DNA of 64,000 bases, taken from contig NZ_JAFCMM010000007.1 in assembly GCF_018131225.1 (NCBI RefSeq), positions 1 through 64,000 of the forward strand, given 5' to 3'. Positions 1 to 64,000 of this stretch are shown here, piece by piece. The stretch comes from Bradyrhizobium sp. U87765 SZCCT0048. Lineage in GTDB: Bacteria; Pseudomonadota; Alphaproteobacteria; Rhizobiales; Xanthobacteraceae. The position numbers and the translations under genes were made by a program. Within the stretch, counting starts at the first letter, position 1; each line of letters opens with the position of its first letter. The notes beneath the pieces are model-generated. The model saw only the letters and a program-made list of their open reading frames with translations. It had not been told where the DNA came from and searched no databases.

Positions 1-1616
1 CGGTGACCGCCAGCAGCTTGACGGCTTCGAACAGGATCGGGACCGACAACATCGGGCTCACCGGCAGCGGCGCGGTGGCCTCGGCCAATGTCAGCGCCGG
101 CACGCAGACGCTGAACCTCGCCGGCCTGTCGCTCGGCAATACCAACTACACGCTGAGCGGGGCGTCCGGCAGCTTCACCATCAATCCGCTGGCGGTGACG
201 CTGACGGGATCGAAGGTTTATGACGGCGGCACGGCATTCGCGGCAAGCGGCCTGACGCTGACCAACGGCGTCGCGGGCGCAACCGCGACCTCGATCGGCC
301 TGTCCGGATCGGGTTCGGTGGCATCCGCCAATGTCAGTGCCGGCGCGCAGACCTTTATCACCACCGGCCTGTCGGTGACCGACAGCAACTACACCGTGAC
401 TGGCGGCTCCGGAACGGCGAGCATCACGCCGCTGGCGGTGACGCTGGCCGGCTCGCGCAGCTATGACGGCACCACGACGGTGGCCGCAAGCAGCCTCTCG
501 GCGTCCAACAGGATCGGCTCGGACAATATCGGGCTCGCGGGCAGCGCCTCGGTGACTTCGGCGAACGTCAGCGCCGGCACGCAGACGCTGAACCTCGCCG
601 GCCTGTCGCTCGGCAATACCAACTATACGCTGAGCGGGGCGTCCGGCAGCTTCACCATCAATCCGCTGGCTGTGACGCTGACGGGATCGAAGGTCTATGA
701 CGGCGGTACGGCGGTCGCAGCAAACGGCCTGACGCTGACCAATGGCGTCGCAGGTGCGACGGCGGCGTCCATCGGCCTTGGCGGGACCGGTTCGGTGGCG
801 TCCGCCAACGTCAGCGCGGGGACGCAGGCGTTGAATGTCACCGGCCTGTCGCTGAGCAACACCAACTACACGCTGAGCGGGGCGTCCGGCAGCTTCACCA
901 TCAATCCCCTGGCGGTGACGTTGACGGGATCGAAGGTCTACGACGGCCGCACCGCAGTGGCGGCGAGCGGCCTGACGCTGACCAATGGCCTGGCGGGCGC
1001 GACGGCGGCGTCCATCGGCCTCAGCGGAGCGGGCTCGGTGGCGTCGCCGAACGTGAGCGCGGGCCTCCAGGCGCTGAACACCGCGGGCCTCTCGGTGGCC
1101 GACAGCAACTATACGGTTGTCGGCGGAACCGGCACCGCGAGGGTGTTGCCGGCGCCGGTCGTCGTCACCGCGCTCGGGGGGACCTCGGTGTTCGGAACCT
1201 CGCCGGCGAACCCCGGGCTTTCCGCGAGTGGCCTGCAGAACGGCGAAAGCATCGCGGTGCTGACAGGACTGACCAACTCGTTCGATATCAACAGCACCTC
1301 GAGCGTCGCCGGCAGCCCGTATGTGCTGAACGTCGTGGGTGTGTCGAGCAATCCGAACTACACCATCGTCGCCCGCAAAGCGGGACTGTGGACAGTGACC
1401 GCGCCGACGAATTCGGACGCTTCCACGCTGGCGAGCACCTTCGTGCGTGAGACGTTCGATATCGCTGCGGCGGGCGGTGGCCGGCCGGAGCCGGCAACTG
1501 TGGACGTCGTCTCGTCCGGCACCGGCGTGGTCTTCGAAGATCGCCGGTTCGACCATGTCGTGGTCTGCTTTCCCGGTGCGGGCACATGCGGCGTCGTCAA
1601 CCCGCGCCAGCCCTGA
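1..1616 (+). CDS. 3' part of a large repeat-containing surface/adhesin-like protein (YDG/MBG-type repeats)
   Basis: The frame is open at the left edge, so the N-terminus lies outside the window. At least 537 residues are visible, ending in TGA at 1614-1616. The sequence is built from units of about 80 residues that each contain a YDG motif (KVYDGGTA, SYDGTTT) and end in NTNYTLSGASGSF or DSNYTV. This is the pattern of YDG/MBG repeats found at the C-terminal part of very large filamentous-haemagglutinin-like secreted proteins. The last ~150 residues are non-repetitive and contain two Cys in a short CFPGAGTCG loop. Composition is rich in Gly, Ala, Ser and Thr with almost no Cys elsewhere, as expected for an exported protein. 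Function as an adhesin is inferred from the family; the secretion domain is not visible. Confidence 0.75.
   Translation, partial: VTASSLTASNRIGTDNIGLTGSGAVASANVSAGTQTLNLAGLSLGNTNYTLSGASGSFTINPLAVTLTGSKVYDGGTAFAASGLTLTNGVAGATATSIGLSGSGSVASANVSAGAQTFITTGLSVTDSNYTVTGGSGTASITPLAVTLAGSRSYDGTTTVAASSLSASNRIGSDNIGLAGSASVTSANVSAGTQTLNLAGLSLGNTNYTLSGASGSFTINPLAVTLTGSKVYDGGTAVAANGLTLTNGVAGATAASIGLGGTGSVASANVSAGTQALNVTGLSLSNTNYTLSGASGSFTINPLAVTLTGSKVYDGRTAVAASGLTLTNGLAGATAASIGLSGAGSVASPNVSAGLQALNTAGLSVADSNYTVVGGTGTARVLPAPVVVTALGGTSVFGTSPANPGLSASGLQNGESIAVLTGLTNSFDINSTSSVAGSPYVLNVVGVSSNPNYTIVARKAGLWTVTAPTNSDASTLASTFVRETFDIAAAGGGRPEPATVDVVSSGTGVVFEDRRFDHVVVCFPGAGTCGVVNPRQP
189..1150 (+). repeat. In-frame tandem repeats of 234-243 bp
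   Basis: The phrase encoding LAVTL(T/A)GS..YDG begins at 189, 432, 666 and 909, giving spacings of 243, 234 and 243 bp (81, 78 and 81 codons). Long stretches are nearly identical at DNA level, for example around 125-220, 590-690 and 860-930. This suggests recent duplication or gene conversion among units. Confidence 0.85.
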
Positions 1617-1682
1617 AAGGTGAGGGCCGTCCGGCATGGCGACAGCGGCCAGCCGCGCCACTGATCGCGGTGGTGCCCGGCG

Positions 1683-2672
1683 TCACGGCTTGCCTCGCTG
1701 CAGCGCGTTGAGATCGCGCACCACGCGGAAGCCGTAGGGGCCGGCGCCGGAGTCGGCGCGCGAGTCATTGCGGGCGCCCGAGCGCATGATGTTGGCTGAC
1801 CAGCCCCATTCACCGCCGCGCACCATGCGCCGGGAGCAGTCGCCCTCCAGCCACGGCGCGCCGTCGGCGGGCGTATCCTCGGTATAGCGCTTGTTATAGC
1901 AGTCCTGCGTCCACTCGTAGACGTTGCCGTGGACCTGATAGAGCCCGAACGGATTGGGCGCGTAGGAATCCACGGGCCTGGGTCTCTTGCTGCGTTCGCC
2001 GCGCGGGCCGCCTGCATAGGGGATCGAGGCGTCGTAGTTGGCGTCCTGCGGACCGACCGTCTTGCCGAACCAGAACGGCGTCGTGGTGCCGGCACGGGTG
2101 ACATACTCGCGTTCGGATTCGCTGGGCAGGCGATAGGTCCGCCCGGTCTTCTTCGACAGCCACGAAAGATAGGCCTGTGCGTCGGTGTAGCTGAGGCCGT
2201 GCGCGGGCATGCGGCCGCGGCCAAAACCGTGATCGTCGCCGCGCCGGCCGTTGCAGCCGCCATCTGCGAGGCATGCGTCCCATTCGTCGAACGAGATCGC
2301 GAAGCGCCCGACCGCGAAGGGTCTTGTGAGCGTGACGCGGTGAACGGGATCCTCGCCCTTGTTGCGGTCGACTTCGTTCGCCGGCGTGCCCATCATGAAG
2401 CTGCCTTTGGGCACGACCACCATCTCCGGGCACTCCGGACATTCCTTGAAGCTGTCCTTCGGCCTCAGCGTCGCCTCGACCTCCGCCGACAACGGTGTCG
2501 CGCCCCAGGGCTGGATCTGGCGCGGTGGCGCGGCGGGCGGTTTCGTCGCCGTCTCCGTGGACGAATGCGCGGGCGTGCGATGGGGCTTCGCCCTGGCCGC
2601 AACGGTGGGCGCGCTGGCCGCGACGGCCAGGAGCGCGAGGGCGCCCATGGTTGCGATCCGTTGTCCGATCAT
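1683..2672 (-). CDS. Exported SUMF1/formylglycine-generating-enzyme-domain protein lacking the catalytic cysteines
   Basis: 329 residues from the ATG at 2672, preceded by AGAGG in the right place. The open frame runs further upstream, but this start gives a clean signal peptide (MIGQRIATMGALALLAVAAS..). Residues ~80-325 form an FGE-sulfatase/SUMF1 domain: CPEMVVVPKGSFMMG near 81-95, then NPFGLYQVHGNVYEWTQDCY, and a C-terminal VRGGEW..SGARND..GFRVVRD. In true FGE the segment after RGG carries the two active-site cysteines; here it reads WGWSANIMRSGARN with no Cys. It is therefore more likely a non-catalytic or differently acting SUMF1 protein in the periplasm than a sulfatase activator. It is convergent with the surface-protein gene on its left. 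Confidence 0.75.
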   Translation of the reverse strand: MIGQRIATMGALALLAVAASAPTVAARAKPHRTPAHSSTETATKPPAAPPRQIQPWGATPLSAEVEATLRPKDSFKECPECPEMVVVPKGSFMMGTPANEVDRNKGEDPVHRVTLTRPFAVGRFAISFDEWDACLADGGCNGRRGDDHGFGRGRMPAHGLSYTDAQAYLSWLSKKTGRTYRLPSESEREYVTRAGTTTPFWFGKTVGPQDANYDASIPYAGGPRGERSKRPRPVDSYAPNPFGLYQVHGNVYEWTQDCYNKRYTEDTPADGAPWLEGDCSRRMVRGGEWGWSANIMRSGARNDSRADSGAGPYGFRVVRDLNALQRGKP

Positions 2673-3115
2673 GTGCCGACCTCTGCTGCCGTGGGCTTCG
2701 CGCGCTCCTTGTGTCGCGACGGCCTGCCGGCGGGTTCGATCGGGCTGCGCCTCGCGGCAGGTCGCGACGGACTGTCGCAGTGACACCGATCGCGACAGGC
2801 AGCGTGGGAGAGGAGGTGGGGCAGGCCGATCCACATTCGCGTCGGCGTGATGAAGGGGCGCGTCCGCACGCGTTGCGGACGGCGCGACCACGCGGTGAAC
2901 TGTGTGCGTTTTCAGGTCATCCCGTGACGGAATCTGGCCGGCCAGCGCGGCGCGCGTTCACCGGCCGAACCTGTCAGCGATGCTGATTTTCAAGCGCGGC
3001 ACATGGCGCAATTGTCGCACGGGCCAAATGCCGCGATAACGACTTTCGTGCTTCCGTCGCGCTCTGCGCGGGCGGGGGGCCGATCCCACATTTCGAAAAT
3101 GTTCAAGGGCCATGG
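2673..3115. other. Gap of 443 bp between divergent genes
   Basis: Must contain the promoters of the SUMF1-domain gene (leftward) and ybaL (rightward). Open frames across it are continuations of shadows and lack coding character. I could not pick out a convincing -35/-10 pair. Confidence 0.4.
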
Positions 3116-4903
3116 ATGCATCATGACACCCCGTTGATGTCGACGATTGTCGTCGGTCTCGTGCTCGCTTTCGCGCTCGGCACACTTGCGCAGCGCTTCC
3201 GGATTTCTCCGCTGGTCGGTTACCTGATGGCCGGCGTGATCATGGGGCCGTTCACCCCCGGCTATGTCGCCGATCAGAACCTCGCCAACGAGCTCGCGGA
3301 AATCGGCATCATCCTGCTGATGTTCGGCGTCGGGCTGCACTTCTCCCTCAAGGACCTGCTGTCGGTCCGCGCCATAGCCATTCCCGGCGCCATCGCCCAG
3401 ATCGCGGTCGCGACCCTGCTCGGCATCGGGCTGTCCCATGCGCTGGGCTGGTCGATCGGCGCGGGGGTCGTATTCGGCCTTGCGCTGTCGGTGGCGAGCA
3501 CCGTGGTGCTGCTGCGCGCGCTGCAGGAGCGCCGCCTCGTCGATACCGAGCGCGGCCGCATTGCCGTCGGCTGGCTGATCGTCGAGGACATCGCCATGGT
3601 GCTGACGCTGGTGCTGCTGCCCGCGCTCGCCGGCATCCTCAAGGGTGAGGCCGCGACCACGAGCCTGTCGGCGCTGGCGTGGCCGCTCGCGGTGACGCTC
3701 GGCAAGGTCGCCGCCTTCGTGGTGTTCATGCTGGTGGTCGGCCGCCGCGTCATTCCGTGGATGCTGCATTACGTCGCGCATACCGGCTCGCGCGAACTGT
3801 TTCGTCTGGCGGTGTTCGCGATCTCGCTCGGCGTGGCGTTCGGCGCCGCCGTGCTGTTCGACGTGTCGTTCGCGCTCGGCGCGTTCTTCGCCGGCATGAT
3901 CCTCAGCGAGTCCGAGCTCAGCCATCGCGCGGCGCAGGAGACGCTGCCGCTGCGCGACGCCTTCGCGGTGCTGTTCTTCGTCTCTGTCGGCATGCTGGTC
4001 GATCCGGCGATCGCGGTGCGCGAGCCGCTGGAGCTGATCGCCACCGTGCTGATCATCATGCTCGGCAAGTCGGCTGCGGCGTTTTTCATCGTGCGTCTGT
4101 TCGGCCACCCGACCTCGACTGCGTTGACGATTTCGGCAAGCCTCGCCCAGATCGGCGAGTTCTCTTTCATCCTCGCCGGCCTCGGCGTCAGCCTCGCGCT
4201 GTTGCCGGCGGAAGGGCGCGACCTCGTGCTCGCCGGCGCGATCGTCTCGATCCTGCTCAACCCGGTGTGCTTCGCCGTGCTCGATCGTTTCCTCGCGCGT
4301 GAGGCTGCGAAGACGCCGGCGCAGCCTGCGGCCGCCAAATCCGTCGCCAAGCCCGAAACGCCGCGCGATCCGCTGCCGGCCAGCGCGCTCGCCGACCACG
4401 TCGTGCTAGTCGGCCACGGCCGTGTCGGCCGCGCCGTCGGCACGGCGCTGCGCAGCGCCGGGACGCCGATGCTGGTGATCGAGGATTCGCCGGGCGCGGT
4501 CGAGCGGCTGCGCAGCGAAGGCATCGAGGTCATCACCGGCAATGCGGCGGGGAGCGGCATGCTGGAGGCGGCCAATGTCGCGGCGTCGCGCGCGCTGCTG
4601 GTCGCCATCCCCAACGCCTTCGAGGGCGGCCAGATCGTCGCCAAGGCGCGGGCGCTGTCACCGACGCTGCCGATCATCGCGCGCGCTCATTCGGAGGAGG
4701 AGATCGCCCATCTCACCCATCATGGCGCCAACTCGGTGATCATGGGCGAACTCGAGATCGCCAAGGCGATGATCACACAGGTCGCGAACGCGGCGCGCGT
4801 CCCGGGGCCGGCGGCAACACCGGGTGCGCCGGACGCGCCGCCCGCGGCATCACCGGCGACGTCGGCCGTCGGGGCTTCGGCCGCAGGTGCATCGGCGGCG
4901 TAG
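3116..4903 (+). CDS. ybaL: Kef-type cation:proton antiporter, YbaL family (CPA2)
   Basis: 595 residues. The N-terminus matches the E. coli YbaL type: MHHDTPLMSTIVVGLVLAF, then RISPLVGYLMAGV and MFGVGLHFSLKDLLSVRAIAIPGA. Residues ~5-405 form the multi-spanning Na+/H+ exchanger domain with FDVSFALGAFFAGMILSESE and RDAFAVLFFVSVGML. Residues ~428-560 form a TrkA-N/RCK domain (VVLVGHGRVGRAVG, a Rossmann GxGxxG variant) expected to bind a nucleotide and gate the antiporter. The last ~40 residues are low-complexity Ala/Pro/Gly. Predicted role is K+ or Na+ efflux in exchange for H+ at the inner membrane. A second in-frame ATG at 3137 is possible but the family start favours 3116. Confidence 0.9.
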   Translation: MHHDTPLMSTIVVGLVLAFALGTLAQRFRISPLVGYLMAGVIMGPFTPGYVADQNLANELAEIGIILLMFGVGLHFSLKDLLSVRAIAIPGAIAQIAVATLLGIGLSHALGWSIGAGVVFGLALSVASTVVLLRALQERRLVDTERGRIAVGWLIVEDIAMVLTLVLLPALAGILKGEAATTSLSALAWPLAVTLGKVAAFVVFMLVVGRRVIPWMLHYVAHTGSRELFRLAVFAISLGVAFGAAVLFDVSFALGAFFAGMILSESELSHRAAQETLPLRDAFAVLFFVSVGMLVDPAIAVREPLELIATVLIIMLGKSAAAFFIVRLFGHPTSTALTISASLAQIGEFSFILAGLGVSLALLPAEGRDLVLAGAIVSILLNPVCFAVLDRFLAREAAKTPAQPAAAKSVAKPETPRDPLPASALADHVVLVGHGRVGRAVGTALRSAGTPMLVIEDSPGAVERLRSEGIEVITGNAAGSGMLEAANVAASRALLVAIPNAFEGGQIVAKARALSPTLPIIARAHSEEEIAHLTHHGANSVIMGELEIAKAMITQVANAARVPGPAATPGAPDAPPAASPATSAVGASAAGASAA

Positions 4904-4916
4904 CGGATCGTGTCCC

Positions 4917-5066
4917 GTTATCCTGAGGTGCGAGCGAAGCGAGCCTCGAAGGATGAACGGCCCATATGTTTCAGGCGTCTGTTTTTCAGGCGTTTGTGTT
5001 TCAGGCGTCGGCCGTCGCCCTTCGAGGGCCGCGCAAAGCGCGGCCGCCTCAGGGTGACGGATCACA
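4917..5066. repeat. Dispersed palindromic repeat, family A, copy 1
   Basis: Begins with TTATCCTGAGGTGCGAGC and ends with CCTCAGGGTGACGGATCAC, so the two ends are inverted relative to each other; the left arm also folds on itself (TCCT..GAGG..CCTC..AGGA). A second copy lies at 18692-18809 and a half copy at 45676-45717. It sits exactly between the convergent ends of ybaL and the tetR gene, where it could act as a bidirectional terminator. Confidence 0.8.
4969..5013 (+). repeat. Three tandem 15-bp units inside the family A loop
   Basis: Units starting TTTCAGGCGT lie at 4969-4983, 4984-4998 and 4999-5013, each 15 bp. They occupy the loop between the arms of palindromic copy 1 and are absent from copy 2, so they are a local expansion. 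Confidence 0.85.
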
Positions 5067-5084
5067 TCGTCCAACGTCTCGACG

Positions 5085-5690
5085 TCAAGCTCTCTCGTCG
5101 CGCGCCGCTGTATCCCGCTGCCGCGTCATCGCCAGCGCGCGCTGTTTCACGATGGCCGCGATCCGTTCGCCGAACGCCTTGTCGGGCACGGCGCGGGCGA
5201 GGGTGACGCCGCCGGTGAGAAGTGCCAGGAGGGCGATGGCGTCATCGCTGCGCTGCGCCTCGGCGCCGCCGAGGCCATCAGCCACTTCGGCGATCAGGCG
5301 CTTCAGCTCGGCCTCATAGGTGGTCCGGGTGTCGACATCGGCGCGGATGACGTCGGGCGTCAGGCTCGGCAGCGCGCAGCTCTCGCCGAGATCGCAGGTG
5401 CGCTTGGCGCCGAGATAGATGTCGACGAAGTTTTTTACCCAGGTGGGTCCGCCGTCCGCTTTCAATTGGCCGACCGCCAGCCGCAGTTCCTCCAGCCCGT
5501 TCGCGACCGCGGCGCGGAAGGCGTCGCCCTTGGAGCGGAAGTGGCCGTAGAACGCGCCGTTGGTGACGCCGGCGGCCTTGGTCAGGCCGTCGATGCCGGA
5601 GCCGCCATAGCCTTCCTTCCGGAACAGCTGTCCGGCGGCGGCCAGGATGCTGGCCCGGGTCTTCTGCTTGTGTTCGCTGCTGTAGCGCAT
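5085..5690 (-). CDS. TetR/AcrR family transcriptional regulator
   Basis: 201 residues from the ATG at 5690; the longer frame to 5810 would run through the probable operator region. An N-terminal TetR helix-turn-helix is clear: KQKTRASILAAAGQLFRKEGYGGSGIDGLTKAAGVTNGAFYGHFRSKGDAF at ~7-57. The rest is an alpha-helical ligand-binding region with Cys in a short CDLGESCALPS segment. It is transcribed divergently from the tautomerase/VOC pair and probably represses both sides through the half-sites at 5766-5818. Ligand unknown. Confidence 0.85.
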   Translation of the reverse strand: MRYSSEHKQKTRASILAAAGQLFRKEGYGGSGIDGLTKAAGVTNGAFYGHFRSKGDAFRAAVANGLEELRLAVGQLKADGGPTWVKNFVDIYLGAKRTCDLGESCALPSLTPDVIRADVDTRTTYEAELKRLIAEVADGLGGAEAQRSDDAIALLALLTGGVTLARAVPDKAFGERIAAIVKQRALAMTRQRDTAARDERA

Positions 5691-5765
5691 GGTCTCGTCA
5701 CATGAATCGTCAGATGGGGGGCGTTGCCCGGGGTCAACCGAGTCCGGCGCATCAATAAAGAGTGA

Positions 5766-5818
5766 TTGCTCTCTTTTTGCTTGCGATAGAGAGCAACCAG
5801 ATTCTATCAATAGAGAGC
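5766..5818. promoter_or_regulatory. Candidate TetR operator: three related half-sites
   Basis: TTGCTCTC at 5766-5773 and GAGAGCAA at 5789-5796 are perfect inverted copies. The 9-mer ATAGAGAGC at 5786-5794 recurs as a direct copy at 5810-5818, exactly 24 bp on. The block is unusually AT-rich for this genome and lies between the divergent TetR and tautomerase genes. Binding by the adjacent TetR protein is an inference. Confidence 0.6.
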
Positions 5819-5878
5819 GGTCGCTATTTATATAGTCCGGCCGCGCCCACTCACCAAGACGACAACATGAGGATGTCC

Positions 5879-6304
5879 ATGCCGATCACCCTGACCGTGC
5901 CCGAGGGGCTGCTGTCTCCCGCGGCCGAGGCCGAAGCTTTCGCCGGCCTGACCGATGCCTTGCTGACCGTTGGCGGCCTTCGCGGCAACCGTTTCATGAC
6001 GCCGAATGTCGTCGGCAGCATCAATGTGCTGCCGCAGCGCCATCTGTTCGCCGGCGGCGAGGCGACCCCTGTGGCGTTCGTCGAACTGAAGCTGCCGGGC
6101 ATCGCGCTGGCCACCGCCGAGGCGCGTCAGGCCTTCATCGCCAGGGCGACCGACGTGGTCGAGCGTGCCGCGGGCGGACGGCTGCCGCGCGAGCGGATCT
6201 GGACCAACATCGTCTATGCCGAGGACGGCGCATGGGGGATCGCGGGGCAGGCCTACACCAACGACGACCTGGTCGGCGCATTGCAGCACGCCGCGGCGTC
6301 GTAG
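5879..6304 (+). CDS. Tautomerase-family (4-oxalocrotonate tautomerase/MIF-like) protein
   Basis: 141 residues. Tautomerases use the amino-terminal proline left after Met removal as the catalytic base. Of the in-frame starts (5762, 5867, 5873, 5879) only 5879 gives Met-Pro (MPITLTVPEG), and GAGGA lies 5 bp upstream, so this start is chosen. The protein is about twice the short 4-OT length, in keeping with fused beta-alpha-beta units: residues ~1-60 and ~62-140 (FVELKLPG..RQAFIARATDVVERAAG). Likely soluble; substrate unknown. It is 42 bp upstream of a VOC-fold gene and divergent from tetR, suggesting a small inducible detoxification or catabolic unit. Confidence 0.75.
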   Translation: MPITLTVPEGLLSPAAEAEAFAGLTDALLTVGGLRGNRFMTPNVVGSINVLPQRHLFAGGEATPVAFVELKLPGIALATAEARQAFIARATDVVERAAGGRLPRERIWTNIVYAEDGAWGIAGQAYTNDDLVGALQHAAAS

Positions 6305-6346
6305 CGCGCCGTCGGTCCGGCAGACCCGGAGACGAGAGGAGGGGCG

Positions 6347-6739
6347 ATGCAGCTCGCCAACTATCTGTTCTTCACCACCGCATGCGAGGAGGCGCTGGCG
6401 TTCTACACCGCGTGCGGGCTCGGCCGCGTCACCGAGCTGGTCCGCCATGGCGATGGCGGCGGCCCGCTGCATGATGAAGGCATGCGCGGCAAGGTGATGC
6501 ATGCGCGGTTCGAAGGGCCGGGCGTGCTGTTCTATGCCTCCGACAACCACGACGCCGAACCGATGCGCGGCTCGGCGCACTTTCTCACCCTGGACGATCG
6601 CGACGCCATGGCAGCGCTGTTCGCGCGGCTGTCCGATGGCGGCACGGTCACCACGCCGCTCGGCGTGCAGCCCTGGGGCTTCTACGGCAAGTTCACAGAT
6701 CGCTTCGGCGTGCAGTGGATGCTCAACGCGCCAGCGTGA
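6347..6739 (+). CDS. PhnB-like VOC (glyoxalase-fold) protein
   Basis: 130 residues with a strong AGGAGGGG ribosome site. N-terminal NYLFFTTACEEALAFYTACGLG and C-terminal PWGFYGKFTDRFGVQWMLN are the hallmarks of the PhnB/3-demethylubiquinone-methyltransferase-like branch of the vicinal-oxygen-chelate superfamily. Proteins of this branch are often without a proven reaction. Probably co-transcribed with the tautomerase just upstream. Confidence 0.8.
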   Translation: MQLANYLFFTTACEEALAFYTACGLGRVTELVRHGDGGGPLHDEGMRGKVMHARFEGPGVLFYASDNHDAEPMRGSAHFLTLDDRDAMAALFARLSDGGTVTTPLGVQPWGFYGKFTDRFGVQWMLNAPA

Positions 6740-6775
6740 TCGCGACCGACGCCCATGCCTGACAAAAACGCCCAA

Positions 6776-6805
6776 CAAAAAGCCCCGGCGCGGTGCGCCG
6801 GGGCT
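6776..6805 (-). terminator. Rho-independent terminator of icd
   Basis: A perfect 11-bp stem (AGCCCCGGCGC / GCGCCGGGGCT) with a 3-nt loop, followed on the minus strand by a run of five T. It lies between the convergent VOC and icd genes. Confidence 0.85.
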
Positions 6806-6833
6806 CTCCTTCGTCGTCGCGGCGGGGAGGGCG

Positions 6834-8051
6834 TTACGCCTTCGCCAGCGCCTTGGTCAGGTTCTCGGCGACCTTGTCGAGGAAGCCGGTGGTCGACAGC
6901 CAGCGCTGCTCGGCGCCGACCAGCAGCGCGAGGTCCTTGGTCATGAAGCCGGCCTCGACGGTGTCGACGCAGACCTTCTCCAGCGTCTTGGCGAACGTCG
7001 CCAGCTCGTCGTTGTTGTCGAGCTTGGCGCGGTGGGACAGGCCCTGCGTCCAGGCGAAGATCGAGGCGATGGAGTTGGTCGAGGTCTCCTTGCCCTTCTG
7101 GTGCTCGCGGTAGTGGCGGGTCACGGTGCCGTGGGCAGCTTCCGCCTCCACGGTCTGGCCATCCGGGGTCATCAGCACCGAGGTCATCAGGCCGAGCGAG
7201 CCGTAGCCCTGCGCCACGGTGTCGGACTGCACGTCGCCGTCGTAGTTCTTGCAGGCCCAGACATAGCCGCCGGACCACTTCAGCGCCGAGGCGACCATGT
7301 CGTCGATCAGGCGGTGCTCGTAGGTAAGGCCCTTGGCCTCGAAGTCCTTCTTGAACTCGCTGTCGTAGATCTCCTGGAAGATGTCCTTGAAGCGACCATC
7401 ATAGACTTTCATGATGGTGTTCTTGGTCGACAGGTAGACCGGATAATTGCGGATCTTGCCGTAGTTGAGCGAGGCGCGGGCGAAGTCCTTGATGGACTCG
7501 TCGAGGTTGTACATGCTCATCGCGACGCCGGCGCCCGGCGACTTGAACACCTCGCGCTCGATCACGGTGCCGTCCTCGCCGACGAACTTCATCGTCAGCG
7601 TGCCCTTGCCCGGGAACTTGATGTCGGTGGCGCGGTACTGGTCGCCATAGGCGTGGCGGCCGATGATGATCGGCTTGGTCCAGCCCGGCACCAGGCGCGG
7701 AACGTTCTTGCAGATGATCGGCTCGCGGAAGATGACGCCGCCGAGGATGTTGCGGATGGTGCCGTTCGGCGACTTCCACATCTCCTTGAGGCCGAACTCC
7801 TTCACCCGCGCTTCGTCCGGGGTGATGGTGGCGCACTTGACGCCGACGCCGACCTTCTTGATGGCGTTCGCCGCATCGATCGTCACCTGGTCGTTGGTGG
7901 CGTCGCGGTGCTCCATGCCCAGGTCGAAATACATCAGGTTCACATCCAGGAACGGCAGGATGAGCTTGTCCTTGATGTACTGCCAGATGATCCGGGTCAT
8001 CTCGTCGCCGTCGAGTTCGACGACGGGGTTGGTCACCTTGATTTTCGCCAT
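6834..8051 (-). CDS. icd: NADP-dependent isocitrate dehydrogenase
   Basis: 405 residues, the usual size for the homodimeric eukaryote-like (type II) NADP-IDH of alphaproteobacteria. It catalyses oxidative decarboxylation of isocitrate to 2-oxoglutarate in the TCA cycle. Signatures include [32 protein letters not shown] (substrate loop), [17 protein letters not shown], and [22 protein letters not shown] with the metal-binding Asp. It is a single-gene unit with its own terminator. Start fixed by family length and the conserved N-terminus. Confidence 0.97.
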
Positions 8052-8303
8052 GGGAGATCGGGCCTTCTTCAGCTGGGGCGTTGGGGCGGGACCGGAGCGT
8101 GCGATCGCAGGAAGGCATCATTCCGCGGCGCGCCGGGCACGCCGCGAAGAAATGATCGGCCGGCTACCGCCCGCCGCGTGTGGCGGGACGGAGCCGATCC
8201 GGCCCCGGTCATCACGCTCCAGAGTCTTAACGCGCGCGCTATAGCACCCCAATCCGGCCGGCGGAAGCGCACAGGATAGGCATCTCCGCCGCGTTTCTGC
8301 GGC

Positions 8304-10031
8304 TCAGAACGCCGCCTGGGTCGCCGTTCCCGCCACCACATACCAGGTCACCACCAGGGCGCAGATCAGCGCGCCGGGCAGGCTCGATCCGGTCCGCCGC
8401 CAGGTGTGCGCCGCGACCACGCCGACAGCCCCCAGCAGCGGCACGAACTGGATGGCGACGATGGTCGCCAGCGGCACGAAGCCTGCGTCCGGCAGCGGAT
8501 TGAACAGCTTTCCGGTCAGCCACAGCGTGCCGTACTGCAGGACCAGCAGGACGATGAAGCCGCTGGCGAGCGCCAGCGCCAGCGTCGCGGCATGGCGCAC
8601 GCAGCCGAGTCCGGGCCGGCTGAAATTGCGATGCAGGACATGCAGCGCGATCACGAAGAACACGATGAACGGCGGCAGGTAGATCAGGAACATCAGCCAT
8701 TGCCGGGGGCTCATCAGCTTGAGCGCGACCACCCAGAAGCGGAGATCGATCTTGAAGGCGAGGTCGGCGATCACAAGTGCGAGATAGCCGACCGCGACCG
8801 TGCCGAGCGCGATCAGCACGGTCGGAACCAGCAGCACGGCGCGGCGCGGCCGTTCCGGCGCGAATCGCATCAGGGCAAAGGTGATGACGGCGTTGACCAG
8901 CGCCCACACCACGATCTGGTTGGTGATTCCCTGGGGCCACAGCTGCGAGGGCGTCGCCACCGTGCCGCCGACCGCGAGCGCCGGATAATAGGTGATGACC
9001 GGGATCAGGGCGGACAGCCAGAACGCGGTCCACCAGCGGCGGTCGGACGGCGGCTCCCCGGCGGCGGGGCCGCCGGCCGGCGCGGCGAGGGGCGCGAAAC
9101 CGGGCAGCGCCAGCAGGGCGTCGAACACGCCGAGCAGCAGCGCGACGAAGCCGAGCAGCGCGATCAGCGTGCCGATCTCCTTGCGCAGCCAGATCTGGTC
9201 GCTCGACGGGCGCGGCGTGCCACCCTGCAGGGTTTTCGCGAACCAGTCGAGGCTGTACCCGATCGCCTCGTGCGAGATGTGCTCGGCCGGATGGGTCATC
9301 GCCGGTGTGTAGAGCACGCGCGCGTTGCCCGTGGCGACGTCGCCATAGACCCTGCCGGGCTCGACCGGTCCGCCGCTGCCGAACAGCGTCTGCAGCTTCG
9401 GGCTCGCGGTGACATTCTTCGCGCGGTCGACGCCCCACATCAGCGTCGAGAACTCCTCATACTGGGCGAACACCAGCGCGAGGTTGCGCGGCCATTCCGG
9501 CGTGCCGTCCTTGGCGAACGGCGCGCCGGTGGACGAGCCCTCCAGCACCATCGCCTTGTAGGCGTCGGGCATCGCCGCCGCGGCGGCCAGCACGGTCCAG
9601 CCGCCCATGGAGTGGCCCTCGAGGCCGATATTGGCCTTGTCGACATAGGGCAGGCTGCGCAGGTAGGTGAGGCCGTCCGGGCCGCCGAAGCCGTTGGCGA
9701 AGGCCGGCGGATCGCTGTAGCCATGGCCGGTCTGGTCGAGCGCCACCACCACATAGCCGCGGCGGGCAAACTCGATGGCGAAGCCGTCCTGGGTCTCGCG
9801 GGAGTTGATGTAGCCGTGCACGGCGAGAATGCCGGGGGCGGGGGTCTGCGCCGTGGCGCCCGGCGGGATGTAGACGAGGGCGCTCATGGTGTTGCCCTTG
9901 GCGCCGGCGAAACGCACATCCTCGATGCGGATGCCGCCCGCGGTCTGGGTCAGGTGGGCGATCAACCCGCCGATCAGGATCAGCACCACGCCGGCGACCA
10001 GCCAGCCCCAGCGGCGTCCCATGCTGCCCAT
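8304..10031 (-). CDS. Membrane-anchored alpha/beta hydrolase with a polytopic C-terminal domain
   Basis: 575 residues from the ATG at 10031, with GGGGA 7 bp upstream; the longer frame to 10178 has no such support. Residues 8-28 form an N-terminal membrane anchor. Residues ~35-310 form an alpha/beta hydrolase: HGYINSRE oxyanion region at 72-79, DQTGHGYSD, and nucleophile elbow GHSMGG with Ser141. Residues ~315-570 contain about seven to eight hydrophobic spans separated by short loops. The hydrolase half is probably extracytoplasmic. Such fusions are annotated as uncharacterised hydrolases; substrate unknown. It is divergent from trmJ. Confidence 0.75.
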   Translation of the reverse strand: MGSMGRRWGWLVAGVVLILIGGLIAHLTQTAGGIRIEDVRFAGAKGNTMSALVYIPPGATAQTPAPGILAVHGYINSRETQDGFAIEFARRGYVVVALDQTGHGYSDPPAFANGFGGPDGLTYLRSLPYVDKANIGLEGHSMGGWTVLAAAAAMPDAYKAMVLEGSSTGAPFAKDGTPEWPRNLALVFAQYEEFSTLMWGVDRAKNVTASPKLQTLFGSGGPVEPGRVYGDVATGNARVLYTPAMTHPAEHISHEAIGYSLDWFAKTLQGGTPRPSSDQIWLRKEIGTLIALLGFVALLLGVFDALLALPGFAPLAAPAGGPAAGEPPSDRRWWTAFWLSALIPVITYYPALAVGGTVATPSQLWPQGITNQIVVWALVNAVITFALMRFAPERPRRAVLLVPTVLIALGTVAVGYLALVIADLAFKIDLRFWVVALKLMSPRQWLMFLIYLPPFIVFFVIALHVLHRNFSRPGLGCVRHAATLALALASGFIVLLVLQYGTLWLTGKLFNPLPDAGFVPLATIVAIQFVPLLGAVGVVAAHTWRRTGSSLPGALICALVVTWYVVAGTATQAAF

Positions 10032-10268
10032 TTTTTGTCCCCGTCCCCGGGCAGGCCCGTGGTGGCCTGCGGTTTCACTTTGCGTTGGGTTCCAAGCGTA
10101 TCCGAAAGATTCGTGCGGGCAATGGCGTTTCTCAACCAACCGTTGAAGTTCCGCTTCAGATTCAACAACTTTCCCCAACGATCAGGACGGGCTTGAGAAA
10201 TTCGTCAAAAAGAGCAATCGAGACGGCCTGAACGACCCAACCCCTGACCCCCGAGGATGTGAGCCGGC

Positions 10269-11456
10269 ATGTCGGCAGCCGAGACACCCCCCACCGCGCC
10301 GGACCGCGCCGGTCCCGTCGTCATTCTGGTCGAGCCGCAGCTCGGCGAGAACATCGGCATGGCGGCGCGCGCCATGGGCAATTTCGGCCTCAGCCGGCTG
10401 CGCCTCGTCAAGCCGCGCGACGGCTGGCCGAGCGTGCCGGCGAGCCGCGCGGCGGCTGGCGCCGACCACATCATCGACCATGTCGAACTGTTCGACACCG
10501 TCGAGGCGGCGATCGCCGATCTCAACCTGGTGTTCGCCACCACCGCACGCGCCCATGACCAGGCCAAGCCCGTGGTCGGTCCGGAAGCAGCGGCGGCGGA
10601 GATCATCGGTCATGTCGCCGGCGGCGGCGGCGCGGGCCTCATGTTCGGCCGCGAGCGCTATGGCCTGCTGGCCGAGGAGGTCGCGCTCGCCGACCGCATC
10701 ATTACCTTCCCGGTCAACCCGGCGTTCGCCTCGCTCAACCTCGCCCAGGCGGTGCTGCTGGTCGGCTACGAGTGGTTCAAGCAGTCGACCGGCGGGGCGC
10801 TGCCGCACGGCACGCCCGACGACAGTCCGCGCGCCGGCAAGGAGCAGTTCGGCGCCTTCTTCGACAACCTCGTCGCCGAACTCGACAAGGTCGAGTTCCT
10901 GCGGCCGCCGGAGAAGCGCGACACCATGCTGGTGAACCTGCGCAACATCTTCACCCGCATGGAGCCGACCACCCAGGACATCAACACCCTGCATGGCGTC
11001 ATTCTTTCGATCGCCGAGGGGCGCAAGGGCCCGGCCAAGGGCGGCGTGCTCGACGGCAGCCAGGCAACACGGCTGCGCGCGCTGATCGCCGAGCAGAGCA
11101 GCAAGGCCACGGACGACGGCGGCTCGCTGCGCGGGCTGGCGCGGCTGCTGCGCCGCAATCCCACCGATGCCGAGCGGCTGCTGTGGGAGGCGTTGCGCTC
11201 CGACCGACGCTTCGCCGGCCACTTCAAGCGCCAGACGCCGGTGGGGCGTCATATTCCCGACTTCGTGTCGTTTCCCCGCCGCCTCGTCATCGAGATCGTC
11301 AACGCCGACGATCCGCCGGCGATCGCCGCCGAACGCGACGCGCGCAAGATCTGGCTCGGCGAGCGCGACTACCGTGTCATGCATGTCGCCGCCGCCGACA
11401 TCGAGACCGATCTCGAGGCGGTGCTGGCGCGTCTCGCCGCGGACGCGCAGGGTTAA
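10269..11456 (+). CDS. trmJ: TrmJ-type SPOUT RNA methyltransferase fused to a C-terminal DUF559 domain
   Basis: 395 residues. Residues ~15-255 are a TrmJ/SpoU (SPOUT) 2'-O-methyltransferase: LGENIGMAARAMGNFGL (25-41), LMFGRERYGL (124-133) and NPAFASLNLAQAV (150-162) are the three knot motifs binding S-adenosylmethionine. TrmJ normally methylates position 32 of tRNAs and is about 250 residues. Here residues ~288-392 add a DUF559 module (RRNPTDAERLLWEALR.., FKRQTPVGRHIPDFV, RLVIEIV), a fold related to Vsr-type nucleases. The usual ..DGGQH motif after IE is replaced by VNADDPP, so nuclease activity is doubtful. No frameshift is seen between the halves. Confidence 0.85.
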   Translation: MSAAETPPTAPDRAGPVVILVEPQLGENIGMAARAMGNFGLSRLRLVKPRDGWPSVPASRAAAGADHIIDHVELFDTVEAAIADLNLVFATTARAHDQAKPVVGPEAAAAEIIGHVAGGGGAGLMFGRERYGLLAEEVALADRIITFPVNPAFASLNLAQAVLLVGYEWFKQSTGGALPHGTPDDSPRAGKEQFGAFFDNLVAELDKVEFLRPPEKRDTMLVNLRNIFTRMEPTTQDINTLHGVILSIAEGRKGPAKGGVLDGSQATRLRALIAEQSSKATDDGGSLRGLARLLRRNPTDAERLLWEALRSDRRFAGHFKRQTPVGRHIPDFVSFPRRLVIEIVNADDPPAIAAERDARKIWLGERDYRVMHVAAADIETDLEAVLARLAADAQG

Positions 11457-11640
11457 CGCATCCTGAATCGTGCCGACCGGACACCTCGCGCCGCGTTCGC
11501 AGCGCTGTAAAGATGTGCGACCAGGGTTCTTTCTCGACCCCTCGATGAGGAGAGAGCCCTGATGACCCGACGCGCGGTGCGGGCGACCGCAGGCGGAGAC
11601 GCCCGGCGTCTGTCGCCGGACGTCGCCGTGGCCGTGACGT

Positions 11641-12525
11641 TCAGGCCGCGCGCTCGATGGCGATCGGCGCTGGCGGCACCGCATCGCGAACGTCGATGGC
11701 GCGCGGCAGCAGGCCGAAGCGGTGGAAGATGTCGGCGGCACGCTGCTGATCGGCGATGAAGGCGTCGTCGATCGGCTGCAGGCCCCACGGGCGCTTGGCG
11801 ATGTGGGCCTGCCACTCCTCTGCCGTCAGCGGTCCACGCGCGGCCGCGACGAGATGCGCGGCGGCTTCCGCCGGATGGGTGGCGATCCAGCGGTCGACGG
11901 CGTCGAGGCCGGCGGCGACGGCCGCGAGCACCTCGGGGCGGCGGTCGGCGAGATCGCGGTGGGCAAAGAACACCGACGGATTGGACACGAGGTCCTGCGT
12001 GTTGGCGAGTACGCGCAGTTGATCGGCGCCGTCCTTCAGCGCCCCGCCGGACACCCACGCGTCGATGTCGCCGGCGAGCAGCGCGGCGCGCGCCTCGGTC
12101 TCGGTGAGGTCGAGCGGCACGATGTCCTTCCAGGTCAGGCCGGCGCGGTCGAGCGCGGTGGCGAGCAGCGCCTGCAGCCATGAACCGACGCCGAGCGCGA
12201 TGCGGCGGCCGGCGAGATCGGCGATCGCCTGCGCCTTGCTGTCATGGCGGACATAGATGCCGCCGACCGGACGCGCGGCTGATGTCGCGAGATAGACCAG
12301 CGGCAGGCCGCGCGCCTGCGCCGAAATCGGCGGCGTCGAGCCGGTGCCGCCGACCTGGATAATGTTGGCGCCGACGAGATCCACCGTGCGCGCGCCCGCC
12401 GCGATGTGATGCCATTCCACACTGACGCCAAGCGGTGAAAGTTTCTTCTCCAGTTCGCCGGTGCGGCTCGCGACAAGCAGCGTCGGGTTGTTGGCGTGCA
12501 CGCCGATGCGAAGCGTTTCAGACAT
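11641..12525 (-). CDS. SsuA-like ABC substrate-binding protein without a signal peptide
   Basis: 294 residues from the ATG at 12525 (AGGA 8 bp upstream). The sequence follows the sulfonate/nitrate/taurine binding-protein pattern: LRIGVHANNPTLLVASRTGELEKKL, VGGTGSTPPISAQARGLPLVYLATS, and DLAGRRIALGVGSWLQALLATALDRAGL. The N-terminus starts directly with the mature fold (MSETLRIGV), with no signal sequence in either this or the longer frame to 12588. A cytoplasmic sensor or enzyme-like role is therefore possible. It is divergent from the DszB-like gene and belongs to the organosulfur island. Confidence 0.75.
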   Translation of the reverse strand: MSETLRIGVHANNPTLLVASRTGELEKKLSPLGVSVEWHHIAAGARTVDLVGANIIQVGGTGSTPPISAQARGLPLVYLATSAARPVGGIYVRHDSKAQAIADLAGRRIALGVGSWLQALLATALDRAGLTWKDIVPLDLTETEARAALLAGDIDAWVSGGALKDGADQLRVLANTQDLVSNPSVFFAHRDLADRRPEVLAAVAAGLDAVDRWIATHPAEAAAHLVAAARGPLTAEEWQAHIAKRPWGLQPIDDAFIADQQRAADIFHRFGLLPRAIDVRDAVPPAPIAIERAA

Positions 12526-12610
12526 CGAGATTTTCCTGATTGTCGGCGGCGGCCTTGCGTCGCTGCCGGAAAAAGATCGTGACGACACTATTTTTTCACA
12601 TCGAAATTGT

Positions 12611-12625
12611 CTACCGGGTTGGTAG
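12611..12625. promoter_or_regulatory. Inverted repeat CTACC-N5-GGTAG in the divergent promoter region
   Basis: A 5-bp inverted repeat with a 5-bp spacer lies 30 bp upstream of the DszB-like start and within the 129-bp gap shared with the divergent binding-protein gene. It is a plausible operator for the sulfur island; no regulator gene is adjacent. Confidence 0.4.
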
Positions 12626-12654
12626 TCTTTCGTTGCGTGACATCAGGAGATCTC

Positions 12655-13737
12655 ATGACGGCAGCGGCTTTGAATACGGGAAACGGCGGCGCGGAAAAAT
12701 CCATCTCTTTGACGGAGCTTTGGTACACGCGTTGTCCTGTTCCGACCGCCTCCGGCATTGCACTTGATCTCGGCTGGCTCGGCGAGGAGTTCGCGCGCTC
12801 GGGGATCGCGCTGTCGTCGATCCGCGATTCCGACGATCCGCGGGTGCAGATCGCCCATTTCAGCCACACCCTGCCGGGGCTATTCCGCGAGGGCGGCAAC
12901 ATTCCGGCGATCTGGGCGAAGTCTGAGGGGCGCGACACGGTGGTGGTGGCGCTGACCTGGGTCGACGAGTTCCAGGCGATCCTGGTGCGCGAGGATTCTC
13001 CCATCCGCACGCTCGCCGATCTCAAGGGACATACGATCGGCGTGCCGCGTCAGGATGGGGAACGTATCGACTTCGCCCGTGCGATGTCGCTGCGCGGCAT
13101 TGTCACCGCGCTCGATCTCGGCGGCCTGACGCTCGCCGACGTCACGCTGCACGACATCACCAGCGAGCAGCCGGCGTTCTCCGGCGCCAACGTCGCCAAT
13201 GGCCGCTTCTATGAGCGCGAGGCGCGGGCGCTCGCCGACGGCAAGGTCGATGCGGTCTACGCCAAGGGTGCGCCCGGGCTCGGCTCGGCGCGCGACCGTG
13301 GCTTTCGCGTGCTGGTCGATCTCGGCCGGCATGCCGATCCGCTGGTGCGGGTCAACAACGGCAATCCACGTCCGGTGACGGTCGACCGCCGCACTGCCGA
13401 GGAGCGGCCCGATCTCGTCGCGCGCTATCTCGCGACGCTGATCCGCGCTGCCGACTGGGCGGCGCAGCACCCGGACGAGGTGTTCGCCATCATCGGCAAG
13501 GAGGTCGGCCGCAGCAGCGAGGAGGCGCGCGCCGCCTATGGCGAAATCGCGCACCGCAACTTCGGCCTCGACCTGTCGCCGCTGCGCCGCGACGGCCTTG
13601 CGCGGCAGAAGGACTTTTTGCTGCGCCACGGCTTCATCACCCACGATTTCGACGTCGCCGCCTGGATCGACCCGCGGCCGCTGCCGCTCGCGCTGGCGCT
13701 GGTCGCCGGCGAAGCGCCGGCGCGCGCGACGGCCTGA
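12655..13737 (+). CDS. DszB-like sulfinate desulfinase candidate (SsuA-fold)
   Basis: 360 residues from the ATG at 12655 (AGGAG 6 bp upstream); no signal peptide. It has a periplasmic-binding-protein fold sequence, but the catalytic residues of DszB (2-hydroxybiphenyl-2-sulfinate desulfinase: Cys27, His60, Arg70) have clear counterparts: YTRCPVPTASG gives Cys27, RVQIAHFSH gives His68 and LFREGGNIPAI gives Arg78. The His-to-Arg spacing of ten equals that in DszB, and total length is close (DszB 365). Further shared stretches are LVREDSPIRTLADLKGHTIGV and DGKVDAVYAKG. An enzyme that releases sulfite from an organosulfinate is the best inference; many database entries for such genes just say ABC binding protein. 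It is 17 bp upstream of the SsuD-like gene. Confidence 0.7.
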   Translation: MTAAALNTGNGGAEKSISLTELWYTRCPVPTASGIALDLGWLGEEFARSGIALSSIRDSDDPRVQIAHFSHTLPGLFREGGNIPAIWAKSEGRDTVVVALTWVDEFQAILVREDSPIRTLADLKGHTIGVPRQDGERIDFARAMSLRGIVTALDLGGLTLADVTLHDITSEQPAFSGANVANGRFYEREARALADGKVDAVYAKGAPGLGSARDRGFRVLVDLGRHADPLVRVNNGNPRPVTVDRRTAEERPDLVARYLATLIRAADWAAQHPDEVFAIIGKEVGRSSEEARAAYGEIAHRNFGLDLSPLRRDGLARQKDFLLRHGFITHDFDVAAWIDPRPLPLALALVAGEAPARATA

Positions 13738-13754
13738 CCGCAAGGAGCTTTGAC

Positions 13755-14873
13755 ATGGACATCTACTGGTATCTGATCCCGCAGGACGGCCCTTATCCCT
13801 GGAGCGAGAAGGGGCGCCGAACCATCGACTACGACTATCTCGCGCAGGTGGCGCGGGCGGTCGATCATCTCGGCTTCACCGGCGCGCTGCTCGCCACCGG
13901 CGGCGGCGAGCACGACGCCTGGGTGCTGGGCTCGTCGCTGATCCCAGTAACCAAACGGATGAAGTTCATCATCGCCGTGCATCCGGGCATCGTCGCGCCG
14001 CTGATGCTGGCGCAGAAGGCCGCCACCTTCGACCAGTTCTCCGGCGGCCGGCTGATCCTGAACATGGTCACCGGCGAGAACAAGCAGATGCCGCCTTACG
14101 GCATCACCCTCGACCACGACGAGCGTTACGCCCTGACCGACGAATACTGGGGCGTGTGGCGGCGGCTGATGTCCGGCGAGGTCGTCGACTTCGATGGCCG
14201 CTTCGTCAATCTCAAGGGCGCGCAGCTCAAGCTGCCGGCGGTGCAGAAGCCGTATCCGCCGCTGTTCTTCGGCGGCTCGTCGGAGCCGGCGCTGAGCGTC
14301 GCCGCGCGCCACGCGGATACTTATCTCACCTGGGGCGAGCCGCCGCCGCAGGCGGCCGAGAAGATCAAGGCGGTGCGCGAGCGCGCCCGGGCGTTGGGCC
14401 GCACCGTCAAGTTCGGCATCCGCCTCAACCTCATCGTCCGCGAAACGAAGGAGGAGGCGTGGGCGGCGGCGCAGTGGCTGCTCGACCGCATGGACGACGC
14501 CACCGTCGCGGTGGCGCAGGCGCGCAACCGCACCTCGGATTCCGTGGGACAGGCGCGCATGCGCGCCATCGTCGGCGACCGCAAGCCGAAGGACGCCCGC
14601 GAGCTGGAGATCTATCCCGACCTGTGGGCCGGCTTCGGCCTCGTGCGCAACGGCCCGGGCACCGCGATCGTCGGCGATCCGGAGACGGTGGCGGCGCGGC
14701 TGCTCGAATACCGCGACATCGGCTTCGACACCTTCATCGTGTCGGGCCAGCCGCTGCTGGAGGAGACGTACCGCGTCGCCGACCTGTTGCTGCCGCTGCT
14801 GCCGTTCGACCGCGAGGCGGTGCGCAAGCCGCGCCTCGATCTTGGACCCTTCGCCAACGCTGCCCGAGGATGA
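13755..14873 (+). CDS. SsuD-like FMNH2-dependent sulfur-compound monooxygenase with altered active-site residues
   Basis: 372 residues with AAGGAG upstream. Strong overall match to alkanesulfonate monooxygenase SsuD (TIM-barrel flavin monooxygenase): YPPLFFGGSSEPA (167-179), LTWGEPP, KFGIRLNLIVRETKEEAW, SDSVGQARM and LWAGFGLVRNGPGTAIVGDPETVAARL. Arg223 and Arg298 match SsuD Arg226 and Arg297. Three other functional SsuD positions differ: Cys54 is His53, His228 is Asn225 and Tyr331 is Gln332. A changed substrate, for example a sulfone or aromatic sulfonate, is therefore likely. It would need a separate flavin reductase, not seen here. Cotranscribed with its neighbours (17-bp gap upstream, 4-bp overlap downstream). 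Confidence 0.85.
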   Translation: MDIYWYLIPQDGPYPWSEKGRRTIDYDYLAQVARAVDHLGFTGALLATGGGEHDAWVLGSSLIPVTKRMKFIIAVHPGIVAPLMLAQKAATFDQFSGGRLILNMVTGENKQMPPYGITLDHDERYALTDEYWGVWRRLMSGEVVDFDGRFVNLKGAQLKLPAVQKPYPPLFFGGSSEPALSVAARHADTYLTWGEPPPQAAEKIKAVRERARALGRTVKFGIRLNLIVRETKEEAWAAAQWLLDRMDDATVAVAQARNRTSDSVGQARMRAIVGDRKPKDARELEIYPDLWAGFGLVRNGPGTAIVGDPETVAARLLEYRDIGFDTFIVSGQPLLEETYRVADLLLPLLPFDREAVRKPRLDLGPFANAARG

Positions 14874-15835
14874 CGATGACGATCCGTTTCCGCCCGCTGG
14901 CGCGCCTTGCCGGCGCGCTGCTCGCTCTGTCTGCCATGACCGCGGCCTCGCACGCCGCCGATCCGGTGACGCTGCGCATCGGCTTCCTGCGCGGCCCCGA
15001 GCCGCTGTCGGTGAGCCGCCTGCGCGGGACGCTGGAACAGCGTCTCGCCGCCAAGAACGTCAAGGTGGTATGGGCAGGCCCGTTCAACGCCTACGCGCCG
15101 GCGGCCGAGGCGCTCAACGCCGATTCCATCGACATCACCGTCGGCTCGTCGAGCGCGGCGATCTCCTCGGTGGTCGGCAGCGCGCAGATTTCGCTGTTCG
15201 CCTATCAGTGGGATTTCGGCGATTCCTCCGGCATCATCGTCAAGAACGGCTCGCCGATCCAGTCGCTGAAGGATCTCGCCGGCAAGACCATCGCGGTCAA
15301 CCGTGGCGGCACCGGCGACTATCAGCTCACCAAGGCGCTGGAGAAGGCCGGCGTGCCGTCGGACGGCGTCAAGCGCGCGTTCCTGACGCCGGTGGATTCG
15401 GCGGCGGCGTTCAACAACGGCCATGTCGACGCCTGGTCGGCCTGGAGCATCTTCTATCCGATCGCGCTGCTCGAGCAGGACGCGCGGGTGCTGGCCACCG
15501 CCAAGGAGATCAATTCGCAGAACGCGGTGGTCTATGCGGTGCGCACGCCCTACGCCAAGGCCCATCCGGAAATCATCCGCGAGGTGCTGGCGGAGCTGCA
15601 GGCGTCGGCGCGGTGGGCGCAGGCCAACCGCGAGGAAGCGGCGAAGCTGTGGGTGCAGGAGCTCAAGCTCAGTCCGGCGGTGGCGAGCCGGGTCGCGAAC
15701 TACGAGATCAGCGAGCCGGTGGTGATCGGCGAGCGGGAACTCGCGGCGCTCGACAGCCTCAACGACTGGCTGGTGTCGCAGAAGCTGCTGCCCAAGCCCG
15801 CCGACATCCGCGGCCACGTCGTCGACGTCCGCTGA
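14870..15835 (+). CDS. SsuA-like periplasmic sulfonate-type binding protein
   Basis: 321 residues. The ATG at 14870 overlaps the stop of the monooxygenase gene (ATGA), indicating translational coupling; the ATG at 14876 is an alternative. A typical signal peptide (RPLARLAGALLALSAMTAASHAA) precedes the mature TLRIGF. Motifs such as DITVGSSSAAISS, IQSLKDLAGKTIAVNRGGTGDYQLTKALEKAG and FNNGHVDAWSAWSIF fit aliphatic-sulfonate/taurine binding proteins. No cognate SsuB ATPase or SsuC permease lies in the window, so it must work with a transporter encoded elsewhere. Confidence 0.85.
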   Translation: MTMTIRFRPLARLAGALLALSAMTAASHAADPVTLRIGFLRGPEPLSVSRLRGTLEQRLAAKNVKVVWAGPFNAYAPAAEALNADSIDITVGSSSAAISSVVGSAQISLFAYQWDFGDSSGIIVKNGSPIQSLKDLAGKTIAVNRGGTGDYQLTKALEKAGVPSDGVKRAFLTPVDSAAAFNNGHVDAWSAWSIFYPIALLEQDARVLATAKEINSQNAVVYAVRTPYAKAHPEIIREVLAELQASARWAQANREEAAKLWVQELKLSPAVASRVANYEISEPVVIGERELAALDSLNDWLVSQKLLPKPADIRGHVVDVR

Positions 15836-15850
15836 CGGCGCCCCAAACGT

Positions 15851-15883
15851 CATCCCCCGGGGCGCGGTGCGTCCCGGGGGATG
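15851..15883. terminator. Hairpin between the convergent sulfur-island and DUF1476 genes
   Basis: CATCCCCCGGG and CCCGGGGGATG form a perfect 11-bp stem with an 11-nt loop, 15 bp after the binding-protein stop. There is no clear T run, so termination is inferred from position. Confidence 0.55.
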
Positions 15884-15965
15884 ATCGGTTCCGCTCGCGC
15901 GGTCGGTAAAGGCGGGCAGGCGACGCGGGCCATGGAGTGCCCGAATCGCCCGCCCGCACCGGCGG

Positions 15966-16283
15966 TCAGTTGCCGGCCTTGATCTGGGTAACGGCGAGCT
16001 GCAGCAGCTCGTCCATCTTGGCGCGCACCTGCGCTTCGGTCACGCCCGTCGGGGCGAGGTCGGCTGCGACCTTGCGCAGCACGTCGCCGTCGCCGGCCTC
16101 GGCGAAGTCGGCCGCGACCACGTCCTTGGCGTAGGCGGCGACGTCATCGCCGGTTTTGCCAAGTTTTTCAGCGGCCCACTGGCCGAGCAGCCGGTTCCGG
16201 CGGGCTTCCGCCTTGAACCTGAGCTCTTCGTCATGGACGAACTTCTTCTCGAAGCCGTCCTTGCGCTCGTCGAACGTCGTCAT
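15966..16283 (-). CDS. DUF1476 protein: zeta-type inhibitor subunit of F1FO-ATPase
   Basis: 105 residues from the ATG at 16283. MTTFDERKDGFEKKFVHDEELRFKAEARRNRLLGQWAAEKLG is the highly conserved N-terminus of the DUF1476 family. The Paracoccus denitrificans member is the zeta subunit, whose N-terminal segment blocks ATP hydrolysis by F1. The remaining ~60 residues are alpha-helical. In this organism the inhibitory function is inferred. It is divergent from purC, a common arrangement in this bacterial group. Confidence 0.88.
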   Translation of the reverse strand: MTTFDERKDGFEKKFVHDEELRFKAEARRNRLLGQWAAEKLGKTGDDVAAYAKDVVAADFAEAGDGDVLRKVAADLAPTGVTEAQVRAKMDELLQLAVTQIKAGN

Positions 16284-16428
16284 GATATGAATCCCGTTGC
16301 AGGTAGGGCCGCTTCGGCCCGATTTCGCTTGTCTTATTAGCGAGATGTCGCTGGCGTAGACAGCCGGCAATCAGTCGCAGCGAAGGCGGTAAAACTGCCG
16401 CAAAATGGTCGCCGTCGATTGTATCGCA

Positions 16429-16453
16429 GGGGGCAATCAGGTAGTTTGCCCCC
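16429..16453 (+). promoter_or_regulatory. Perfect hairpin in the purC leader
   Basis: GGGGGCAA (16429-16436) and TTGCCCCC (16446-16453) form an 8-bp perfect stem with a 9-nt loop, 117 bp upstream of the chosen purC start. It could be an operator or leader structure. It matches no riboswitch that I recognise. Confidence 0.35.
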
Positions 16454-16570
16454 AAGTCCAGTTCTCGTTCTGTTTCCCGAGTTCCGGGTCCTCGCGGCAG
16501 CTCCGCCGCGGGTCTAGTTCACACGGAGCCTATCTCATCCATGGACTTCAACAACACACGGTACATCCCA

Positions 16571-17338
16571 ATGAGCCGTCGGCGTCGCATTTATGAAGGC
16601 AAGGCCAAGGTCCTGTACGAAGGACCGGAACCCGGAACCCTGATTCAGCACTTCAAGGACGACGCCACCGCGTTCAACGCGAAGAAGCACCAGGTGATCG
16701 AGGGCAAGGGCGTCCTCAACAACCGCATCTCCGAATATGTCTTCCAGCACCTCAACGACATCGGGGTGCCGACCCATTTCATCCGTCGCCTCAACATGCG
16801 TGAGCAGTTGATCCGCGAAGTCGAGATCGTGCCGCTCGAGGTCGTCGTGCGCAACGTCGCCGCCGGCTCGCTGTCGCAGCGCCTCGGCATCGAGGAAGGC
16901 ACGCAGCTGCCGCGCTCGATCATCGAGTTCTATTACAAGAACGACCAGCTCAACGACCCGATGGTGTCGGAAGAGCACATCACCGCGTTCGGCTGGGCGA
17001 CGCCCCAGGAGATCGACGACATCATGGCGCTCGCCATCCGCGTCAACGATTTCCTCACTGGCCTCTTCCTCGGCATCGGCATCCGCCTCGTCGACTTCAA
17101 GATGGAGTGCGGCCGCCTGTTCGAGAACGAGATGATGCGCATCATCGTCGCCGACGAGATCTCGCCGGACTCCTGCCGTCTGTGGGACATCAAGTCGAAC
17201 GAGAAGCTCGACAAGGACCGTTTCCGCCGCGATCTCGGCGGCCTGCTCGAAGCCTATACCGAGGTCGCCAAGCGTCTCGGCATCATGGGCGAGAACGAGC
17301 GGCCGGCGGGCACCGGCCCGGTGCTGGTCAAGGGCTGA
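16571..17338 (+). CDS. purC: SAICAR synthase (phosphoribosylaminoimidazole-succinocarboxamide synthase)
   Basis: 255 residues from the ATG at 16571. This gives [18 protein letters not shown], the conserved start in related bacteria; an in-frame ATG at 16541 would add ten non-conserved residues. PurC joins aspartate to CAIR with ATP in purine synthesis. Visible motifs: EGKAK (ATP loop), [26 protein letters not shown] and [10 protein letters not shown]. Followed 17 bp later by purS, then orf77 and purQ. Confidence 0.96.
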
Positions 17339-17355
17339 AGACAACTGGGATTGAA

Positions 17356-17601
17356 ATGATGAAGGCTCGTGTCACCGTCACGTTGAAGAACGGCATTCTG
17401 GATCCGCAGGGCAAGGCCATCGAGGGCGCGCTGAAGTCGCTCGGCGTCGATGGCATCGCCAGCGTGCGCCAGGGCAAGGTGTTTGACATCGAGCTGGCAG
17501 GCGCCGACTCGGCCAAGGCCGAGGCGGCGCTGAAGGAAGCCGCCGACAAGCTGCTCGCCAACACGGTGATCGAGAACTATCGCGTCGAGGTGGTGGGCTG
17601 A
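17356..17601 (+). CDS. purS: FGAM synthetase small subunit PurS
   Basis: 81 residues, the normal PurS length. MMKARVTVTLKNGILDPQGKAIEGALKSLGVDGIASVRQGKVFDIEL is diagnostic. PurS bridges PurQ and PurL in the formylglycinamidine ribonucleotide synthetase complex. The start at 17356 is followed by a second Met codon; either works. Confidence 0.96.
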   Translation: MMKARVTVTLKNGILDPQGKAIEGALKSLGVDGIASVRQGKVFDIELAGADSAKAEAALKEAADKLLANTVIENYRVEVVG

Positions 17602-17610
17602 AGGTCTCCC

Positions 17611-17844
17611 ATGGCAGAGATCACTAACCAGTTGATCTATGAGACGCTCAAGCAGATGCAGGAGCGTCTCGGCCGCATCGACCACAAGGTCGATGAGATG
17701 AAGAACGAACTGCAGGCCATGCGGGGACACCTCGTGGCCGTTCAGCAGGATATCGGCAACGTCTACCAGACGCTGGCTCGGCAGGAGACGCGCCTGGAGA
17801 GGATCGAAGCCCGCCTCGAACTGAGTGATATGCCCACGTCATGA
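17611..17844 (+). CDS. 77-residue coiled-coil protein encoded between purS and purQ
   Basis: [18 protein letters not shown] opens a protein that is almost entirely heptad-patterned helix from ~8 to 70 ([15 protein letters not shown].., [16 protein letters not shown]), with a short polar tail SDMPTS. Its start is 9 bp after the purS stop, and its TGA overlaps the purQ ATG (17841), so it is part of the pur transcript and translationally coupled. No enzymatic motif is visible. It is likely a small oligomeric protein; whether it touches the PurSQL complex is unknown. Confidence 0.75.
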
Positions 17845-18542
17845 AATCCGCCGTCCTCGTTTTCCCCGGCATCAATCGCGAACGCGACATGGCGCGGGCG
17901 CTCAAGCTGATCGCGGGCCACGAGCCCGCGATGGTGTGGCACGCCGACACCGCGCTGCCGGCGGGCACCGACCTCGTTGTCGTGCCCGGCGGCTTCTCCT
18001 ATGGCGACTACCTGCGCTGCGGCGCCATCGCGGCGCGTGCGCCGGTGATGGATGCGGTGCGCGCCCATGCGGCGAAGGGCGGCCTCGTGCTCGGCGTCTG
18101 CAACGGCTTCCAGATTCTCTGCGAGTCCGGCCTGCTGCCGGGCGTGCTGATGCGCAACGCCGGCCTGAAGTTCATCTGCAAGGATGTCCATCTGCGTGTC
18201 GAGCGCTCCGACACGGCGTTCACCCGCGGCTACAACGCCGGCCAGGTGATCCGCGTGCCGGTGGCGCATGGCGAGGGCAACTACGCCGCCGACGAGGAGA
18301 CGCTCAAGCGTCTCGAAGGCGAGGGGCGGGTGCTCTATCGCTACTGCTCGGCCTCCGGCGAGGTCGGCGATCTCCACAACATCAACGGTGCGGCGGCCTC
18401 GATCGCCGGCATCGTCTCCGACAAGGGCAACGTGCTCGGCATGATGCCCCATCCGGAGAATCACGTCGAAGAGATCATGGGCTGCACCGACGGCCGTGGC
18501 CTGTTCGCGGGCCTCGCGGCGCATTTCGACCACGCGGCGTGA
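17841..18542 (+). CDS. purQ: FGAM synthetase glutaminase subunit PurQ
   Basis: 233 residues. Class I glutamine amidotransferase: [18 protein letters not shown], nucleophile Cys87 in [10 protein letters not shown], and catalytic HPENH near the C-terminus. It supplies ammonia from glutamine to PurL. The ATG overlaps the stop of orf77. Confidence 0.97.
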
Positions 18543-18691
18543 GTTCCGCTGCCGGGCGTCGCGCCCGGTGCCCGCTGCGCCAGATGATGCGCGCGCAAAT
18601 GCGCCCGCAAGTTGCTGGCGATCGCGGAGGACGAGTTGTCGTCCTGAGTGGCTCCTGCCGGCCGCACACCCCGTCATCCTGAAGTGCGCCC

Positions 18692-18809
18692 GTCATCCTG
18701 AGGTGCGAGCGAAGCGAGCCTCGAAGGATGAACGGCCCCCAAGCTGCTGCTCGGGCCGTCGCCCTTCGAGGGCCATGCAGCGCATGGCCACCTCAGGGTG
18801 ACGGATCAC
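18692..18809. repeat. Dispersed palindromic repeat, family A, copy 2
   Basis: The same ends as copy 1 (TCATCCTGAGGTGCGAGCG .. CCTCAGGGTGACGGATCAC), with a shorter loop. A truncated extra start of the element (TCATCCTGAAGTGCGCC) lies just before it at 18673-18689. Positioned between the convergent purQ and thioesterase genes. Confidence 0.82.
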
Positions 18810-18887
18810 GCATCGAACTTCAGATCACTATGCCGGGGAAGAGCCGGCGCTCCTCACGCCCGCCGCTTCACCTGCAAAGGTGCACCT

Positions 18888-19340
18888 TCAGGTGCGCCGT
18901 TTGACCCGCTTGATCGTTCCCGAAAAGCTCAGCAGCGGGCGGCCGTCGCTGGTCATCATGCCGCGCAGGAAGATCAGCGAGCCGCCGGCGCGGGTGACTT
19001 CGCCGGTGGCCTCGATGCGCTCGCCTTCCTGGGCGGCATCGAGGAATTCGGCGTTGAACGCCACCGTCACCGCAGGTCCCTGCAATTCGCGGCGGGCGAA
19101 GGCGAACAGGCAGTAGTCGGCGAAGGTCATGAAGCAGCCGCCATGGACGTGGCCGAGGCCGTTGAGATGCTTCTTCTCGACCCGAAAAGCGCAGCGGACG
19201 CGGCCGTTCTCCTCGATCTGCCAGAACGGGCCGTTGTGCGATTCGAAGGTGTCGCGGCTCCAGGTCGACCAGCCGGCGAACTCGCCCTCGGTGGCGGTGA
19301 TGCTGGTCCGGTGGGACGGGGTCGGTGGAACGAGGTTCAA
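18888..19340 (-). CDS. PaaI-family hotdog thioesterase
   Basis: 150 residues starting at a TTG (19340) preceded by AGGGAGAG. The motif NGLGHVHGGCFMTFADYCLFAFARR (~59-83) is the PaaI/4HBT hotdog helix with the HGG turn; the strand VTVAFNAEFLDAAQEGERIEATGEV follows. It probably hydrolyses an acyl-CoA thioester in the cytoplasm; substrate unknown. It interrupts purQ and purL on the opposite strand. Confidence 0.82.
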   Translation of the reverse strand: MNLVPPTPSHRTSITATEGEFAGWSTWSRDTFESHNGPFWQIEENGRVRCAFRVEKKHLNGLGHVHGGCFMTFADYCLFAFARRELQGPAVTVAFNAEFLDAAQEGERIEATGEVTRAGGSLIFLRGMMTSDGRPLLSFSGTIKRVKRRT

Positions 19341-19602
19341 GGGGCTCTCCCTGGGGCCTTGGGCCGGGTCCCCGAAGGGGCGCGCGGCGGTCGCCGCAGG
19401 TCATAATCTGGATACCGGCCCCCGTGCAAACAGCCCGATCCGGTCCGATCCCCAGATTTGGCCGGCCCGCGGAAAACGGGGGGCAGAAAGCCCTTTTCCG
19501 GCCCTTCCGATGCCCGTAAACAGGGGCCAAATATGTTGACTGTCAGCATAGTTGTAGACAATCCACACTGACGCCCGACACCCCTCCAGCGCGCGCGAGA
19601 GC

Positions 19603-21810
<2,208 letters not shown>

Positions 21811-21858
21811 ATTCTTCTTCGTCCGAGTGCAGTCAGAACGCAGCGCGTCAGTTTTCTC

Positions 21859-21948
21859 CGTCATGCCCGGCCTTGTGCCGGGCATTCACGTCTTTTGTGC
21901 TGACATGCTCTGAAGACGTGGATACCCGGGACAAGCCCGGGCATGACG
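21859..21948. repeat. Dispersed palindromic repeat, family B, copy 1
   Basis: Starts CGTCATGCCCGGCCTTGTGC and ends in the inverse CAAGCCCGGGCATGACG, with inner arms CACGTCTT / AAGACGTGG. Copies 2 and 3 are at 32195-32284 and 62471-62555. It lies between convergent purL and the acyl-CoA synthetase gene. Confidence 0.82.
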
Positions 21949-22006
21949 AATTCAAGTAGCGACCGCTTCGTTTCGGATTGATCGAACTTCCCGATCAGCC
22001 CAATCC

Positions 22007-23527
22007 TCACGCCCCCGTCCGCCCCTCCCAGTACGGTGCGCGCAGCTTGCGCTTGAAGATCTTGCCGCTGGCCTCGCGCGGCAGCGCGGCGATGAAGTTG
22101 ACTTCGCGCGGCACCTTGAAGTTGGCGAGGCGGCGCTTGAGATAATCCTGCACGGCGGCAGCCGTCAGCTCCGCGCCGGTCTCCGGCTCGATATAGGCGC
22201 ACAGTCGCTCGCCGAACTCCTCGTCGGGAATGCCGAACACCGCGCAGTCGCGCACGCCGTCCATGCCGATCAGCGTGTTCTCGATCTCGGCCGGATAGAT
22301 GTTGACTCCGCCGGAGATCACCATGTCGGACTTGCGGTCGCACAGGAACAGGTAGCCGTCGGCATCGAAGAAGCCGACGTCGCCGACGCTGACAAGGTCG
22401 TCGCGGCCGGCGGCGGCGCGGGCTCCGGTCTTGCCGTGATAGTCGAAGTCGGAGATCGCGGTCTGGCGCATGTAGATCTCGCCGGGCTCGCCGACCGCGC
22501 ATTCCGTACCGTCGGGGCGATAGATCCTGACCACGCCGCCCTCGATGACGCGGCCGACCGTGCCGGGCTTGGCCAGTGCCTCCGCGGAGTTGTGCCACAC
22601 CGGAATGCCTGTTTCGGTTGATCCCAGGTACTCGTTGATCACCGGGCCCCACCACCGGATCATCGCCTGCTTGACCTCGATCGGGCAGGGCGCGGCGCCA
22701 TGCACGACGAAGCGTAGCGACGACAGGTCGTAGCGCGTCTTGACCTCGTCGGGCAGGCGCAGCAGCCGCACGAACATGGTCGGCACCATGTGCATGTGGG
22801 TGATGCGATGCTTTTCGATCAGCTGCAGCAGGTCTTCTGGATCGAACCGCGGCTCCAGCACGATGGTGCAGCCGTGGCGGAACGCGAGCATGCCATAGGA
22901 ATTAGGCGCCGAATGGTACATCGGCCCATTCATCAGGATGATCTGGTTTTCGTTGGGCTTGACGCCATAGGTGATACCGCTGATGTGCTCGGCGGCCGCG
23001 GCTTGCTCGGGCCGCATCGGCGCGCGCCGCACGCCCTTCGGCCGCCCGGTGGTGCCGGAGGTGTAGAACATCGGCGAGGCGCGCAGCGGCGCCGCGCTCC
23101 ACGGCGCATGGCCGTCGCGCCAGGTGTCCCAGTCGACGCAGCCGTCGGGCACCGCGCACTGCTCCGGCGACACGCCGTAGCAGGCGGCGATCTCCGGTGG
23201 CGTCGCCACCACGAGGAGTTGCAAGCGCTTGGGCAGGCCGTCACGAATCTGCGGCAGCAGATCCGCATGGCAGACCAGGATGTCGGTGCCGCAGTCGGCG
23301 AGGATGTAGCCGACCTCGTCCGCCTTGAGATGCCAGTTGATCGGCACCACCGGCGAGCCGAGCGCCGCCGCCGCGCTCGACACCTCGAACAGCGCGAAGT
23401 CGTTGCGCAGCATCAGCGCGACCGGGCGGCCGTCGCTGAGGCCGAGGCTATTGAAGCCGGTGGCCGCCCGCGCGATACGGGCCTGGATGGTCGGGGTATC
23501 GATGCTGCGTTCGCCGCTGATGATCAT
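22007..23527 (-). CDS. AMP-dependent acyl-CoA synthetase/ligase
   Basis: 506 residues. ANL-superfamily adenylating enzyme: P-loop-like MFYTSGTTGRPKGVRR (~167-182), NEYLGSTETGIPVW (A5 motif), VSVGDVGFFDADGYLFLCDRKSDMVISGGVNIYPAEIE (A7-A8) and C-terminal Lys in EASGKIFKRKL. It activates a carboxylate to an acyl-CoA; the acid cannot be read from the sequence. It is 18 bp downstream of the binding-protein gene, so the two are probably one operon with the nitronate monooxygenase. Confidence 0.88.
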   Translation of the reverse strand: MIISGERSIDTPTIQARIARAATGFNSLGLSDGRPVALMLRNDFALFEVSSAAAALGSPVVPINWHLKADEVGYILADCGTDILVCHADLLPQIRDGLPKRLQLLVVATPPEIAACYGVSPEQCAVPDGCVDWDTWRDGHAPWSAAPLRASPMFYTSGTTGRPKGVRRAPMRPEQAAAAEHISGITYGVKPNENQIILMNGPMYHSAPNSYGMLAFRHGCTIVLEPRFDPEDLLQLIEKHRITHMHMVPTMFVRLLRLPDEVKTRYDLSSLRFVVHGAAPCPIEVKQAMIRWWGPVINEYLGSTETGIPVWHNSAEALAKPGTVGRVIEGGVVRIYRPDGTECAVGEPGEIYMRQTAISDFDYHGKTGARAAAGRDDLVSVGDVGFFDADGYLFLCDRKSDMVISGGVNIYPAEIENTLIGMDGVRDCAVFGIPDEEFGERLCAYIEPETGAELTAAAVQDYLKRRLANFKVPREVNFIAALPREASGKIFKRKLRAPYWEGRTGA

Positions 23528-23545
23528 GTCGTGCGCGCCCTTGCG

Positions 23546-24739
23546 TTAGCGATCGTCGATCAGGTTGCCGAAGCCGATCCAGCTCTTGCCGTCGAAGCGG
23601 CGCAGCCGGAGCGTCTGGAACGGCAGATAGTCGTCCGACGCCGTGGAGACGGTAATCCCCGGCAGCAGCAGCGGCAATTGCTGCTCGCGCAAGGCTGTCG
23701 CCTGACGCAGGACATTGTCGCGGCTGAGATCGTCGCCGCAGGCCTGGAGCACCTCCACCAGCAGCCGTGCGTTGGTGTAGCCGGTGGCATAGTTGCCGTT
23801 TCGCGGATCGACCGCGGGCATGTGCTGCTTCATGAAGGCGAAATAATCGCGGACGTCGGTGGCTTCGGCCCACTGGGCATCGCCGACATCCTTGGCATAG
23901 CTCGACGAGATCAGCCCGACCGCATTGTCGAGGCCGGCCGGCTCGAGGAAGGTGATCGAGGATGCCGATGTCGGCACGAAGAACAGGTCCGGCTTCCAGT
24001 TGATCTCGGCGACCCCCTTGATCATCTGCGAGGTGAACTTGCCGAGCGTGACGCCGAACAGTACGTCGGCGCCGGACGCCTTCAGGGCCGCGAGCTGCGA
24101 GGAGATGGTCGGCGCGGTCGGCTCGTAGCTCGCCTCCGCAACGATCAGCGACGCCGCCTTGTCGCCGAGCGCGCGCTTGAAGCCGCCGACATAGTCGCGG
24201 CCGAAGTCGTCGTTCTGGGCGAGGATCGCGATCTTGGCATTGGGTTTGGCCTGCAGCACATACTTGGCGTAGACGACGCCCTCGGTGGCGTAGGCGGCCA
24301 TGCCGGGCATGGTCCAGGGATACGCTTTGGGATCGTTCCACTTCGCCGCGCCGCTCAGCACGAACAGCTGCGGCACCTTCTTGCCGTTGAGGTAGCGGTG
24401 CACGGCGTTGTTGGTTGCGGTGCCGAGCGCGCCGAACATCAGCAGCACCTCGTCCTGCTCGACGAGGCGGCGGGTGTGCTCCACGGTCTTGGGCGGCGAG
24501 TAGGCGTCGTCGAGGCTGATGAACCTGACCTTGCGGCCGTTGATGCCGCCCTCGGCGTTGATCTTGGCGAAGTACGCCTCCTGGACGCGGCCGATGGCGC
24601 CGAAGCCGGACAGCGGGCCGCTGTAGGGCAGGGTCTGGCCGATCCGGATCTCGGTCGGGCCGTTGTCGGCGCGGGCGGTCGCGATCGCGCAGGCGGCGAT
24701 CAGGCCGAGCGTCATCGTTCGCAGCAAAGCGGCTGCCAT
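23546..24739 (-). CDS. Branched-chain amino acid-type (LivJ-like) ABC substrate-binding protein
   Basis: 397 residues with GGGAGA before the ATG and a signal peptide (LLRTMTLGLIAACAIATARA). The mature part follows the Peripla_BP_6 pattern: IRIGQTLPYSGPLSGFGAIGRVQEAYFAKINAEGGINGRKVRFISLDDAYSPPKTVEHTRRLVEQDEV. It is clearly divergent from the two tandem Liv binding proteins at 53300-55773. With an acyl-CoA ligase next to it, uptake of an aromatic or aliphatic acid is a reasonable guess. No permease or ATPase is adjacent. Confidence 0.87.
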   Translation of the reverse strand: MAAALLRTMTLGLIAACAIATARADNGPTEIRIGQTLPYSGPLSGFGAIGRVQEAYFAKINAEGGINGRKVRFISLDDAYSPPKTVEHTRRLVEQDEVLLMFGALGTATNNAVHRYLNGKKVPQLFVLSGAAKWNDPKAYPWTMPGMAAYATEGVVYAKYVLQAKPNAKIAILAQNDDFGRDYVGGFKRALGDKAASLIVAEASYEPTAPTISSQLAALKASGADVLFGVTLGKFTSQMIKGVAEINWKPDLFFVPTSASSITFLEPAGLDNAVGLISSSYAKDVGDAQWAEATDVRDYFAFMKQHMPAVDPRNGNYATGYTNARLLVEVLQACGDDLSRDNVLRQATALREQQLPLLLPGITVSTASDDYLPFQTLRLRRFDGKSWIGFGNLIDDR

Positions 24740-24771
24740 GGTCAGTTCTCCCTCGATGTTTCTTGATTGAA

Positions 24772-24793
24772 CCGGCCCGCTTGTGCGGGCCGG
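24772..24793. terminator. Hairpin between nitronate monooxygenase and binding-protein genes
   Basis: CCGGCCCGC-TTGT-GCGGGCCGG, a perfect 9-bp stem in the 59-bp gap. There is no T tract, so it may attenuate rather than end transcription. Confidence 0.45.
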
Positions 24794-24798
24794 CCTGG

Positions 24799-25773
24799 TC
24801 AGGCGATGGCGCGCCGGCCGAAGTCGTCGGTCGCCTCGCCGAACTCACGCTTGAGGCGCGCCACCAGATCCGCCACCGGCGGCGCGTCGGTGATCTGGCC
24901 GATGCCCTGGCCCGAGCCCCAGATGTCGCGCCAGGCCTTGGCCTTCATGTTGCCGCCGGAACTGAAGTTCATCTTCGACTTGTCGGCGACCGGCAGGTTG
25001 GCGGGATCGAGGCCGGCGGCGGCGATCGATGGTCCCAGATAGTTGCCGTGCACGCCGGTGAACAGGTTGGTGTAGACCGTGTCGTGGGCGGCGTAGTCGA
25101 TCAGCGCCTGTTTGTAGGCGGCGTCGGCGTTGGCCTCCTCGGTGGCGATGAAGCGCGTGCCCATGTAGGCGAGATCGGCGCCGAGCGCGAGCGCGGAGGC
25201 GATGCCCCAGCCGTCGGAGATCGCGCCGGACACCAGAATGGTGCCCTTGAACCACTGCTTGACCTCGCGCACCAGCGCGAACGGCGACAGCGTGCCGGCA
25301 TGACCGCCGGCGCCGGCGCACACCAGGATCAGGCCGTCGACGCCCTGTTCGGCGGCCTTGCGGGCGTGCTTGACGTTGATGACGTCATGGAACACGACGC
25401 CGCCATAGGAGTGCGCGGCCTCGACGATCTCCGCCGGCGGGCGCAGCGAGGTGATGATGATCGGCGCCTTGTGCTTCACGCACGTCTCCATGTCCTTCAT
25501 CAGGCGGTCGTTGGAGGCGTGGCAGATCTGGTTGACCGCGTAGGGGGCGACCTTCTTGTCCGGGTTCGCGGCCTGATACTCGCCGAGCTCGTCGGTGATG
25601 CGGCTCAGCCATTCGTCGAGCTTCTCGACCGGGCGGGCGTTGAGGGCGGGGAACGAGCCGACGATGCCGGCCTTGCACTGGGCGATCACGAGCTCGGGGC
25701 CCGAGACGATGAAGAGCGGCGAGCCGACCACCGGCAGATCGAGTTTTCCGTGCAGCGAAGCGGGCAGGGTCAT
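24799..25773 (-). CDS. Nitronate monooxygenase (2-nitropropane dioxygenase family)
   Basis: 324 residues from the ATG at 25773 (AGGAGG 5 bp upstream). FMN TIM-barrel family: PVVGSPLFIVSGPELVIAQCKAGIVGSFPALNARP at the N-terminus, VCAGAGGHAGTLSPFALVREV (~163-183; the GGHxG signature), and GAISDGWGIASALALGADLAYMGTRFIATEE (phosphate-binding region). It oxidises nitronates to carbonyl compounds plus nitrite, or acts as a related flavin oxidoreductase. It is divergent from a LysR gene that probably controls it. Confidence 0.88.
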   Translation of the reverse strand: MTLPASLHGKLDLPVVGSPLFIVSGPELVIAQCKAGIVGSFPALNARPVEKLDEWLSRITDELGEYQAANPDKKVAPYAVNQICHASNDRLMKDMETCVKHKAPIIITSLRPPAEIVEAAHSYGGVVFHDVINVKHARKAAEQGVDGLILVCAGAGGHAGTLSPFALVREVKQWFKGTILVSGAISDGWGIASALALGADLAYMGTRFIATEEANADAAYKQALIDYAAHDTVYTNLFTGVHGNYLGPSIAAAGLDPANLPVADKSKMNFSSGGNMKAKAWRDIWGSGQGIGQITDAPPVADLVARLKREFGEATDDFGRRAIA

Positions 25774-25826
25774 GGTTCCTCCTGGTCTGTTGCGGCGCAG
25801 TCTAGCCTTGACGGACGCCCCCGCTG

Positions 25827-25842
25827 TGTTCGAATTTGAACA
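25827..25842. promoter_or_regulatory. Candidate LysR operator
   Basis: TGTTCGAATTTGAACA is a 16-bp near-perfect palindrome (one mismatched pair) containing the T-N11-A form typical of LysR sites. It is 23 bp before the LysR start and 54 bp before the monooxygenase start, in the 91-bp divergent gap. Confidence 0.65.
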
Positions 25843-25864
25843 GAGTTGGCATCGGATTTGTACA

Positions 25865-26773
25865 ATGGCGATGGACTGGGAGCAGTGCCGCACCTTCTTG
25901 GCGGTGGCGGAGGCGGGCAGCTATCTCGGCGCGGCGCGGCGGTTGCGCGCCAGCCACCCGACGGTCAGCCGGGCGGTGGCCGCGCTGGAGACGCAGCTTG
26001 GCACCAAGCTGTTCGCCCGCGGCAACGACGGGCTGGTGCTGACGCCCCCTGGCGAGCGGCTGCGCGAGCATGCCGAGGTGATGGCCGCCGCCGCGCTGCG
26101 CGCCGAGGCCGAGGTATCGGCGCGCGGCACGCGGGCGCGTGGCCGCGTCCGCCTGTCGATCGGCCCGACGCTCGCCGCCTACTGGCTGATGCCGCACATG
26201 GCGACCTTTCTCGCCGACCATCGCGACGTCGAGATCGAGTTCGTCACCCATCCCTTTCCGGTCAGCGTGCGGCGGCGCGAGGCGGATATCGTGCTGCGCA
26301 TCTTTCAGGCGGGCGACGAGAACCTGATCGGCCGCAAGATCGCGCGCCTCGGCGTCGGCTTCTATGCGTCGCGTGCCTATGTCGCGCGGCATTCGCTGCC
26401 CGCGAGCCGCGACGGCTGGGGCGGCCACCACATCATCGGCTTCGCCGACAAGGCCTCCAACGCCGAGCTCGGGCGCTGGAGCGACCATGTCGCGCGGCGC
26501 GCCACGGTGGTGATGCGCTGCTCGTCGCAGTCCGACATGCTGGCGGCGGTGCGGGCGGGGATCGGCATCTGCGCGATGTCGTGCATCGTCGGCGACGCCC
26601 ATGACGATCTCGTCCGCGTCGCGCCCAACAAGCTCGCGGGCCTCTCCGACATCTGGCTGCTGGCGCATCCCGATCTCGTCGAGCTGGCGCCGATGCGGGC
26701 GGTGATCGACTTCGTCACCGCCTGCGCGCGCCTCGACCGCGACCGCCTGCGCGGCGTCGCGACACCCGGCTAG
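25865..26773 (+). CDS. LysR-family transcriptional regulator
   Basis: 302 residues. The N-terminal winged helix-turn-helix is MDWEQCRTFLAVAEAGSYLGAARRLRASHPTVSRAVAALETQLGTKLFAR at 3-52. The effector-binding half begins with RVRLSIGPTLAAYWLMPHMATFLADH. The ATG at 25865 is chosen because the open frame further upstream overlaps the divergent gene. Likely regulator of the nitronate monooxygenase operon and of itself. Confidence 0.9.
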   Translation: MAMDWEQCRTFLAVAEAGSYLGAARRLRASHPTVSRAVAALETQLGTKLFARGNDGLVLTPPGERLREHAEVMAAAALRAEAEVSARGTRARGRVRLSIGPTLAAYWLMPHMATFLADHRDVEIEFVTHPFPVSVRRREADIVLRIFQAGDENLIGRKIARLGVGFYASRAYVARHSLPASRDGWGGHHIIGFADKASNAELGRWSDHVARRATVVMRCSSQSDMLAAVRAGIGICAMSCIVGDAHDDLVRVAPNKLAGLSDIWLLAHPDLVELAPMRAVIDFVTACARLDRDRLRGVATPG

Positions 26774-26794
26774 TCCATCACAAGAGAACGCGCG

Positions 26795-28429
26795 CTAGAC
26801 CAGCGGACGCAGGTCCTTGCGCAGGATCTTGCCGACGTTGGATTTCGGCAGCGCCTCGACCAGGCGCACTTCCTTCGGCACCTTGTAGGCCGTCAGTTCG
26901 CGCCGGCAGTGGGCGATCACGTCGGCCTCGGTCACGGCCGCGCCCGGCATCTTCACCACGAACAGCACGATCGCTTCGCCGGTCCTGTCGTCGGGGCGGC
27001 CGACGCAGGCGCATTCGGCGACGCCGGCGCAGGCGGTCGCGACCGCCTCGATCTCGTTGGGATAGACGTTGAAGCCGGAGACGATGATCATGTCCTTCTT
27101 GCGGTCGACGATCCGCAGGAAGCCGTCGCGATCGAACACGCCGACATCGCCGGTGCGGAAATAGCCGTCGGCGGTGAAGGCCGCGGCGTTGGCGTCGTCC
27201 TTCTGCCAGTAGCCACGCATCACCTGCGGCCCGCGCACGCAGACCTCGCCGGCTTCGCCGAGGGCGACCTCGACGTCGTTCTCGCCCAGCAGCTTGATGT
27301 CGGTGGAGGGAAACGGCAGGCCGACGGTGCCGGAAAAGCCTTCGCGCGTCATCGGGTTGAGGGTGAGGACCGGCGAAGTCTCCGACAGGCCGTAGCCTTC
27401 GAGGATGTCCTTGCCGGTGAGCTGCTTCCACTTCTCCGACGTCGTCGGCAGCACGGCGGCGCCGCCGCCGATCGCGACCTTGAGACGGGAGAAATCGACC
27501 TCGCCGATGTTGGGCTGCATCAGCAGGCCGGCGAACAGCGTGTTGACGCCGGTCAGGACGGTGGGGCGCGCCTGTTTCAGGATGTCGATGAATCCCGCCA
27601 TGTCGCGCGGATTGGGCACCAGCCAGTTGTCCGCGCCGAGCGAGAAGTAGGTGATGAAATTCACCATCAGCGCGAAGATGTGATAGAGCGGCAGCGCCGT
27701 GACGATGATCTCTTCGCCCGGGCTTTGGGCATCGGGCATGAACGCCCTGTACTGCTCGGTGTTGGCGACGAGGTTGCGATGCGACAGCGCTGCGCCCTTG
27801 GAAAGCCCGGTGGTGCCGCCGGTGTATTGCAGGAACAGGATGTCGTCGCCGGTGAGCGGCGGGGACGCCAGGGGAAGCGTCGCGCCCTTGGTCAGTGCCT
27901 GCGCGAACGCGGTCGCATTCCCGAGCCGCGCATCGACCGGCGGACTGGCGAGCTGCGCCGCGGTGCCGTCCGTCAGGCCGACGGTGATGACATGTTCGAC
28001 GCCGGTCTGGCCGATGATCTCGGCGAACGTCGCCGAGACGCCGGCAAAGACGACGATGGCCTTCACCCCGGCATCGTTGAGCTGGTGGGCGAGCTCGCGC
28101 GGCGTGTAGAGCGGGTTGACGTTGACCTGGATGGCGCCGGCCCGGATGATCCCGAGCATGGCCAGGGGAAACGCCGGCAGGTTCGGCAGCATCACCGCGA
28201 CGCGGTCGCCCTTGCGGACACCGAGCGTCGTCTGCAGGAAGGCCGCGAAGTCGCGCGACAGGCGGTCGATGTCGGCATAGGTCAGCGTCTGGCCAAAGCA
28301 GCGGAAGGCGGGCCTGTCGGCATAGCGCGTCATCGCCTGCTCGAGCATGGCAAGCACGGAAGGATGAGCATCCGCATCGATCTCGGCCGGGATCTGTGTG
28401 CCGTAGCTGGTCAGCCAGTGCCTGGTCAT
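26795..28429 (-). CDS. fadD: Long-chain fatty-acid CoA ligase, FadD type
   Basis: 544 residues, AAGGA upstream. The phrase MLPNLPAFPLAMLGIIRAGAIQVNVNPLYTPRELAHQLNDAG is close to E. coli FadD. AMP-binding motif LQYTGGTTGLSKGAALSHRN, EGYGLSETSPVL, YFRTGDVGVFDRDGFLRIVDRKKDMIIVSGFNVYPNEIE (fatty-acyl signature) and SNVGKILRKDLR with the C-terminal catalytic Lys are all present. Activates fatty acids for beta-oxidation or lipid synthesis at the inner membrane. Convergent with the LysR gene. Confidence 0.9.
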   Translation of the reverse strand: MTRHWLTSYGTQIPAEIDADAHPSVLAMLEQAMTRYADRPAFRCFGQTLTYADIDRLSRDFAAFLQTTLGVRKGDRVAVMLPNLPAFPLAMLGIIRAGAIQVNVNPLYTPRELAHQLNDAGVKAIVVFAGVSATFAEIIGQTGVEHVITVGLTDGTAAQLASPPVDARLGNATAFAQALTKGATLPLASPPLTGDDILFLQYTGGTTGLSKGAALSHRNLVANTEQYRAFMPDAQSPGEEIIVTALPLYHIFALMVNFITYFSLGADNWLVPNPRDMAGFIDILKQARPTVLTGVNTLFAGLLMQPNIGEVDFSRLKVAIGGGAAVLPTTSEKWKQLTGKDILEGYGLSETSPVLTLNPMTREGFSGTVGLPFPSTDIKLLGENDVEVALGEAGEVCVRGPQVMRGYWQKDDANAAAFTADGYFRTGDVGVFDRDGFLRIVDRKKDMIIVSGFNVYPNEIEAVATACAGVAECACVGRPDDRTGEAIVLFVVKMPGAAVTEADVIAHCRRELTAYKVPKEVRLVEALPKSNVGKILRKDLRPLV

Positions 28430-28729
28430 CGAAGCTCAATCCTTGATGGTCGGCGCCCCGCGTGACGCGGCTGCGGGACGATGTCGTGAATTCGTCCGGT
28501 CGGTGACGCCCGGACGGGAGAATTGCGGAGTGCCTAGCCGAAGCGGGAGGCGAAGTGAAGTCCGACTTGCTGACGACGGGAACGCTGCGGCAATCGGTCA
28601 GCCGACGCGCGCGGCAGCCTTAATTTCGCGGCGCGGACAGACGATGGACGGCGTGGAATATTCGTCCATCCGGCGCCGGCTGCGCGCCATGGCACCGCTG
28701 TCTGCGGGATGCGATCTGAAGGAGGCGAT
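28430..28729. other. 300-bp gap with no recognised element
   Basis: Lies between the fadD start and the acyltransferase stop, both on the minus strand, so it should contain the fadD promoter. An open frame on the plus strand has no coding support. Nothing else was seen. Confidence 0.4.
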
Positions 28730-29902
28730 CTACAGGATGCGCGTCGCGCCGGGGATGCGGCGCAGCGCGGCGGTGACCGCCCAGCTCGATGCCAGCGTGC
28801 CGACGAACACGATCAGCACCTTCAGGCTGACATGCATGGTGCTCGGCAGCAGCGCGTATTGCAGCCACAGGCAGGGGATATAGTGAAAGACGTAGATGCC
28901 GTAGGCGTCGGCGCGCAGCGGATCGAGCAGGTTCTTCTCACCCTGCGCGAAGCGCAGGAACAGTGCCAGGATGGCGACGCTGATGGTGACGCAGGCCAGC
29001 GCATAGACCACGCCGTAGCTGCTCTGCCACCAGAACGGCGGCGCGCCGGCAAGATTGCCGAGGCGCATGCGGCGGAAGTTGATCAGCACGGTCAGCGCGG
29101 TGAATGCCACCGCCGCCATGGCCACCCAGGCCCACCAGTGGCGTGCGAGATGGCCGGCCCGCGCCAGCAGGCCCTTGTCGATGTCGGCGGCGCCGATGCC
29201 CATGCCGGCGAAGAAGAACACGCCGTACAGCACCACGCGGCTTGCCTGCACCTGCAGCGGCCCGAAATTGAACCAGCTCACCGCGCCGAAGTGGAAGAGC
29301 ATCGGCACGTAGGCGATGGCGGAGGCGACGAACAGCGCGCCGACGAACAGCCAGGGCCGCGCGGTCGAGGCCGTCGACAGGCGATTGATGGCGGTGATCA
29401 GTCCCGGCGCCAGCAGCACGACCGGGATCGCGATGAGGTCGAGCAGCAGCAGGAACCAGATGAACCAGGTCGGGCCATCGAACCAGATGCCGCTGCGCAC
29501 ATTCTGCAGCCAGAACTCGCCGAAGCTCAGCTTTGCCGGCGTCAGGCTGAAGGAGGCATAGTAGGCGATCGGCATCAGCAGCAGGATCGCGGCGAGGAAC
29601 GGCACGCCGAGACGCAGCGCGCGATCACGCAGGAAATGCCCGACGCCCTTGCGCTGCAGGCTCGGCCACACGAACAGTCCCGACAGCAGGAACATCAACG
29701 ACATGAAGAAGGCGTCGTTGAACAGCGTCAGCAGGTTGAAGCCGATCCACTTCTGCGCGTCGACGATCGGCGCCGTCGACCACAGATAGTGGTTGGGATA
29801 GAAGCGGCCGAACGCGGTATACGCCACCACCGTGTGGTTGGCGAGCACCAGAACCGTGATGAAGGTCCGTGCGCGATCGAGCGCCGCATTGCGATCGGAC
29901 AT
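28730..29902 (-). CDS. Acyltransferase-3 family integral membrane protein
   Basis: 390 residues from the ATG at 29902. About ten hydrophobic spans. The N-terminus (RNAALDRARTFITVLVLANHTVVAY) has the Arg-X10-His arrangement of acyltransferase family 3 (OafA/NodX-like), and LMFLLSGLFVWPSLQRKG is a typical loop. Members O-acylate sugars or glucans at the inner membrane; the substrate here is unknown. It stands alone. Confidence 0.78.
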   Translation of the reverse strand: MSDRNAALDRARTFITVLVLANHTVVAYTAFGRFYPNHYLWSTAPIVDAQKWIGFNLLTLFNDAFFMSLMFLLSGLFVWPSLQRKGVGHFLRDRALRLGVPFLAAILLLMPIAYYASFSLTPAKLSFGEFWLQNVRSGIWFDGPTWFIWFLLLLDLIAIPVVLLAPGLITAINRLSTASTARPWLFVGALFVASAIAYVPMLFHFGAVSWFNFGPLQVQASRVVLYGVFFFAGMGIGAADIDKGLLARAGHLARHWWAWVAMAAVAFTALTVLINFRRMRLGNLAGAPPFWWQSSYGVVYALACVTISVAILALFLRFAQGEKNLLDPLRADAYGIYVFHYIPCLWLQYALLPSTMHVSLKVLIVFVGTLASSWAVTAALRRIPGATRIL

Positions 29903-30058
29903 GGCTTGCCGCTTCCCCCTGCCTGATGGTTCGACCTTAGGGGACTCCATGCGGGTGCGGAAGCCGAAACGCAAGCCCCGTGCGCACCAGGCACAATTAC
30001 CGATGACCGGCGGATGACGTGGCATCCGCCGGCAGGACGTGCGGCGGACCGATCGCGA

Positions 30059-30421
30059 TCAGTTGGTCAGTTGCTGGATCGTCACCTTGTCGGGATAGAA
30101 GGCGAGATGCCCGGCGATGGCACGAACCGCATCATAGGGCTGCTCGTAGGTCCAGATCGCATTCTCCAGCGTCTTGCCGTCCACGGTGATGCTGAAATAG
30201 CTCGCGTCGCCCTTATAGGGGCAGTGCGTGGTGTGGTTGGTGCGCGTCAGCAGCGCCATGTTGGCGGCCTCGCGTGGCAGGTACTCGACGGCCGGATAGC
30301 TCGCCTCTTTCAGGGTGAGCGAACGGCCGGTCTCGGCGACCACCGTTTCGCCGACGGAGACCCGGACATGGTTGGGGTTTGACGCGATCGTGATGGGATG
30401 GTCGGGGCCGGGAACTTTCAT
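30059..30421 (-). CDS. DUF427 domain protein
   Basis: 120 residues from the ATG at 30421. HPITIASNPNHVRVSVGETVVAETGRSLTLKEASYPAVEYLPREAAN followed by HTTHCPYKGDASYFS and NAIWTYEQPYDAVRAIAGHLAFYPDKV is the conserved DUF427 core. Cytoplasmic, function unknown for the family. Divergent from bolA. Confidence 0.88.
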   Translation of the reverse strand: MKVPGPDHPITIASNPNHVRVSVGETVVAETGRSLTLKEASYPAVEYLPREAANMALLTRTNHTTHCPYKGDASYFSITVDGKTLENAIWTYEQPYDAVRAIAGHLAFYPDKVTIQQLTN

Positions 30422-30666
30422 GAGGGAAGGCCTGTCCTGATGCTTTTTTGGGAGGCGGTTCTGGAGCGGTTTGAGGAGGGAAACGATCCTGGAAGCCGGG
30501 CGCGGCTGTCCCGTCCCCGGGCGGGGACGGGGTGCGACCACGCAGACCGTGGATATAGTACCTCCGAGGGGGTCCGGAAGACGTGACGGGGCCCGCCGAT
30601 CGCGTTAAATTTGGCTGCGATCAGGCGCGGCACGGGGCCGCAGGGCGATCGCTGGAGTACTCAGAA

Positions 30667-30903
30667 ATGCCTATGGATGCGCGGGATATCGAGGCCATGA
30701 TCAAGGCGGCCATTCCCGACGCTGAGGTCACGATCCGTGACCTTGCGGGGGACGGTGATCACTATGCCGCGACCGTCATCTCCGAATCGTTTCGTGGCAA
30801 GTCGCGGGTGCAGCAGCACCAGATCGTCTACCAGTCGCTGAAGGGCCAGATGGGCGGCGTTCTGCATGCCCTGGCGCTGCAGACCGGGACGCCTGAGGCG
30901 TGA
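30667..30903 (+). CDS. bolA: BolA-family protein
   Basis: 78 residues from ATG 30667 (GGAG 9 bp upstream; ATG 30673 is an alternative). MDARDIEAMIKAAIPDAEVTIRDLAGDGDHYAATVISESFRGKSRVQQHQIVYQSLKG is a short BolA2-like sequence with the conserved F.GKSRVQQHQIVY. Such proteins pair with CGFS monothiol glutaredoxins to handle [2Fe-2S] clusters. The partner grxD is about 4 kb downstream rather than next door. Confidence 0.9.
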   Translation: MPMDARDIEAMIKAAIPDAEVTIRDLAGDGDHYAATVISESFRGKSRVQQHQIVYQSLKGQMGGVLHALALQTGTPEA

Positions 30904-30937
30904 GCTCGCGCGGAGCGGCCGCAGGCCGCCGCACGGC

Positions 30938-32128
30938 ATGAACGAGGGTGGACGCCGCTCGGTGCTGCGGGTGCGCGAGGCGCACCAGCACAGCCGCGTC
31001 ACCGCGGTCGAGCTGTTCTTCGACCTGGTGTTCGTGTTCGCGGTCACCCAGATCTCCCATGCCCTGCTGAAGGATTTCTCGCTGCTCGGCGGCGCACGGG
31101 TCACCGTGCTGTTCCTGGCAGTGTGGTGGGTGTGGATTTTCACCTCCTGGGTCACCAACTGGCTCGACCCGGACCGCACGCCCGTGCGCATCCTGCTGTT
31201 TCTGCTGATGCTCGGCGGCCTCGTGCTGTCGACGTCGCTGCCGGCGGCGTTTGACGCGCGGGGACTGGCGTTCGGCGTCGCTTTTGCCGCCATGCAGGTC
31301 GGCCGCTCGGCGGTGACGCTGTGGCTGCTGCCGGCCTCCGAGCAGGGCATGCGGCGCAATTTCATCCGTATCCTGGCGTGGCTGTCGGTCAGCGGCGTGC
31401 TGTGGATCGCGGGCGGCCTCGCCGACCCGCAGGCGCGGCTGGTCCTGTGGGCGCTGGCGGTGCTGATCGAGTACCTCGGCCCGGTGTCGCGCTTTCGCAC
31501 CCCCTGGCTCGGCGCCTCGACCATCGACGACTGGAATGTCGAGGGCGGTCACATGGCCGAGCGCTCGTCGGCGTTCATCCTCATTGCGCTCGGCGAGTCG
31601 GTCGTGGTCACCGGCGCGACCTTCGCCGATCTCGCCTGGTCGGGGCCGACCATCGCCGCCTTCGTCGCCTCGTTCGTCGGCAGCATCGCGATGTGGTGGA
31701 TCTATTTTCACAAGGGCGCGGAGGCGGGGGCCGAGCGCATCTCCAGCGCCAACGATCCCGGGCGCATCGCGCGGCTCGCCTACACCTACTTTCACATGCC
31801 GATGGTGGCAGGCATCATCATGTCGGCGGTGGCCGACGAACTGGTGCTGGCCCATCCGGAAGGCCATACCGACCTCAAGACGATTCTCAGCGTGGTCGGC
31901 GGACCGCTGCTGTTCCTGATCGGCACCATCCTGTTCAAGCGCACGATCCGCGGCCACTGGCAGCCGTCGCATGTCGTCGGCATCGCCGCGCTGCTGGCGC
32001 TCGCCGCCGGCGGCGAACTGATGTCGCCGCTGGTGCTGTCGGTGCTGACGACCGTGGTGCTGATCGTGGTCGCGACCTGGGAGGCGATCTCGCTGGGGAC
32101 GGGCGCGGAGCCGGGCGGCCGCACCTGA
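30938..32128 (+). CDS. Low-temperature-requirement A (LtrA) family membrane protein
   Basis: 396 residues, around ten to twelve membrane spans. HQHSRVTAVELFFDLVFVFAVTQISH at ~17-42 is the LtrA signature, repeated in weaker form as HMAERSSAFILIALGESVVVTG. Function of the family is not established; it was named from a Listeria low-temperature phenotype. It begins 34 bp after bolA but without a good ribosome site. Confidence 0.85.
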   Translation: MNEGGRRSVLRVREAHQHSRVTAVELFFDLVFVFAVTQISHALLKDFSLLGGARVTVLFLAVWWVWIFTSWVTNWLDPDRTPVRILLFLLMLGGLVLSTSLPAAFDARGLAFGVAFAAMQVGRSAVTLWLLPASEQGMRRNFIRILAWLSVSGVLWIAGGLADPQARLVLWALAVLIEYLGPVSRFRTPWLGASTIDDWNVEGGHMAERSSAFILIALGESVVVTGATFADLAWSGPTIAAFVASFVGSIAMWWIYFHKGAEAGAERISSANDPGRIARLAYTYFHMPMVAGIIMSAVADELVLAHPEGHTDLKTILSVVGGPLLFLIGTILFKRTIRGHWQPSHVVGIAALLALAAGGELMSPLVLSVLTTVVLIVVATWEAISLGTGAEPGGRT

Positions 32129-32194
32129 GGGCGGAATTTCCCCTGAGAGGCTGAATCGAAAGCAGCCATGAAACGCGGCAATTGCTGTTGAACT

Positions 32195-32284
32195 CGTCAT
32201 GGCCGGGCTTGTCCCGGCCATCCACGTCTTTCTTACTGAGGTGCCCTTAAGTTGTGGATGCCCGGGACAAGCCCGGGCATGACG
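32195..32284. repeat. Dispersed palindromic repeat, family B, copy 2
   Basis: CGTCATGGCCGGGCTTGTCC .. GACAAGCCCGGGCATGACG, with inner CACGTCTTT. Sits between the convergent LtrA-family and egtD genes. Confidence 0.85.
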
Positions 32285-32312
32285 GAGAAAAACGTCTCAT
32301 GCTGTCGTGCGA

Positions 32313-33311
32313 TCAGTCCGCCTCGGCCCGCAGCGCATGCACCGAGAACATCGCGTCCGGATCGGTCCATGACTGCTGCGTGCGCCAGCCCGAGCTGCGC
32401 GCCAGCGCACTGAAGCGGTCGAGGCTGTATTTGTAGCTGTTCTCGGTGTGGATGGTCTCGCCGGTGCGGAACGGAACGCTGTGGCCGAGCACGCGCACGG
32501 TCTGCGCCTTGCGGCTGATCAGGTGCATCTCAATGCGATGGCGCTCGTGGTTGTAGACGGCGCGATGGGTGAAGCCGGAGAGATCGAAATTGCCGCCGAG
32601 CTCGCGGTTGATGCGCACCAGCAGATTGAGGTTGAAGCGCGCGGTGACGCCGGCGGCGTCGTTGTAGGCGGCCCGCAACAGCGTCTCGTCCTTCTCCAGG
32701 TCGATGCCGATGATCAGGATGGCGCCGGCGCCGAGCAGCGCGCGGGCGCTGCGAAGAAAGGCGCGGGCCTCGTCCGGCTCGAAATTGCCGAGGGTCGAGC
32801 CCGGGAAGAAGCCGACCTTGGGCATCGCCGCGACCTCGGCGGGCAGGGCGAACGCCGTGGTGAAGTCGGCGACCACCGGCAGCACCGTCAGGGCAGGGTA
32901 GTCATGCCGGAGATCGCGCGCCTGGCCGGCGAGGAATTCGCCGGAGATGTCGACGGGGACATAGGCGCCGAGGCGGCGGCCGAGCCGGCCGCGCTCCAGC
33001 AGCAGGCGCACCTTGGTGGTGGCGCCGGCGCCGAACTCGATCAGCGCCGCGCCATCGGGAATGATCGCGGCGATGTCCTTGCCGCGCGCCTTGAGAATGC
33101 CGAGCTCGGTGCGGGTCGGATAGTACTCCGGCAGCACGGTGATCTGCTCGAACAGAGCCGAGCCCGCGGCGTCGTAGAAGTATTTCGGCGACAGCACTTT
33201 CTGCTCGGGCTGGCCGAGCCCGGCGACGACATCGTCGGCGAAGGCGGTGTCGGCGGAGCCGTCCTTGCCGGCAAACGGACAGGCGGCCGCGGCGCTGGAA
33301 TGCATGTTCAT
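32313..33311 (-). CDS. egtD: L-histidine N-alpha-methyltransferase EgtD
   Basis: 332 residues from the ATG at 33311 (GGGAGAG 6 bp upstream). LSPKYFYDAAGSALFEQITVLPEYYPTRTELGIL is the EgtD entry motif, LIEFGAGATTKVRLLLE the SAM-binding loop, and FFPGSTLGNFEPDEARAFLR and a C-terminal FSVHALRAE complete it. It trimethylates histidine to hercynine, the first step of ergothioneine synthesis. It lies 97 bp downstream of egtB on the same strand, forming a two-gene unit. Confidence 0.93.
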   Translation of the reverse strand: MNMHSSAAAACPFAGKDGSADTAFADDVVAGLGQPEQKVLSPKYFYDAAGSALFEQITVLPEYYPTRTELGILKARGKDIAAIIPDGAALIEFGAGATTKVRLLLERGRLGRRLGAYVPVDISGEFLAGQARDLRHDYPALTVLPVVADFTTAFALPAEVAAMPKVGFFPGSTLGNFEPDEARAFLRSARALLGAGAILIIGIDLEKDETLLRAAYNDAAGVTARFNLNLLVRINRELGGNFDLSGFTHRAVYNHERHRIEMHLISRKAQTVRVLGHSVPFRTGETIHTENSYKYSLDRFSALARSSGWRTQQSWTDPDAMFSVHALRAEAD

Positions 33312-33408
33312 CGCAATCTCTCCCACATGGCGCCTGGCCGGCGCCGTTGTCGTTTTCTCAGTGCGCAGCACCGCCGGAACGCCGTTCCGCGTGGCGCTGG
33401 CGTCTCCC

Positions 33409-34692
33409 TCAGACGACGTAATCGGCAAGCCGCAGCCCGGTGAATTGCCACCGGTGGTGCGGATAGAAGAAATTGCGATAGGTGACGCGGCTGTGGCCCT
33501 CGGGCGTGGCGAGCGAGGAGCCGCGCAGCACCAGCTGGTTCACCATGAATTTGCCGTTGTATTCGCCGAGCGCGCCTTCGATGGCGCGATAGCCCGGGTA
33601 GGGGGCATAGGCGCTGCGTGTCCACTGCCAGACGATGCCGAAGGCGTCGTTGAGCTGGCCGGCGCGGGCGGCGACTTCCCATTCCATCTCGGTCGGCAGG
33701 TGCTTGCCTGCCCAGCGCGCGAACGCGTCCGCCTCATAATAGCTGACATGGCAGACCGGCGCGTCGGGATCGACCGGCTGCAGGCCGCCCAGCGTCATGA
33801 TGTGCCAGGCGCCGTCGACCTGCCGCCAGTGGCCCGGCGCGTCCCATTCCTCGCTGGTGACCGCGGCAAAGCCGTCCATCAGCCACAGCGTCGGCGTGCG
33901 GTAGCCGCCATCGGCCATGAAGGCGAGCCACTCACGGTTGGTCACGAGGTTGCGGGCAAGCTTCACCGGGCCGACGAGGGCACGGTGCACGGGGCGTTCG
34001 TTGTCGAAGTGGAAGGTGTCGGGGGCGTGCCCGATGCTGTGGATGCCTTCGGTCAGCGCGACTTCGGCGGCGCCGTCGCGGCGCGGCGCGGGGAAGGTCC
34101 AGCCCGGCTGGTAGGCGGGCGGAATCGGATTGTGGGCGAATACGTGCAGGATGTCGGTGAGCATCAGCTCCTGGTGCTGCTGCTCGTGGTTCAGCCCGAC
34201 CTCCATCAGCGGCGCGATCCTGCCCAGCGTCGCGTCATCGGCGCTGGCGAGGAAGCGCACCATGGCGGCGTCGACATGGCGGCGATAGGCCGCGACATCC
34301 TCGACGCCGGGGCGGGTCAGGAGGCCGCGCTGGTTGCGGGCGTGCCGCGGGCCCGCCGATACATAATAGGAGTTGAACAGGTAGGCGTAGTCCGGATGAA
34401 ACGGCACGTAGCCCTTGCAGTGCTCACCGAGCAGGAACTGCTCGAAGAACCAGGTGGTATGGGCGCGGTGCCACTTGGCCGGGCTGGCGTCGGGCATCGA
34501 CTGGACGGTCTGGTCCTCCGCCGACAGCGGCGCGGCGCGGCGCTCGGTCTCGTCCCGGACGGTGCGGAAGGCCTCGATCAGGCTGGCCGCCAGGGAGCGG
34601 CCGGACGCCCCCTCATCGAGGAAGGGCGACGGGGACAGGCCGGAAACGGGCGAGCGGGGGGCCGGGGCGGCGGTCGTGGCTGCTTTCGTCAC
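33409..34692 (-). CDS. egtB: Hercynine oxygenase EgtB (ergothioneine synthesis)
   Basis: 427 residues. N-terminal DinB-like domain with the iron-binding His set: [17 protein letters not shown] (His78) and [15 protein letters not shown] (His169, His173). C-terminal FGE-sulfatase-like domain (~200-427): [37 protein letters not shown], and [38 protein letters not shown]. It joins hercynine to gamma-glutamylcysteine or cysteine through a sulfoxide. No egtA, egtC or egtE is in the window, as is common in bacteria with an egtB-egtD pair only. Confidence 0.93.
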   Translation of the reverse strand: [427 protein letters not shown]

Positions 34693-34939
34693 GCAGAACT
34701 CCGATTTGGGAGAAGAACGTGGCTGCCGGGGCTCGGTTCCGGAGCAAGGTGTTTCGGTAGATAGGAGGTGGCGCCGGTAAGGGAAGGGGCGGCCCTGCGA
34801 TCTTTTGGGGGACAGGTGGGGGCGGGGCAGCCATGCGAAGCCCCCGCGGCCGGGAAAACATTTGGGCGGCGGAGGCGTTTTTGCTACATATATCAGTCAG
34901 TAGGCCGGTCCGTTGGTCCCGGCGCACAAGGACGAGATC

Positions 34940-35275
34940 ATGAGCATCGAGCAATTCATCGATAACGAAGTGAAGTCGAACGACGTCGTGCTGTTCATGA
35001 AGGGCACGCCGCAGTTCCCGCAATGTGGTTTCTCGGGCCAGGTGGTCCAGATTCTCGACCACATCGGCGTTCCCTACAAAGGCCTCAACGTCCTCGAATC
35101 GTCCGACCTGCGCAACGGCATCAAGGACTATTCGAACTGGCCGACCATTCCTCAGCTCTACGTCAAGGGCGAGTTCGTCGGTGGCTGCGACATCGTCCGC
35201 GAGATGTTCCAGGCCGGCGAGCTGCAGCAGCTGTTCACCGACAAGGGCGTGACGCTGCATCAGGCTGCGGGCTGA
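34940..35275 (+). CDS. grxD: Monothiol glutaredoxin, CGFS type
   Basis: 111 residues from the ATG at 34940 (AAGGA upstream). [22 protein letters not shown] carries the CGFS active site (Cys29), and [23 protein letters not shown] the glutathione-binding part. It carries [2Fe-2S] clusters, usually with a BolA partner. The long gap from bolA is discussed in the findings. Confidence 0.95.
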
Positions 35276-35693
35276 GCCGCGCTTTCGACGTCTGACGTCG
35301 CATTGTCCGGGCCGTGTCGCGATCGACCATCGCGGCGCGGCCCGATGCTTTTGGGCGGTGGCTTCGGCCCGCCGCGCCCGATGTGCGGTCCCCTCGCACT
35401 TCGTTGCGTGACGTTCGCGGTCGCCTCGTCCCATCGCTGCCTCGCATGGCCACGGCCTCCCTCGGGCCGCGCCGGTCGCGCGCACCATCGAACGGATCGC
35501 GCGGCGAGGTCTTGGTGAAAGTTGCGCGGCGCGGATACGCTTGCGGTGCGGCTGACGGTTGCTGCACCGCGGTCGCGACGTCGCCATGGCGCGTGTGATG
35601 GGCGCCTCGCCGCTTTGCTTGCGCCGTCATCCACGGTCGATACACTTCTGGTCAAACTTGGGCGACAGACCGGGATTCGGGGAGCTTCACCAG
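35276..35693. other. 418-bp gap upstream of the serine hydrolase cluster
   Basis: No gene with coding character found; several overlapping frames on both strands are Arg-rich and mutually inconsistent. It should hold the promoter of the first hydrolase gene. No terminator hairpin was spotted after grxD. Confidence 0.4.
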
Positions 35694-36971
35694 ATGACGA
35701 TGCTGTACAAAGGTCTGCTGCCACTGGCAGCGGTGCTGCTCCTGCTGGCCGGCCCGGCCGCGCGGGCGGATGTCGCGCCGCGCCTCGCTCCGGAAGCCGC
35801 CGGTCTGTCGCGCGAGCGGCTTCAGCGTATCGACAGCTATCTCAAGGGCGAGATCGCCGCGCAGCGCCTGCCGGGCGCGGCGGTGCTGATCGAGCGCAAG
35901 GGCAAGCTCGCCTATGTCGATCTCGTCGGCGTGCGCGACCCGGCGACGAAGGCGCCGGTGACCGCCGACACCATCTACCGCATCTACTCGATGTCGAAGC
36001 CGATCACCTCGGTGGCGGCGATGATGCTGGTGGAGGAGGGCAAGCTCTCCCTCGACGATCCCCTCGGCAAGTACATTCCTGCCTTCGCCAATGTGAAGGT
36101 CGCCGTCGAAAAGAAGGGCGAGGATGGCAAGCCGGTGGTCGATCTCGTCGCGCCGCTGCGCCCGATCATGATCCAGGACCTGCTGCGCCACACCTCCGGC
36201 ATCACCTACGGCTTCTTCGGCGTCGGCGCGGTCAAGAAGATGTATGTCGACGCCCATGTGTTCTCCGGCGATTTCGACAATGCCGAGTTCGCCGAGCGCA
36301 TTGCGAAGCTGCCGCTCGCCTACCAGCCGGGCTCGACCTGGGACTACAGCCATTCCACCGACATCCTGGGACGGGTGATCGAGGTGGTGTCCGGCAAGTC
36401 GCTCTATCAATTCGAGAAGGAGCGGCTGCTGGATCCGCTCGGCATGAAGGACACCGGCTTCTACGTCACCGACAAGGCGAAGCAGGGGCTGGTCGCCGAG
36501 CCGTTTCCGAACGACCGCCATATCGGCAACGATGCCGAGATGAACGATCCGCGCGTGCCGCAGAAGTGGGAGTCGGGCGGTGGCGGCATGGTGTCGACCA
36601 TCGGTGATTACGCCCGCTTCGCCCGCATGCTGCTCAATGGCGGCGCGCTCGACGGCAAGCGCTATCTCAGCCCGAAGACGGTGGCGTTCATGGGCGCCAA
36701 CCATCTCGGCCCCGGCATCGTGCCCGGGCCGTATTATCTGCCGGGGCCGGGCTTCGGCTTCGGGCTCGGCTTTGCGGTGCGCACCGAGGTCGGCGTCGCA
36801 CCGCTGCCCGGCAGCGTCGGCGAGATGTCGTGGTCGGGCGTCGGCGGCACGACGTTCTGGATCGATCCGAAGGAAGACATGTTCGTTGTGTTCATGGCGC
36901 AGACCATCGTCAACCGTAACCGTCTGCGCTCGGCGCTGAAAAACATCGTCTATGGCGCGTTCGAGAAGTGA
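35694..36971 (+). CDS. Exported EstB-like serine hydrolase (beta-lactamase family), paralogue 1
   Basis: 425 residues from the ATG at 35694, with a signal peptide ([20 protein letters not shown]). Class C beta-lactamase/EstB fold: nucleophile Ser99 and Lys102 in YSMSKPIT, tyrosine motif [15 protein letters not shown], and a late WSG element ([17 protein letters not shown]) where EstB has its WGG. Likely a periplasmic esterase or transesterase; not evidence for antibiotic resistance. First of three tandem copies; overlaps the next gene by 20 bp. Confidence 0.88.
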
Positions 36972-38217
36972 GGCGGCGTCGCGCCGCCTGATGCGGGCTG
37001 CGGCTGTCGCCACGGCGCTGATCGTCGGATGGGCCGGCTGCGCCTGCGCGGACGGACTGAGGCTGTCGCAGCAGCGGCTCGATCGCATCACCGCCTATTT
37101 CCGCCAGCAGGTCACGGACGGCAGGATCCCCGGCGCGATCGTCATGATCCAGCGCCATGGCAAGCCGGCCTACCTCAAGACGTTCGGCGTACGCGACGTC
37201 ACCACCCGCCGGCCGATGACGACGGACACCATCTTCCGTCTGTACTCGATGTCGAAGCCGATCACCGCCGTGGCGGCGATGATGCTGGTCGAGGAGGGCA
37301 GGCTGTCGCTCGACGATCCCCTGTCGAAGTACATTCCCGAGTTCGCCGACATGAAGGTCGGCGTCGAGCGCACCGGCGCCGATGGTCAGGCGGTGCTCGA
37401 TCTCGTGCCGGCGCAGCGGCCGATCACCATCCAGGACCTGCTGCGCCATTCGTCCGGCATCGTCTACGACTATGTCGTGTTCGGCCCGATCAAGCAGAAC
37501 CACATCGATGCCGACATCCTCGCCGGCGATTTCGACAACGCCGAGTTTGCCCGTCGCATCGCGAAGCTGCCGCTCGCCTATCAGCCGGGCACGACCTGGG
37601 CCTACGGCTATTCCTTCGACGTGCTGGCGCGGGTCATCGAGGTGGTCTCCGGCCAGTCGCTGCGCGAGTTCGAGCAGGACCGCCTGTTCGGTCCCCTCGG
37701 CATGACCGGCACCGGCTTCTATGTCACCGAGCCGGCCCAGCAGGACAAGGTCGCCGAGCCGCTGCCGAGCGATCCGGTGCACGAGAACCCGCGCATCCGC
37801 AAGCGCTGGGAATCCGGCGGCAGCGGCATGGTGTCGACCACGGCGGATCTGGCGCGCTTCTTCCAGATGCTGCTCAACGGCGGCACGCTGAACGGCCGCC
37901 GCTACCTCAGCCCGCGCATGGTCGACTTCATGCTGGCGGACAGCATCGGGCCCGCGGCCGGCGTCAGGCCGTGGCTGTTCTACTATCCCGGCGCGGGGTT
38001 CGGCTTCGGTCTCGGCTTTGCCGTGCGCACCGATGCGGGTGTCAGCCCGTGGGCCGGCTCGGTCGGCCAGGTCGATTGGGGCGGCGCCGCCGGGACCTAT
38101 TTCTGGATCGATCGGCAGGAGGACATGGTGGTGCTGCTGATGGTGCAGACGCCGACCCAGCGCGGCCCGATCGAATCGGCGCTCAAAAGCCTGATCTACG
38201 GTGCGTTCGAGAAGTAG
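36952..38217 (+). CDS. Exported EstB-like serine hydrolase, paralogue 2
   Basis: 421 residues from the ATG at 36952, which overlaps the end of paralogue 1; the ATG at 36991 ([16 protein letters not shown]) also gives a good signal peptide. Ser99/Lys102 in [23 protein letters not shown] and [17 protein letters not shown] show an intact catalytic set with a classical WGG. Compared with copy 1 the region after the Tyr motif and the WxG element has drifted, suggesting different substrates. Confidence 0.87.
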
Positions 38218-38397
38218 CAGCCGGTTGCCGGCACACGCCGCCGAGATTGCGGATGACAGGGCGGCGGGCAACTGCTCCACTCGCGGGCGGCTGGACGCGA
38301 CGAGTCCTGTTTCCAATCGTGTCCGAGGAACGATCGGCATCACGGCGCGCGGTCGCGGCCGGCGCATTGATGCGATCGGGGCAGGGAGAGCTGAGGC

Positions 38398-38652
38398 ATG
38401 ACTGAAACCACCACGACGACCAAACCCGTTTCGACATGGCGCAAGGTGTTCGCCGCGATCCTCGATTTCCTGCTGGTCTTCATCGGCGGTGGTTTCGTGA
38501 TCGGCTACCTCACCGGCGGCCTGACGGACGGCGGCTTCAAGCTGAGCGGCGGACCCGCGTTCGTGCTGTTCGCGGCCATCGTTCTCTACTTCATCGTCTT
38601 CCCGCGCTATCTCGGCGGCACCGTCTTCCAGCGCCTTCTGGGGATTCGCTGA
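38398..38652 (+). CDS. Small RDD-like membrane protein
   Basis: 84 residues with GGGAGAG and GAGG before the ATG. Two hydrophobic spans (~18-38 and ~53-70), ending in GGTVFQRLLGIR, which resembles the end of RDD-domain proteins (..GKRLLGLR). The N-terminal tail is Thr-rich. Function unknown; it lies between hydrolase paralogues 2 and 3 on the same strand. Confidence 0.75.
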   Translation: MTETTTTTKPVSTWRKVFAAILDFLLVFIGGGFVIGYLTGGLTDGGFKLSGGPAFVLFAAIVLYFIVFPRYLGGTVFQRLLGIR

Positions 38653-38763
38653 CGCCGCGCGGCTGCGCCGGGGCGCGCGCTTCTTGCGTTCTCTCGCTGC
38701 GCCGGTATCCTTTGCATCGGCCCCCTGCGGGCCGGGAGGTTGCAACTGGAGGAGCGGCGGCGA

Positions 38764-40029
38764 ATGCGGCGGCGCGTGATCTCGTTTGTCGTGACGGTTG
38801 TGGTGGCGCTGCTGGCGGGGCCGGTCCTCGCGGAGGCGCCGTCCGGTTCCACCGCCGGCTTCTCGGCCGCCGGCCTTGGCAAGATCGACAGCTATTTCGA
38901 CAACGAGGTGTCGTCGGGCAAGATCCCCGGCGCCATCGTGCTGATCCAGCGCCATGGCAAGCCGGTCTATCTCAAGAGCTTCGGGGTGCGCGACGTCACC
39001 ACCAGGCTGCCGATGAGCCCTGACACCATCTTCCGCATCTTCTCGATGTCGAAGCCGATCACCGCGGTCACCGCGGTGATGCTGATCGACCAGGGCAAGA
39101 TGAAGCTCGATGATCCCCTGTCGAAGTACATCCCTTCGTTCGCGGACGTCAAAGTCGGCGTCGAAACCAGGCAGCCGGACGGCACGGCGAAGCTCGACCT
39201 CGTGCCACCGGATCGTCCCGTCACCATCGAGGATCTGCTGCGGCAGTCGTCGGGGATCACCTACGGCTTCTACGGCGACACGCTGGTGCGCAAGGCCTAT
39301 CGCGAGGCCAACCTGTTCCGGCCCGAACTGACCAACGCCACCTTCGCGGACCGTATCGCGAAGCTGCCGCTGGAGGTGCAGCCGGGCACGATCTGGGACT
39401 ACGGCCATTCCATGGACGTGATGGGGCGCGTCATCGAGGTGATCAGCGGCAAGTCGCTGTACGAGACCGAGAAGGCGATGCTGCTCGATCCGCTCGGCAT
39501 GACGGACACGGCTTACTATGTCGCCGATCCGGCCAGATTTCCGCTGATCGCCGAACCCCTGCCCAACGACAAGACGTTCGTTGCGGCGCTGGAGCGCGAC
39601 GTTCGCCAGCCGACGACATGGGAGGCGGGCGGCAGCGGTATGGTGTCGACGGTCACCGACTATGCGCGCTTCGCCCAGATGCTTGCCAATGGCGGCGAAC
39701 TCGATGGTCGTCGCTACATGAGCGAAGCCGCGTTCCGCAACATGACCACCAACCACATCGCGCCGGCGACGCAGGTGCGCAAGGGGCCGTTCTATTTTCC
39801 AGGCGACGGCTTCGGCTACGGCCTCGGCTTCGGCGTGCGCATCGATCGCGGCGACCGCGATCCGCCGGGCTCGATCGGCGAGTTCAAGTGGGACGGCGCC
39901 GGCGGCACCTACTTCTTCGTCGACCCGAAGAACGACATGTTCGTGGTGTTCATGGTGCAGTCGCCGTCGCAGCGCGGCCGCATCCACCAGGAGCTCAAGA
40001 AGATGATCTACGAGGCGCTCGAACCGTAG
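38764..40029 (+). CDS. Exported EstB-like serine hydrolase, paralogue 3
   Basis: 421 residues from the ATG at 38764 with GGAGGAG upstream; an upstream TTG at 38740 is less likely. Signal peptide RRRVISFVVTVVVALLAGPVLA. Ser94/Lys97 in FSMSKPIT, WDYGHSMDVMGRVIE and KWDGAGGTYFFVDPKND. It shares the segment GKIPGAIVLIQRHGKP with paralogue 2, so copies 2 and 3 look closer to each other than to copy 1. Confidence 0.88.
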   Translation: MRRRVISFVVTVVVALLAGPVLAEAPSGSTAGFSAAGLGKIDSYFDNEVSSGKIPGAIVLIQRHGKPVYLKSFGVRDVTTRLPMSPDTIFRIFSMSKPITAVTAVMLIDQGKMKLDDPLSKYIPSFADVKVGVETRQPDGTAKLDLVPPDRPVTIEDLLRQSSGITYGFYGDTLVRKAYREANLFRPELTNATFADRIAKLPLEVQPGTIWDYGHSMDVMGRVIEVISGKSLYETEKAMLLDPLGMTDTAYYVADPARFPLIAEPLPNDKTFVAALERDVRQPTTWEAGGSGMVSTVTDYARFAQMLANGGELDGRRYMSEAAFRNMTTNHIAPATQVRKGPFYFPGDGFGYGLGFGVRIDRGDRDPPGSIGEFKWDGAGGTYFFVDPKNDMFVVFMVQSPSQRGRIHQELKKMIYEALEP

Positions 40030-40051
40030 GGCGTTTTCACGCCTCGCCGCG

Positions 40052-41122
40052 TCAGGTCTCCTCGCGCACCAGGGTGCGGATGACGTCGAGCGTCTCCTCG
40101 ACCATCGCCCGGGTGACGTCGAGATGGGTGCAGGCGCGAATGCGGCCGCCGAGCAGGGCCATCAGGATGCCGTGCCGGCGCAACGCGTTGATCAGCTGTT
40201 GCGGCGGCAGGCCGCTCGCGGTGCTGTCGAAAAACACGAGGTTGGTTTCCGGCGCCTCGACATGAAAGCCGGGGATCTGCGCAAGGCCGCTGGCGAGGCG
40301 GCGGGCGAGCTCATGGTCGTCGGCGAGGCGGCCGACGTGATGGTCGAGCGCATGCAGACAGCCTGCGGCGCACAGGCCGGCCTGGCGCATGGCCCCGCCG
40401 AGACGCTGCTTGATGCGCCAGATCTCGTCGATGAAGTCGCGGGAGCCGGCCAGCGCCGCGCCGAGCGGCGCCCCGAGGCCCTTGGTGAAATCGATCCACG
40501 CCGAATCCCAGTGCGTGGCCATGTCGTGGGCGGCGATGCCGGTGGCGACGCAGGCGTTGAGCAGCCGCGCGCCGTCGAGATGGGTGGCAAGCCCCTGGGC
40601 CTGTGCGAGGCGCGCCACCGCCGCGAGCTCGTCGTGCGGCCAGACGGTGCCGCCGCCGATGTTGGCGGTCTGCTCGGCGCTGACGACGCGCTGGCGCGGC
40701 GCGTAGCGCGACGGCGTGCGCAGCGCCGCCTGCAGCGCTGCGGTCGTGAACTGGCCGCGCGGGCCCTGCAGCGGCAGGATCTGCAGGCCGCCGAACGCGG
40801 CATGGGCGCCGCCTTCGCTGGTCAGGATGTGCGCGGTCTCGTGGGCGATGACCTCGTCGCCGGGGCGGGCGTGGGCGAGCAGCGCGGCGACGTTGCACAT
40901 GGTGCCGCTCGGCATGAACACCGCCGCTTCCTTGCCGAGCAGGGCGGCGACGCGTTCGCACAGGGCGTTGACGGTGGGATCGAGACCGAGCTGCTCGTCG
41001 CCGACCTCGGCGCGCGCCATCGCCTCGCGCATCGCGGGCGTCGGACGGGTCTGGGTATCCGACAGCAGGTTGATGCGGATCGGTGGCAGGTGCGCATCCT
41101 GCGCGAGGGGCGTATAGGCCAT
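40052..41122 (-). CDS. Low-specificity L-threonine aldolase (PLP)
   Basis: 356 residues from the ATG at 41122; in-frame starts further upstream are possible. INLLSDTQTRPTPAMREAMARAEVGDEQLGLDPTVNAL is the family opening, FMPSGTMCNVAAL and HETAHI follow, HLDGARLLNA has the PLP-contacting Asp183, and Lys214 in DFTKGLGAP is the Schiff-base lysine. Cleaves L-threonine or allo-threonine to glycine and acetaldehyde. Convergent with the third hydrolase. Confidence 0.88.
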   Translation of the reverse strand: MAYTPLAQDAHLPPIRINLLSDTQTRPTPAMREAMARAEVGDEQLGLDPTVNALCERVAALLGKEAAVFMPSGTMCNVAALLAHARPGDEVIAHETAHILTSEGGAHAAFGGLQILPLQGPRGQFTTAALQAALRTPSRYAPRQRVVSAEQTANIGGGTVWPHDELAAVARLAQAQGLATHLDGARLLNACVATGIAAHDMATHWDSAWIDFTKGLGAPLGAALAGSRDFIDEIWRIKQRLGGAMRQAGLCAAGCLHALDHHVGRLADDHELARRLASGLAQIPGFHVEAPETNLVFFDSTASGLPPQQLINALRRHGILMALLGGRIRACTHLDVTRAMVEETLDVIRTLVREET

Positions 41123-41233
41123 GGCGATGCTCGCATCTGCGCGGCCGACGGGGCGGCGCAGCGGCATGCTTAGCGTGAAGGCGGCCGAGCGATCAAGCGG
41201 GCGGGGGCGCGCACTGCGCGGCCGGCCAGCCAA

Positions 41234-41262
41234 GAAAAAAGGCCCCGGCGAAACCGGGGCCT
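41234..41262 (-). terminator. Rho-independent terminator of rpsD
   Basis: GGCCCCGG-CGAAA-CCGGGGCC stem followed on the minus strand by a run of six T, 25 bp after the rpsD stop. Confidence 0.88.
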
Positions 41263-41286
41263 TGCTTCGATCCGGATCGTTCGCGC

Positions 41287-41904
41287 TTAGCGCGAGTAGA
41301 ATTCGACGATCAGGTGCGGTTCCATCTGCACCGGGAACGGCACTTCCGACAGGCCCGGGATACGGGCGAAGGTCGCGGTCTGCTTGTTGTGATCGACGTC
41401 GATGAAATCAGGCACGTCACGCTCGGCGAGCTGGTTGGCCTCGAGCACGATGGCGAGCTGCTTGGACGCGTCCTTGACCTCGATGACGTCGCCGACCTTG
41501 ACCTTGTAGCTGGCGATGTTGACGCGCTTGCCGTTCACCTTGATGTGGCCGTGGTTGATGAACTGACGGGCCGCGAACATGGTGGAGACGAACTTGGAGC
41601 GGTACACCACGGTGTCGAGGCGGCGCTCGAGCAGGCCGATCAGGTTCTCGCCGGAGTCGCCCTTCAGACGGGTCGCCTCGACGTAGATCGCGTGGAACTG
41701 GCGCTCGGAAATGTTGGCGTAGTAGCCCTTGAGCTTCTGCTTGGCGCGCAGCTGCACGCCGAAGTCGGAGAGCTTGCCCTTGCGGCGCTGGCCGTGCTGG
41801 CCGGGGCCGTATTCGCGCTTGTTGACGGGGCTCTTCGGGCGGCCCCAGATGTTCTGGCCCATACGGCGATCGATTTTGTACTTCGACTCACTGCGCTTTG
41901 TCAT
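41287..41904 (-). CDS. rpsD: 30S ribosomal protein S4
   Basis: 205 residues from the ATG at 41904 (GAGG upstream). [38 protein letters not shown], then the S4 RNA-binding domain [47 protein letters not shown] primary 16S rRNA binding protein of the 30S body. It is monocistronic here, with its own terminator, as usual in alphaproteobacteria where rpsD is outside the alpha operon. Confidence 0.97.
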
Positions 41905-42191
41905 CGCGTCCTCATGATGCGTTGGTTCAAGGATTTTGAGGATCGCGCCCTCCTGTGCACCGGGCTGAAAGCCCTGTGCCGACAGGCCGGCCTCCAAAAG
42001 CGATGGAAGCGGACCACGGGTCGCGAAACGCTTCGCGGGCCGAAACGGCCCGCGAGCAGGGGGTGTTTAGGAGAAAAGCCGGACAGGGTCAACCGAAACC
42101 GGTCCCGAAACCCGCCAAAATCGAGCGAAATCAGCGGCTTTGGCGGCTTTTTCGGCCGGGAATCGCCCCTTTGGGAGCGCGGGAACCGGCC

Positions 42192-42584
42192 TCAGGGCGC
42201 CGGGGTCGCCAGCGGCTTGGTCTTGTCGACGATGTAGATGCCGAGCACCTTCAGCGCCTTGTCGCCATGGACCTTGGCGTCATGCACCACGCCGGCCGGA
42301 ATGGCATAGGAATCGCCCGCCTTGAGATGCTTGTCCGGCTGGCCCTCGATGACGAGGTCGGCTTCGCCCTCCAGGATATAGCCGGTCTCGATGCCGGGAT
42401 GGGTGTGCCGGCCGGCGGTGCCGCCGGGCTGGATCTCGGCGATCCCGGTGACGGTGTTGTAGCCGTCGGGGAATTCGACCTTCTGCAGCGGGGTGCGCTT
42501 GATGCCGCCCTGCTGCGCCATGGCGATGCTCGTCGCCGCCACGGCCGTTACGACGGCCAGTCCGATCAGCAATGTCTTCCGCAT
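42192..42584 (-). CDS. Exported cupin-domain protein
   Basis: 130 residues from the ATG at 42584 with GGGAGG upstream and a signal peptide (KTLLIGLAVVTAVAATSIAMA). A single cupin barrel: metal motif RHTHPGIETGYILEGEADLVIEG and a second-motif His in PAGVVHDAKVHG. Periplasmic; role unknown. Confidence 0.85.
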   Translation of the reverse strand: MRKTLLIGLAVVTAVAATSIAMAQQGGIKRTPLQKVEFPDGYNTVTGIAEIQPGGTAGRHTHPGIETGYILEGEADLVIEGQPDKHLKAGDSYAIPAGVVHDAKVHGDKALKVLGIYIVDKTKPLATPAP

Positions 42585-42695
42585 TGGTGTGCCTCCCTGC
42601 CATTTCATGCGGGCAGAAGGCTAGCAGCGCGTTTCGCTGCCGGGCAAGGCCGCGGAGGCGCGGCGCGCGGTCCCGTCGAGCGGGGAGCACGGAGA

Positions 42696-43499
42696 TCAGG
42701 CGGCGGCGACGGCCTGATCGAACAGCGGCGCCAGCGCCCGCGCGAGCGGAGGCGAGGGCGCCTTGCCGGAGGTGAACAAGAAGCGCGAGGGAAGGGCCGG
42801 ACGAGTGGCGCCAGCAGGCGCGGTCTTCGCCAGCAGGTCGGCGGTGCGGCGGGCGATGGCCGGGGCAGGGTCGATCCAGTCCACGGGCCACGGCGCCAGC
42901 TGCTCCAGGCGGTCGAGCAGCAGCGGAAAATGGGTGCAGGCCAGCACCACGGTGTCGGTGCGGGCCGGCCCGTCGCGGAAGCACGGCGCGACCTCGGAGG
43001 CGATGGCGGCGTCGGTGACCGCATCGCCGTTCAGGACGGCTTCGGCCAGTGCCGGGAGATGGGCGGCGCCGACCAGGGTGACCTCGCAGTCGCCGGCGAA
43101 GTCGCGGATCAGGCTCTGGGTGTATTCGCGGCGGACGGTGCCGCGGGTGCCGAGCACCGAGACGCGGCGGGTGCGGGACGAGGCGCAGGCCGGCTTAATT
43201 GCCGGCACGGTGCCGACGAACGGCGTCGCATAGGCCGCACGCAGGTGCGGCATCACCAGGGTCGAGGCGGTGTTGCAGGCGATGACCACCACATCCGGCG
43301 CATGCCGGGCGATGAGTTCGCCGACCACTGGCACGACACGGCCGACGATCTCGTCCTCGGTATGATGGCCGTAGGGGAAGAAGGCGTCGTCGGCGACATA
43401 GGTATAGGCGGCGTCAGGGCGCGCCTTGACGATCTCCCTGTAGACCGTGAGGCCGCCGAGACCGGAATCGAACACGAGGATATGGGGCGCGCTGGACAC
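42696..43499 (-). CDS. murI: Glutamate racemase
   Basis: 267 residues, GTG start. VFDSGLGGLTVYREI, Cys75 in IACNTASTL and Cys188 in LACTHFPLL are the paired catalytic cysteines. Supplies D-glutamate for peptidoglycan. Close to rpsD, as seen in related genomes. Confidence 0.95.
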   Translation of the reverse strand: MSSAPHILVFDSGLGGLTVYREIVKARPDAAYTYVADDAFFPYGHHTEDEIVGRVVPVVGELIARHAPDVVVIACNTASTLVMPHLRAAYATPFVGTVPAIKPACASSRTRRVSVLGTRGTVRREYTQSLIRDFAGDCEVTLVGAAHLPALAEAVLNGDAVTDAAIASEVAPCFRDGPARTDTVVLACTHFPLLLDRLEQLAPWPVDWIDPAPAIARRTADLLAKTAPAGATRPALPSRFLFTSGKAPSPPLARALAPLFDQAVAAA

Positions 43500-43731
43500 G
43501 GGCCCATTGTAGCCGAAGCCGGGTTACGAGACAGTTGTCATAGCGCGGCGCAGGGTTGTCCGGCGCGGCGGCGAACTGCCGTTGTTCCGCCGCCTTCTGC
43601 GGCCTTCAAGCGTCGATTTGGAACGATTCAAAATGACGGCTCCAGCTCCACGGCTTGCCGGCTGCTCCGGGCTGTGGCTTGTCGTCTGTCCGCCGGGGGC
43701 GGCGATCCTTTTTCAGCAGCGATTTGATCCG

Positions 43732-44286
43732 ATGATGAAGAACACGACTGCCGCGTGGGGTTCCGTGGCCCGCGCCTTTCACTGGATCCTGGGCTTCGCC
43801 ATCATCGGCATGCTCGCCTATGGCTGGTGGATGAACCATATGGCGGCCCGGCCGGACCGCTTCTTCCACCGGTCGATCCACGCCGACATCGGCTACGCGA
43901 TCCTGCTGCTGATGGCGCTGCGGCTGATCTGGCGCGCGGTCAGCCCGCCGCCGGAGCGGTCCGGCGACACGCCGCGCTGGGAGCGGCAGCTTGCGCATGT
44001 CAACCATGGCGCGCTCTATCTCATCACCATGCTGGTGGCGCTGCTCGGCTGGGCTCACTCGGGCGCCCACAAGCCGGACTATGCCAGTTGGTTCGGCCTG
44101 TTCCGCGTGCCGCAGTTCACCTCGGAGAACCGCGCCAATGCGGCGCTGTTCGAGGACTGGCACATCTATCTCGCCTATGCGCTGCTGGCGCTGATCGTGC
44201 TGCACGTCACGGCGGCGCTCTACCATCATTTCATCAGGCGCGATGGCGTGTTCAGGCGCATGCTCGGCGATCGCGCCGGCGCGTAG
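43732..44286 (+). CDS. Cytochrome b561 family protein
   Basis: 184 residues. Four membrane spans with His ligands placed as in bacterial b561: RAFHWILGFAII (first), HRSIHADIGYAILLLMAL (second), HVNHGALYLITMLVALLGW (third) and HIYLAYALLALIVLHVTAALYHHF (fourth). An inner-membrane diheme electron carrier. The ATG at 43732 (or 43735) is chosen by family fit; the ribosome site is weak. Confidence 0.87.
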   Translation: MMKNTTAAWGSVARAFHWILGFAIIGMLAYGWWMNHMAARPDRFFHRSIHADIGYAILLLMALRLIWRAVSPPPERSGDTPRWERQLAHVNHGALYLITMLVALLGWAHSGAHKPDYASWFGLFRVPQFTSENRANAALFEDWHIYLAYALLALIVLHVTAALYHHFIRRDGVFRRMLGDRAGA

Positions 44287-44308
44287 GCGCCGGCCGCAGA
44301 CCCTCCTG

Positions 44309-44333
44309 CGACGGCGGCGCGGAGCCGCCGTCG
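44309..44333. terminator. Perfect hairpin between convergent b561 and purB genes
   Basis: CGACGGCGGC-GCGGA-GCCGCCGTCG, a 10-bp stem with a 5-nt loop, 23 bp after the b561 stop and 9 bp before the purB stop. No T run; likely shared by both genes. Confidence 0.6.
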
Positions 44334-44341
44334 GAAGGCGC

Positions 44342-45649
44342 TCAGGCGTTGCCGAACACCCGCTTGAAGATGGTGTCGACGTGCTTGAGGTGGTAGCCGA
44401 GGTCGAACTTCTCGTCGATGTCGGCGTCCGACAGGTACGTCTTCACGTCGGCGTCGTTCTTCAGCAGCGTCTTGAAGTCGCCTTCGCCGCGCCACACCGG
44501 CATCGCGTTGCGCTGCACCAGCTTGTACGATTCCTCGCGGCTGGCGCCCTTCTGGGTCAGCGCCAGCAGCACGCGCTGCGAATGCACGAGGCCGCCGAGG
44601 CGGTCGAGGTTCTTCTGCATGTTCTGCGGATAGATCAGCAGCTTCTCGATCACGCCGGCGAGGCGGTTGAGCGCGAAGTCCAGCGTCACGGTGGCGTCGG
44701 GGCCGAACATGCGCTCGGCGGAGGAGTGCGAGATATCGCGCTCGTGCCACAGCACGACGTTCTCCAGCGCCGGCGTCACATAGGCGCGCACCATGCGCGA
44801 CAGGCCGGTGAGGTTTTCGGTCAGCACCGGGTTGCGCTTGTGCGGCATCGCGGACGAGCCCTTCTGGCCCTCGGAGAAGAACTCCTCGGCTTCCAGGACT
44901 TCAGTGCGCTGCAGGTGGCGGATCTCGGTGGCGAGACGCTCGACCGACGAGGCGACGACGCCGAGCACGGCGAAATACATCGCGTGGCGGTCGCGCGGGA
45001 TCACCTGGGTCGACACCGGCTCCGGCGCCAGGCCCATGGCTTTGGCGACATGCTCCTCCACGCGCGGATCGATCTGCGCGAAGGTGCCGACCGCGCCGGA
45101 GATGGCGCAGGTCGCGACCTCCTTGCGGGCGGCGACGAGACGCTCGCGCGCGCGCGAGAACTCGGCATAGGCGTAGGCGAGCTTGAGGCCGAAGGTCACC
45201 GGCTCGGCATGGATGCCGTGCGAGCGGCCGATGGTCGGCGTCATCTTGTGCTCGAAGGCGCGGGTCTTGAGCGCGGCCAGCACCTTGTCGACGTCGGCGA
45301 TCAGGATGTCGGCGGCGCGCACCAGCTGGACGTTGAGGCAGGTGTCGAGCACGTCCGACGACGTCATGCCCTGGTGCACGAAGCGCGCCTCGGGGCCGAC
45401 GATCTCGGCGAGATGGGTCAGGAACGCGATGACGTCATGCTTGGTCTCGCGCTCGATCTCGTCGATGCGCGCGACATTGAACACCGCGTCCTTCGCATTC
45501 GCCCAGATCGTCTTCGCCGCGTCCTTCGGAATGACGCCGATCTCGGCCATGGCGTCGGCGGCATGTGCCTCGATCTCGAACCAGATCTTGAAGCGGGTCT
45601 GCGGCTCCCAGATCGAAGCCATTTCGGGGCGGGTATAGCGCGGGATCAT
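44342..45649 (-). CDS. purB: Adenylosuccinate lyase
   Basis: 435 residues, AGGAG 5 bp upstream of the ATG. QGMTSSDVLDTCLNVQL, GRSHGIHAEPVTFGLKLA (catalytic His) and the flexible loop GSSAMPHKRNPVLTENLTG are diagnostic of the short PurB type. Acts at two steps of purine synthesis (SAICAR to AICAR; adenylosuccinate to AMP), so it complements purC/S/Q/L earlier in the window. Confidence 0.97.
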   Translation of the reverse strand: MIPRYTRPEMASIWEPQTRFKIWFEIEAHAADAMAEIGVIPKDAAKTIWANAKDAVFNVARIDEIERETKHDVIAFLTHLAEIVGPEARFVHQGMTSSDVLDTCLNVQLVRAADILIADVDKVLAALKTRAFEHKMTPTIGRSHGIHAEPVTFGLKLAYAYAEFSRARERLVAARKEVATCAISGAVGTFAQIDPRVEEHVAKAMGLAPEPVSTQVIPRDRHAMYFAVLGVVASSVERLATEIRHLQRTEVLEAEEFFSEGQKGSSAMPHKRNPVLTENLTGLSRMVRAYVTPALENVVLWHERDISHSSAERMFGPDATVTLDFALNRLAGVIEKLLIYPQNMQKNLDRLGGLVHSQRVLLALTQKGASREESYKLVQRNAMPVWRGEGDFKTLLKNDADVKTYLSDADIDEKFDLGYHLKHVDTIFKRVFGNA

Positions 45650-45675
45650 GGTGAACTCCTGGGTGTAGTCTGATC

Positions 45676-45717
45676 CTCATCCTGAGGAGCGGCAAGGCCG
45701 CGTCTCGAAGGATGAGG
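45676..45717. repeat. Palindromic repeat, family A half-copy
   Basis: CTCATCCTGAGGAGCGG .. GTCTCGAAGGATGAG; outer arms CTCATCCT/AGGATGAG are perfect. It resembles only the left arm of family A. Between purB and rpe, which are codirectional. Confidence 0.7.
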
Positions 45718-45795
45718 CCCGTGCAGAACGTCCTCTTTCCGTCTCACGGCGTGGACAGCGGGCTTGCGCCCGGCCCCTCGCCATGGGGACGCAAC

Positions 45796-46497
45796 TTACG
45801 CGACCTCGCCGCGCGCCTCGGCGGCGGCATGGCGGATCGCGGCGATGTTGGCCTTGTAGGCCTCCACCGTGCCGCCCTTGAACACCGCGGAGCCGGCGAC
45901 GAAGGCATTGGCGCCGGCGGCGGCGATGGCGCCGACGGTCTGCGGCGTGACGCCACCGTCGACCTCGATGTCGATGGGGCGCCCGGCCGTCAGCGCGCGC
46001 ACCTGGCGCACCTTCTCGATCGCCGCGGGAATGAAGGCCTGGCCGCCGAAGCCGGGATTGACCGACATCACCAGCACGAGATCGAGGATGTCGACGACAT
46101 GCTCGATGCTCGACACTGGCGTCGCCGGGTTGAGGGATACGCCGGCCTTCTTGCCGAGCGCGCGGATCGCCTGCAGCGAGCGGTGCAGGTGCGGCCCGGC
46201 CTCGACATGGACGATGATGTGGTCGGAGCCGGCCTTGGCGAAGGCCTCGAGATAGGGATCGCAAGGCGCGATCATCAGGTGGGTGTCGAAGATCTTCTTG
46301 GTGTGCGGCCGCATCGCCTTGATCACGTCGGGGCCGTACGAAATGTTGGGCACGAAATGCCCGTCCATCACGTCCATGTGGATCCAGTCGGCGCCGGCCT
46401 GGTCGACGGCGCGGACTTCCTCGCCGAGACGGGAGAAATCGGACGCCAGGATGGATGGCGCGATGATCAGCGGGCGGGCCGCAGGCTGGGACGACAT
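45796..46497 (-). CDS. rpe: Ribulose-phosphate 3-epimerase
   Basis: 233 residues from the ATG at 46497. [37 protein letters not shown] (metal His/Asp), [16 protein letters not shown] and [10 protein letters not shown] are the TIM-barrel epimerase signatures. Interconverts ribulose-5-P and xylulose-5-P in the pentose-phosphate pathway. Confidence 0.95.
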
Positions 46498-46716
46498 CGA
46501 CGGATTTCCGGGGTTTTTGCGGTACGGCACCGCCTAACATGCGGAACGGGCAGGGGCAAACGCGGCCGGGCGGACATGCACAGATCGCAGGGCCACGAGG
46601 GCCCGAAATTCCCCTGCGGACAGAAAAATGCGCGCGGGCCCGGCCGGCGAGTGAAGAAATTGCCGCGCGCGGGGTTTTGTCTGGCATTCCGCCACCCTGC
46701 CATGCCGCATGCCAGC

Positions 46717-46731
46717 TGGCACACGGCTTGC
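46717..46731 (+). promoter_or_regulatory. Candidate sigma-54 (-24/-12) promoter of the MFS transporter gene
   Basis: TGGCAC-N5-TTGC, with GG and GC separated by ten bases, matches the RpoN consensus core exactly. It is 40 bp upstream of the transporter ATG, leaving room for a transcription start near 46743. A GCAT-rich inverted element (GGCAT .. ATGCC) lies just upstream. No enhancer-binding regulator is adjacent. Confidence 0.55.
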
Positions 46732-46771
46732 GATGGAACCCATGAGGTCCCCGACCATCGAGAGGTTTCCC

Positions 46772-48028
46772 ATGAGCGTGATCACTCAGCCGCTAGCCGC
46801 CGACCTGCCGAAAACCCGCTGGATCCAGCTGGGTCTCGGGCTCGTCGCGATGATGGCGATCAGCAGCCCGCAATATGTCTGGACGTTGTTTGTGAAGCCT
46901 TTTCAAGGCGCTACCGGTGCCGACCTGCCGGCGATCCAGGTCACCTTCTCGCTGCTCATCGTGCTCCAGACCTGGCTGTCGCCGCTGCAGGGCTGGCTGG
47001 TGGAGCGGTTCGGCGCGCGGCTGCTGATCACCGCGGGCTGCTTGCTCAGTGGCCTCGGCTGGGTCGCCTCTGCCCAGATTCACGGCATCTGGGGCCTTTA
47101 TCTGACGTACGGGCTGTTGTGCGGGGCCGGCACCGGCATCGTCTATGTCGGCATCGTCGGCCTGATGGTGCGCTGGTTCCCGGATCGGCGCGGCCTCGCC
47201 ACCGGGGTGGTCGCCGCCGGTTATGGCTTCGGCGCCATCCTCACCACCTTTCCGATCGACGGCATGATCAAGAGCGCCGGCTACCAGCCGACGCTCGTCA
47301 CCTTTGGCCTGATCCTCGGGGCGGTCGGGGCGCTGGCGGCGCTCGGCCTGCGCGAGCCCGCCGCCGGCGAGGTCGAGACCGCGTCGCCCGCGGCCGCGGC
47401 CGGCGCGCCGGACGTGCCGCCGCTGGCGATGCTGAAGACGCCGGTGTTCTGGCTGATGTTCGCCATGATGACCATGATGTCGACCGGCGGGCTGATGGTG
47501 ATCTCGCAGTTCGCCGCCTTCAGCAAATCGTTCGGCGTCGCCGACACGCTCGTGCTCGGGCTTGCGGCGCTGCCGTTCGCGCTGACCTTCGACCGCATCA
47601 CCAACGGGTTGACGCGGCCGTTCTTCGGCTGGGTGTCCGACCACATCGGTCGCGAGACCACCATGCTGATCGCGTTCCTGCTCGAGGCCGCCGCGATCGC
47701 CCTGCTGCTGCAGTTTCGCGACAACGCGGCGATGTTCGTTCTGCTCTCTGGTGTCGTGTTCTTCGGCTGGGGCGAGATCTTCTCGCTGTTCCCCTCGACG
47801 CTCACCGACACTTTCGGCACCCGCCACGCCACCACCAACTATGGCTTCCTCTACATGGCGCAGGGCATCGGCTCGGTGCTCGGCGGGCCGGTGGCGGCAA
47901 TGATCTATGTCGCCGGTGGCAGCTGGCTGCCGGTGTTCGCGTTGATCATCGCCATGGACGTGATCACCGCACTGTTGGCGTTCTTCGTGCTGAAGCCGAT
48001 GCGCAGGCGCTATCTCGCGCGCGGTTAA
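46772..48028 (+). CDS. MFS transporter, oxalate/formate antiporter (OFA) family
   Basis: 418 residues from the ATG at 46772 (GAGAGG upstream), 12 predicted spans. TRWIQLGLGLVAMMAISSPQYVWTLFVKPFQ, the loop VRWFPDRRGLATGVVAAGYGFGA and GWVSDHIGRETTM fit the OxlT-like OFA branch. Likely moves a small carboxylate; actual substrate unknown. Confidence 0.88.
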   Translation: MSVITQPLAADLPKTRWIQLGLGLVAMMAISSPQYVWTLFVKPFQGATGADLPAIQVTFSLLIVLQTWLSPLQGWLVERFGARLLITAGCLLSGLGWVASAQIHGIWGLYLTYGLLCGAGTGIVYVGIVGLMVRWFPDRRGLATGVVAAGYGFGAILTTFPIDGMIKSAGYQPTLVTFGLILGAVGALAALGLREPAAGEVETASPAAAAGAPDVPPLAMLKTPVFWLMFAMMTMMSTGGLMVISQFAAFSKSFGVADTLVLGLAALPFALTFDRITNGLTRPFFGWVSDHIGRETTMLIAFLLEAAAIALLLQFRDNAAMFVLLSGVVFFGWGEIFSLFPSTLTDTFGTRHATTNYGFLYMAQGIGSVLGGPVAAMIYVAGGSWLPVFALIIAMDVITALLAFFVLKPMRRRYLARG

Positions 48029-48200
48029 GCGGGAAGTGCGGTCGGCAAGTTCTGCCATGCGCGGCAGAAGTTGCCGGGCGTGCGCCGCCGCCCGGCAGGG
48101 AAAAGACCAGCGTTTTCAACTGCGGCAATGCCGGCATGGGACTTGCTCGACGCTTGGCGAGGACGCTCTCGTCTGAGGTCATGCGTTGGGGGTTTGAGTC

Positions 48201-49013
48201 ATGTTGGGTGCTATCGGAGCTGCATCCGGTGCCGTCAATCTGCTGACGGCGCTGCAGCGCGGCGGATCCACGGGTGCGGCCGGCGCATCGGCGTCGCCGA
48301 TTTCCAGCCTGCTCGATGCCGTGACTGGCTCGTCGTCGTCTGCATCGACGGCGTCATCATCGGCGACGTCGACCATGACGGGCACCAGCAGCCAGAGCGG
48401 CGTGCTGTCGTCGGACACCTACGCGGCGCTGCTGCAGGCCGCGCAGAACGGCGGCGCCAATGCGTCGCAATCGTCGCAGAGCCCGTCCGCTGCGCTGAAG
48501 GACCTGTTCTCGCTGCTCGATAACGACGGCAACGGCCAGATCAGCAAGGCAGAGTTCGAAGCCGATCTCGGCGCCGGCGGCACCAACATCGCGGCCGCCG
48601 ACAGCGTGTTCGCCAAGCTCGACACCAATGGCGATGGTTCGGTGAGCCAGAGCGAACTCGCCTCGGCGCTGCAGGGCGCGGGGCATCGCGGCGGCCATCA
48701 TCACATGCACAGCGGCGGCGCAGCGGGGGCGGGCGGAGCGCAGGGCGGCGGTGATGCCGATGGCGGCGCAGGCGGCAGCGGCTCGGCGGGATCGTCGAAG
48801 GGCGCGACCACGACGTCGACCACCAATGCCGACGGATCGGTCACCACCACCATCAGCTATGCCGACGGCTCGAAGGTCTCGACCACGACGGCGGCCACCG
48901 CGAGCGCGAGCAGCAATGCCGCTTCGTCGTACAATTTCATCGAGAAGATGATCCAGCGGCAGGCCAAGGCGCTGTCCGCTTCGGCCACGCAGGGCGTGTC
49001 CGTCAACGCGTGA
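48201..49013 (+). CDS. EF-hand calcium-binding protein with low-complexity flanks
   Basis: 270 residues. Two canonical EF-hand loops: DNDGNGQISKAE at 107-118 and DTNGDGSVSQSE at 141-152, with Asp/Asn/Glu ligands intact. The N-terminal ~95 residues are Ser/Ala/Thr-rich. Then come HRGGHHHMH (His-rich), a Gly/Ala stretch, a Thr-rich DGSVTTTISYADGSKVSTTT repeat and the conserved-looking tail YNFIEKMIQRQAKAL. No classical signal peptide. Probably Ca2+-responsive; role unknown. Confidence 0.85.
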   Translation: MLGAIGAASGAVNLLTALQRGGSTGAAGASASPISSLLDAVTGSSSSASTASSSATSTMTGTSSQSGVLSSDTYAALLQAAQNGGANASQSSQSPSAALKDLFSLLDNDGNGQISKAEFEADLGAGGTNIAAADSVFAKLDTNGDGSVSQSELASALQGAGHRGGHHHMHSGGAAGAGGAQGGGDADGGAGGSGSAGSSKGATTTSTTNADGSVTTTISYADGSKVSTTTAATASASSNAASSYNFIEKMIQRQAKALSASATQGVSVNA

Positions 49014-49135
49014 GCTTTGAGGCGGCGGTAATCACACGCCGCCTCCCTCCGCACGATCCCGTACTTCGTTGCCAAATTTAGCTCTTCGTAACCACGCGGG
49101 CCGGTAATGGTCCGGCGGATGCGAGGAGTACGAAC

Positions 49136-50317
49136 GTGCAGCGTCGGTTCGTCGTGGTGTCGGTGTTGCTGGTCGGAATGCTGCGCACGTCTTCCGCGGT
49201 CGCCACCGACGATTTCATCGCGACGCTCAAGCTGCGTGGCGGCTACGACACCAACCCGGAATTCTCGACCTACAGCGGCGTCGGCGGCAGCGCCTTCATC
49301 GGCACCGATACCGCGCTCGCCGCTGCCCACAAGGACGAGGGCTACAGCGTCGGCGTCGCCGCCGAGGCCAGCACCACCAACTACGCCAATCGCCTGGTCA
49401 CGCCGGCACTGTCCGGCAAGGTCATCCTGCGCGGCATGGTCGGCGACGACAATCTGAACCTCAGCTCGACGACGACCATCGCCGACACCAGCACCTACAA
49501 CCTGCGCTCGCAGGATCTCGTGCAATCGTTCCGGGCCGAGGCCAAGGTCGATGCCATCAAGGTGTTCGTCACCGCGGAGGGCGCGCAGTCGAGCCTCAAT
49601 CAGACCAACGCGATCTTCCAGGATTTCCTGCCGGCGCCGCAGCAGTACCTGCGCGGCACCGTGATTCCCGGCGTCTCGTATGTCCGCGACAAGTTCGAGA
49701 TCGGCACGTCGGTCAACCTGTCGGTTCGGCATTACGCCCAGGAGTTCGACGACTTCGGCTATCGCCGCGACAACGAGCGCATCGAGCCGTTCCTGTTCGC
49801 CAAATACAACAGTGACGATCTGACGGCGTTCGCCTCGGTTTCGCAGCTGTTCGGGCGCTGGCACGACGTTGATTTCAGCAACGTCAACCGCACGATGTTC
49901 GACGCCAATATTACCTGGCGGCCGAAACCGTTCACGGTCGAGCTGTCGGCGTCGCGGCGCGCCAACGAAACGACGTTTCCGATCTCGCCGATCACCATCG
50001 ACACCAATTTGCTGGCGCGCGCGTCATGGCAGGCGGCCGATACCTGGAAGCTGTCGGGAGCGCTCGGTTACTCGTCGATCGAGTACCTGGATTCGCCGTT
50101 CGTGCAGCGCACCAGCACCATCGCGGCCGGCGTGTCGCATGATCTGCCGAACGATTTCACGGTCGGGCTCGACGTCACCTATGCGATGGGAACGCTGATC
50201 TCCGGCGAGCGCGCCAACGCCGTGATCGTGACGTCGTCGCTGACCAAGCGCTTCTCGCCATTCGCCGGCAACGACAAGGCGGCGGTGGCGACGACGGGGG
50301 GCGCGAAGGGATCGTGA
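49136..50317 (+). CDS. Outer-membrane beta-barrel protein
   Basis: 393 residues from a GTG at 49136 with AGGAG 7 bp upstream. Signal peptide RRFVVVSVLLVGMLRTSSAVA. The mature part has alternating polar/apolar strands with aromatic ends (LKLRGGYDTNPEFSTY, GYSVGVAAEASTTNYANRL, FTVELSASRRANETTF), the pattern of rhizobial OMB-type barrels. The last barrel strand (VIVTSSLTKRFSPF) is followed by ~15 residues of tail. Possible porin or structural protein. Confidence 0.78.
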   Translation: MQRRFVVVSVLLVGMLRTSSAVATDDFIATLKLRGGYDTNPEFSTYSGVGGSAFIGTDTALAAAHKDEGYSVGVAAEASTTNYANRLVTPALSGKVILRGMVGDDNLNLSSTTTIADTSTYNLRSQDLVQSFRAEAKVDAIKVFVTAEGAQSSLNQTNAIFQDFLPAPQQYLRGTVIPGVSYVRDKFEIGTSVNLSVRHYAQEFDDFGYRRDNERIEPFLFAKYNSDDLTAFASVSQLFGRWHDVDFSNVNRTMFDANITWRPKPFTVELSASRRANETTFPISPITIDTNLLARASWQAADTWKLSGALGYSSIEYLDSPFVQRTSTIAAGVSHDLPNDFTVGLDVTYAMGTLISGERANAVIVTSSLTKRFSPFAGNDKAAVATTGGAKGS

Positions 50318-50354
50318 CGAGGCTCGCCGGAGGCCGGCGGAACGTCACGAAAAC

Positions 50355-50380
50355 CGCGCGGGCGGGGGAGCGCCCGCGCG
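50355..50380. terminator. Hairpin between convergent barrel and Gly-rich peptide genes
   Basis: CGCGCGGGCG-GGGGAG-CGCCCGCGCG: perfect 10-bp stem, 6-nt loop, 16 bp before the end of the minus-strand gene. Confidence 0.6.
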
Positions 50381-50395
50381 GCCGTGGACGGCCTG

Positions 50396-50653
50396 TCAGT
50401 GACCGCAGCCGCAGCCGCCGCCCAGCAGACCACCGAGCAGTCCGCCGCGGCCGAGCACCGCGCCGAGAATGCCACCCTTGCCGGTGCCGACGGTGGCGTT
50501 GATCGCCAGTCCGCCGCGGCCGTCGAGCAGGCCCAGGATGCCGCCGCGGCCGGTGAGAATGGACGCGTTGACGCCGAGGCCGCGCGGGCCTGCGAACGCC
50601 GGAGCGCTGATGAGAGCCGACGCGAGAACGACCAGACAAAGCGTTTTCTTCAT
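50396..50653 (-). CDS. Secreted Gly-rich small protein ending in Cys-Gly-Cys-Gly-His
   Basis: 85 residues. Clear signal peptide (MKKTLCLVVLASALISAPAFA). The mature ~64 residues consist of GRGGILG/GKGGILG/GRGGLLG phrases and end in GGGCGCGH. The C-terminal CGCGH could bind a metal; the Gly-rich part suggests a flexible surface or matrix peptide. I know no function. AGAAACG lies just before the ATG. Confidence 0.72.
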   Translation of the reverse strand: MKKTLCLVVLASALISAPAFAGPRGLGVNASILTGRGGILGLLDGRGGLAINATVGTGKGGILGAVLGRGGLLGGLLGGGCGCGH

Positions 50654-50861
50654 GACGTTTCTCCACTGTTACACGATGCGATCTCGTGCGGCGTGGAGCT
50701 TTAGTCCGAACAACTCGTGCAGCAACGCAAACGGAAAACTAACCTTAAACCTCGCTGGTAAAACCATGACGAAAAGGCGGCGTTTCCACACCGCGGTGAC
50801 GCACGGCTAGGTATTCGAGCGGATGGCGCATCGGCTACGCATGAGATGTGCCGACGCCGAC

Positions 50862-51860
50862 TCAGCCCCTGAAACGATCGCGCCAGGCCGGCGGCTGGTC
50901 CGGGAACGGCAGCGCGGTGGCCTCATGGACACCGCGCGCGATCGCACGGGCAAGCACGTTGGCGGCGACGGCGCCGAGTTCGGTGAGGCCATACAGCGGA
51001 TCGATCGGCTTGCGTCCGGTGGCCGCCGCGAACACCACGTCGCCGTCGAGCGGCGCATGCACCGGATAGATCGCGCGCGCAAATCCGGTGTGGGCGATCA
51101 CCGCAAGACGCTTGGCCTGCAGCTTGGTCAGATCGGCGTCGGTGACGACGACGGCGAGCGTGGTGTTCTCGACCGCGGTCGCGGCGGGCGCGCCCTTGAG
51201 CCGCATACGCAGCATGTCCGGGGTGAAGCGGTCGGGCAGGCCGCGGCCGCCGAATTCGCCGCCGATCTCGAACGGCGCCGCCCAGAACCACGGGCCGTCG
51301 CCGACGGTGACGGTGCCGACCGCGTTGACGACGGCGAGCGCCGCCACCGTGACGCCGTCGGAAGTGATCGCCGAGGCGGAGCCGAGGCCGCCCTTCAGGG
51401 TCGACGTCGTGGCGCCGAGGCCCGCGCCGACGCTGCCGAGTGCGAACGACTTGCCGGCGGCTTCCGCGGCGGCGTAGCCGAGATCGCGATAGGGGGCAAA
51501 CCGTCCCCACGCCTTGTCGCCGCCGTTGAGCAGATCGAAGATAATGGCGCCGGGCACGATCGGGATGGTGGCGTCGCGGACGCGGAAACCGCGTCCGCGG
51601 GCGGCCAGACTGGCCTGCACGCCGCCCCCGGCCTCGAGGCCGAACGCGGAGCCGCCGGACAGCGCGATGCCGTCGATGCGTTCGACGGTGTTGGCGACGT
51701 CGAGCAGGGCGCCCTCGCGAATGCCGGGGCCGCCGCCGCGCACGTCCATGGCCGCGACCGCCGGTTCGTCGAACAGCACGGCGGTCACGCCGGAGGCGAG
51801 GCGGGCATCGTCGGCATGGCCGACGCGGACGCCGTCGACGTCGGTGAGAAGGTTGTTCAT
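50862..51860 (-). CDS. P1-family (S58/DmpA-like) peptidase
   Basis: 332 residues from the ATG at 51860 (GGGAG upstream). LTDVDGVRVGHADD, DGIALSGGSAFGLEAGGGVQ and AVENTTLAVVVTDADLTKLQAKRLA match the DmpA/P1 aminopeptidase family, Ntn-like enzymes that cleave themselves before the nucleophile; here the likely nucleophile is Thr in ENTT. Divergent from ccdA. Confidence 0.88.
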   Translation of the reverse strand: MNNLLTDVDGVRVGHADDARLASGVTAVLFDEPAVAAMDVRGGGPGIREGALLDVANTVERIDGIALSGGSAFGLEAGGGVQASLAARGRGFRVRDATIPIVPGAIIFDLLNGGDKAWGRFAPYRDLGYAAAEAAGKSFALGSVGAGLGATTSTLKGGLGSASAITSDGVTVAALAVVNAVGTVTVGDGPWFWAAPFEIGGEFGGRGLPDRFTPDMLRMRLKGAPAATAVENTTLAVVVTDADLTKLQAKRLAVIAHTGFARAIYPVHAPLDGDVVFAAATGRKPIDPLYGLTELGAVAANVLARAIARGVHEATALPFPDQPPAWRDRFRG

Positions 51861-52015
51861 GGCGGCGCTCCCGGATCGTTCTGCCGGCGGAGATGACCGT
51901 ATCGGCGCGGCAGGGTCAATCGCGCGACCTGTCGCAATCACGGCCCGATCACAACGGCCTGAGCGGGCCCGGTGGAGGGGTTGCATCGGCAAGGGAGGCT
52001 GGGGCATGAAGCACC

Positions 52016-52747
52016 ATGATCACCGACGTCACATTCCCGGCCGCCCTTGTCGCTGGCCTCATCAGTTTCCTGTCACCCTGCGTGCTGCCGCTGGTGCCGC
52101 CCTACCTGGTGTATCTCACCGGCGCCACCATCGAGCATGTCGCGGTCGAGGAGGTGAAGGCGTCCAAGCGCGCGGTGATGCTGTCGGCGCTGGTGTTCGT
52201 GCTCGGCTTCTCCACGGTGTTCGTCGCGCTCGGCGCCAGCGCCAGCCTGATCGGCACGGTGGTGCGGGCGTGGGCAGCGGAATTGTCGATCGTTGCCGGC
52301 ATCGTGATCATCATCATGGGCCTGCACTTCCTTGGACTGACGCGGATCGGCCTGCTGATGCGCGAGGGCCGGCTGCCGATCCCCAGGCCGGTCGGCCTGT
52401 GGGGCGCCTATGTCATGGGCCTTGCCTTCGCGTTCGGCTGGACGCCGTGCATCGGGCCGATCCTGGCGGCGATCCTGTCGGTCGCCGCGTCTGCCACCAC
52501 GGTCAGCAAGGGCGCGGTGCTGCTGGCGGTCTATTCCGCCGGCCTTGGCATTCCCTTCCTTCTGGCGGCGTTTGCGGTGGAACAGTTCTCCAGCGTGTTC
52601 GCCCGCATGAAGCGTCACCTGGCGATGGTCGAGCGCGTCATGGGGGCCTTGCTGGTGCTGACGGGCATCGCCTTTCTCACCGGCGCCGTGTCGAACGTCA
52701 GCATCTGGCTGCTCGAGACATTCCCCGGGCTCGCCAATTTCGGCTGA
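52016..52747 (+). CDS. ccdA: Cytochrome c biogenesis/thiol-transport protein CcdA
   Basis: 243 residues, six membrane spans. The two redox cysteines are in LSPCVLPLVPPYL (Cys22) and FGWTPCIGPIL (Cys145). Moves reducing power across the inner membrane to periplasmic thioredoxin-like proteins for heme attachment. The start at 52016 has only a weak ribosome site; a better one precedes an out-of-frame ATG at 52006, which may couple initiation. Confidence 0.93.
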   Translation: MITDVTFPAALVAGLISFLSPCVLPLVPPYLVYLTGATIEHVAVEEVKASKRAVMLSALVFVLGFSTVFVALGASASLIGTVVRAWAAELSIVAGIVIIIMGLHFLGLTRIGLLMREGRLPIPRPVGLWGAYVMGLAFAFGWTPCIGPILAAILSVAASATTVSKGAVLLAVYSAGLGIPFLLAAFAVEQFSSVFARMKRHLAMVERVMGALLVLTGIAFLTGAVSNVSIWLLETFPGLANFG

Positions 52748-52875
52748 CCGTGCCACAAATTCCGTAGCGCGGTTTTCGTCAGATTCACATTCCGGGGAAT
52801 GTAACACTCGGCTCGATTGTTCGTACGGCTGTTGGGGCTTAGGCTTCGAGGGACGATGCGAGATCGAGGGGCACG

Positions 52876-53202
52876 ATGAAGGACGGGCTTTACAAGGTCG
52901 AGTTCCACACCAGCCACGGCCAGGGGCGCGGCGTCATGCATGCGATCGGCGGCAAGATGCGGGGCGGCAACTCGGGGTTCGCATTCGTCGGCAGCTATTC
53001 GATCAATGGCGAGGAGATCCTCGCCCGCGTCTCGACGCTTCGGCACACCGAGGATCCGCAATTCCCGCCGCTGTTCGGCTCCGACCGCGTCACCGTGGTG
53101 ATGCGCGGCCGGGTCGATGGCGACATCGTCGATTTCGAGGGCAACGCCCTGCAACTTCCGGGCGTGCCGCTCAAGGCCGTGTTCACGCCGATCAGCGACT
53201 AA
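52876..53202 (+). CDS. GrlR-like small protein
   Basis: 108 residues, GAGGGG before the ATG. MKDGLYKVEFHTSHGQGRGVMHAIGGKMRGGNSGFAFVGSYSINGEEILARVSTLRH fits the GrlR family, named after a virulence-gene repressor but found widely in rhizobia outside secretion loci. A lipocalin-like beta fold is expected. Function here unknown. Confidence 0.7.
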   Translation: MKDGLYKVEFHTSHGQGRGVMHAIGGKMRGGNSGFAFVGSYSINGEEILARVSTLRHTEDPQFPPLFGSDRVTVVMRGRVDGDIVDFEGNALQLPGVPLKAVFTPISD

Positions 53203-53233
53203 GCTCCCGGGCGATCTCCGCGATGACAGCGAC

Positions 53234-53261
53234 GAAGCCGGCAGCGGGCGCTGCCGGCTTC
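53234..53261. terminator. Strong hairpin between convergent GrlR-like and binding-protein genes
   Basis: GAAGCCGGCAGC-GGGC-GCTGCCGGCTTC: a perfect 12-bp stem with a 4-nt loop. Likely ends transcripts from both sides. Confidence 0.7.
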
Positions 53262-53299
53262 GATTGGAACGATGCGCTGCCGGAGGCGGCGCGCGCTTC

Positions 53300-54460
53300 T
53301 CACGAGCCTTTCGGCGGAGCGATCTGGGTGTAGTTGCCCTTGTCGTCGAACTTGTAGACGACATAGTCGATCGCCTTGATATCGCCCTTGATGTCGAACG
53401 ACAGCTTGCCCTGCACGGTGTCCCACGCGCCGCCCTTGATGGCCTCGGCGATCTTCTTCGGATCGGTGGTCCCGGCCTTGGCGACGGCCTGCGCCCACAC
53501 CTGGATCGCGGCGTAGGTGTAGAGGGTGTAGCCTTCCGGATCGATGCCCTTGGCCTTGAACTTCTCGACGATCGCTTTCGCGGTCGGCTTGTCGCGGGGG
53601 TCAGGGCCGAAGGTGAACAGCGTGCCGGCGCCGGCCGGGCCGGTGACGGATGCGAACTCCTTGTCGTTGAGCGCGTCGCCGCCCATCAGCGTCGTCTGCA
53701 GGCCCTGGTCGCGCATCTGCCGCACCAGGAGGCCGCTCTCCTGATGGTAGCCGCCGACATAGACGAGGTCGATGTTGTCGCGCTTCAGCCGCGTGACGAT
53801 CGCCGAGAAGTCCTTGTCGCCCTGGTTGTAGGACTCGAACATCTTCTCCTGGATACCGAGCTTGTTGAGCGCCTTCTTGGTCTCGTCGGCGAGGCCTTTG
53901 CCGTAGGTCGACTTGTCGTTGAGGATGGCGATGGCCTTGCCCTTGAAGTTCTTCGCCAGGAATTCGGCGGCGATGGTGCCCTGCTGGTCGTCGCGGCCGC
54001 ACATCCGCAGCACGTTCCACAGCTTGCGCTCGGTGAACAGCGGGTTGGTGGAGGCCGGGGTGATCTGGAGCACGTTGCCCTCGGCGTAGGCTTCCGAGGC
54101 CGGGATCGACGACGACGAGCAGAAGTGGCCGGCGACGAACGGCACCTTCATGCTGGCGTATTTCTCGGCGAGGGAGCGCGCCTGCTTGGGATCGCAGGAA
54201 TCGTCGCCGACGTCGAGCTTGAGCTGCTTGCCGAGCACGCCGCCGGCGGCATTGATATCGGCGACGGCGAGTTCCGCGCCGTTCTTCATCTGGCGACCGA
54301 ACGGCGACTGGGCGCCGGTCATCGGACCGGCGACCGCGATGGTGATGTCCTGCGCCAGCGCCGGCGGCGCGGCGGCGGTCGCCAGCAGCGCGACGGTCGC
54401 GCCGAGCACGGCGGCGGCGCGTCTGAAAGCTCTGAATTTCAACGGCGTGATGTGTGTCAT
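53300..54460 (-). CDS. Liv-type ABC substrate-binding protein, tandem copy 2
   Basis: 386 residues from the ATG at 54460 (GAGGA upstream). Signal peptide ends ..ATAAAPPALA. Mature protein is a leucine/isoleucine/valine-type binding protein: DITIAVAGPMTGAQSPFGRQMKNGAELAVADINAAGGVLGKQLKLDVGDD, AGHFCSSSSIPASEAYAEGNVLQITPASTNPLFTERKLWNVLRMCGRDDQQG. It is nearly identical to the next upstream gene over most of its length. It stands after a strong terminator, so it may be expressed separately from the liv operon. Confidence 0.92.
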   Translation of the reverse strand: MTHITPLKFRAFRRAAAVLGATVALLATAAAPPALAQDITIAVAGPMTGAQSPFGRQMKNGAELAVADINAAGGVLGKQLKLDVGDDSCDPKQARSLAEKYASMKVPFVAGHFCSSSSIPASEAYAEGNVLQITPASTNPLFTERKLWNVLRMCGRDDQQGTIAAEFLAKNFKGKAIAILNDKSTYGKGLADETKKALNKLGIQEKMFESYNQGDKDFSAIVTRLKRDNIDLVYVGGYHQESGLLVRQMRDQGLQTTLMGGDALNDKEFASVTGPAGAGTLFTFGPDPRDKPTAKAIVEKFKAKGIDPEGYTLYTYAAIQVWAQAVAKAGTTDPKKIAEAIKGGAWDTVQGKLSFDIKGDIKAIDYVVYKFDDKGNYTQIAPPKGS

Positions 54461-54592
54461 GTGCTTGTCCTCGCTCAAGATGCCCGTCCCCCACGGCGCG
54501 GGAAGCTTGGCGATAGTCTTGACCGATTTGCCCCCCAAGTCACCGCCATTTTTGCGGCACGCATGCTGCCGGCGCGGGCACGTCGTCGCAGC

Positions 54593-54622
54593 AAAAAGCC
54601 CCGGCTCGCGCGAGCCGGGGCT
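54593..54622 (-). terminator. Rho-independent terminator between the two binding-protein genes
   Basis: AGCCCCGGCTCG and CGAGCCGGGGCT form a perfect stem followed on the minus strand by five T, 30 bp after the stop at 54652. Confidence 0.88.
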
Positions 54623-54651
54623 GGTGCAGTGCAAAAATGCAGGGGCGATTG

Positions 54652-55773
54652 TCAGCCCTTGAGCTCGGCGTAGTTGCCCTTGTCGTCGAACTTGTAGACG
54701 ACATAGTCGATCGCCTTGATGTCGCCCTTGGCGTCGAACGACAGCGTGCCGATCACGGTGTCCCAACTGCCGGCCTTGATCGCCTCGGCGACCTTCTTCG
54801 GGTCGGCGGTGCCGGCCTTGGCCACCGCCTGCGACCACACCTGGAACGCGGCGTAGGTGTAGAGGGTGTAGCCTTCCGGATCGATGCCCTTGGCCTTGAA
54901 CTTCTCGACGATCGCCTTGGCGGTCGGCTTGTTGCGCGGGTCGGGGCCGAACGTGAACAGCGTGCCGGCGCCGGCCGGGCCAGTGACCGAGGCGAACTCC
55001 TTGTCGTTGAGTGCGTCGCCGCCCATCAGCGTCGTCTGCAGGCCCTGGTCGCGCATCTGCCGCACCAGCAGGCCGGCTTCCTGGTGGTAGCCGCCGACAT
55101 AGACGATATCGATGTTGTCGCGCTTCAGCCGCGACACGATGGCGGAGAAGTCGCGGTCGCCCTTGTTGTAGGACTCGAACATCTTCTCCTGAACACCGGC
55201 CTTGTTCAGCGCCTTCTTGGTCTCGTCGGCGAGGCCTTTGCCGTAGGTCGACTTGTCGTTGAGGATGGCGATGTTCTTGCCCTTGTAGTTCTTGACCAGG
55301 AAGTCGGCGGCGATCGCGCCCTGCTGGTCGTCGCGGCCGCAGACGCGCAGCACGTTCCACAGCTTGCGCTCGGTGAACAGAGGGTTGGTCGACCCTGGCG
55401 TGATCTGCAGCACGTTGCCTTCTGCATAGGCCTCCGACGCCGGAATCGACGACGACGAGCAGTAATGGCCGGCAACGAACGGGATCTTCATGCTGGCGAG
55501 CTTCTCGGCGACCGAGCGCGCCTGCTTGGGATCGCAGGCATCGTCGCCGATCTCGAGCTTGAGCGGTTTGCCGAGCACGCCGCCGGCGGCATTGATGTCG
55601 GCGACCGCGAGCTCGGCGCCGTTGCGCATCTGGCGGCCGAACGCGGCTTCGCCGCCGGTCATCGAGGAGGCGACCGCGACGGTGATGTCCTGCGCCATTG
55701 CGGCGGGCACGGTCGCACTCGTCAGCGCCAGCGCTGCACCCAGCGTCAGACCGAGAACTTTCAGGGATGTCAT
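54652..55773 (-). CDS. Liv-type ABC substrate-binding protein, tandem copy 1
   Basis: 373 residues from ATG 55773 (AAGGA upstream), signal peptide ending ..TVPAAMA. Same family as copy 2, with identical blocks such as AEGNVLQITP and LQTTLMGGDALNDKEFASVTGPAGAG. Together with livHMGF it completes an ATP-driven importer for branched-chain or similar amino acids. Differences from copy 2 cluster at the signal peptide, residues ~35-60 and scattered surface positions. Confidence 0.92.
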   Translation of the reverse strand: MTSLKVLGLTLGAALALTSATVPAAMAQDITVAVASSMTGGEAAFGRQMRNGAELAVADINAAGGVLGKPLKLEIGDDACDPKQARSVAEKLASMKIPFVAGHYCSSSSIPASEAYAEGNVLQITPGSTNPLFTERKLWNVLRVCGRDDQQGAIAADFLVKNYKGKNIAILNDKSTYGKGLADETKKALNKAGVQEKMFESYNKGDRDFSAIVSRLKRDNIDIVYVGGYHQEAGLLVRQMRDQGLQTTLMGGDALNDKEFASVTGPAGAGTLFTFGPDPRNKPTAKAIVEKFKAKGIDPEGYTLYTYAAFQVWSQAVAKAGTADPKKVAEAIKAGSWDTVIGTLSFDAKGDIKAIDYVVYKFDDKGNYAELKG

Positions 55774-56033
55774 GGAATGTTCCTTGCTATCGCTGCCGCG
55801 CCTGTGGAGGGCGGCAAGACCCGGTTGCCACGCCCCGAAGGCGCGCCAAAACCGGCGGGATTGTTGGCCGATTTGCCGACAATGTCATCCGCAAAGTTTA
55901 TCGGGACTGGCCGGCGATATGACGCGCGTACGACAGCGAGCGGCGCGGCCTGCCGACGGACGGCCACGGGCGCCCGGGGTGCGGACGGCCGCCGTCTTCG
56001 CCGGTCGTCGGCGTCTTGCGTTCAATCGAGCGT

Positions 56034-56471
56034 TCAATTGAGTTCCTGGGCGAGGCCGATGAGAAGCCCTTCGGGCCCGCGGATGTAGCAGAGCCGATAG
56101 GCGTCCTGATACTGGACGACGTCGCCGACGAGCTGCGCGCCGCCCGTGCGGAGCCGTGCGAGCGTTTCGTCGAGATCGTCCACGGCGAACATGACGCGAA
56201 GGTAGCCGAGAGCATTGACCGGGGCGTTCCGGTGGTCCGCGACCACAGGCGGGGCGATGAAGCGGGAGAGTTCGAGCCGGCCGTGGCCGTCCGGTGTGCG
56301 CATCATGGCGATTTCGACCTGCTGGTTGCCGAGGCCGGTGATGCGTCCGGCCCATTCCCCTTCGATCGTGGCGCGCCCTTCGAGTTCGAGGCCGAGTTCG
56401 AGAAAGAACGCGATCGCGCCTGCGAGGTCTTCGACGACGATCCCGACGTTGTCCATCCGCTTGAGCGCCAT
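56034..56471 (-). CDS. VOC-family (glyoxalase-like) protein
   Basis: 145 residues, GGGAG upstream. MALKRMDNVGIVVEDLAGAIAFFLELGLELEGRA, and the second half GYLRVMFAVDDLDETLARLRTGGAQLVGDVVQYQDAYRLCYIRGPEGLLIGLAQEL: two beta-alpha-beta-beta-beta units. Metal or substrate unknown. Located between the liv transport genes and the binding proteins, all codirectional. Confidence 0.85.
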   Translation of the reverse strand: MALKRMDNVGIVVEDLAGAIAFFLELGLELEGRATIEGEWAGRITGLGNQQVEIAMMRTPDGHGRLELSRFIAPPVVADHRNAPVNALGYLRVMFAVDDLDETLARLRTGGAQLVGDVVQYQDAYRLCYIRGPEGLLIGLAQELN

Positions 56472-56537
56472 GTCGCCAACTCCCGATGTGTCGTCTGGAG
56501 CGTGAGCCCTGAACCGTCTCGAACCGGCCGGTGATTC

Positions 56538-56903
56538 CTAGACGGTCGCCTGAGGCTTGTCCTGGCGGGGCCGCCAGCCCAGCGGGCCGCTCGCCTCATA
56601 AAGCCAGTAGTACTGCTGCACCATCTGCCGCGCACGGGTGCGTCGGTAGGCGAGCAGGGCGACCGCGAACAGGATCGCGGTCTCGATCGCCAGCGTCAGC
56701 GGCGCGTTGAGAGCCTCGCCGAACAGGGCGAAATGGACGAAGCGCACCGCGAGGCCCATCAGCACCGCGGCGCCCAGCACCATCGGGATCGGCCGCCAGG
56801 TCAGCGCGATGGCGCGGCCGGCGAGCCACGCGCAGCCGCAGCCGAACACGATGGTGATGAAGAAGATGTGCAGCAGCGACGTGCTGGAATACAGCTCGTT
56901 CAT
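56538..56903 (-). CDS. DUF6867-type small membrane protein of the liv operon
   Basis: 121 residues, GGAGA upstream. Three hydrophobic spans (~10-30, ~38-58, ~68-85) and a polar tail YYWLYEASGPLGWRPRQDKPQ. Proteins of this kind are seen directly after livF in rhizobia, which suggests a link to this transporter. Activity unknown. Confidence 0.7.
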   Translation of the reverse strand: MNELYSSTSLLHIFFITIVFGCGCAWLAGRAIALTWRPIPMVLGAAVLMGLAVRFVHFALFGEALNAPLTLAIETAILFAVALLAYRRTRARQMVQQYYWLYEASGPLGWRPRQDKPQATV

Positions 56904-56958
56904 CGATGCTCTCCGCTGCCGACAATCGTCCCTGCCATCGCGAGGCTCGTCATCCGGC

Positions 56959-57698
<740 letters not shown>

Positions 57699-57702
<4 letters not shown>

Positions 57703-58532
57703 GGCGTGCTCTCCATGACGGCGATGGCGGCGTCCTCGTCAGTGCCGAGATAGGCGGCGATCACCTTGGGGTCGTCGCGAATCTGCCGCGGCGTGCCGTC
57801 GGCGATCCTGACGCCATGGTCGAGCACCACGATGCGGTCGGAGATCTCCATCACCACGCCCATGTCGTGCTCGATCAGCAGCAGCGAGGTGCCGTGATCC
57901 TTGCGGATCGCCAGCAGCAGTTCGCTGAGGGCATCGCCTTCGCGGGCATTGAGGCCGGCGGCCGGCTCGTCGAGGCACAGCAGCGCCGGCTCGGTGCACA
58001 TCGCGCGGGCGATCTCCAGCCGGCGCTGGTCGCCATAGGCGAGGTTGCCGGCGGCATCGTCGGCGCGGCCGAGCAGGCCGATGCGATCGAGCCAGTAGCG
58101 CGCGCGGTCGATCGCCTCGCGCTCGGCGGCGCGGTAGGTCGGCGCGCCGAACAGGCCGAGCACGGTCCAGCCCGATGCGCGCATCAACGGATTGTGCTGC
58201 GCCACCATCAGGTTCTCCAGCAGCGTCATGCCGGCGAACAGGCGGATGTTCTGGAAGGTGCGCGCCACCCTGGCGAGCTTGGCGATGCGGAAGTCGAACA
58301 GGCGCTCGAGCAGGAATTCGCTGCCGTCGTCATGGGTCAGGCGCAGCATGCCGGTGGTCGGCTTGTAGAAGCCGGTGATGCAGTTGAACACCGTGGTCTT
58401 GCCGGCGCCGTTGGGACCGATCAGCGCGGTGATCTGGCCGCGGCCGGCCGAAAACGACAGGTCGTTGATGGCGAGGATGCCGCCGAAGCGCATCGACAGA
58501 TGCGTCACCTCGAGGATGTCGGTGCCGCTCAT
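57699..58532 (-). CDS. livG: Branched-chain amino acid ABC transporter ATPase LivG
   Basis: 277 residues. Walker A GPNGAGKTTVFNCITGFYKP, VARTFQNIRLFAGMTLLENLMVAQH, YGDQRRLEIARAM, and LLCLDEPAAGLN. Overlaps livM upstream by 4 bp and livF downstream by 4 bp. Confidence 0.95.
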
Positions 58533-59863
58533 CCGTGGCCTTCCTTGACGAACTCGGCGGAGATCGCGGCGCGGCGTTCGAGGTACACCGAGGGCGCGCG
58601 ATGGCCGATCAGGCCGCGCGGCCGCCAGATCATCAGCATCACCATGGCGAGGCCGAACACCAGCATGCGGTACTGGTCGAAGCCGCGGAACAGCTCGAAG
58701 CCGCCGATCATGGCGAGCGCGGCGAGGGCGACGCCGAGCTGGGAGCCCATGCCGCCGAGCACGACGATGGCGAGCACCAGTGCCGATTCCTGGAACGAGA
58801 ACGATTCCGGGCTGATGAAGCCCTGGCGGGTGGCGAAGAAAGCGCCGGCGAAGCCGCCGAACATGGCGCCAAGCGCGAACGCCGTGAGCTTGGTGGTGGT
58901 GGTGTTGATGCCGAGCGCGCGGCAGGCGACCTCGTCCTCGCGCAGCGCCTCCCAGGCACGGCCGATCGGCAGCCGGCGCAGGCGGATGGTCGCCCAGTTG
59001 GTCAGCAGCGCCAGCGCCAGGATGATATAGAACAGGAACACGACGCGGTGGGTCGGCGAGAACTCGATGCCAAGCCGCGCCGCGAGGCCGTCGTCGCCGG
59101 CGGTGAGCGGAATGCCGAAGAAGCTCGGGCGCGGGATGCCGCTGATGCCGTTGGGGCCACCGGTCACGTCCTGCCAGTTGAGCAGGACGAGGCGGATGAT
59201 CTCGCCGAACGCCAGCGTCACGATGGCGAGGTAGTCGCCCTTGAGCCGCAGCACCGGGAAGCCGAGCAGGATGCCCCAGAACGAGGCGAGGATGCCGGCG
59301 AGCGGCAGGCAGACCCAGAACGACAGCCCGAAGGTGGTGGCGAGCAGGGCGTAGGAATAAGCGCCGACGGCGTAGAACGCGACATAGCCGAGGTCGAGCA
59401 GCCCGGCGAGGCCGACCACGATGTTCAGGCCCCAGCCGAGCATGACATAGGTCAGCACCAGGATGCCGAGGTCGAGGATGTAGCGCTGGTCGTAGAACAG
59501 TACCGGAATCAGCACGGTGAAGATCAGCAGGGCCGGCACCAGCGCCCGCTGCAACTGCGCGAGTGCGCGGTCGGTGCCCGCGGGCATGCGCTCGGCGAAA
59601 TTGACCGGCCCGATCCAGCGCCGCATCAGCTCGACGGCGATGCTGCCGGCAAACACGATGCCGACCAGCGTGGCGAGGTCGCCGAACCGCGTCCAGTAGA
59701 TCAGCTTGCCTTCGGGGCCGGCCTCGGTGCGCACGCCGATCATCAGCGAGAACAGCACCAGCGCCACAAGCGCGCTGAGCAGCGCCTTCTTCAGGATGAA
59801 GGCCGCCCCGTGCTGGGGTCCGGCGGCGGCATCGGATGCGGGAGCTGCCACGCCGGGAGCCAT
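58529..59863 (-). CDS. livM: Branched-chain amino acid ABC transporter permease LivM
   Basis: 444 residues from the ATG at 59863 that overlaps the livH stop. About ten to eleven spans; LGWGLNIVVGLAGLLDLGYVAFYAVGAYSYALL and ALREDEVACRALGINTTTTKLTAFALGAMFGGFAGAFFATRQGFISPESF (EAA-like coupling loop) are typical. The N-terminal ~110 residues add an extra membrane segment before the core. Confidence 0.94.
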   Translation of the reverse strand: MAPGVAAPASDAAAGPQHGAAFILKKALLSALVALVLFSLMIGVRTEAGPEGKLIYWTRFGDLATLVGIVFAGSIAVELMRRWIGPVNFAERMPAGTDRALAQLQRALVPALLIFTVLIPVLFYDQRYILDLGILVLTYVMLGWGLNIVVGLAGLLDLGYVAFYAVGAYSYALLATTFGLSFWVCLPLAGILASFWGILLGFPVLRLKGDYLAIVTLAFGEIIRLVLLNWQDVTGGPNGISGIPRPSFFGIPLTAGDDGLAARLGIEFSPTHRVVFLFYIILALALLTNWATIRLRRLPIGRAWEALREDEVACRALGINTTTTKLTAFALGAMFGGFAGAFFATRQGFISPESFSFQESALVLAIVVLGGMGSQLGVALAALAMIGGFELFRGFDQYRMLVFGLAMVMLMIWRPRGLIGHRAPSVYLERRAAISAEFVKEGHG

Positions 59864-60777
59864 CAGACTTTCTCGATTTCCGGGCGGCCGAGCAGGCCGG
59901 TCGGCATGAAGATCAGCACGATGATCAGGATCGAGAATGCGGCGACGTCCTTGTACTCGGACGAGAAATAGCCGCCCCAGAACGTCTCGATCAGGCCGAT
60001 GGCGAGACCGCCGAGCATGGCGCCGGGCAGCGAGCCGATGCCGCCGAGCACGGCGGCGGTGAACGCCTTGATGCCGGCCACGAAGCCCATGAAGAAATCG
60101 ACGACGCCGTAGTACAGCAGGTACATCAGTCCGGCGACCGCGGCGAGCGCGGCGCCGATCACGAAGGTCATGGAGATGGTGCGGTCGACGTCGACGCCGA
60201 GCAGCGCGGCCATGGTCTGGTCCTGCTCGCAGGCACGCATGTCGCGGCCAAGGCGGGTGCGCGCCACCAGCCACGAGAACACCAGCAGCAGCGCCACCGT
60301 CGACGCCACGATGAAGATCTGGATGTTGGAGACCTGCACGGCGAAGCCGTCGTGCTCCGACAGGGTGTAACCGCCGGTGATGATCGGGGCGACCGACTTG
60401 ATGCGCGCGCCCTGCGACACCTGGGCGTAGTTCGACAGCACGAACGACATGCCGATCGCCGACAGCATCGGCGCGAGGCGGAAGGAATGGCGCAGCGGCC
60501 GGTAGGCGATGCGCTCGACCGTCCAGCCATACAGCGCGGTCACGGCCATCGATACGACCAGCACCAGCAGCAGGATCACCGGCACGGCGGTGAGGCCGAT
60601 CGAGACCAGCACCAGGAAGGAGATCAGGGCGATGAAGCCGCCGATCATGAAGATATCGCCATGGGCGAAATTGATCATGCCGACGATGCCGTAGACCATC
60701 GTGTAGCCGATGGCGATCAAGCCGTAGATGGAACCCAGCGCAATGCCGTTGATGAGCTGTTGGGCGAAATAGTCCAT
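59863..60777 (-). CDS. livH: Branched-chain amino acid ABC transporter permease LivH
   Basis: 304 residues, eight or so spans. YFAQQLINGIALGSIYGLIAIGYTMVYGIVGMINFAHGDIFMIGGF and RACEQDQTMAALLGVDVDRTISMTFVIGAALAAVAGLMYLLYYG. First gene of the minus-strand liv operon; its promoter should lie within 60778-61037. Confidence 0.95.
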   Translation of the reverse strand: MDYFAQQLINGIALGSIYGLIAIGYTMVYGIVGMINFAHGDIFMIGGFIALISFLVLVSIGLTAVPVILLLVLVVSMAVTALYGWTVERIAYRPLRHSFRLAPMLSAIGMSFVLSNYAQVSQGARIKSVAPIITGGYTLSEHDGFAVQVSNIQIFIVASTVALLLVFSWLVARTRLGRDMRACEQDQTMAALLGVDVDRTISMTFVIGAALAAVAGLMYLLYYGVVDFFMGFVAGIKAFTAAVLGGIGSLPGAMLGGLAIGLIETFWGGYFSSEYKDVAAFSILIIVLIFMPTGLLGRPEIEKV

Positions 60778-61037
60778 GGGCCGCCGCTGTTCCGTGGTGA
60801 TGCGTCGTGTGGCTCCGGCAGCCCGAAACGTTGCATCTTCCGCTGGTTTTTAACAGTGGCAAGCGGCCGCGGGCAACGCGTCATAAGCCTTTGTCCACGG
60901 CGGACTTTCGCCCCGTCCTGGGGCCAGGTTCCGCCGGCCGGCGGGCTGCCGTCAAAATGCCCTGCGGGCGCCTTGCTGGAACTGAAACCATCGCCGTGGC
61001 GCGCCGTTGATGCCCTGTTCACAAGGGAGAAGTCCAG

Positions 61038-61196
61038 ATGTCGAACCAGAACAACCAGCAGACTCAGAACCCCGCCCAGAAGCCCGGCCAGCAGCAGGGC
61101 GGCGGCCACAAGCCGGACCAGCAGCAGCAGGACCCGGGGCGCCAGGGCGGCCAGCAAGGCCAGCACGGTTCCGATCATCAGAAGCCCGCGCGCTAA
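61038..61196 (+). CDS. 52-residue Gln/Gly-rich hydrophilic protein
   Basis: ATG at 61038 preceded by GGGAGA, TAA at 61194-61196. The product (MSNQNNQQTQNPAQKPGQQQ..) is about one-quarter Gln with Gly, Pro, Lys and Asp and no hydrophobic segment, so it should be soluble and disordered. A good terminator follows, which supports a real short transcription unit. Function unknown; similar short Gln-rich proteins occur near stress genes in rhizobia. Confidence 0.62.
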   Translation: MSNQNNQQTQNPAQKPGQQQGGGHKPDQQQQDPGRQGGQQGQHGSDHQKPAR

Positions 61197-61232
61197 CGGC
61201 CGATACTCGCTAAGGCCTTTGAGTGACAGGAG

Positions 61233-61257
61233 AATCCCGCCGAAAGGCGGGATTTTT
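61233..61257 (+). terminator. Rho-independent terminator after the Gln-rich gene
   Basis: AATCCCGCC-GAAA-GGCGGGATT followed by TTT; nine-bp stem with a stable GAAA loop, 36 bp after the stop. Confidence 0.85.
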
Positions 61258-61449
61258 CCGTTCGTGCGCAGCCTGGTGCGACCCAGGCGCACCTACGGCG
61301 CGCAGCGTTGTGCACAGCCGGCGAGGCGGCCGTTAAGGTAAACAAAGGGTTTCCATTGCCGGTCGCAATTGTCGCGCGTTAGCTCGATGTCCGATCGGAC
61401 CCCCGTCTTCAGGCGGAGAACGGTCCGGCGTCATCGACAGGGCCGCGGC

Positions 61450-61965
61450 ATGTACAGGGACTGGAAGATCAGCACGTTCAACGGCGCGCTGCTGGCGTCG
61501 TATTTCATCCCGGCCTGGGCGATCCCGGCCCTCAAGATCGTGATCTCGCCGGTCCACGGCCTGTTCTACGAACGGGCCAATGTCGGCCCGGCGATGTTCG
61601 TCAGCGACATCCTGCAGTTCGGCACGGTCGCCACCGTGCGCTTCGCCTGGCTGCTGGCGCTCGCCAAGCTTACCGTGGTGGCGTTCTTCATCCTGTTCCT
61701 GGCCGCTCTGGTGCGTGCCGGGCGCCGCGCCGCGGCGGACGAGCCGCTGGCGATCGCGCTGCTGCTCGGCAGCCTCGTCAGCGTCGCGAGCATGGTGTTG
61801 ACGTCGCAGGTCGGCGACGTCACGGCGCTGCGGCTGCATGCGACCGAGTCGCTGCTGCTGCTGTCGATCGGCATCGTCATGCTGGTGGAGACGGACGCGC
61901 CGGCCGGCAAGGCGGCTGCCGCCGCTCACTCGCCGGCGGGCGATGCTGCCGTGTCTACGCGCTGA
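61450..61965 (+). CDS. Four-span integral membrane protein of unknown function
   Basis: 171 residues from the ATG at 61450 (longer in-frame starts at 61369 and 61387 exist). ISTFNGALLASYFIPAWAIPALKIVISPVHGLFYE, then three further hydrophobic helices (~60-80, ~95-115, ~118-140) and a polar Ala-rich tail. No family recognised. The 3' end overlaps pcaC on the other strand by 11 bp. Confidence 0.65.
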   Translation: MYRDWKISTFNGALLASYFIPAWAIPALKIVISPVHGLFYERANVGPAMFVSDILQFGTVATVRFAWLLALAKLTVVAFFILFLAALVRAGRRAAADEPLAIALLLGSLVSVASMVLTSQVGDVTALRLHATESLLLLSIGIVMLVETDAPAGKAAAAAHSPAGDAAVSTR

Positions 61966-62347
61966 GCAGCCCCAGCTCCTTGAGCACGGCTGCAGCTTCC
62001 TTGGTGGCGTGGTTGGCCGCCGGCACGCCGCAATAGATCGCCTGCTGCAGCAGGATCTCCTTGATGTCGTCGGCAGTGAAGCCGCCTTCGGTCAGCGCCG
62101 CGCGCACATGCATGCGGAACTCGTCCCACTGGCCGAGCGCCAGCATGGTGCCGATCACCAGCACGCGGCGCGTGCGCTCCTCGAAATGCGGCCGGGTCCA
62201 GATCTCGCCCCATGCGTAGCGCGTGATCAGGTCGAGGAAGTCGGCATTGAAGCTGTTGCGTCCCGCCGCCGACTTGTCGACCCAGGCGTTGCCCAGCACC
62301 TTGCGGCGCTGCTTGTCGCCACCGGCGCGGCGTTCGTTGTCGTCCAT
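61955..62347 (-). CDS. pcaC: 4-carboxymuconolactone decarboxylase
   Basis: 130 residues, GGGAG upstream. RRKVLGNAWVDKSAAGRNSFNADFLDLITRYAWGEIWTRPHFEERTRRVLVIGTMLALG and HVRAALTEGGFTADDIKEILLQQAIYCGVPAANHA are diagnostic. Converts gamma-carboxymuconolactone to 3-oxoadipate enol-lactone in the protocatechuate branch of the beta-ketoadipate pathway. Confidence 0.95.
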   Translation of the reverse strand: MDDNERRAGGDKQRRKVLGNAWVDKSAAGRNSFNADFLDLITRYAWGEIWTRPHFEERTRRVLVIGTMLALGQWDEFRMHVRAALTEGGFTADDIKEILLQQAIYCGVPAANHATKEAAAVLKELGLLSA

Positions 62348-62470
62348 GATCGTGCTCCCGGAAATTGAAGTGCGATGAGGTCGGCTCGAACCTGTTCTCC
62401 GTTATCCTGAGTGTCTAACTGGAAAAGGCGACAGCTATCGTCAAATGACAGTGCTTTCTGTCTTTACTCT

Positions 62471-62555
62471 GTCGTGGCCGGGCTCGTCCCGGCCACCCCG
62501 CTTAGGGACGCAGTGCCTTCCTTATCGGGGTCGCCGGGACGAGCCCGGCGACGAC
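62471..62555. repeat. Dispersed palindromic repeat, family B, copy 3 (diverged)
   Basis: GTCGTGGCCGGGCTCGTCCC .. GGGACGAGCCCGGCGACGAC; the arms match but the central CACGTCTT element is lost. Between pcaD and pcaC. Confidence 0.75.
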
Positions 62556-62637
62556 AAAGATTAGGCTCTCAGGTTGCAATCAGACTCGGAGGTGCAGATA
62601 GAGCAAGTCTCGAAGGGGCGGATGATAGAGCTTTGCC

Positions 62638-63420
62638 CTAGCGCTGGGTCAGGAAGCCGACCACGGCGTCGGTGAAGGCGTGCGGTTGCTCGACGTTCGA
62701 GATGTGCGCGGCATCGAGGATGGTCAGGTTGGCGCGCGGAATCTGGCTGCGGATGAACTCGCCGGCGGCAAGATTGGTCGCCGGATCGTGGCGGCCGGCG
62801 ATCACCAGCGTCGGGCGGGAGATGGTCGGCAGCAGCGCGCGCTGGTCGAGGGTGCGCAGCGCCTTGCAGCAGGCGATGTAGCCCTCCAGCGGCGTCGCGG
62901 TGAGCATCGCCCGCATCTTCGCCACCGTCTGCGGTTCGCGCTCGCGGAAGTCGCTCGTGAACCATGCGGTCATGACGGCGTCGGCGATCGCCTCGAAGCC
63001 GCTTTCCCTGAGCAGCTTGACGCGGTTGTCCCAGTTGGTCGGATCCGGATAGTAGCTCGTGGTGTTGGCGAGGATGATGCGGTCGAGGCGCTCCGGCGCG
63101 TTGGCGCCGAGCCACTGGCCGACCATGCCGCCCATCGACAGGCCGCACCAGTGGGTCTTCTCGATGTTGAGGTCGTCGAGGATGGCGAGCACGTCGCGGC
63201 CGAAGCGCTCGAGCGAGTAGGGCGTTGCGCCGACATCGGACTTGCCATGGCCGCGGCGGTCGTAGCGGATGACACGGAACACCTTGGTGAGGGCTGCCAT
63301 CTGCGGCTCCCACATGTGCAGCGTGGTCCCCAGCGAGTTGGACAGCATCAGCGTCGGGCCGCCGTCGCGTCCCTCGACCGTGACATTGAGCCGGCAACCG
63401 TCGGCATCGACCGTGGGCAT
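62638..63420 (-). CDS. pcaD: 3-oxoadipate enol-lactonase
   Basis: 260 residues from the ATG at 63420 with AAGGAG upstream. Alpha/beta hydrolase: SNSLGTTLHMWEPQ (oxyanion), RYDRRGHGKSD, nucleophile Ser95 in CGLSMGGMVGQWLG, Asp in GRHDPATN, His in AAHISNVEQP. Hydrolyses the enol-lactone to 3-oxoadipate. Confidence 0.95.
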   Translation of the reverse strand: MPTVDADGCRLNVTVEGRDGGPTLMLSNSLGTTLHMWEPQMAALTKVFRVIRYDRRGHGKSDVGATPYSLERFGRDVLAILDDLNIEKTHWCGLSMGGMVGQWLGANAPERLDRIILANTTSYYPDPTNWDNRVKLLRESGFEAIADAVMTAWFTSDFREREPQTVAKMRAMLTATPLEGYIACCKALRTLDQRALLPTISRPTLVIAGRHDPATNLAAGEFIRSQIPRANLTILDAAHISNVEQPHAFTDAVVGFLTQR

Positions 63421-63455
63421 GGTGTTCTCCTTTTGTCGTTCGTGTCGTTTCGTGC

Positions 63456-64000
63456 TCAGGCGCCGAGCGAGATCAGCAGGCGGTCGATCAGCGCCTGCGA
63501 GCCGCCCTGGTAGGCAAGGGGGTCGAACAGGCGGTCGAGCCGCGCGGCGTCGAGATGGGCGGTGACGCGGCTGTCGGCGGCCAGCACGTCGCGCAGGTGC
63601 TTCTTCTGCGCGATCGCGGCGCGGCTCGCCGCCTCGATGATGTGATGGGCCTCGCTCTTGCCGATGGCGTCGGCGAGCGCCATCGACACCGCCTCGGCCA
63701 TGATCAGGCCGTGGGTGGTGTCGAGGTTGGCGCGCATCCGCTCCACATTGACATCGAGCCCCTCGGCGATGTCGACGATGGCGGCGAGCGCCCCTGACGT
63801 CACCAGCATCAGGGTCGGCAGCGTCGGCCATTCGGCGTGCCAGGGGCCGGCGCTGCGCTCGTGATCCTGGACCTGGGCAGCGAAGATGGTGGCGGCGAGG
63901 TTCGGCGCCATGGTGGCGGCGCCGAGCGCGGAGGCGGCGGCGACCGGGTTGCGTTTGTGCGGCAGGGTCGAGGAGCCGCCGCGGCCTTCGCCGGCGGGCT
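63456..64000 (-). CDS. pcaB: 3-carboxy-cis,cis-muconate cycloisomerase, C-terminal part
   Basis: Runs off the right edge. The first visible residues include GGSSTLPHKRNPVAAASALGAAT, the fumarase/aspartase-superfamily loop, followed by WHAEWPTLPTLMLVTSGALAAIVDIAEGLDVNVERMRANLD. Forms carboxymuconolactone from carboxymuconate. With pcaD 35 bp downstream and pcaC beyond, it makes a pcaB-pcaD-pcaC order. Confidence 0.93.
   Translation of the reverse strand, partial: PAGEGRGGSSTLPHKRNPVAAASALGAATMAPNLAATIFAAQVQDHERSAGPWHAEWPTLPTLMLVTSGALAAIVDIAEGLDVNVERMRANLDTTHGLIMAEAVSMALADAIGKSEAHHIIEAASRAAIAQKKHLRDVLAADSRVTAHLDAARLDRLFDPLAYQGGSQALIDRLLISLGA

Follow-up and report, generated by a model that had tools for sequence, protein, structure and literature searches.

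The window, a stretch of 64,000 nucleotides from Bradyrhizobium sp. U87765 SZCCT0048 (contig NZ_JAFCMM010000007.1), contains a cassette of four genes arranged around one divergent intergenic region (Table 1). Its gene set, and the family membership, catalytic residues, conservation and mobility described below, were established by computation. The start codons of the genes for both substrate-binding proteins (SBP1 and SBP2) were revised to those given in the table. The tight spacing reported earlier from the sequence alone (hereafter the sequence-only reading) was confirmed, with a gap of 17 bp between the DszB-like and SsuD-like genes and an overlap of the SBP2 ATG with the stop codon of the SsuD-like gene (ATGA). 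Each of the four genes is preceded by a plausible ribosome-binding site. A sigma-70-type promoter match was not found in the intergenic region, nor a clear motif shared across the three alphaproteobacterial intergenic regions compared.

Table 1. Features of the cassette, with positions in the window
Feature	Position	Strand	Basis
SBP1 gene; signal-less (predicted cytosolic) SsuA-like protein, 294 aa	11641-12525	-	NMT1 Pfam; TIGR01728 just below cut-off
Divergent intergenic region, 129 bp	12526-12654		Sequence; ribosome-binding site on each side
Gene for DszB-family protein, probable sulfinate desulfinase, 360 aa, without signal peptide	12655-13737	+	PDB sequence, family-profile and structure matches
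Gene for SsuD-like FMNH2-dependent monooxygenase, divergent subfamily, 372 aa	13755-14873	+	PF00296; TIGR03565 score
SBP2 gene; exported SsuA-like substrate-binding protein with signal peptide	14870-15835	+	TIGR01728 above cut-off

Core genes flank the cassette: a TrmJ-DUF559 fusion lies to its left, an ATPase inhibitor zeta gene and purC to its right. The fusion (10269-11456) encodes a TrmJ tRNA methyltransferase with a C-terminal DUF559 domain and is also found in sister genomes. No permease or ABC ATPase gene was seen among the open reading frames of the 8-20 kb part of the window. A complete ssu operon (SBP, SBP, SsuD, SsuC, SsuB) lies elsewhere in the same genome (C1:2.31 Mb). A second DszB-like gene of this genome (G000:C1:2699348-2700382, L039; 38% identity) is located about 5 kb from an SsuD-like gene.

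Comparison across genomes identified the exact four-gene set in Bradyrhizobiaceae PARB1 (L044), a Xanthobacteraceae MAG (L040/L045), Pseudolabrys (L046), Nostoc (L047) and a Chroococcidiopsidaceae MAG (L051), that is, with the source genome included, in four Alphaproteobacteria and two cyanobacteria. The gene order is not fixed; L040, for example, has its DszB gene oriented divergently to SBP1-SsuD-SBP2. A plasmid cluster of Streptomyces sp. SAT1 (L036; A8713_RS01010-01040), the annotation of which names only transporter and LLM genes, has all four cassette genes in common with the window but adds SsuC and SsuB genes and an upstream IclR regulator gene, and similar sets occur in three further Streptomyces (L109, L117 and L120). 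Lacking SsuB and SsuC genes, the cassette of the window is not an ssuEADCB operon, and the earlier statement on their absence holds for it but not for the Streptomyces version.

The product of the second gene had been proposed to be DszB-like, and this identity was borne out at the level of sequence, profile and fold. Its best PDB sequence match was DszB (2de2, E 3e-16), followed by SsuA (E 4e-6), and a profile of 53 family sequences matched DszB only (3.8e-41) at E <= 1e-10. AlphaFold reached a pLDDT of 92 with the 53-sequence alignment as input and of 37 with the single sequence. The pLDDT 92 model superposes on DszB in its substrate-bound complex over 316 residues (Z 34.2), with SsuA (3uif, Z 26.6) as the second structural match, and the predicted fold is therefore nearer to DszB than to SsuA-type SBPs. 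Both proteins align over their full length (27% identity) and have in common the SBP fold, the lack of a signal peptide and the catalytic set. The active site of DszB consists of Cys27, His60, Arg70 and Gly73 (PMC12168087), which align with C27, H68, R78 and G81 of the cassette protein; the first three of these had been named correctly in the sequence-only reading. Identical residues at all seven checked positions were found in 114 of the 136 DszB-like family sequences, where only the conservation of His, Arg and Gly is independent of the search, as the pattern of the genome scan contained the Cys motif. The observation is not a matter of chance: DszB is the best PDB match, relatives are encoded in at least 569 stretches, and three phyla have the four-gene set. 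The protein is a true DszB relative and probably a sulfinate desulfinase, as judged from alignment and model.

The at least 569 stretches encoding relatives come from GTDB species genomes, and the best 80 of them include Pseudomonadota, Cyanobacteriota and Streptomyces. The family is now labelled as ABC transporter binding protein: no NCBIfam desulfinase model matched it, all 53 members were assigned to the SsuA family, and the annotation of several copies on plasmids reads ABC transporter protein. This grouping with SsuA-type binding proteins would suit a non-enzymatic protein of the SBP fold with a binding or regulatory role in the cytosol, as would the paralogues with Ser for Cys27 in Burkholderia clusters. 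Such a function is very improbable for the cassette protein, since the Cys/His/Arg/Gly set is kept in it and in most of the family and its predicted fold is nearer to DszB than to SsuA. If the family members are desulfinases, sulfinate desulfination would be far commoner than the fuel-desulfurising actinobacteria imply, and natural sulfinate substrates in soil would become testable.

The paralogues of the Burkholderia-type clusters are third DszB-like copies, mostly divergently placed (L092:6237-7310, L081:6252-7325 and 15 more loci). Of the 136 sequences, 16 have Ser at the position of Cys27 and Ile at that of His68 (ARS..I), and one more has Ser/Ser. The Ser27 paralogues are natural and probably inactive desulfinase relatives kept beside intact copies. 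A plain SBP had also been considered for the window protein and was rejected in view of the retained catalytic set.

The substrate probably differs from that of DszB. Near-invariant polar residues of the cassette protein's family (R26, H71, K204, R232 and R239) are specific to it and are not those of DszB, where the R26 position is Asn (SNCP motif); hydroxybiphenyl sulfinate is therefore probably not the substrate, and the aromatic nature of the sulfinate in the sequence-only reading is only tentative in view of the same residues. The mechanism of DszB, described as an aromatic substitution (PMC6100217), may also be a poor fit to a non-aromatic substrate. The genomic context differs as well, as DszB sits in a dszABC (4S) operon, whereas the cassette gene has only SsuD-like and SsuA-like neighbours, with an SsuD-like partner instead of DszA and DszC.

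The monooxygenase encoded next to the desulfinase candidate had been called SsuD-like and, judged by its sequence, belongs to a divergent subfamily. Its TIGR03565 (SsuD) score is 433.5 bits, below the curated cut-off of 518.2, whereas the canonical SsuD of the same genome scores 637.9 bits. In MsuD, the sulfonate site is formed by W195, R225 and R296 together with the RGGA loop, the last position of which provides a backbone NH as fourth sulfonate contact, and W195A, R225A and R296A are inactive (PMC8234197). The cassette protein belongs to the same luciferase-like family and keeps the three ligands (W196, R226 and R297), but its loop reads RNGP, and all module members have RxGP. As the proline of RxGP cannot supply the backbone NH, this contact is gone in the module members. 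Tyr331, Cys54 and His11 are also gone from the SsuD-like protein of every module member (in the cassette protein Y331 is Q, C54 is E, H228 is N and H11 is lost). The SsuD-like proteins linked to DszB in Burkholderia likewise have RxGP and no Tyr331, whereas four canonical SsuDs aligned retain Tyr331 and RGGA or RSGA. The protein thus matches SsuD in the Trp/Arg/Arg ligands but not in the family score and the loop. These residues point to an oxyanion-bearing sulfonyl compound as substrate rather than a simple alkanesulfonate.

One version of the sequence-only reading would be a 4S-like route, in which the SsuD-like enzyme acts as a sulfone monooxygenase in place of DszA or SfnG and the DszB-like enzyme takes the resulting aromatic sulfinate. 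Genes of the DszC and DszA type do adjoin DszB-like genes elsewhere: in Ensifer and Devosia, the neighbours are an acyl-CoA-dehydrogenase-like gene of the DszC type (24% to mycobacterial DszC) and a gene for a monooxygenase of the NtaA/DszA type (33% to DszA), and the altered sulfonate loop would also agree with such an activity. This route is nevertheless improbable. The cassette has no DszC-like S-oxidase, its SsuD-like protein scores 153.3 bits with TIGR04021 (SfnG) against a cut-off of 382.95, and the two sulfonate-binding arginines that it keeps, both missing from true SfnG proteins of relatives, speak against a neutral sulfone. SfnG itself was rejected as its identity on the family score and the retained arginines.

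The two SsuA-like proteins were found as described earlier, one signal-less and one exported. SBP2 has a hydrophobic N-terminus and a TIGR01728 score of 190.2 bits (cut-off 163.5), as expected for an exported SsuA-type SBP. SBP1 scores 152.4 bits, and no hydrophobic N-terminus was present in ten of ten modules from three phyla, in which the protein starts a few residues before its first strand. The SBP1 start is preceded by a stop codon at a distance of 5-15 codons in L044, L047 and L109, too close for a signal to fit in between. The module-specific invariants of SBP1 are S20 together with H10, N13, S82, R85, W238 and P246-W247, the latter being invariant across modules but not among the SsuA-type proteins used for comparison. 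In a profile alignment with the DszB-like family, its His could not be reliably placed against Cys27. The SBP1 profile was too unspecific for counting modules among 397 genomes, with an SsuA background of up to 245 bits.

A pair of SBP1 and SsuD-like genes also occurs on a Terrarubrum plasmid (L179:8001-10001; 40% and 57% identity), set among several luciferase-like monooxygenase genes and without an annotated DszB in the surrounding 8 kb or so; SBP1 is thus tied first to the SsuD-like enzyme. A further-reaching proposal is that SBP1, with its invariant His10, Asn13 and Arg85, is a second enzyme or a substrate-presenting subunit of the loop-altered SsuD-like oxygenase and that the DszB-like protein, as the second SBP-derived enzyme, completes sulfite release, so that three SBP-fold proteins would fill three roles in a previously unrecognised C-S cleavage pathway. 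This is speculative and, in our estimate, rather unlikely as a whole. The cassette gives a defined SBP-fold protein retained in the cell with which to ask how transport proteins turn into enzymes or enzyme partners.

Taken together, the cassette is moderately likely to be a sulfur-scavenging system that frees sulfite from an organosulfur compound by the SsuD-like and then the DszB-like enzyme. The substrate, this order of steps and the role of SBP1 are what we infer. SBP2 would bind the compound in the periplasm and pass it on to a transporter of the SsuBC type, which the Streptomyces cassette encodes itself and for which the cassette of the window presumably relies on the chromosome. Inside the cell, the SsuD-like enzyme with reduced flavin would cleave one C-S bond of a sulfonyl compound that keeps an oxyanion bound by Trp/Arg/Arg, and SBP1 might present or modify the substrate for this oxygenase. 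Cys27 of the DszB-like enzyme would then protonate the sulfinate carbon while His68 and Arg78 keep the SO2 group in place, and the sulfite freed would enter cysteine synthesis.

The pathway is suggested by the DszB membership in sequence, profile and predicted fold and by the proximity of DszB-like genes to flavin monooxygenases, which lie within 5 kb at 53 of the 80 family loci, an undercount, as overlapping open reading frames hid the Burkholderia SsuD-like genes. Against it stand the pocket residues that differ from DszB and the 27 of 80 loci at which this count gave no flavin monooxygenase within 5 kb. A precedent is the bdsABC operon of Gordonia terrae, in which a desulfinase is likewise paired with two flavin monooxygenases and which removes sulfur from benzothiophene in extracts of E. 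coli (PMC3868597). Unlike the cassette, bdsABC includes a DszC-like S-oxidase but lacks an SBP pair; its enzymes are of low homology to dsz enzymes according to the authors (PMC3868597), and its likeness to the cassette is one of operon make-up. A literature search retrieved no study on a DszB-SsuD pairing in proteobacteria.

SsuD-type enzymes convert sulfonates directly to sulfite. The step from sulfonate to sulfinate in the sequence-only reading is therefore, to our knowledge, without precedent, whereas the union of a DszB-family desulfinase with an SsuD-like monooxygenase in a conserved module was upheld, and sulfur release is likely to occur as had been suggested. The main rival to the sequential pathway, with a limited probability, is that both enzymes work in parallel: the SsuD-like enzyme would desulfonate a sulfonate to sulfite and the DszB-like enzyme desulfinate a separate sulfinate, with transporter and regulation shared and no common intermediate. 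The conserved Trp196, Arg226 and Arg297, sulfonate ligands tested in MsuD (PMC8234197), and the Terrarubrum pair would fit such an arrangement; the change to RxGP in all module members and the DszB-linked Burkholderia proteins, where canonical SsuDs keep Ala, argues against it, as does the canonical SsuD already present in the genome.

As for its genomic setting, the cassette is missing from the stretch between trmJ and purC in three sister genomes, which have other genes instead, and in L044 it adjoins gatB and is colinear over DszB-SsuD-SBP2 (75% DNA identity). Because of this absence at the same site and colinear presence elsewhere, the cassette behaves as a mobile block that moves horizontally as a unit, and its chromosomal site varies among the soil bacteria, cyanobacteria and Streptomyces that have it. 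In a DszB tree, the window protein clusters with those of L044, L040 and L046 (SH-aLRT 98), and the cyanobacterial and Streptomyces module proteins branch apart. A single clade of module sequences was weakly rejected (AU p 0.045), and the module may therefore have arisen through repeated assembly or losses. The trmJ-purC site itself is variable, with different genes in each sister (L176:5343-9507, L177:8101-9386 and L178:4131-6214), among them esterase and dipeptidase genes and glyoxalase-like and regulator genes.
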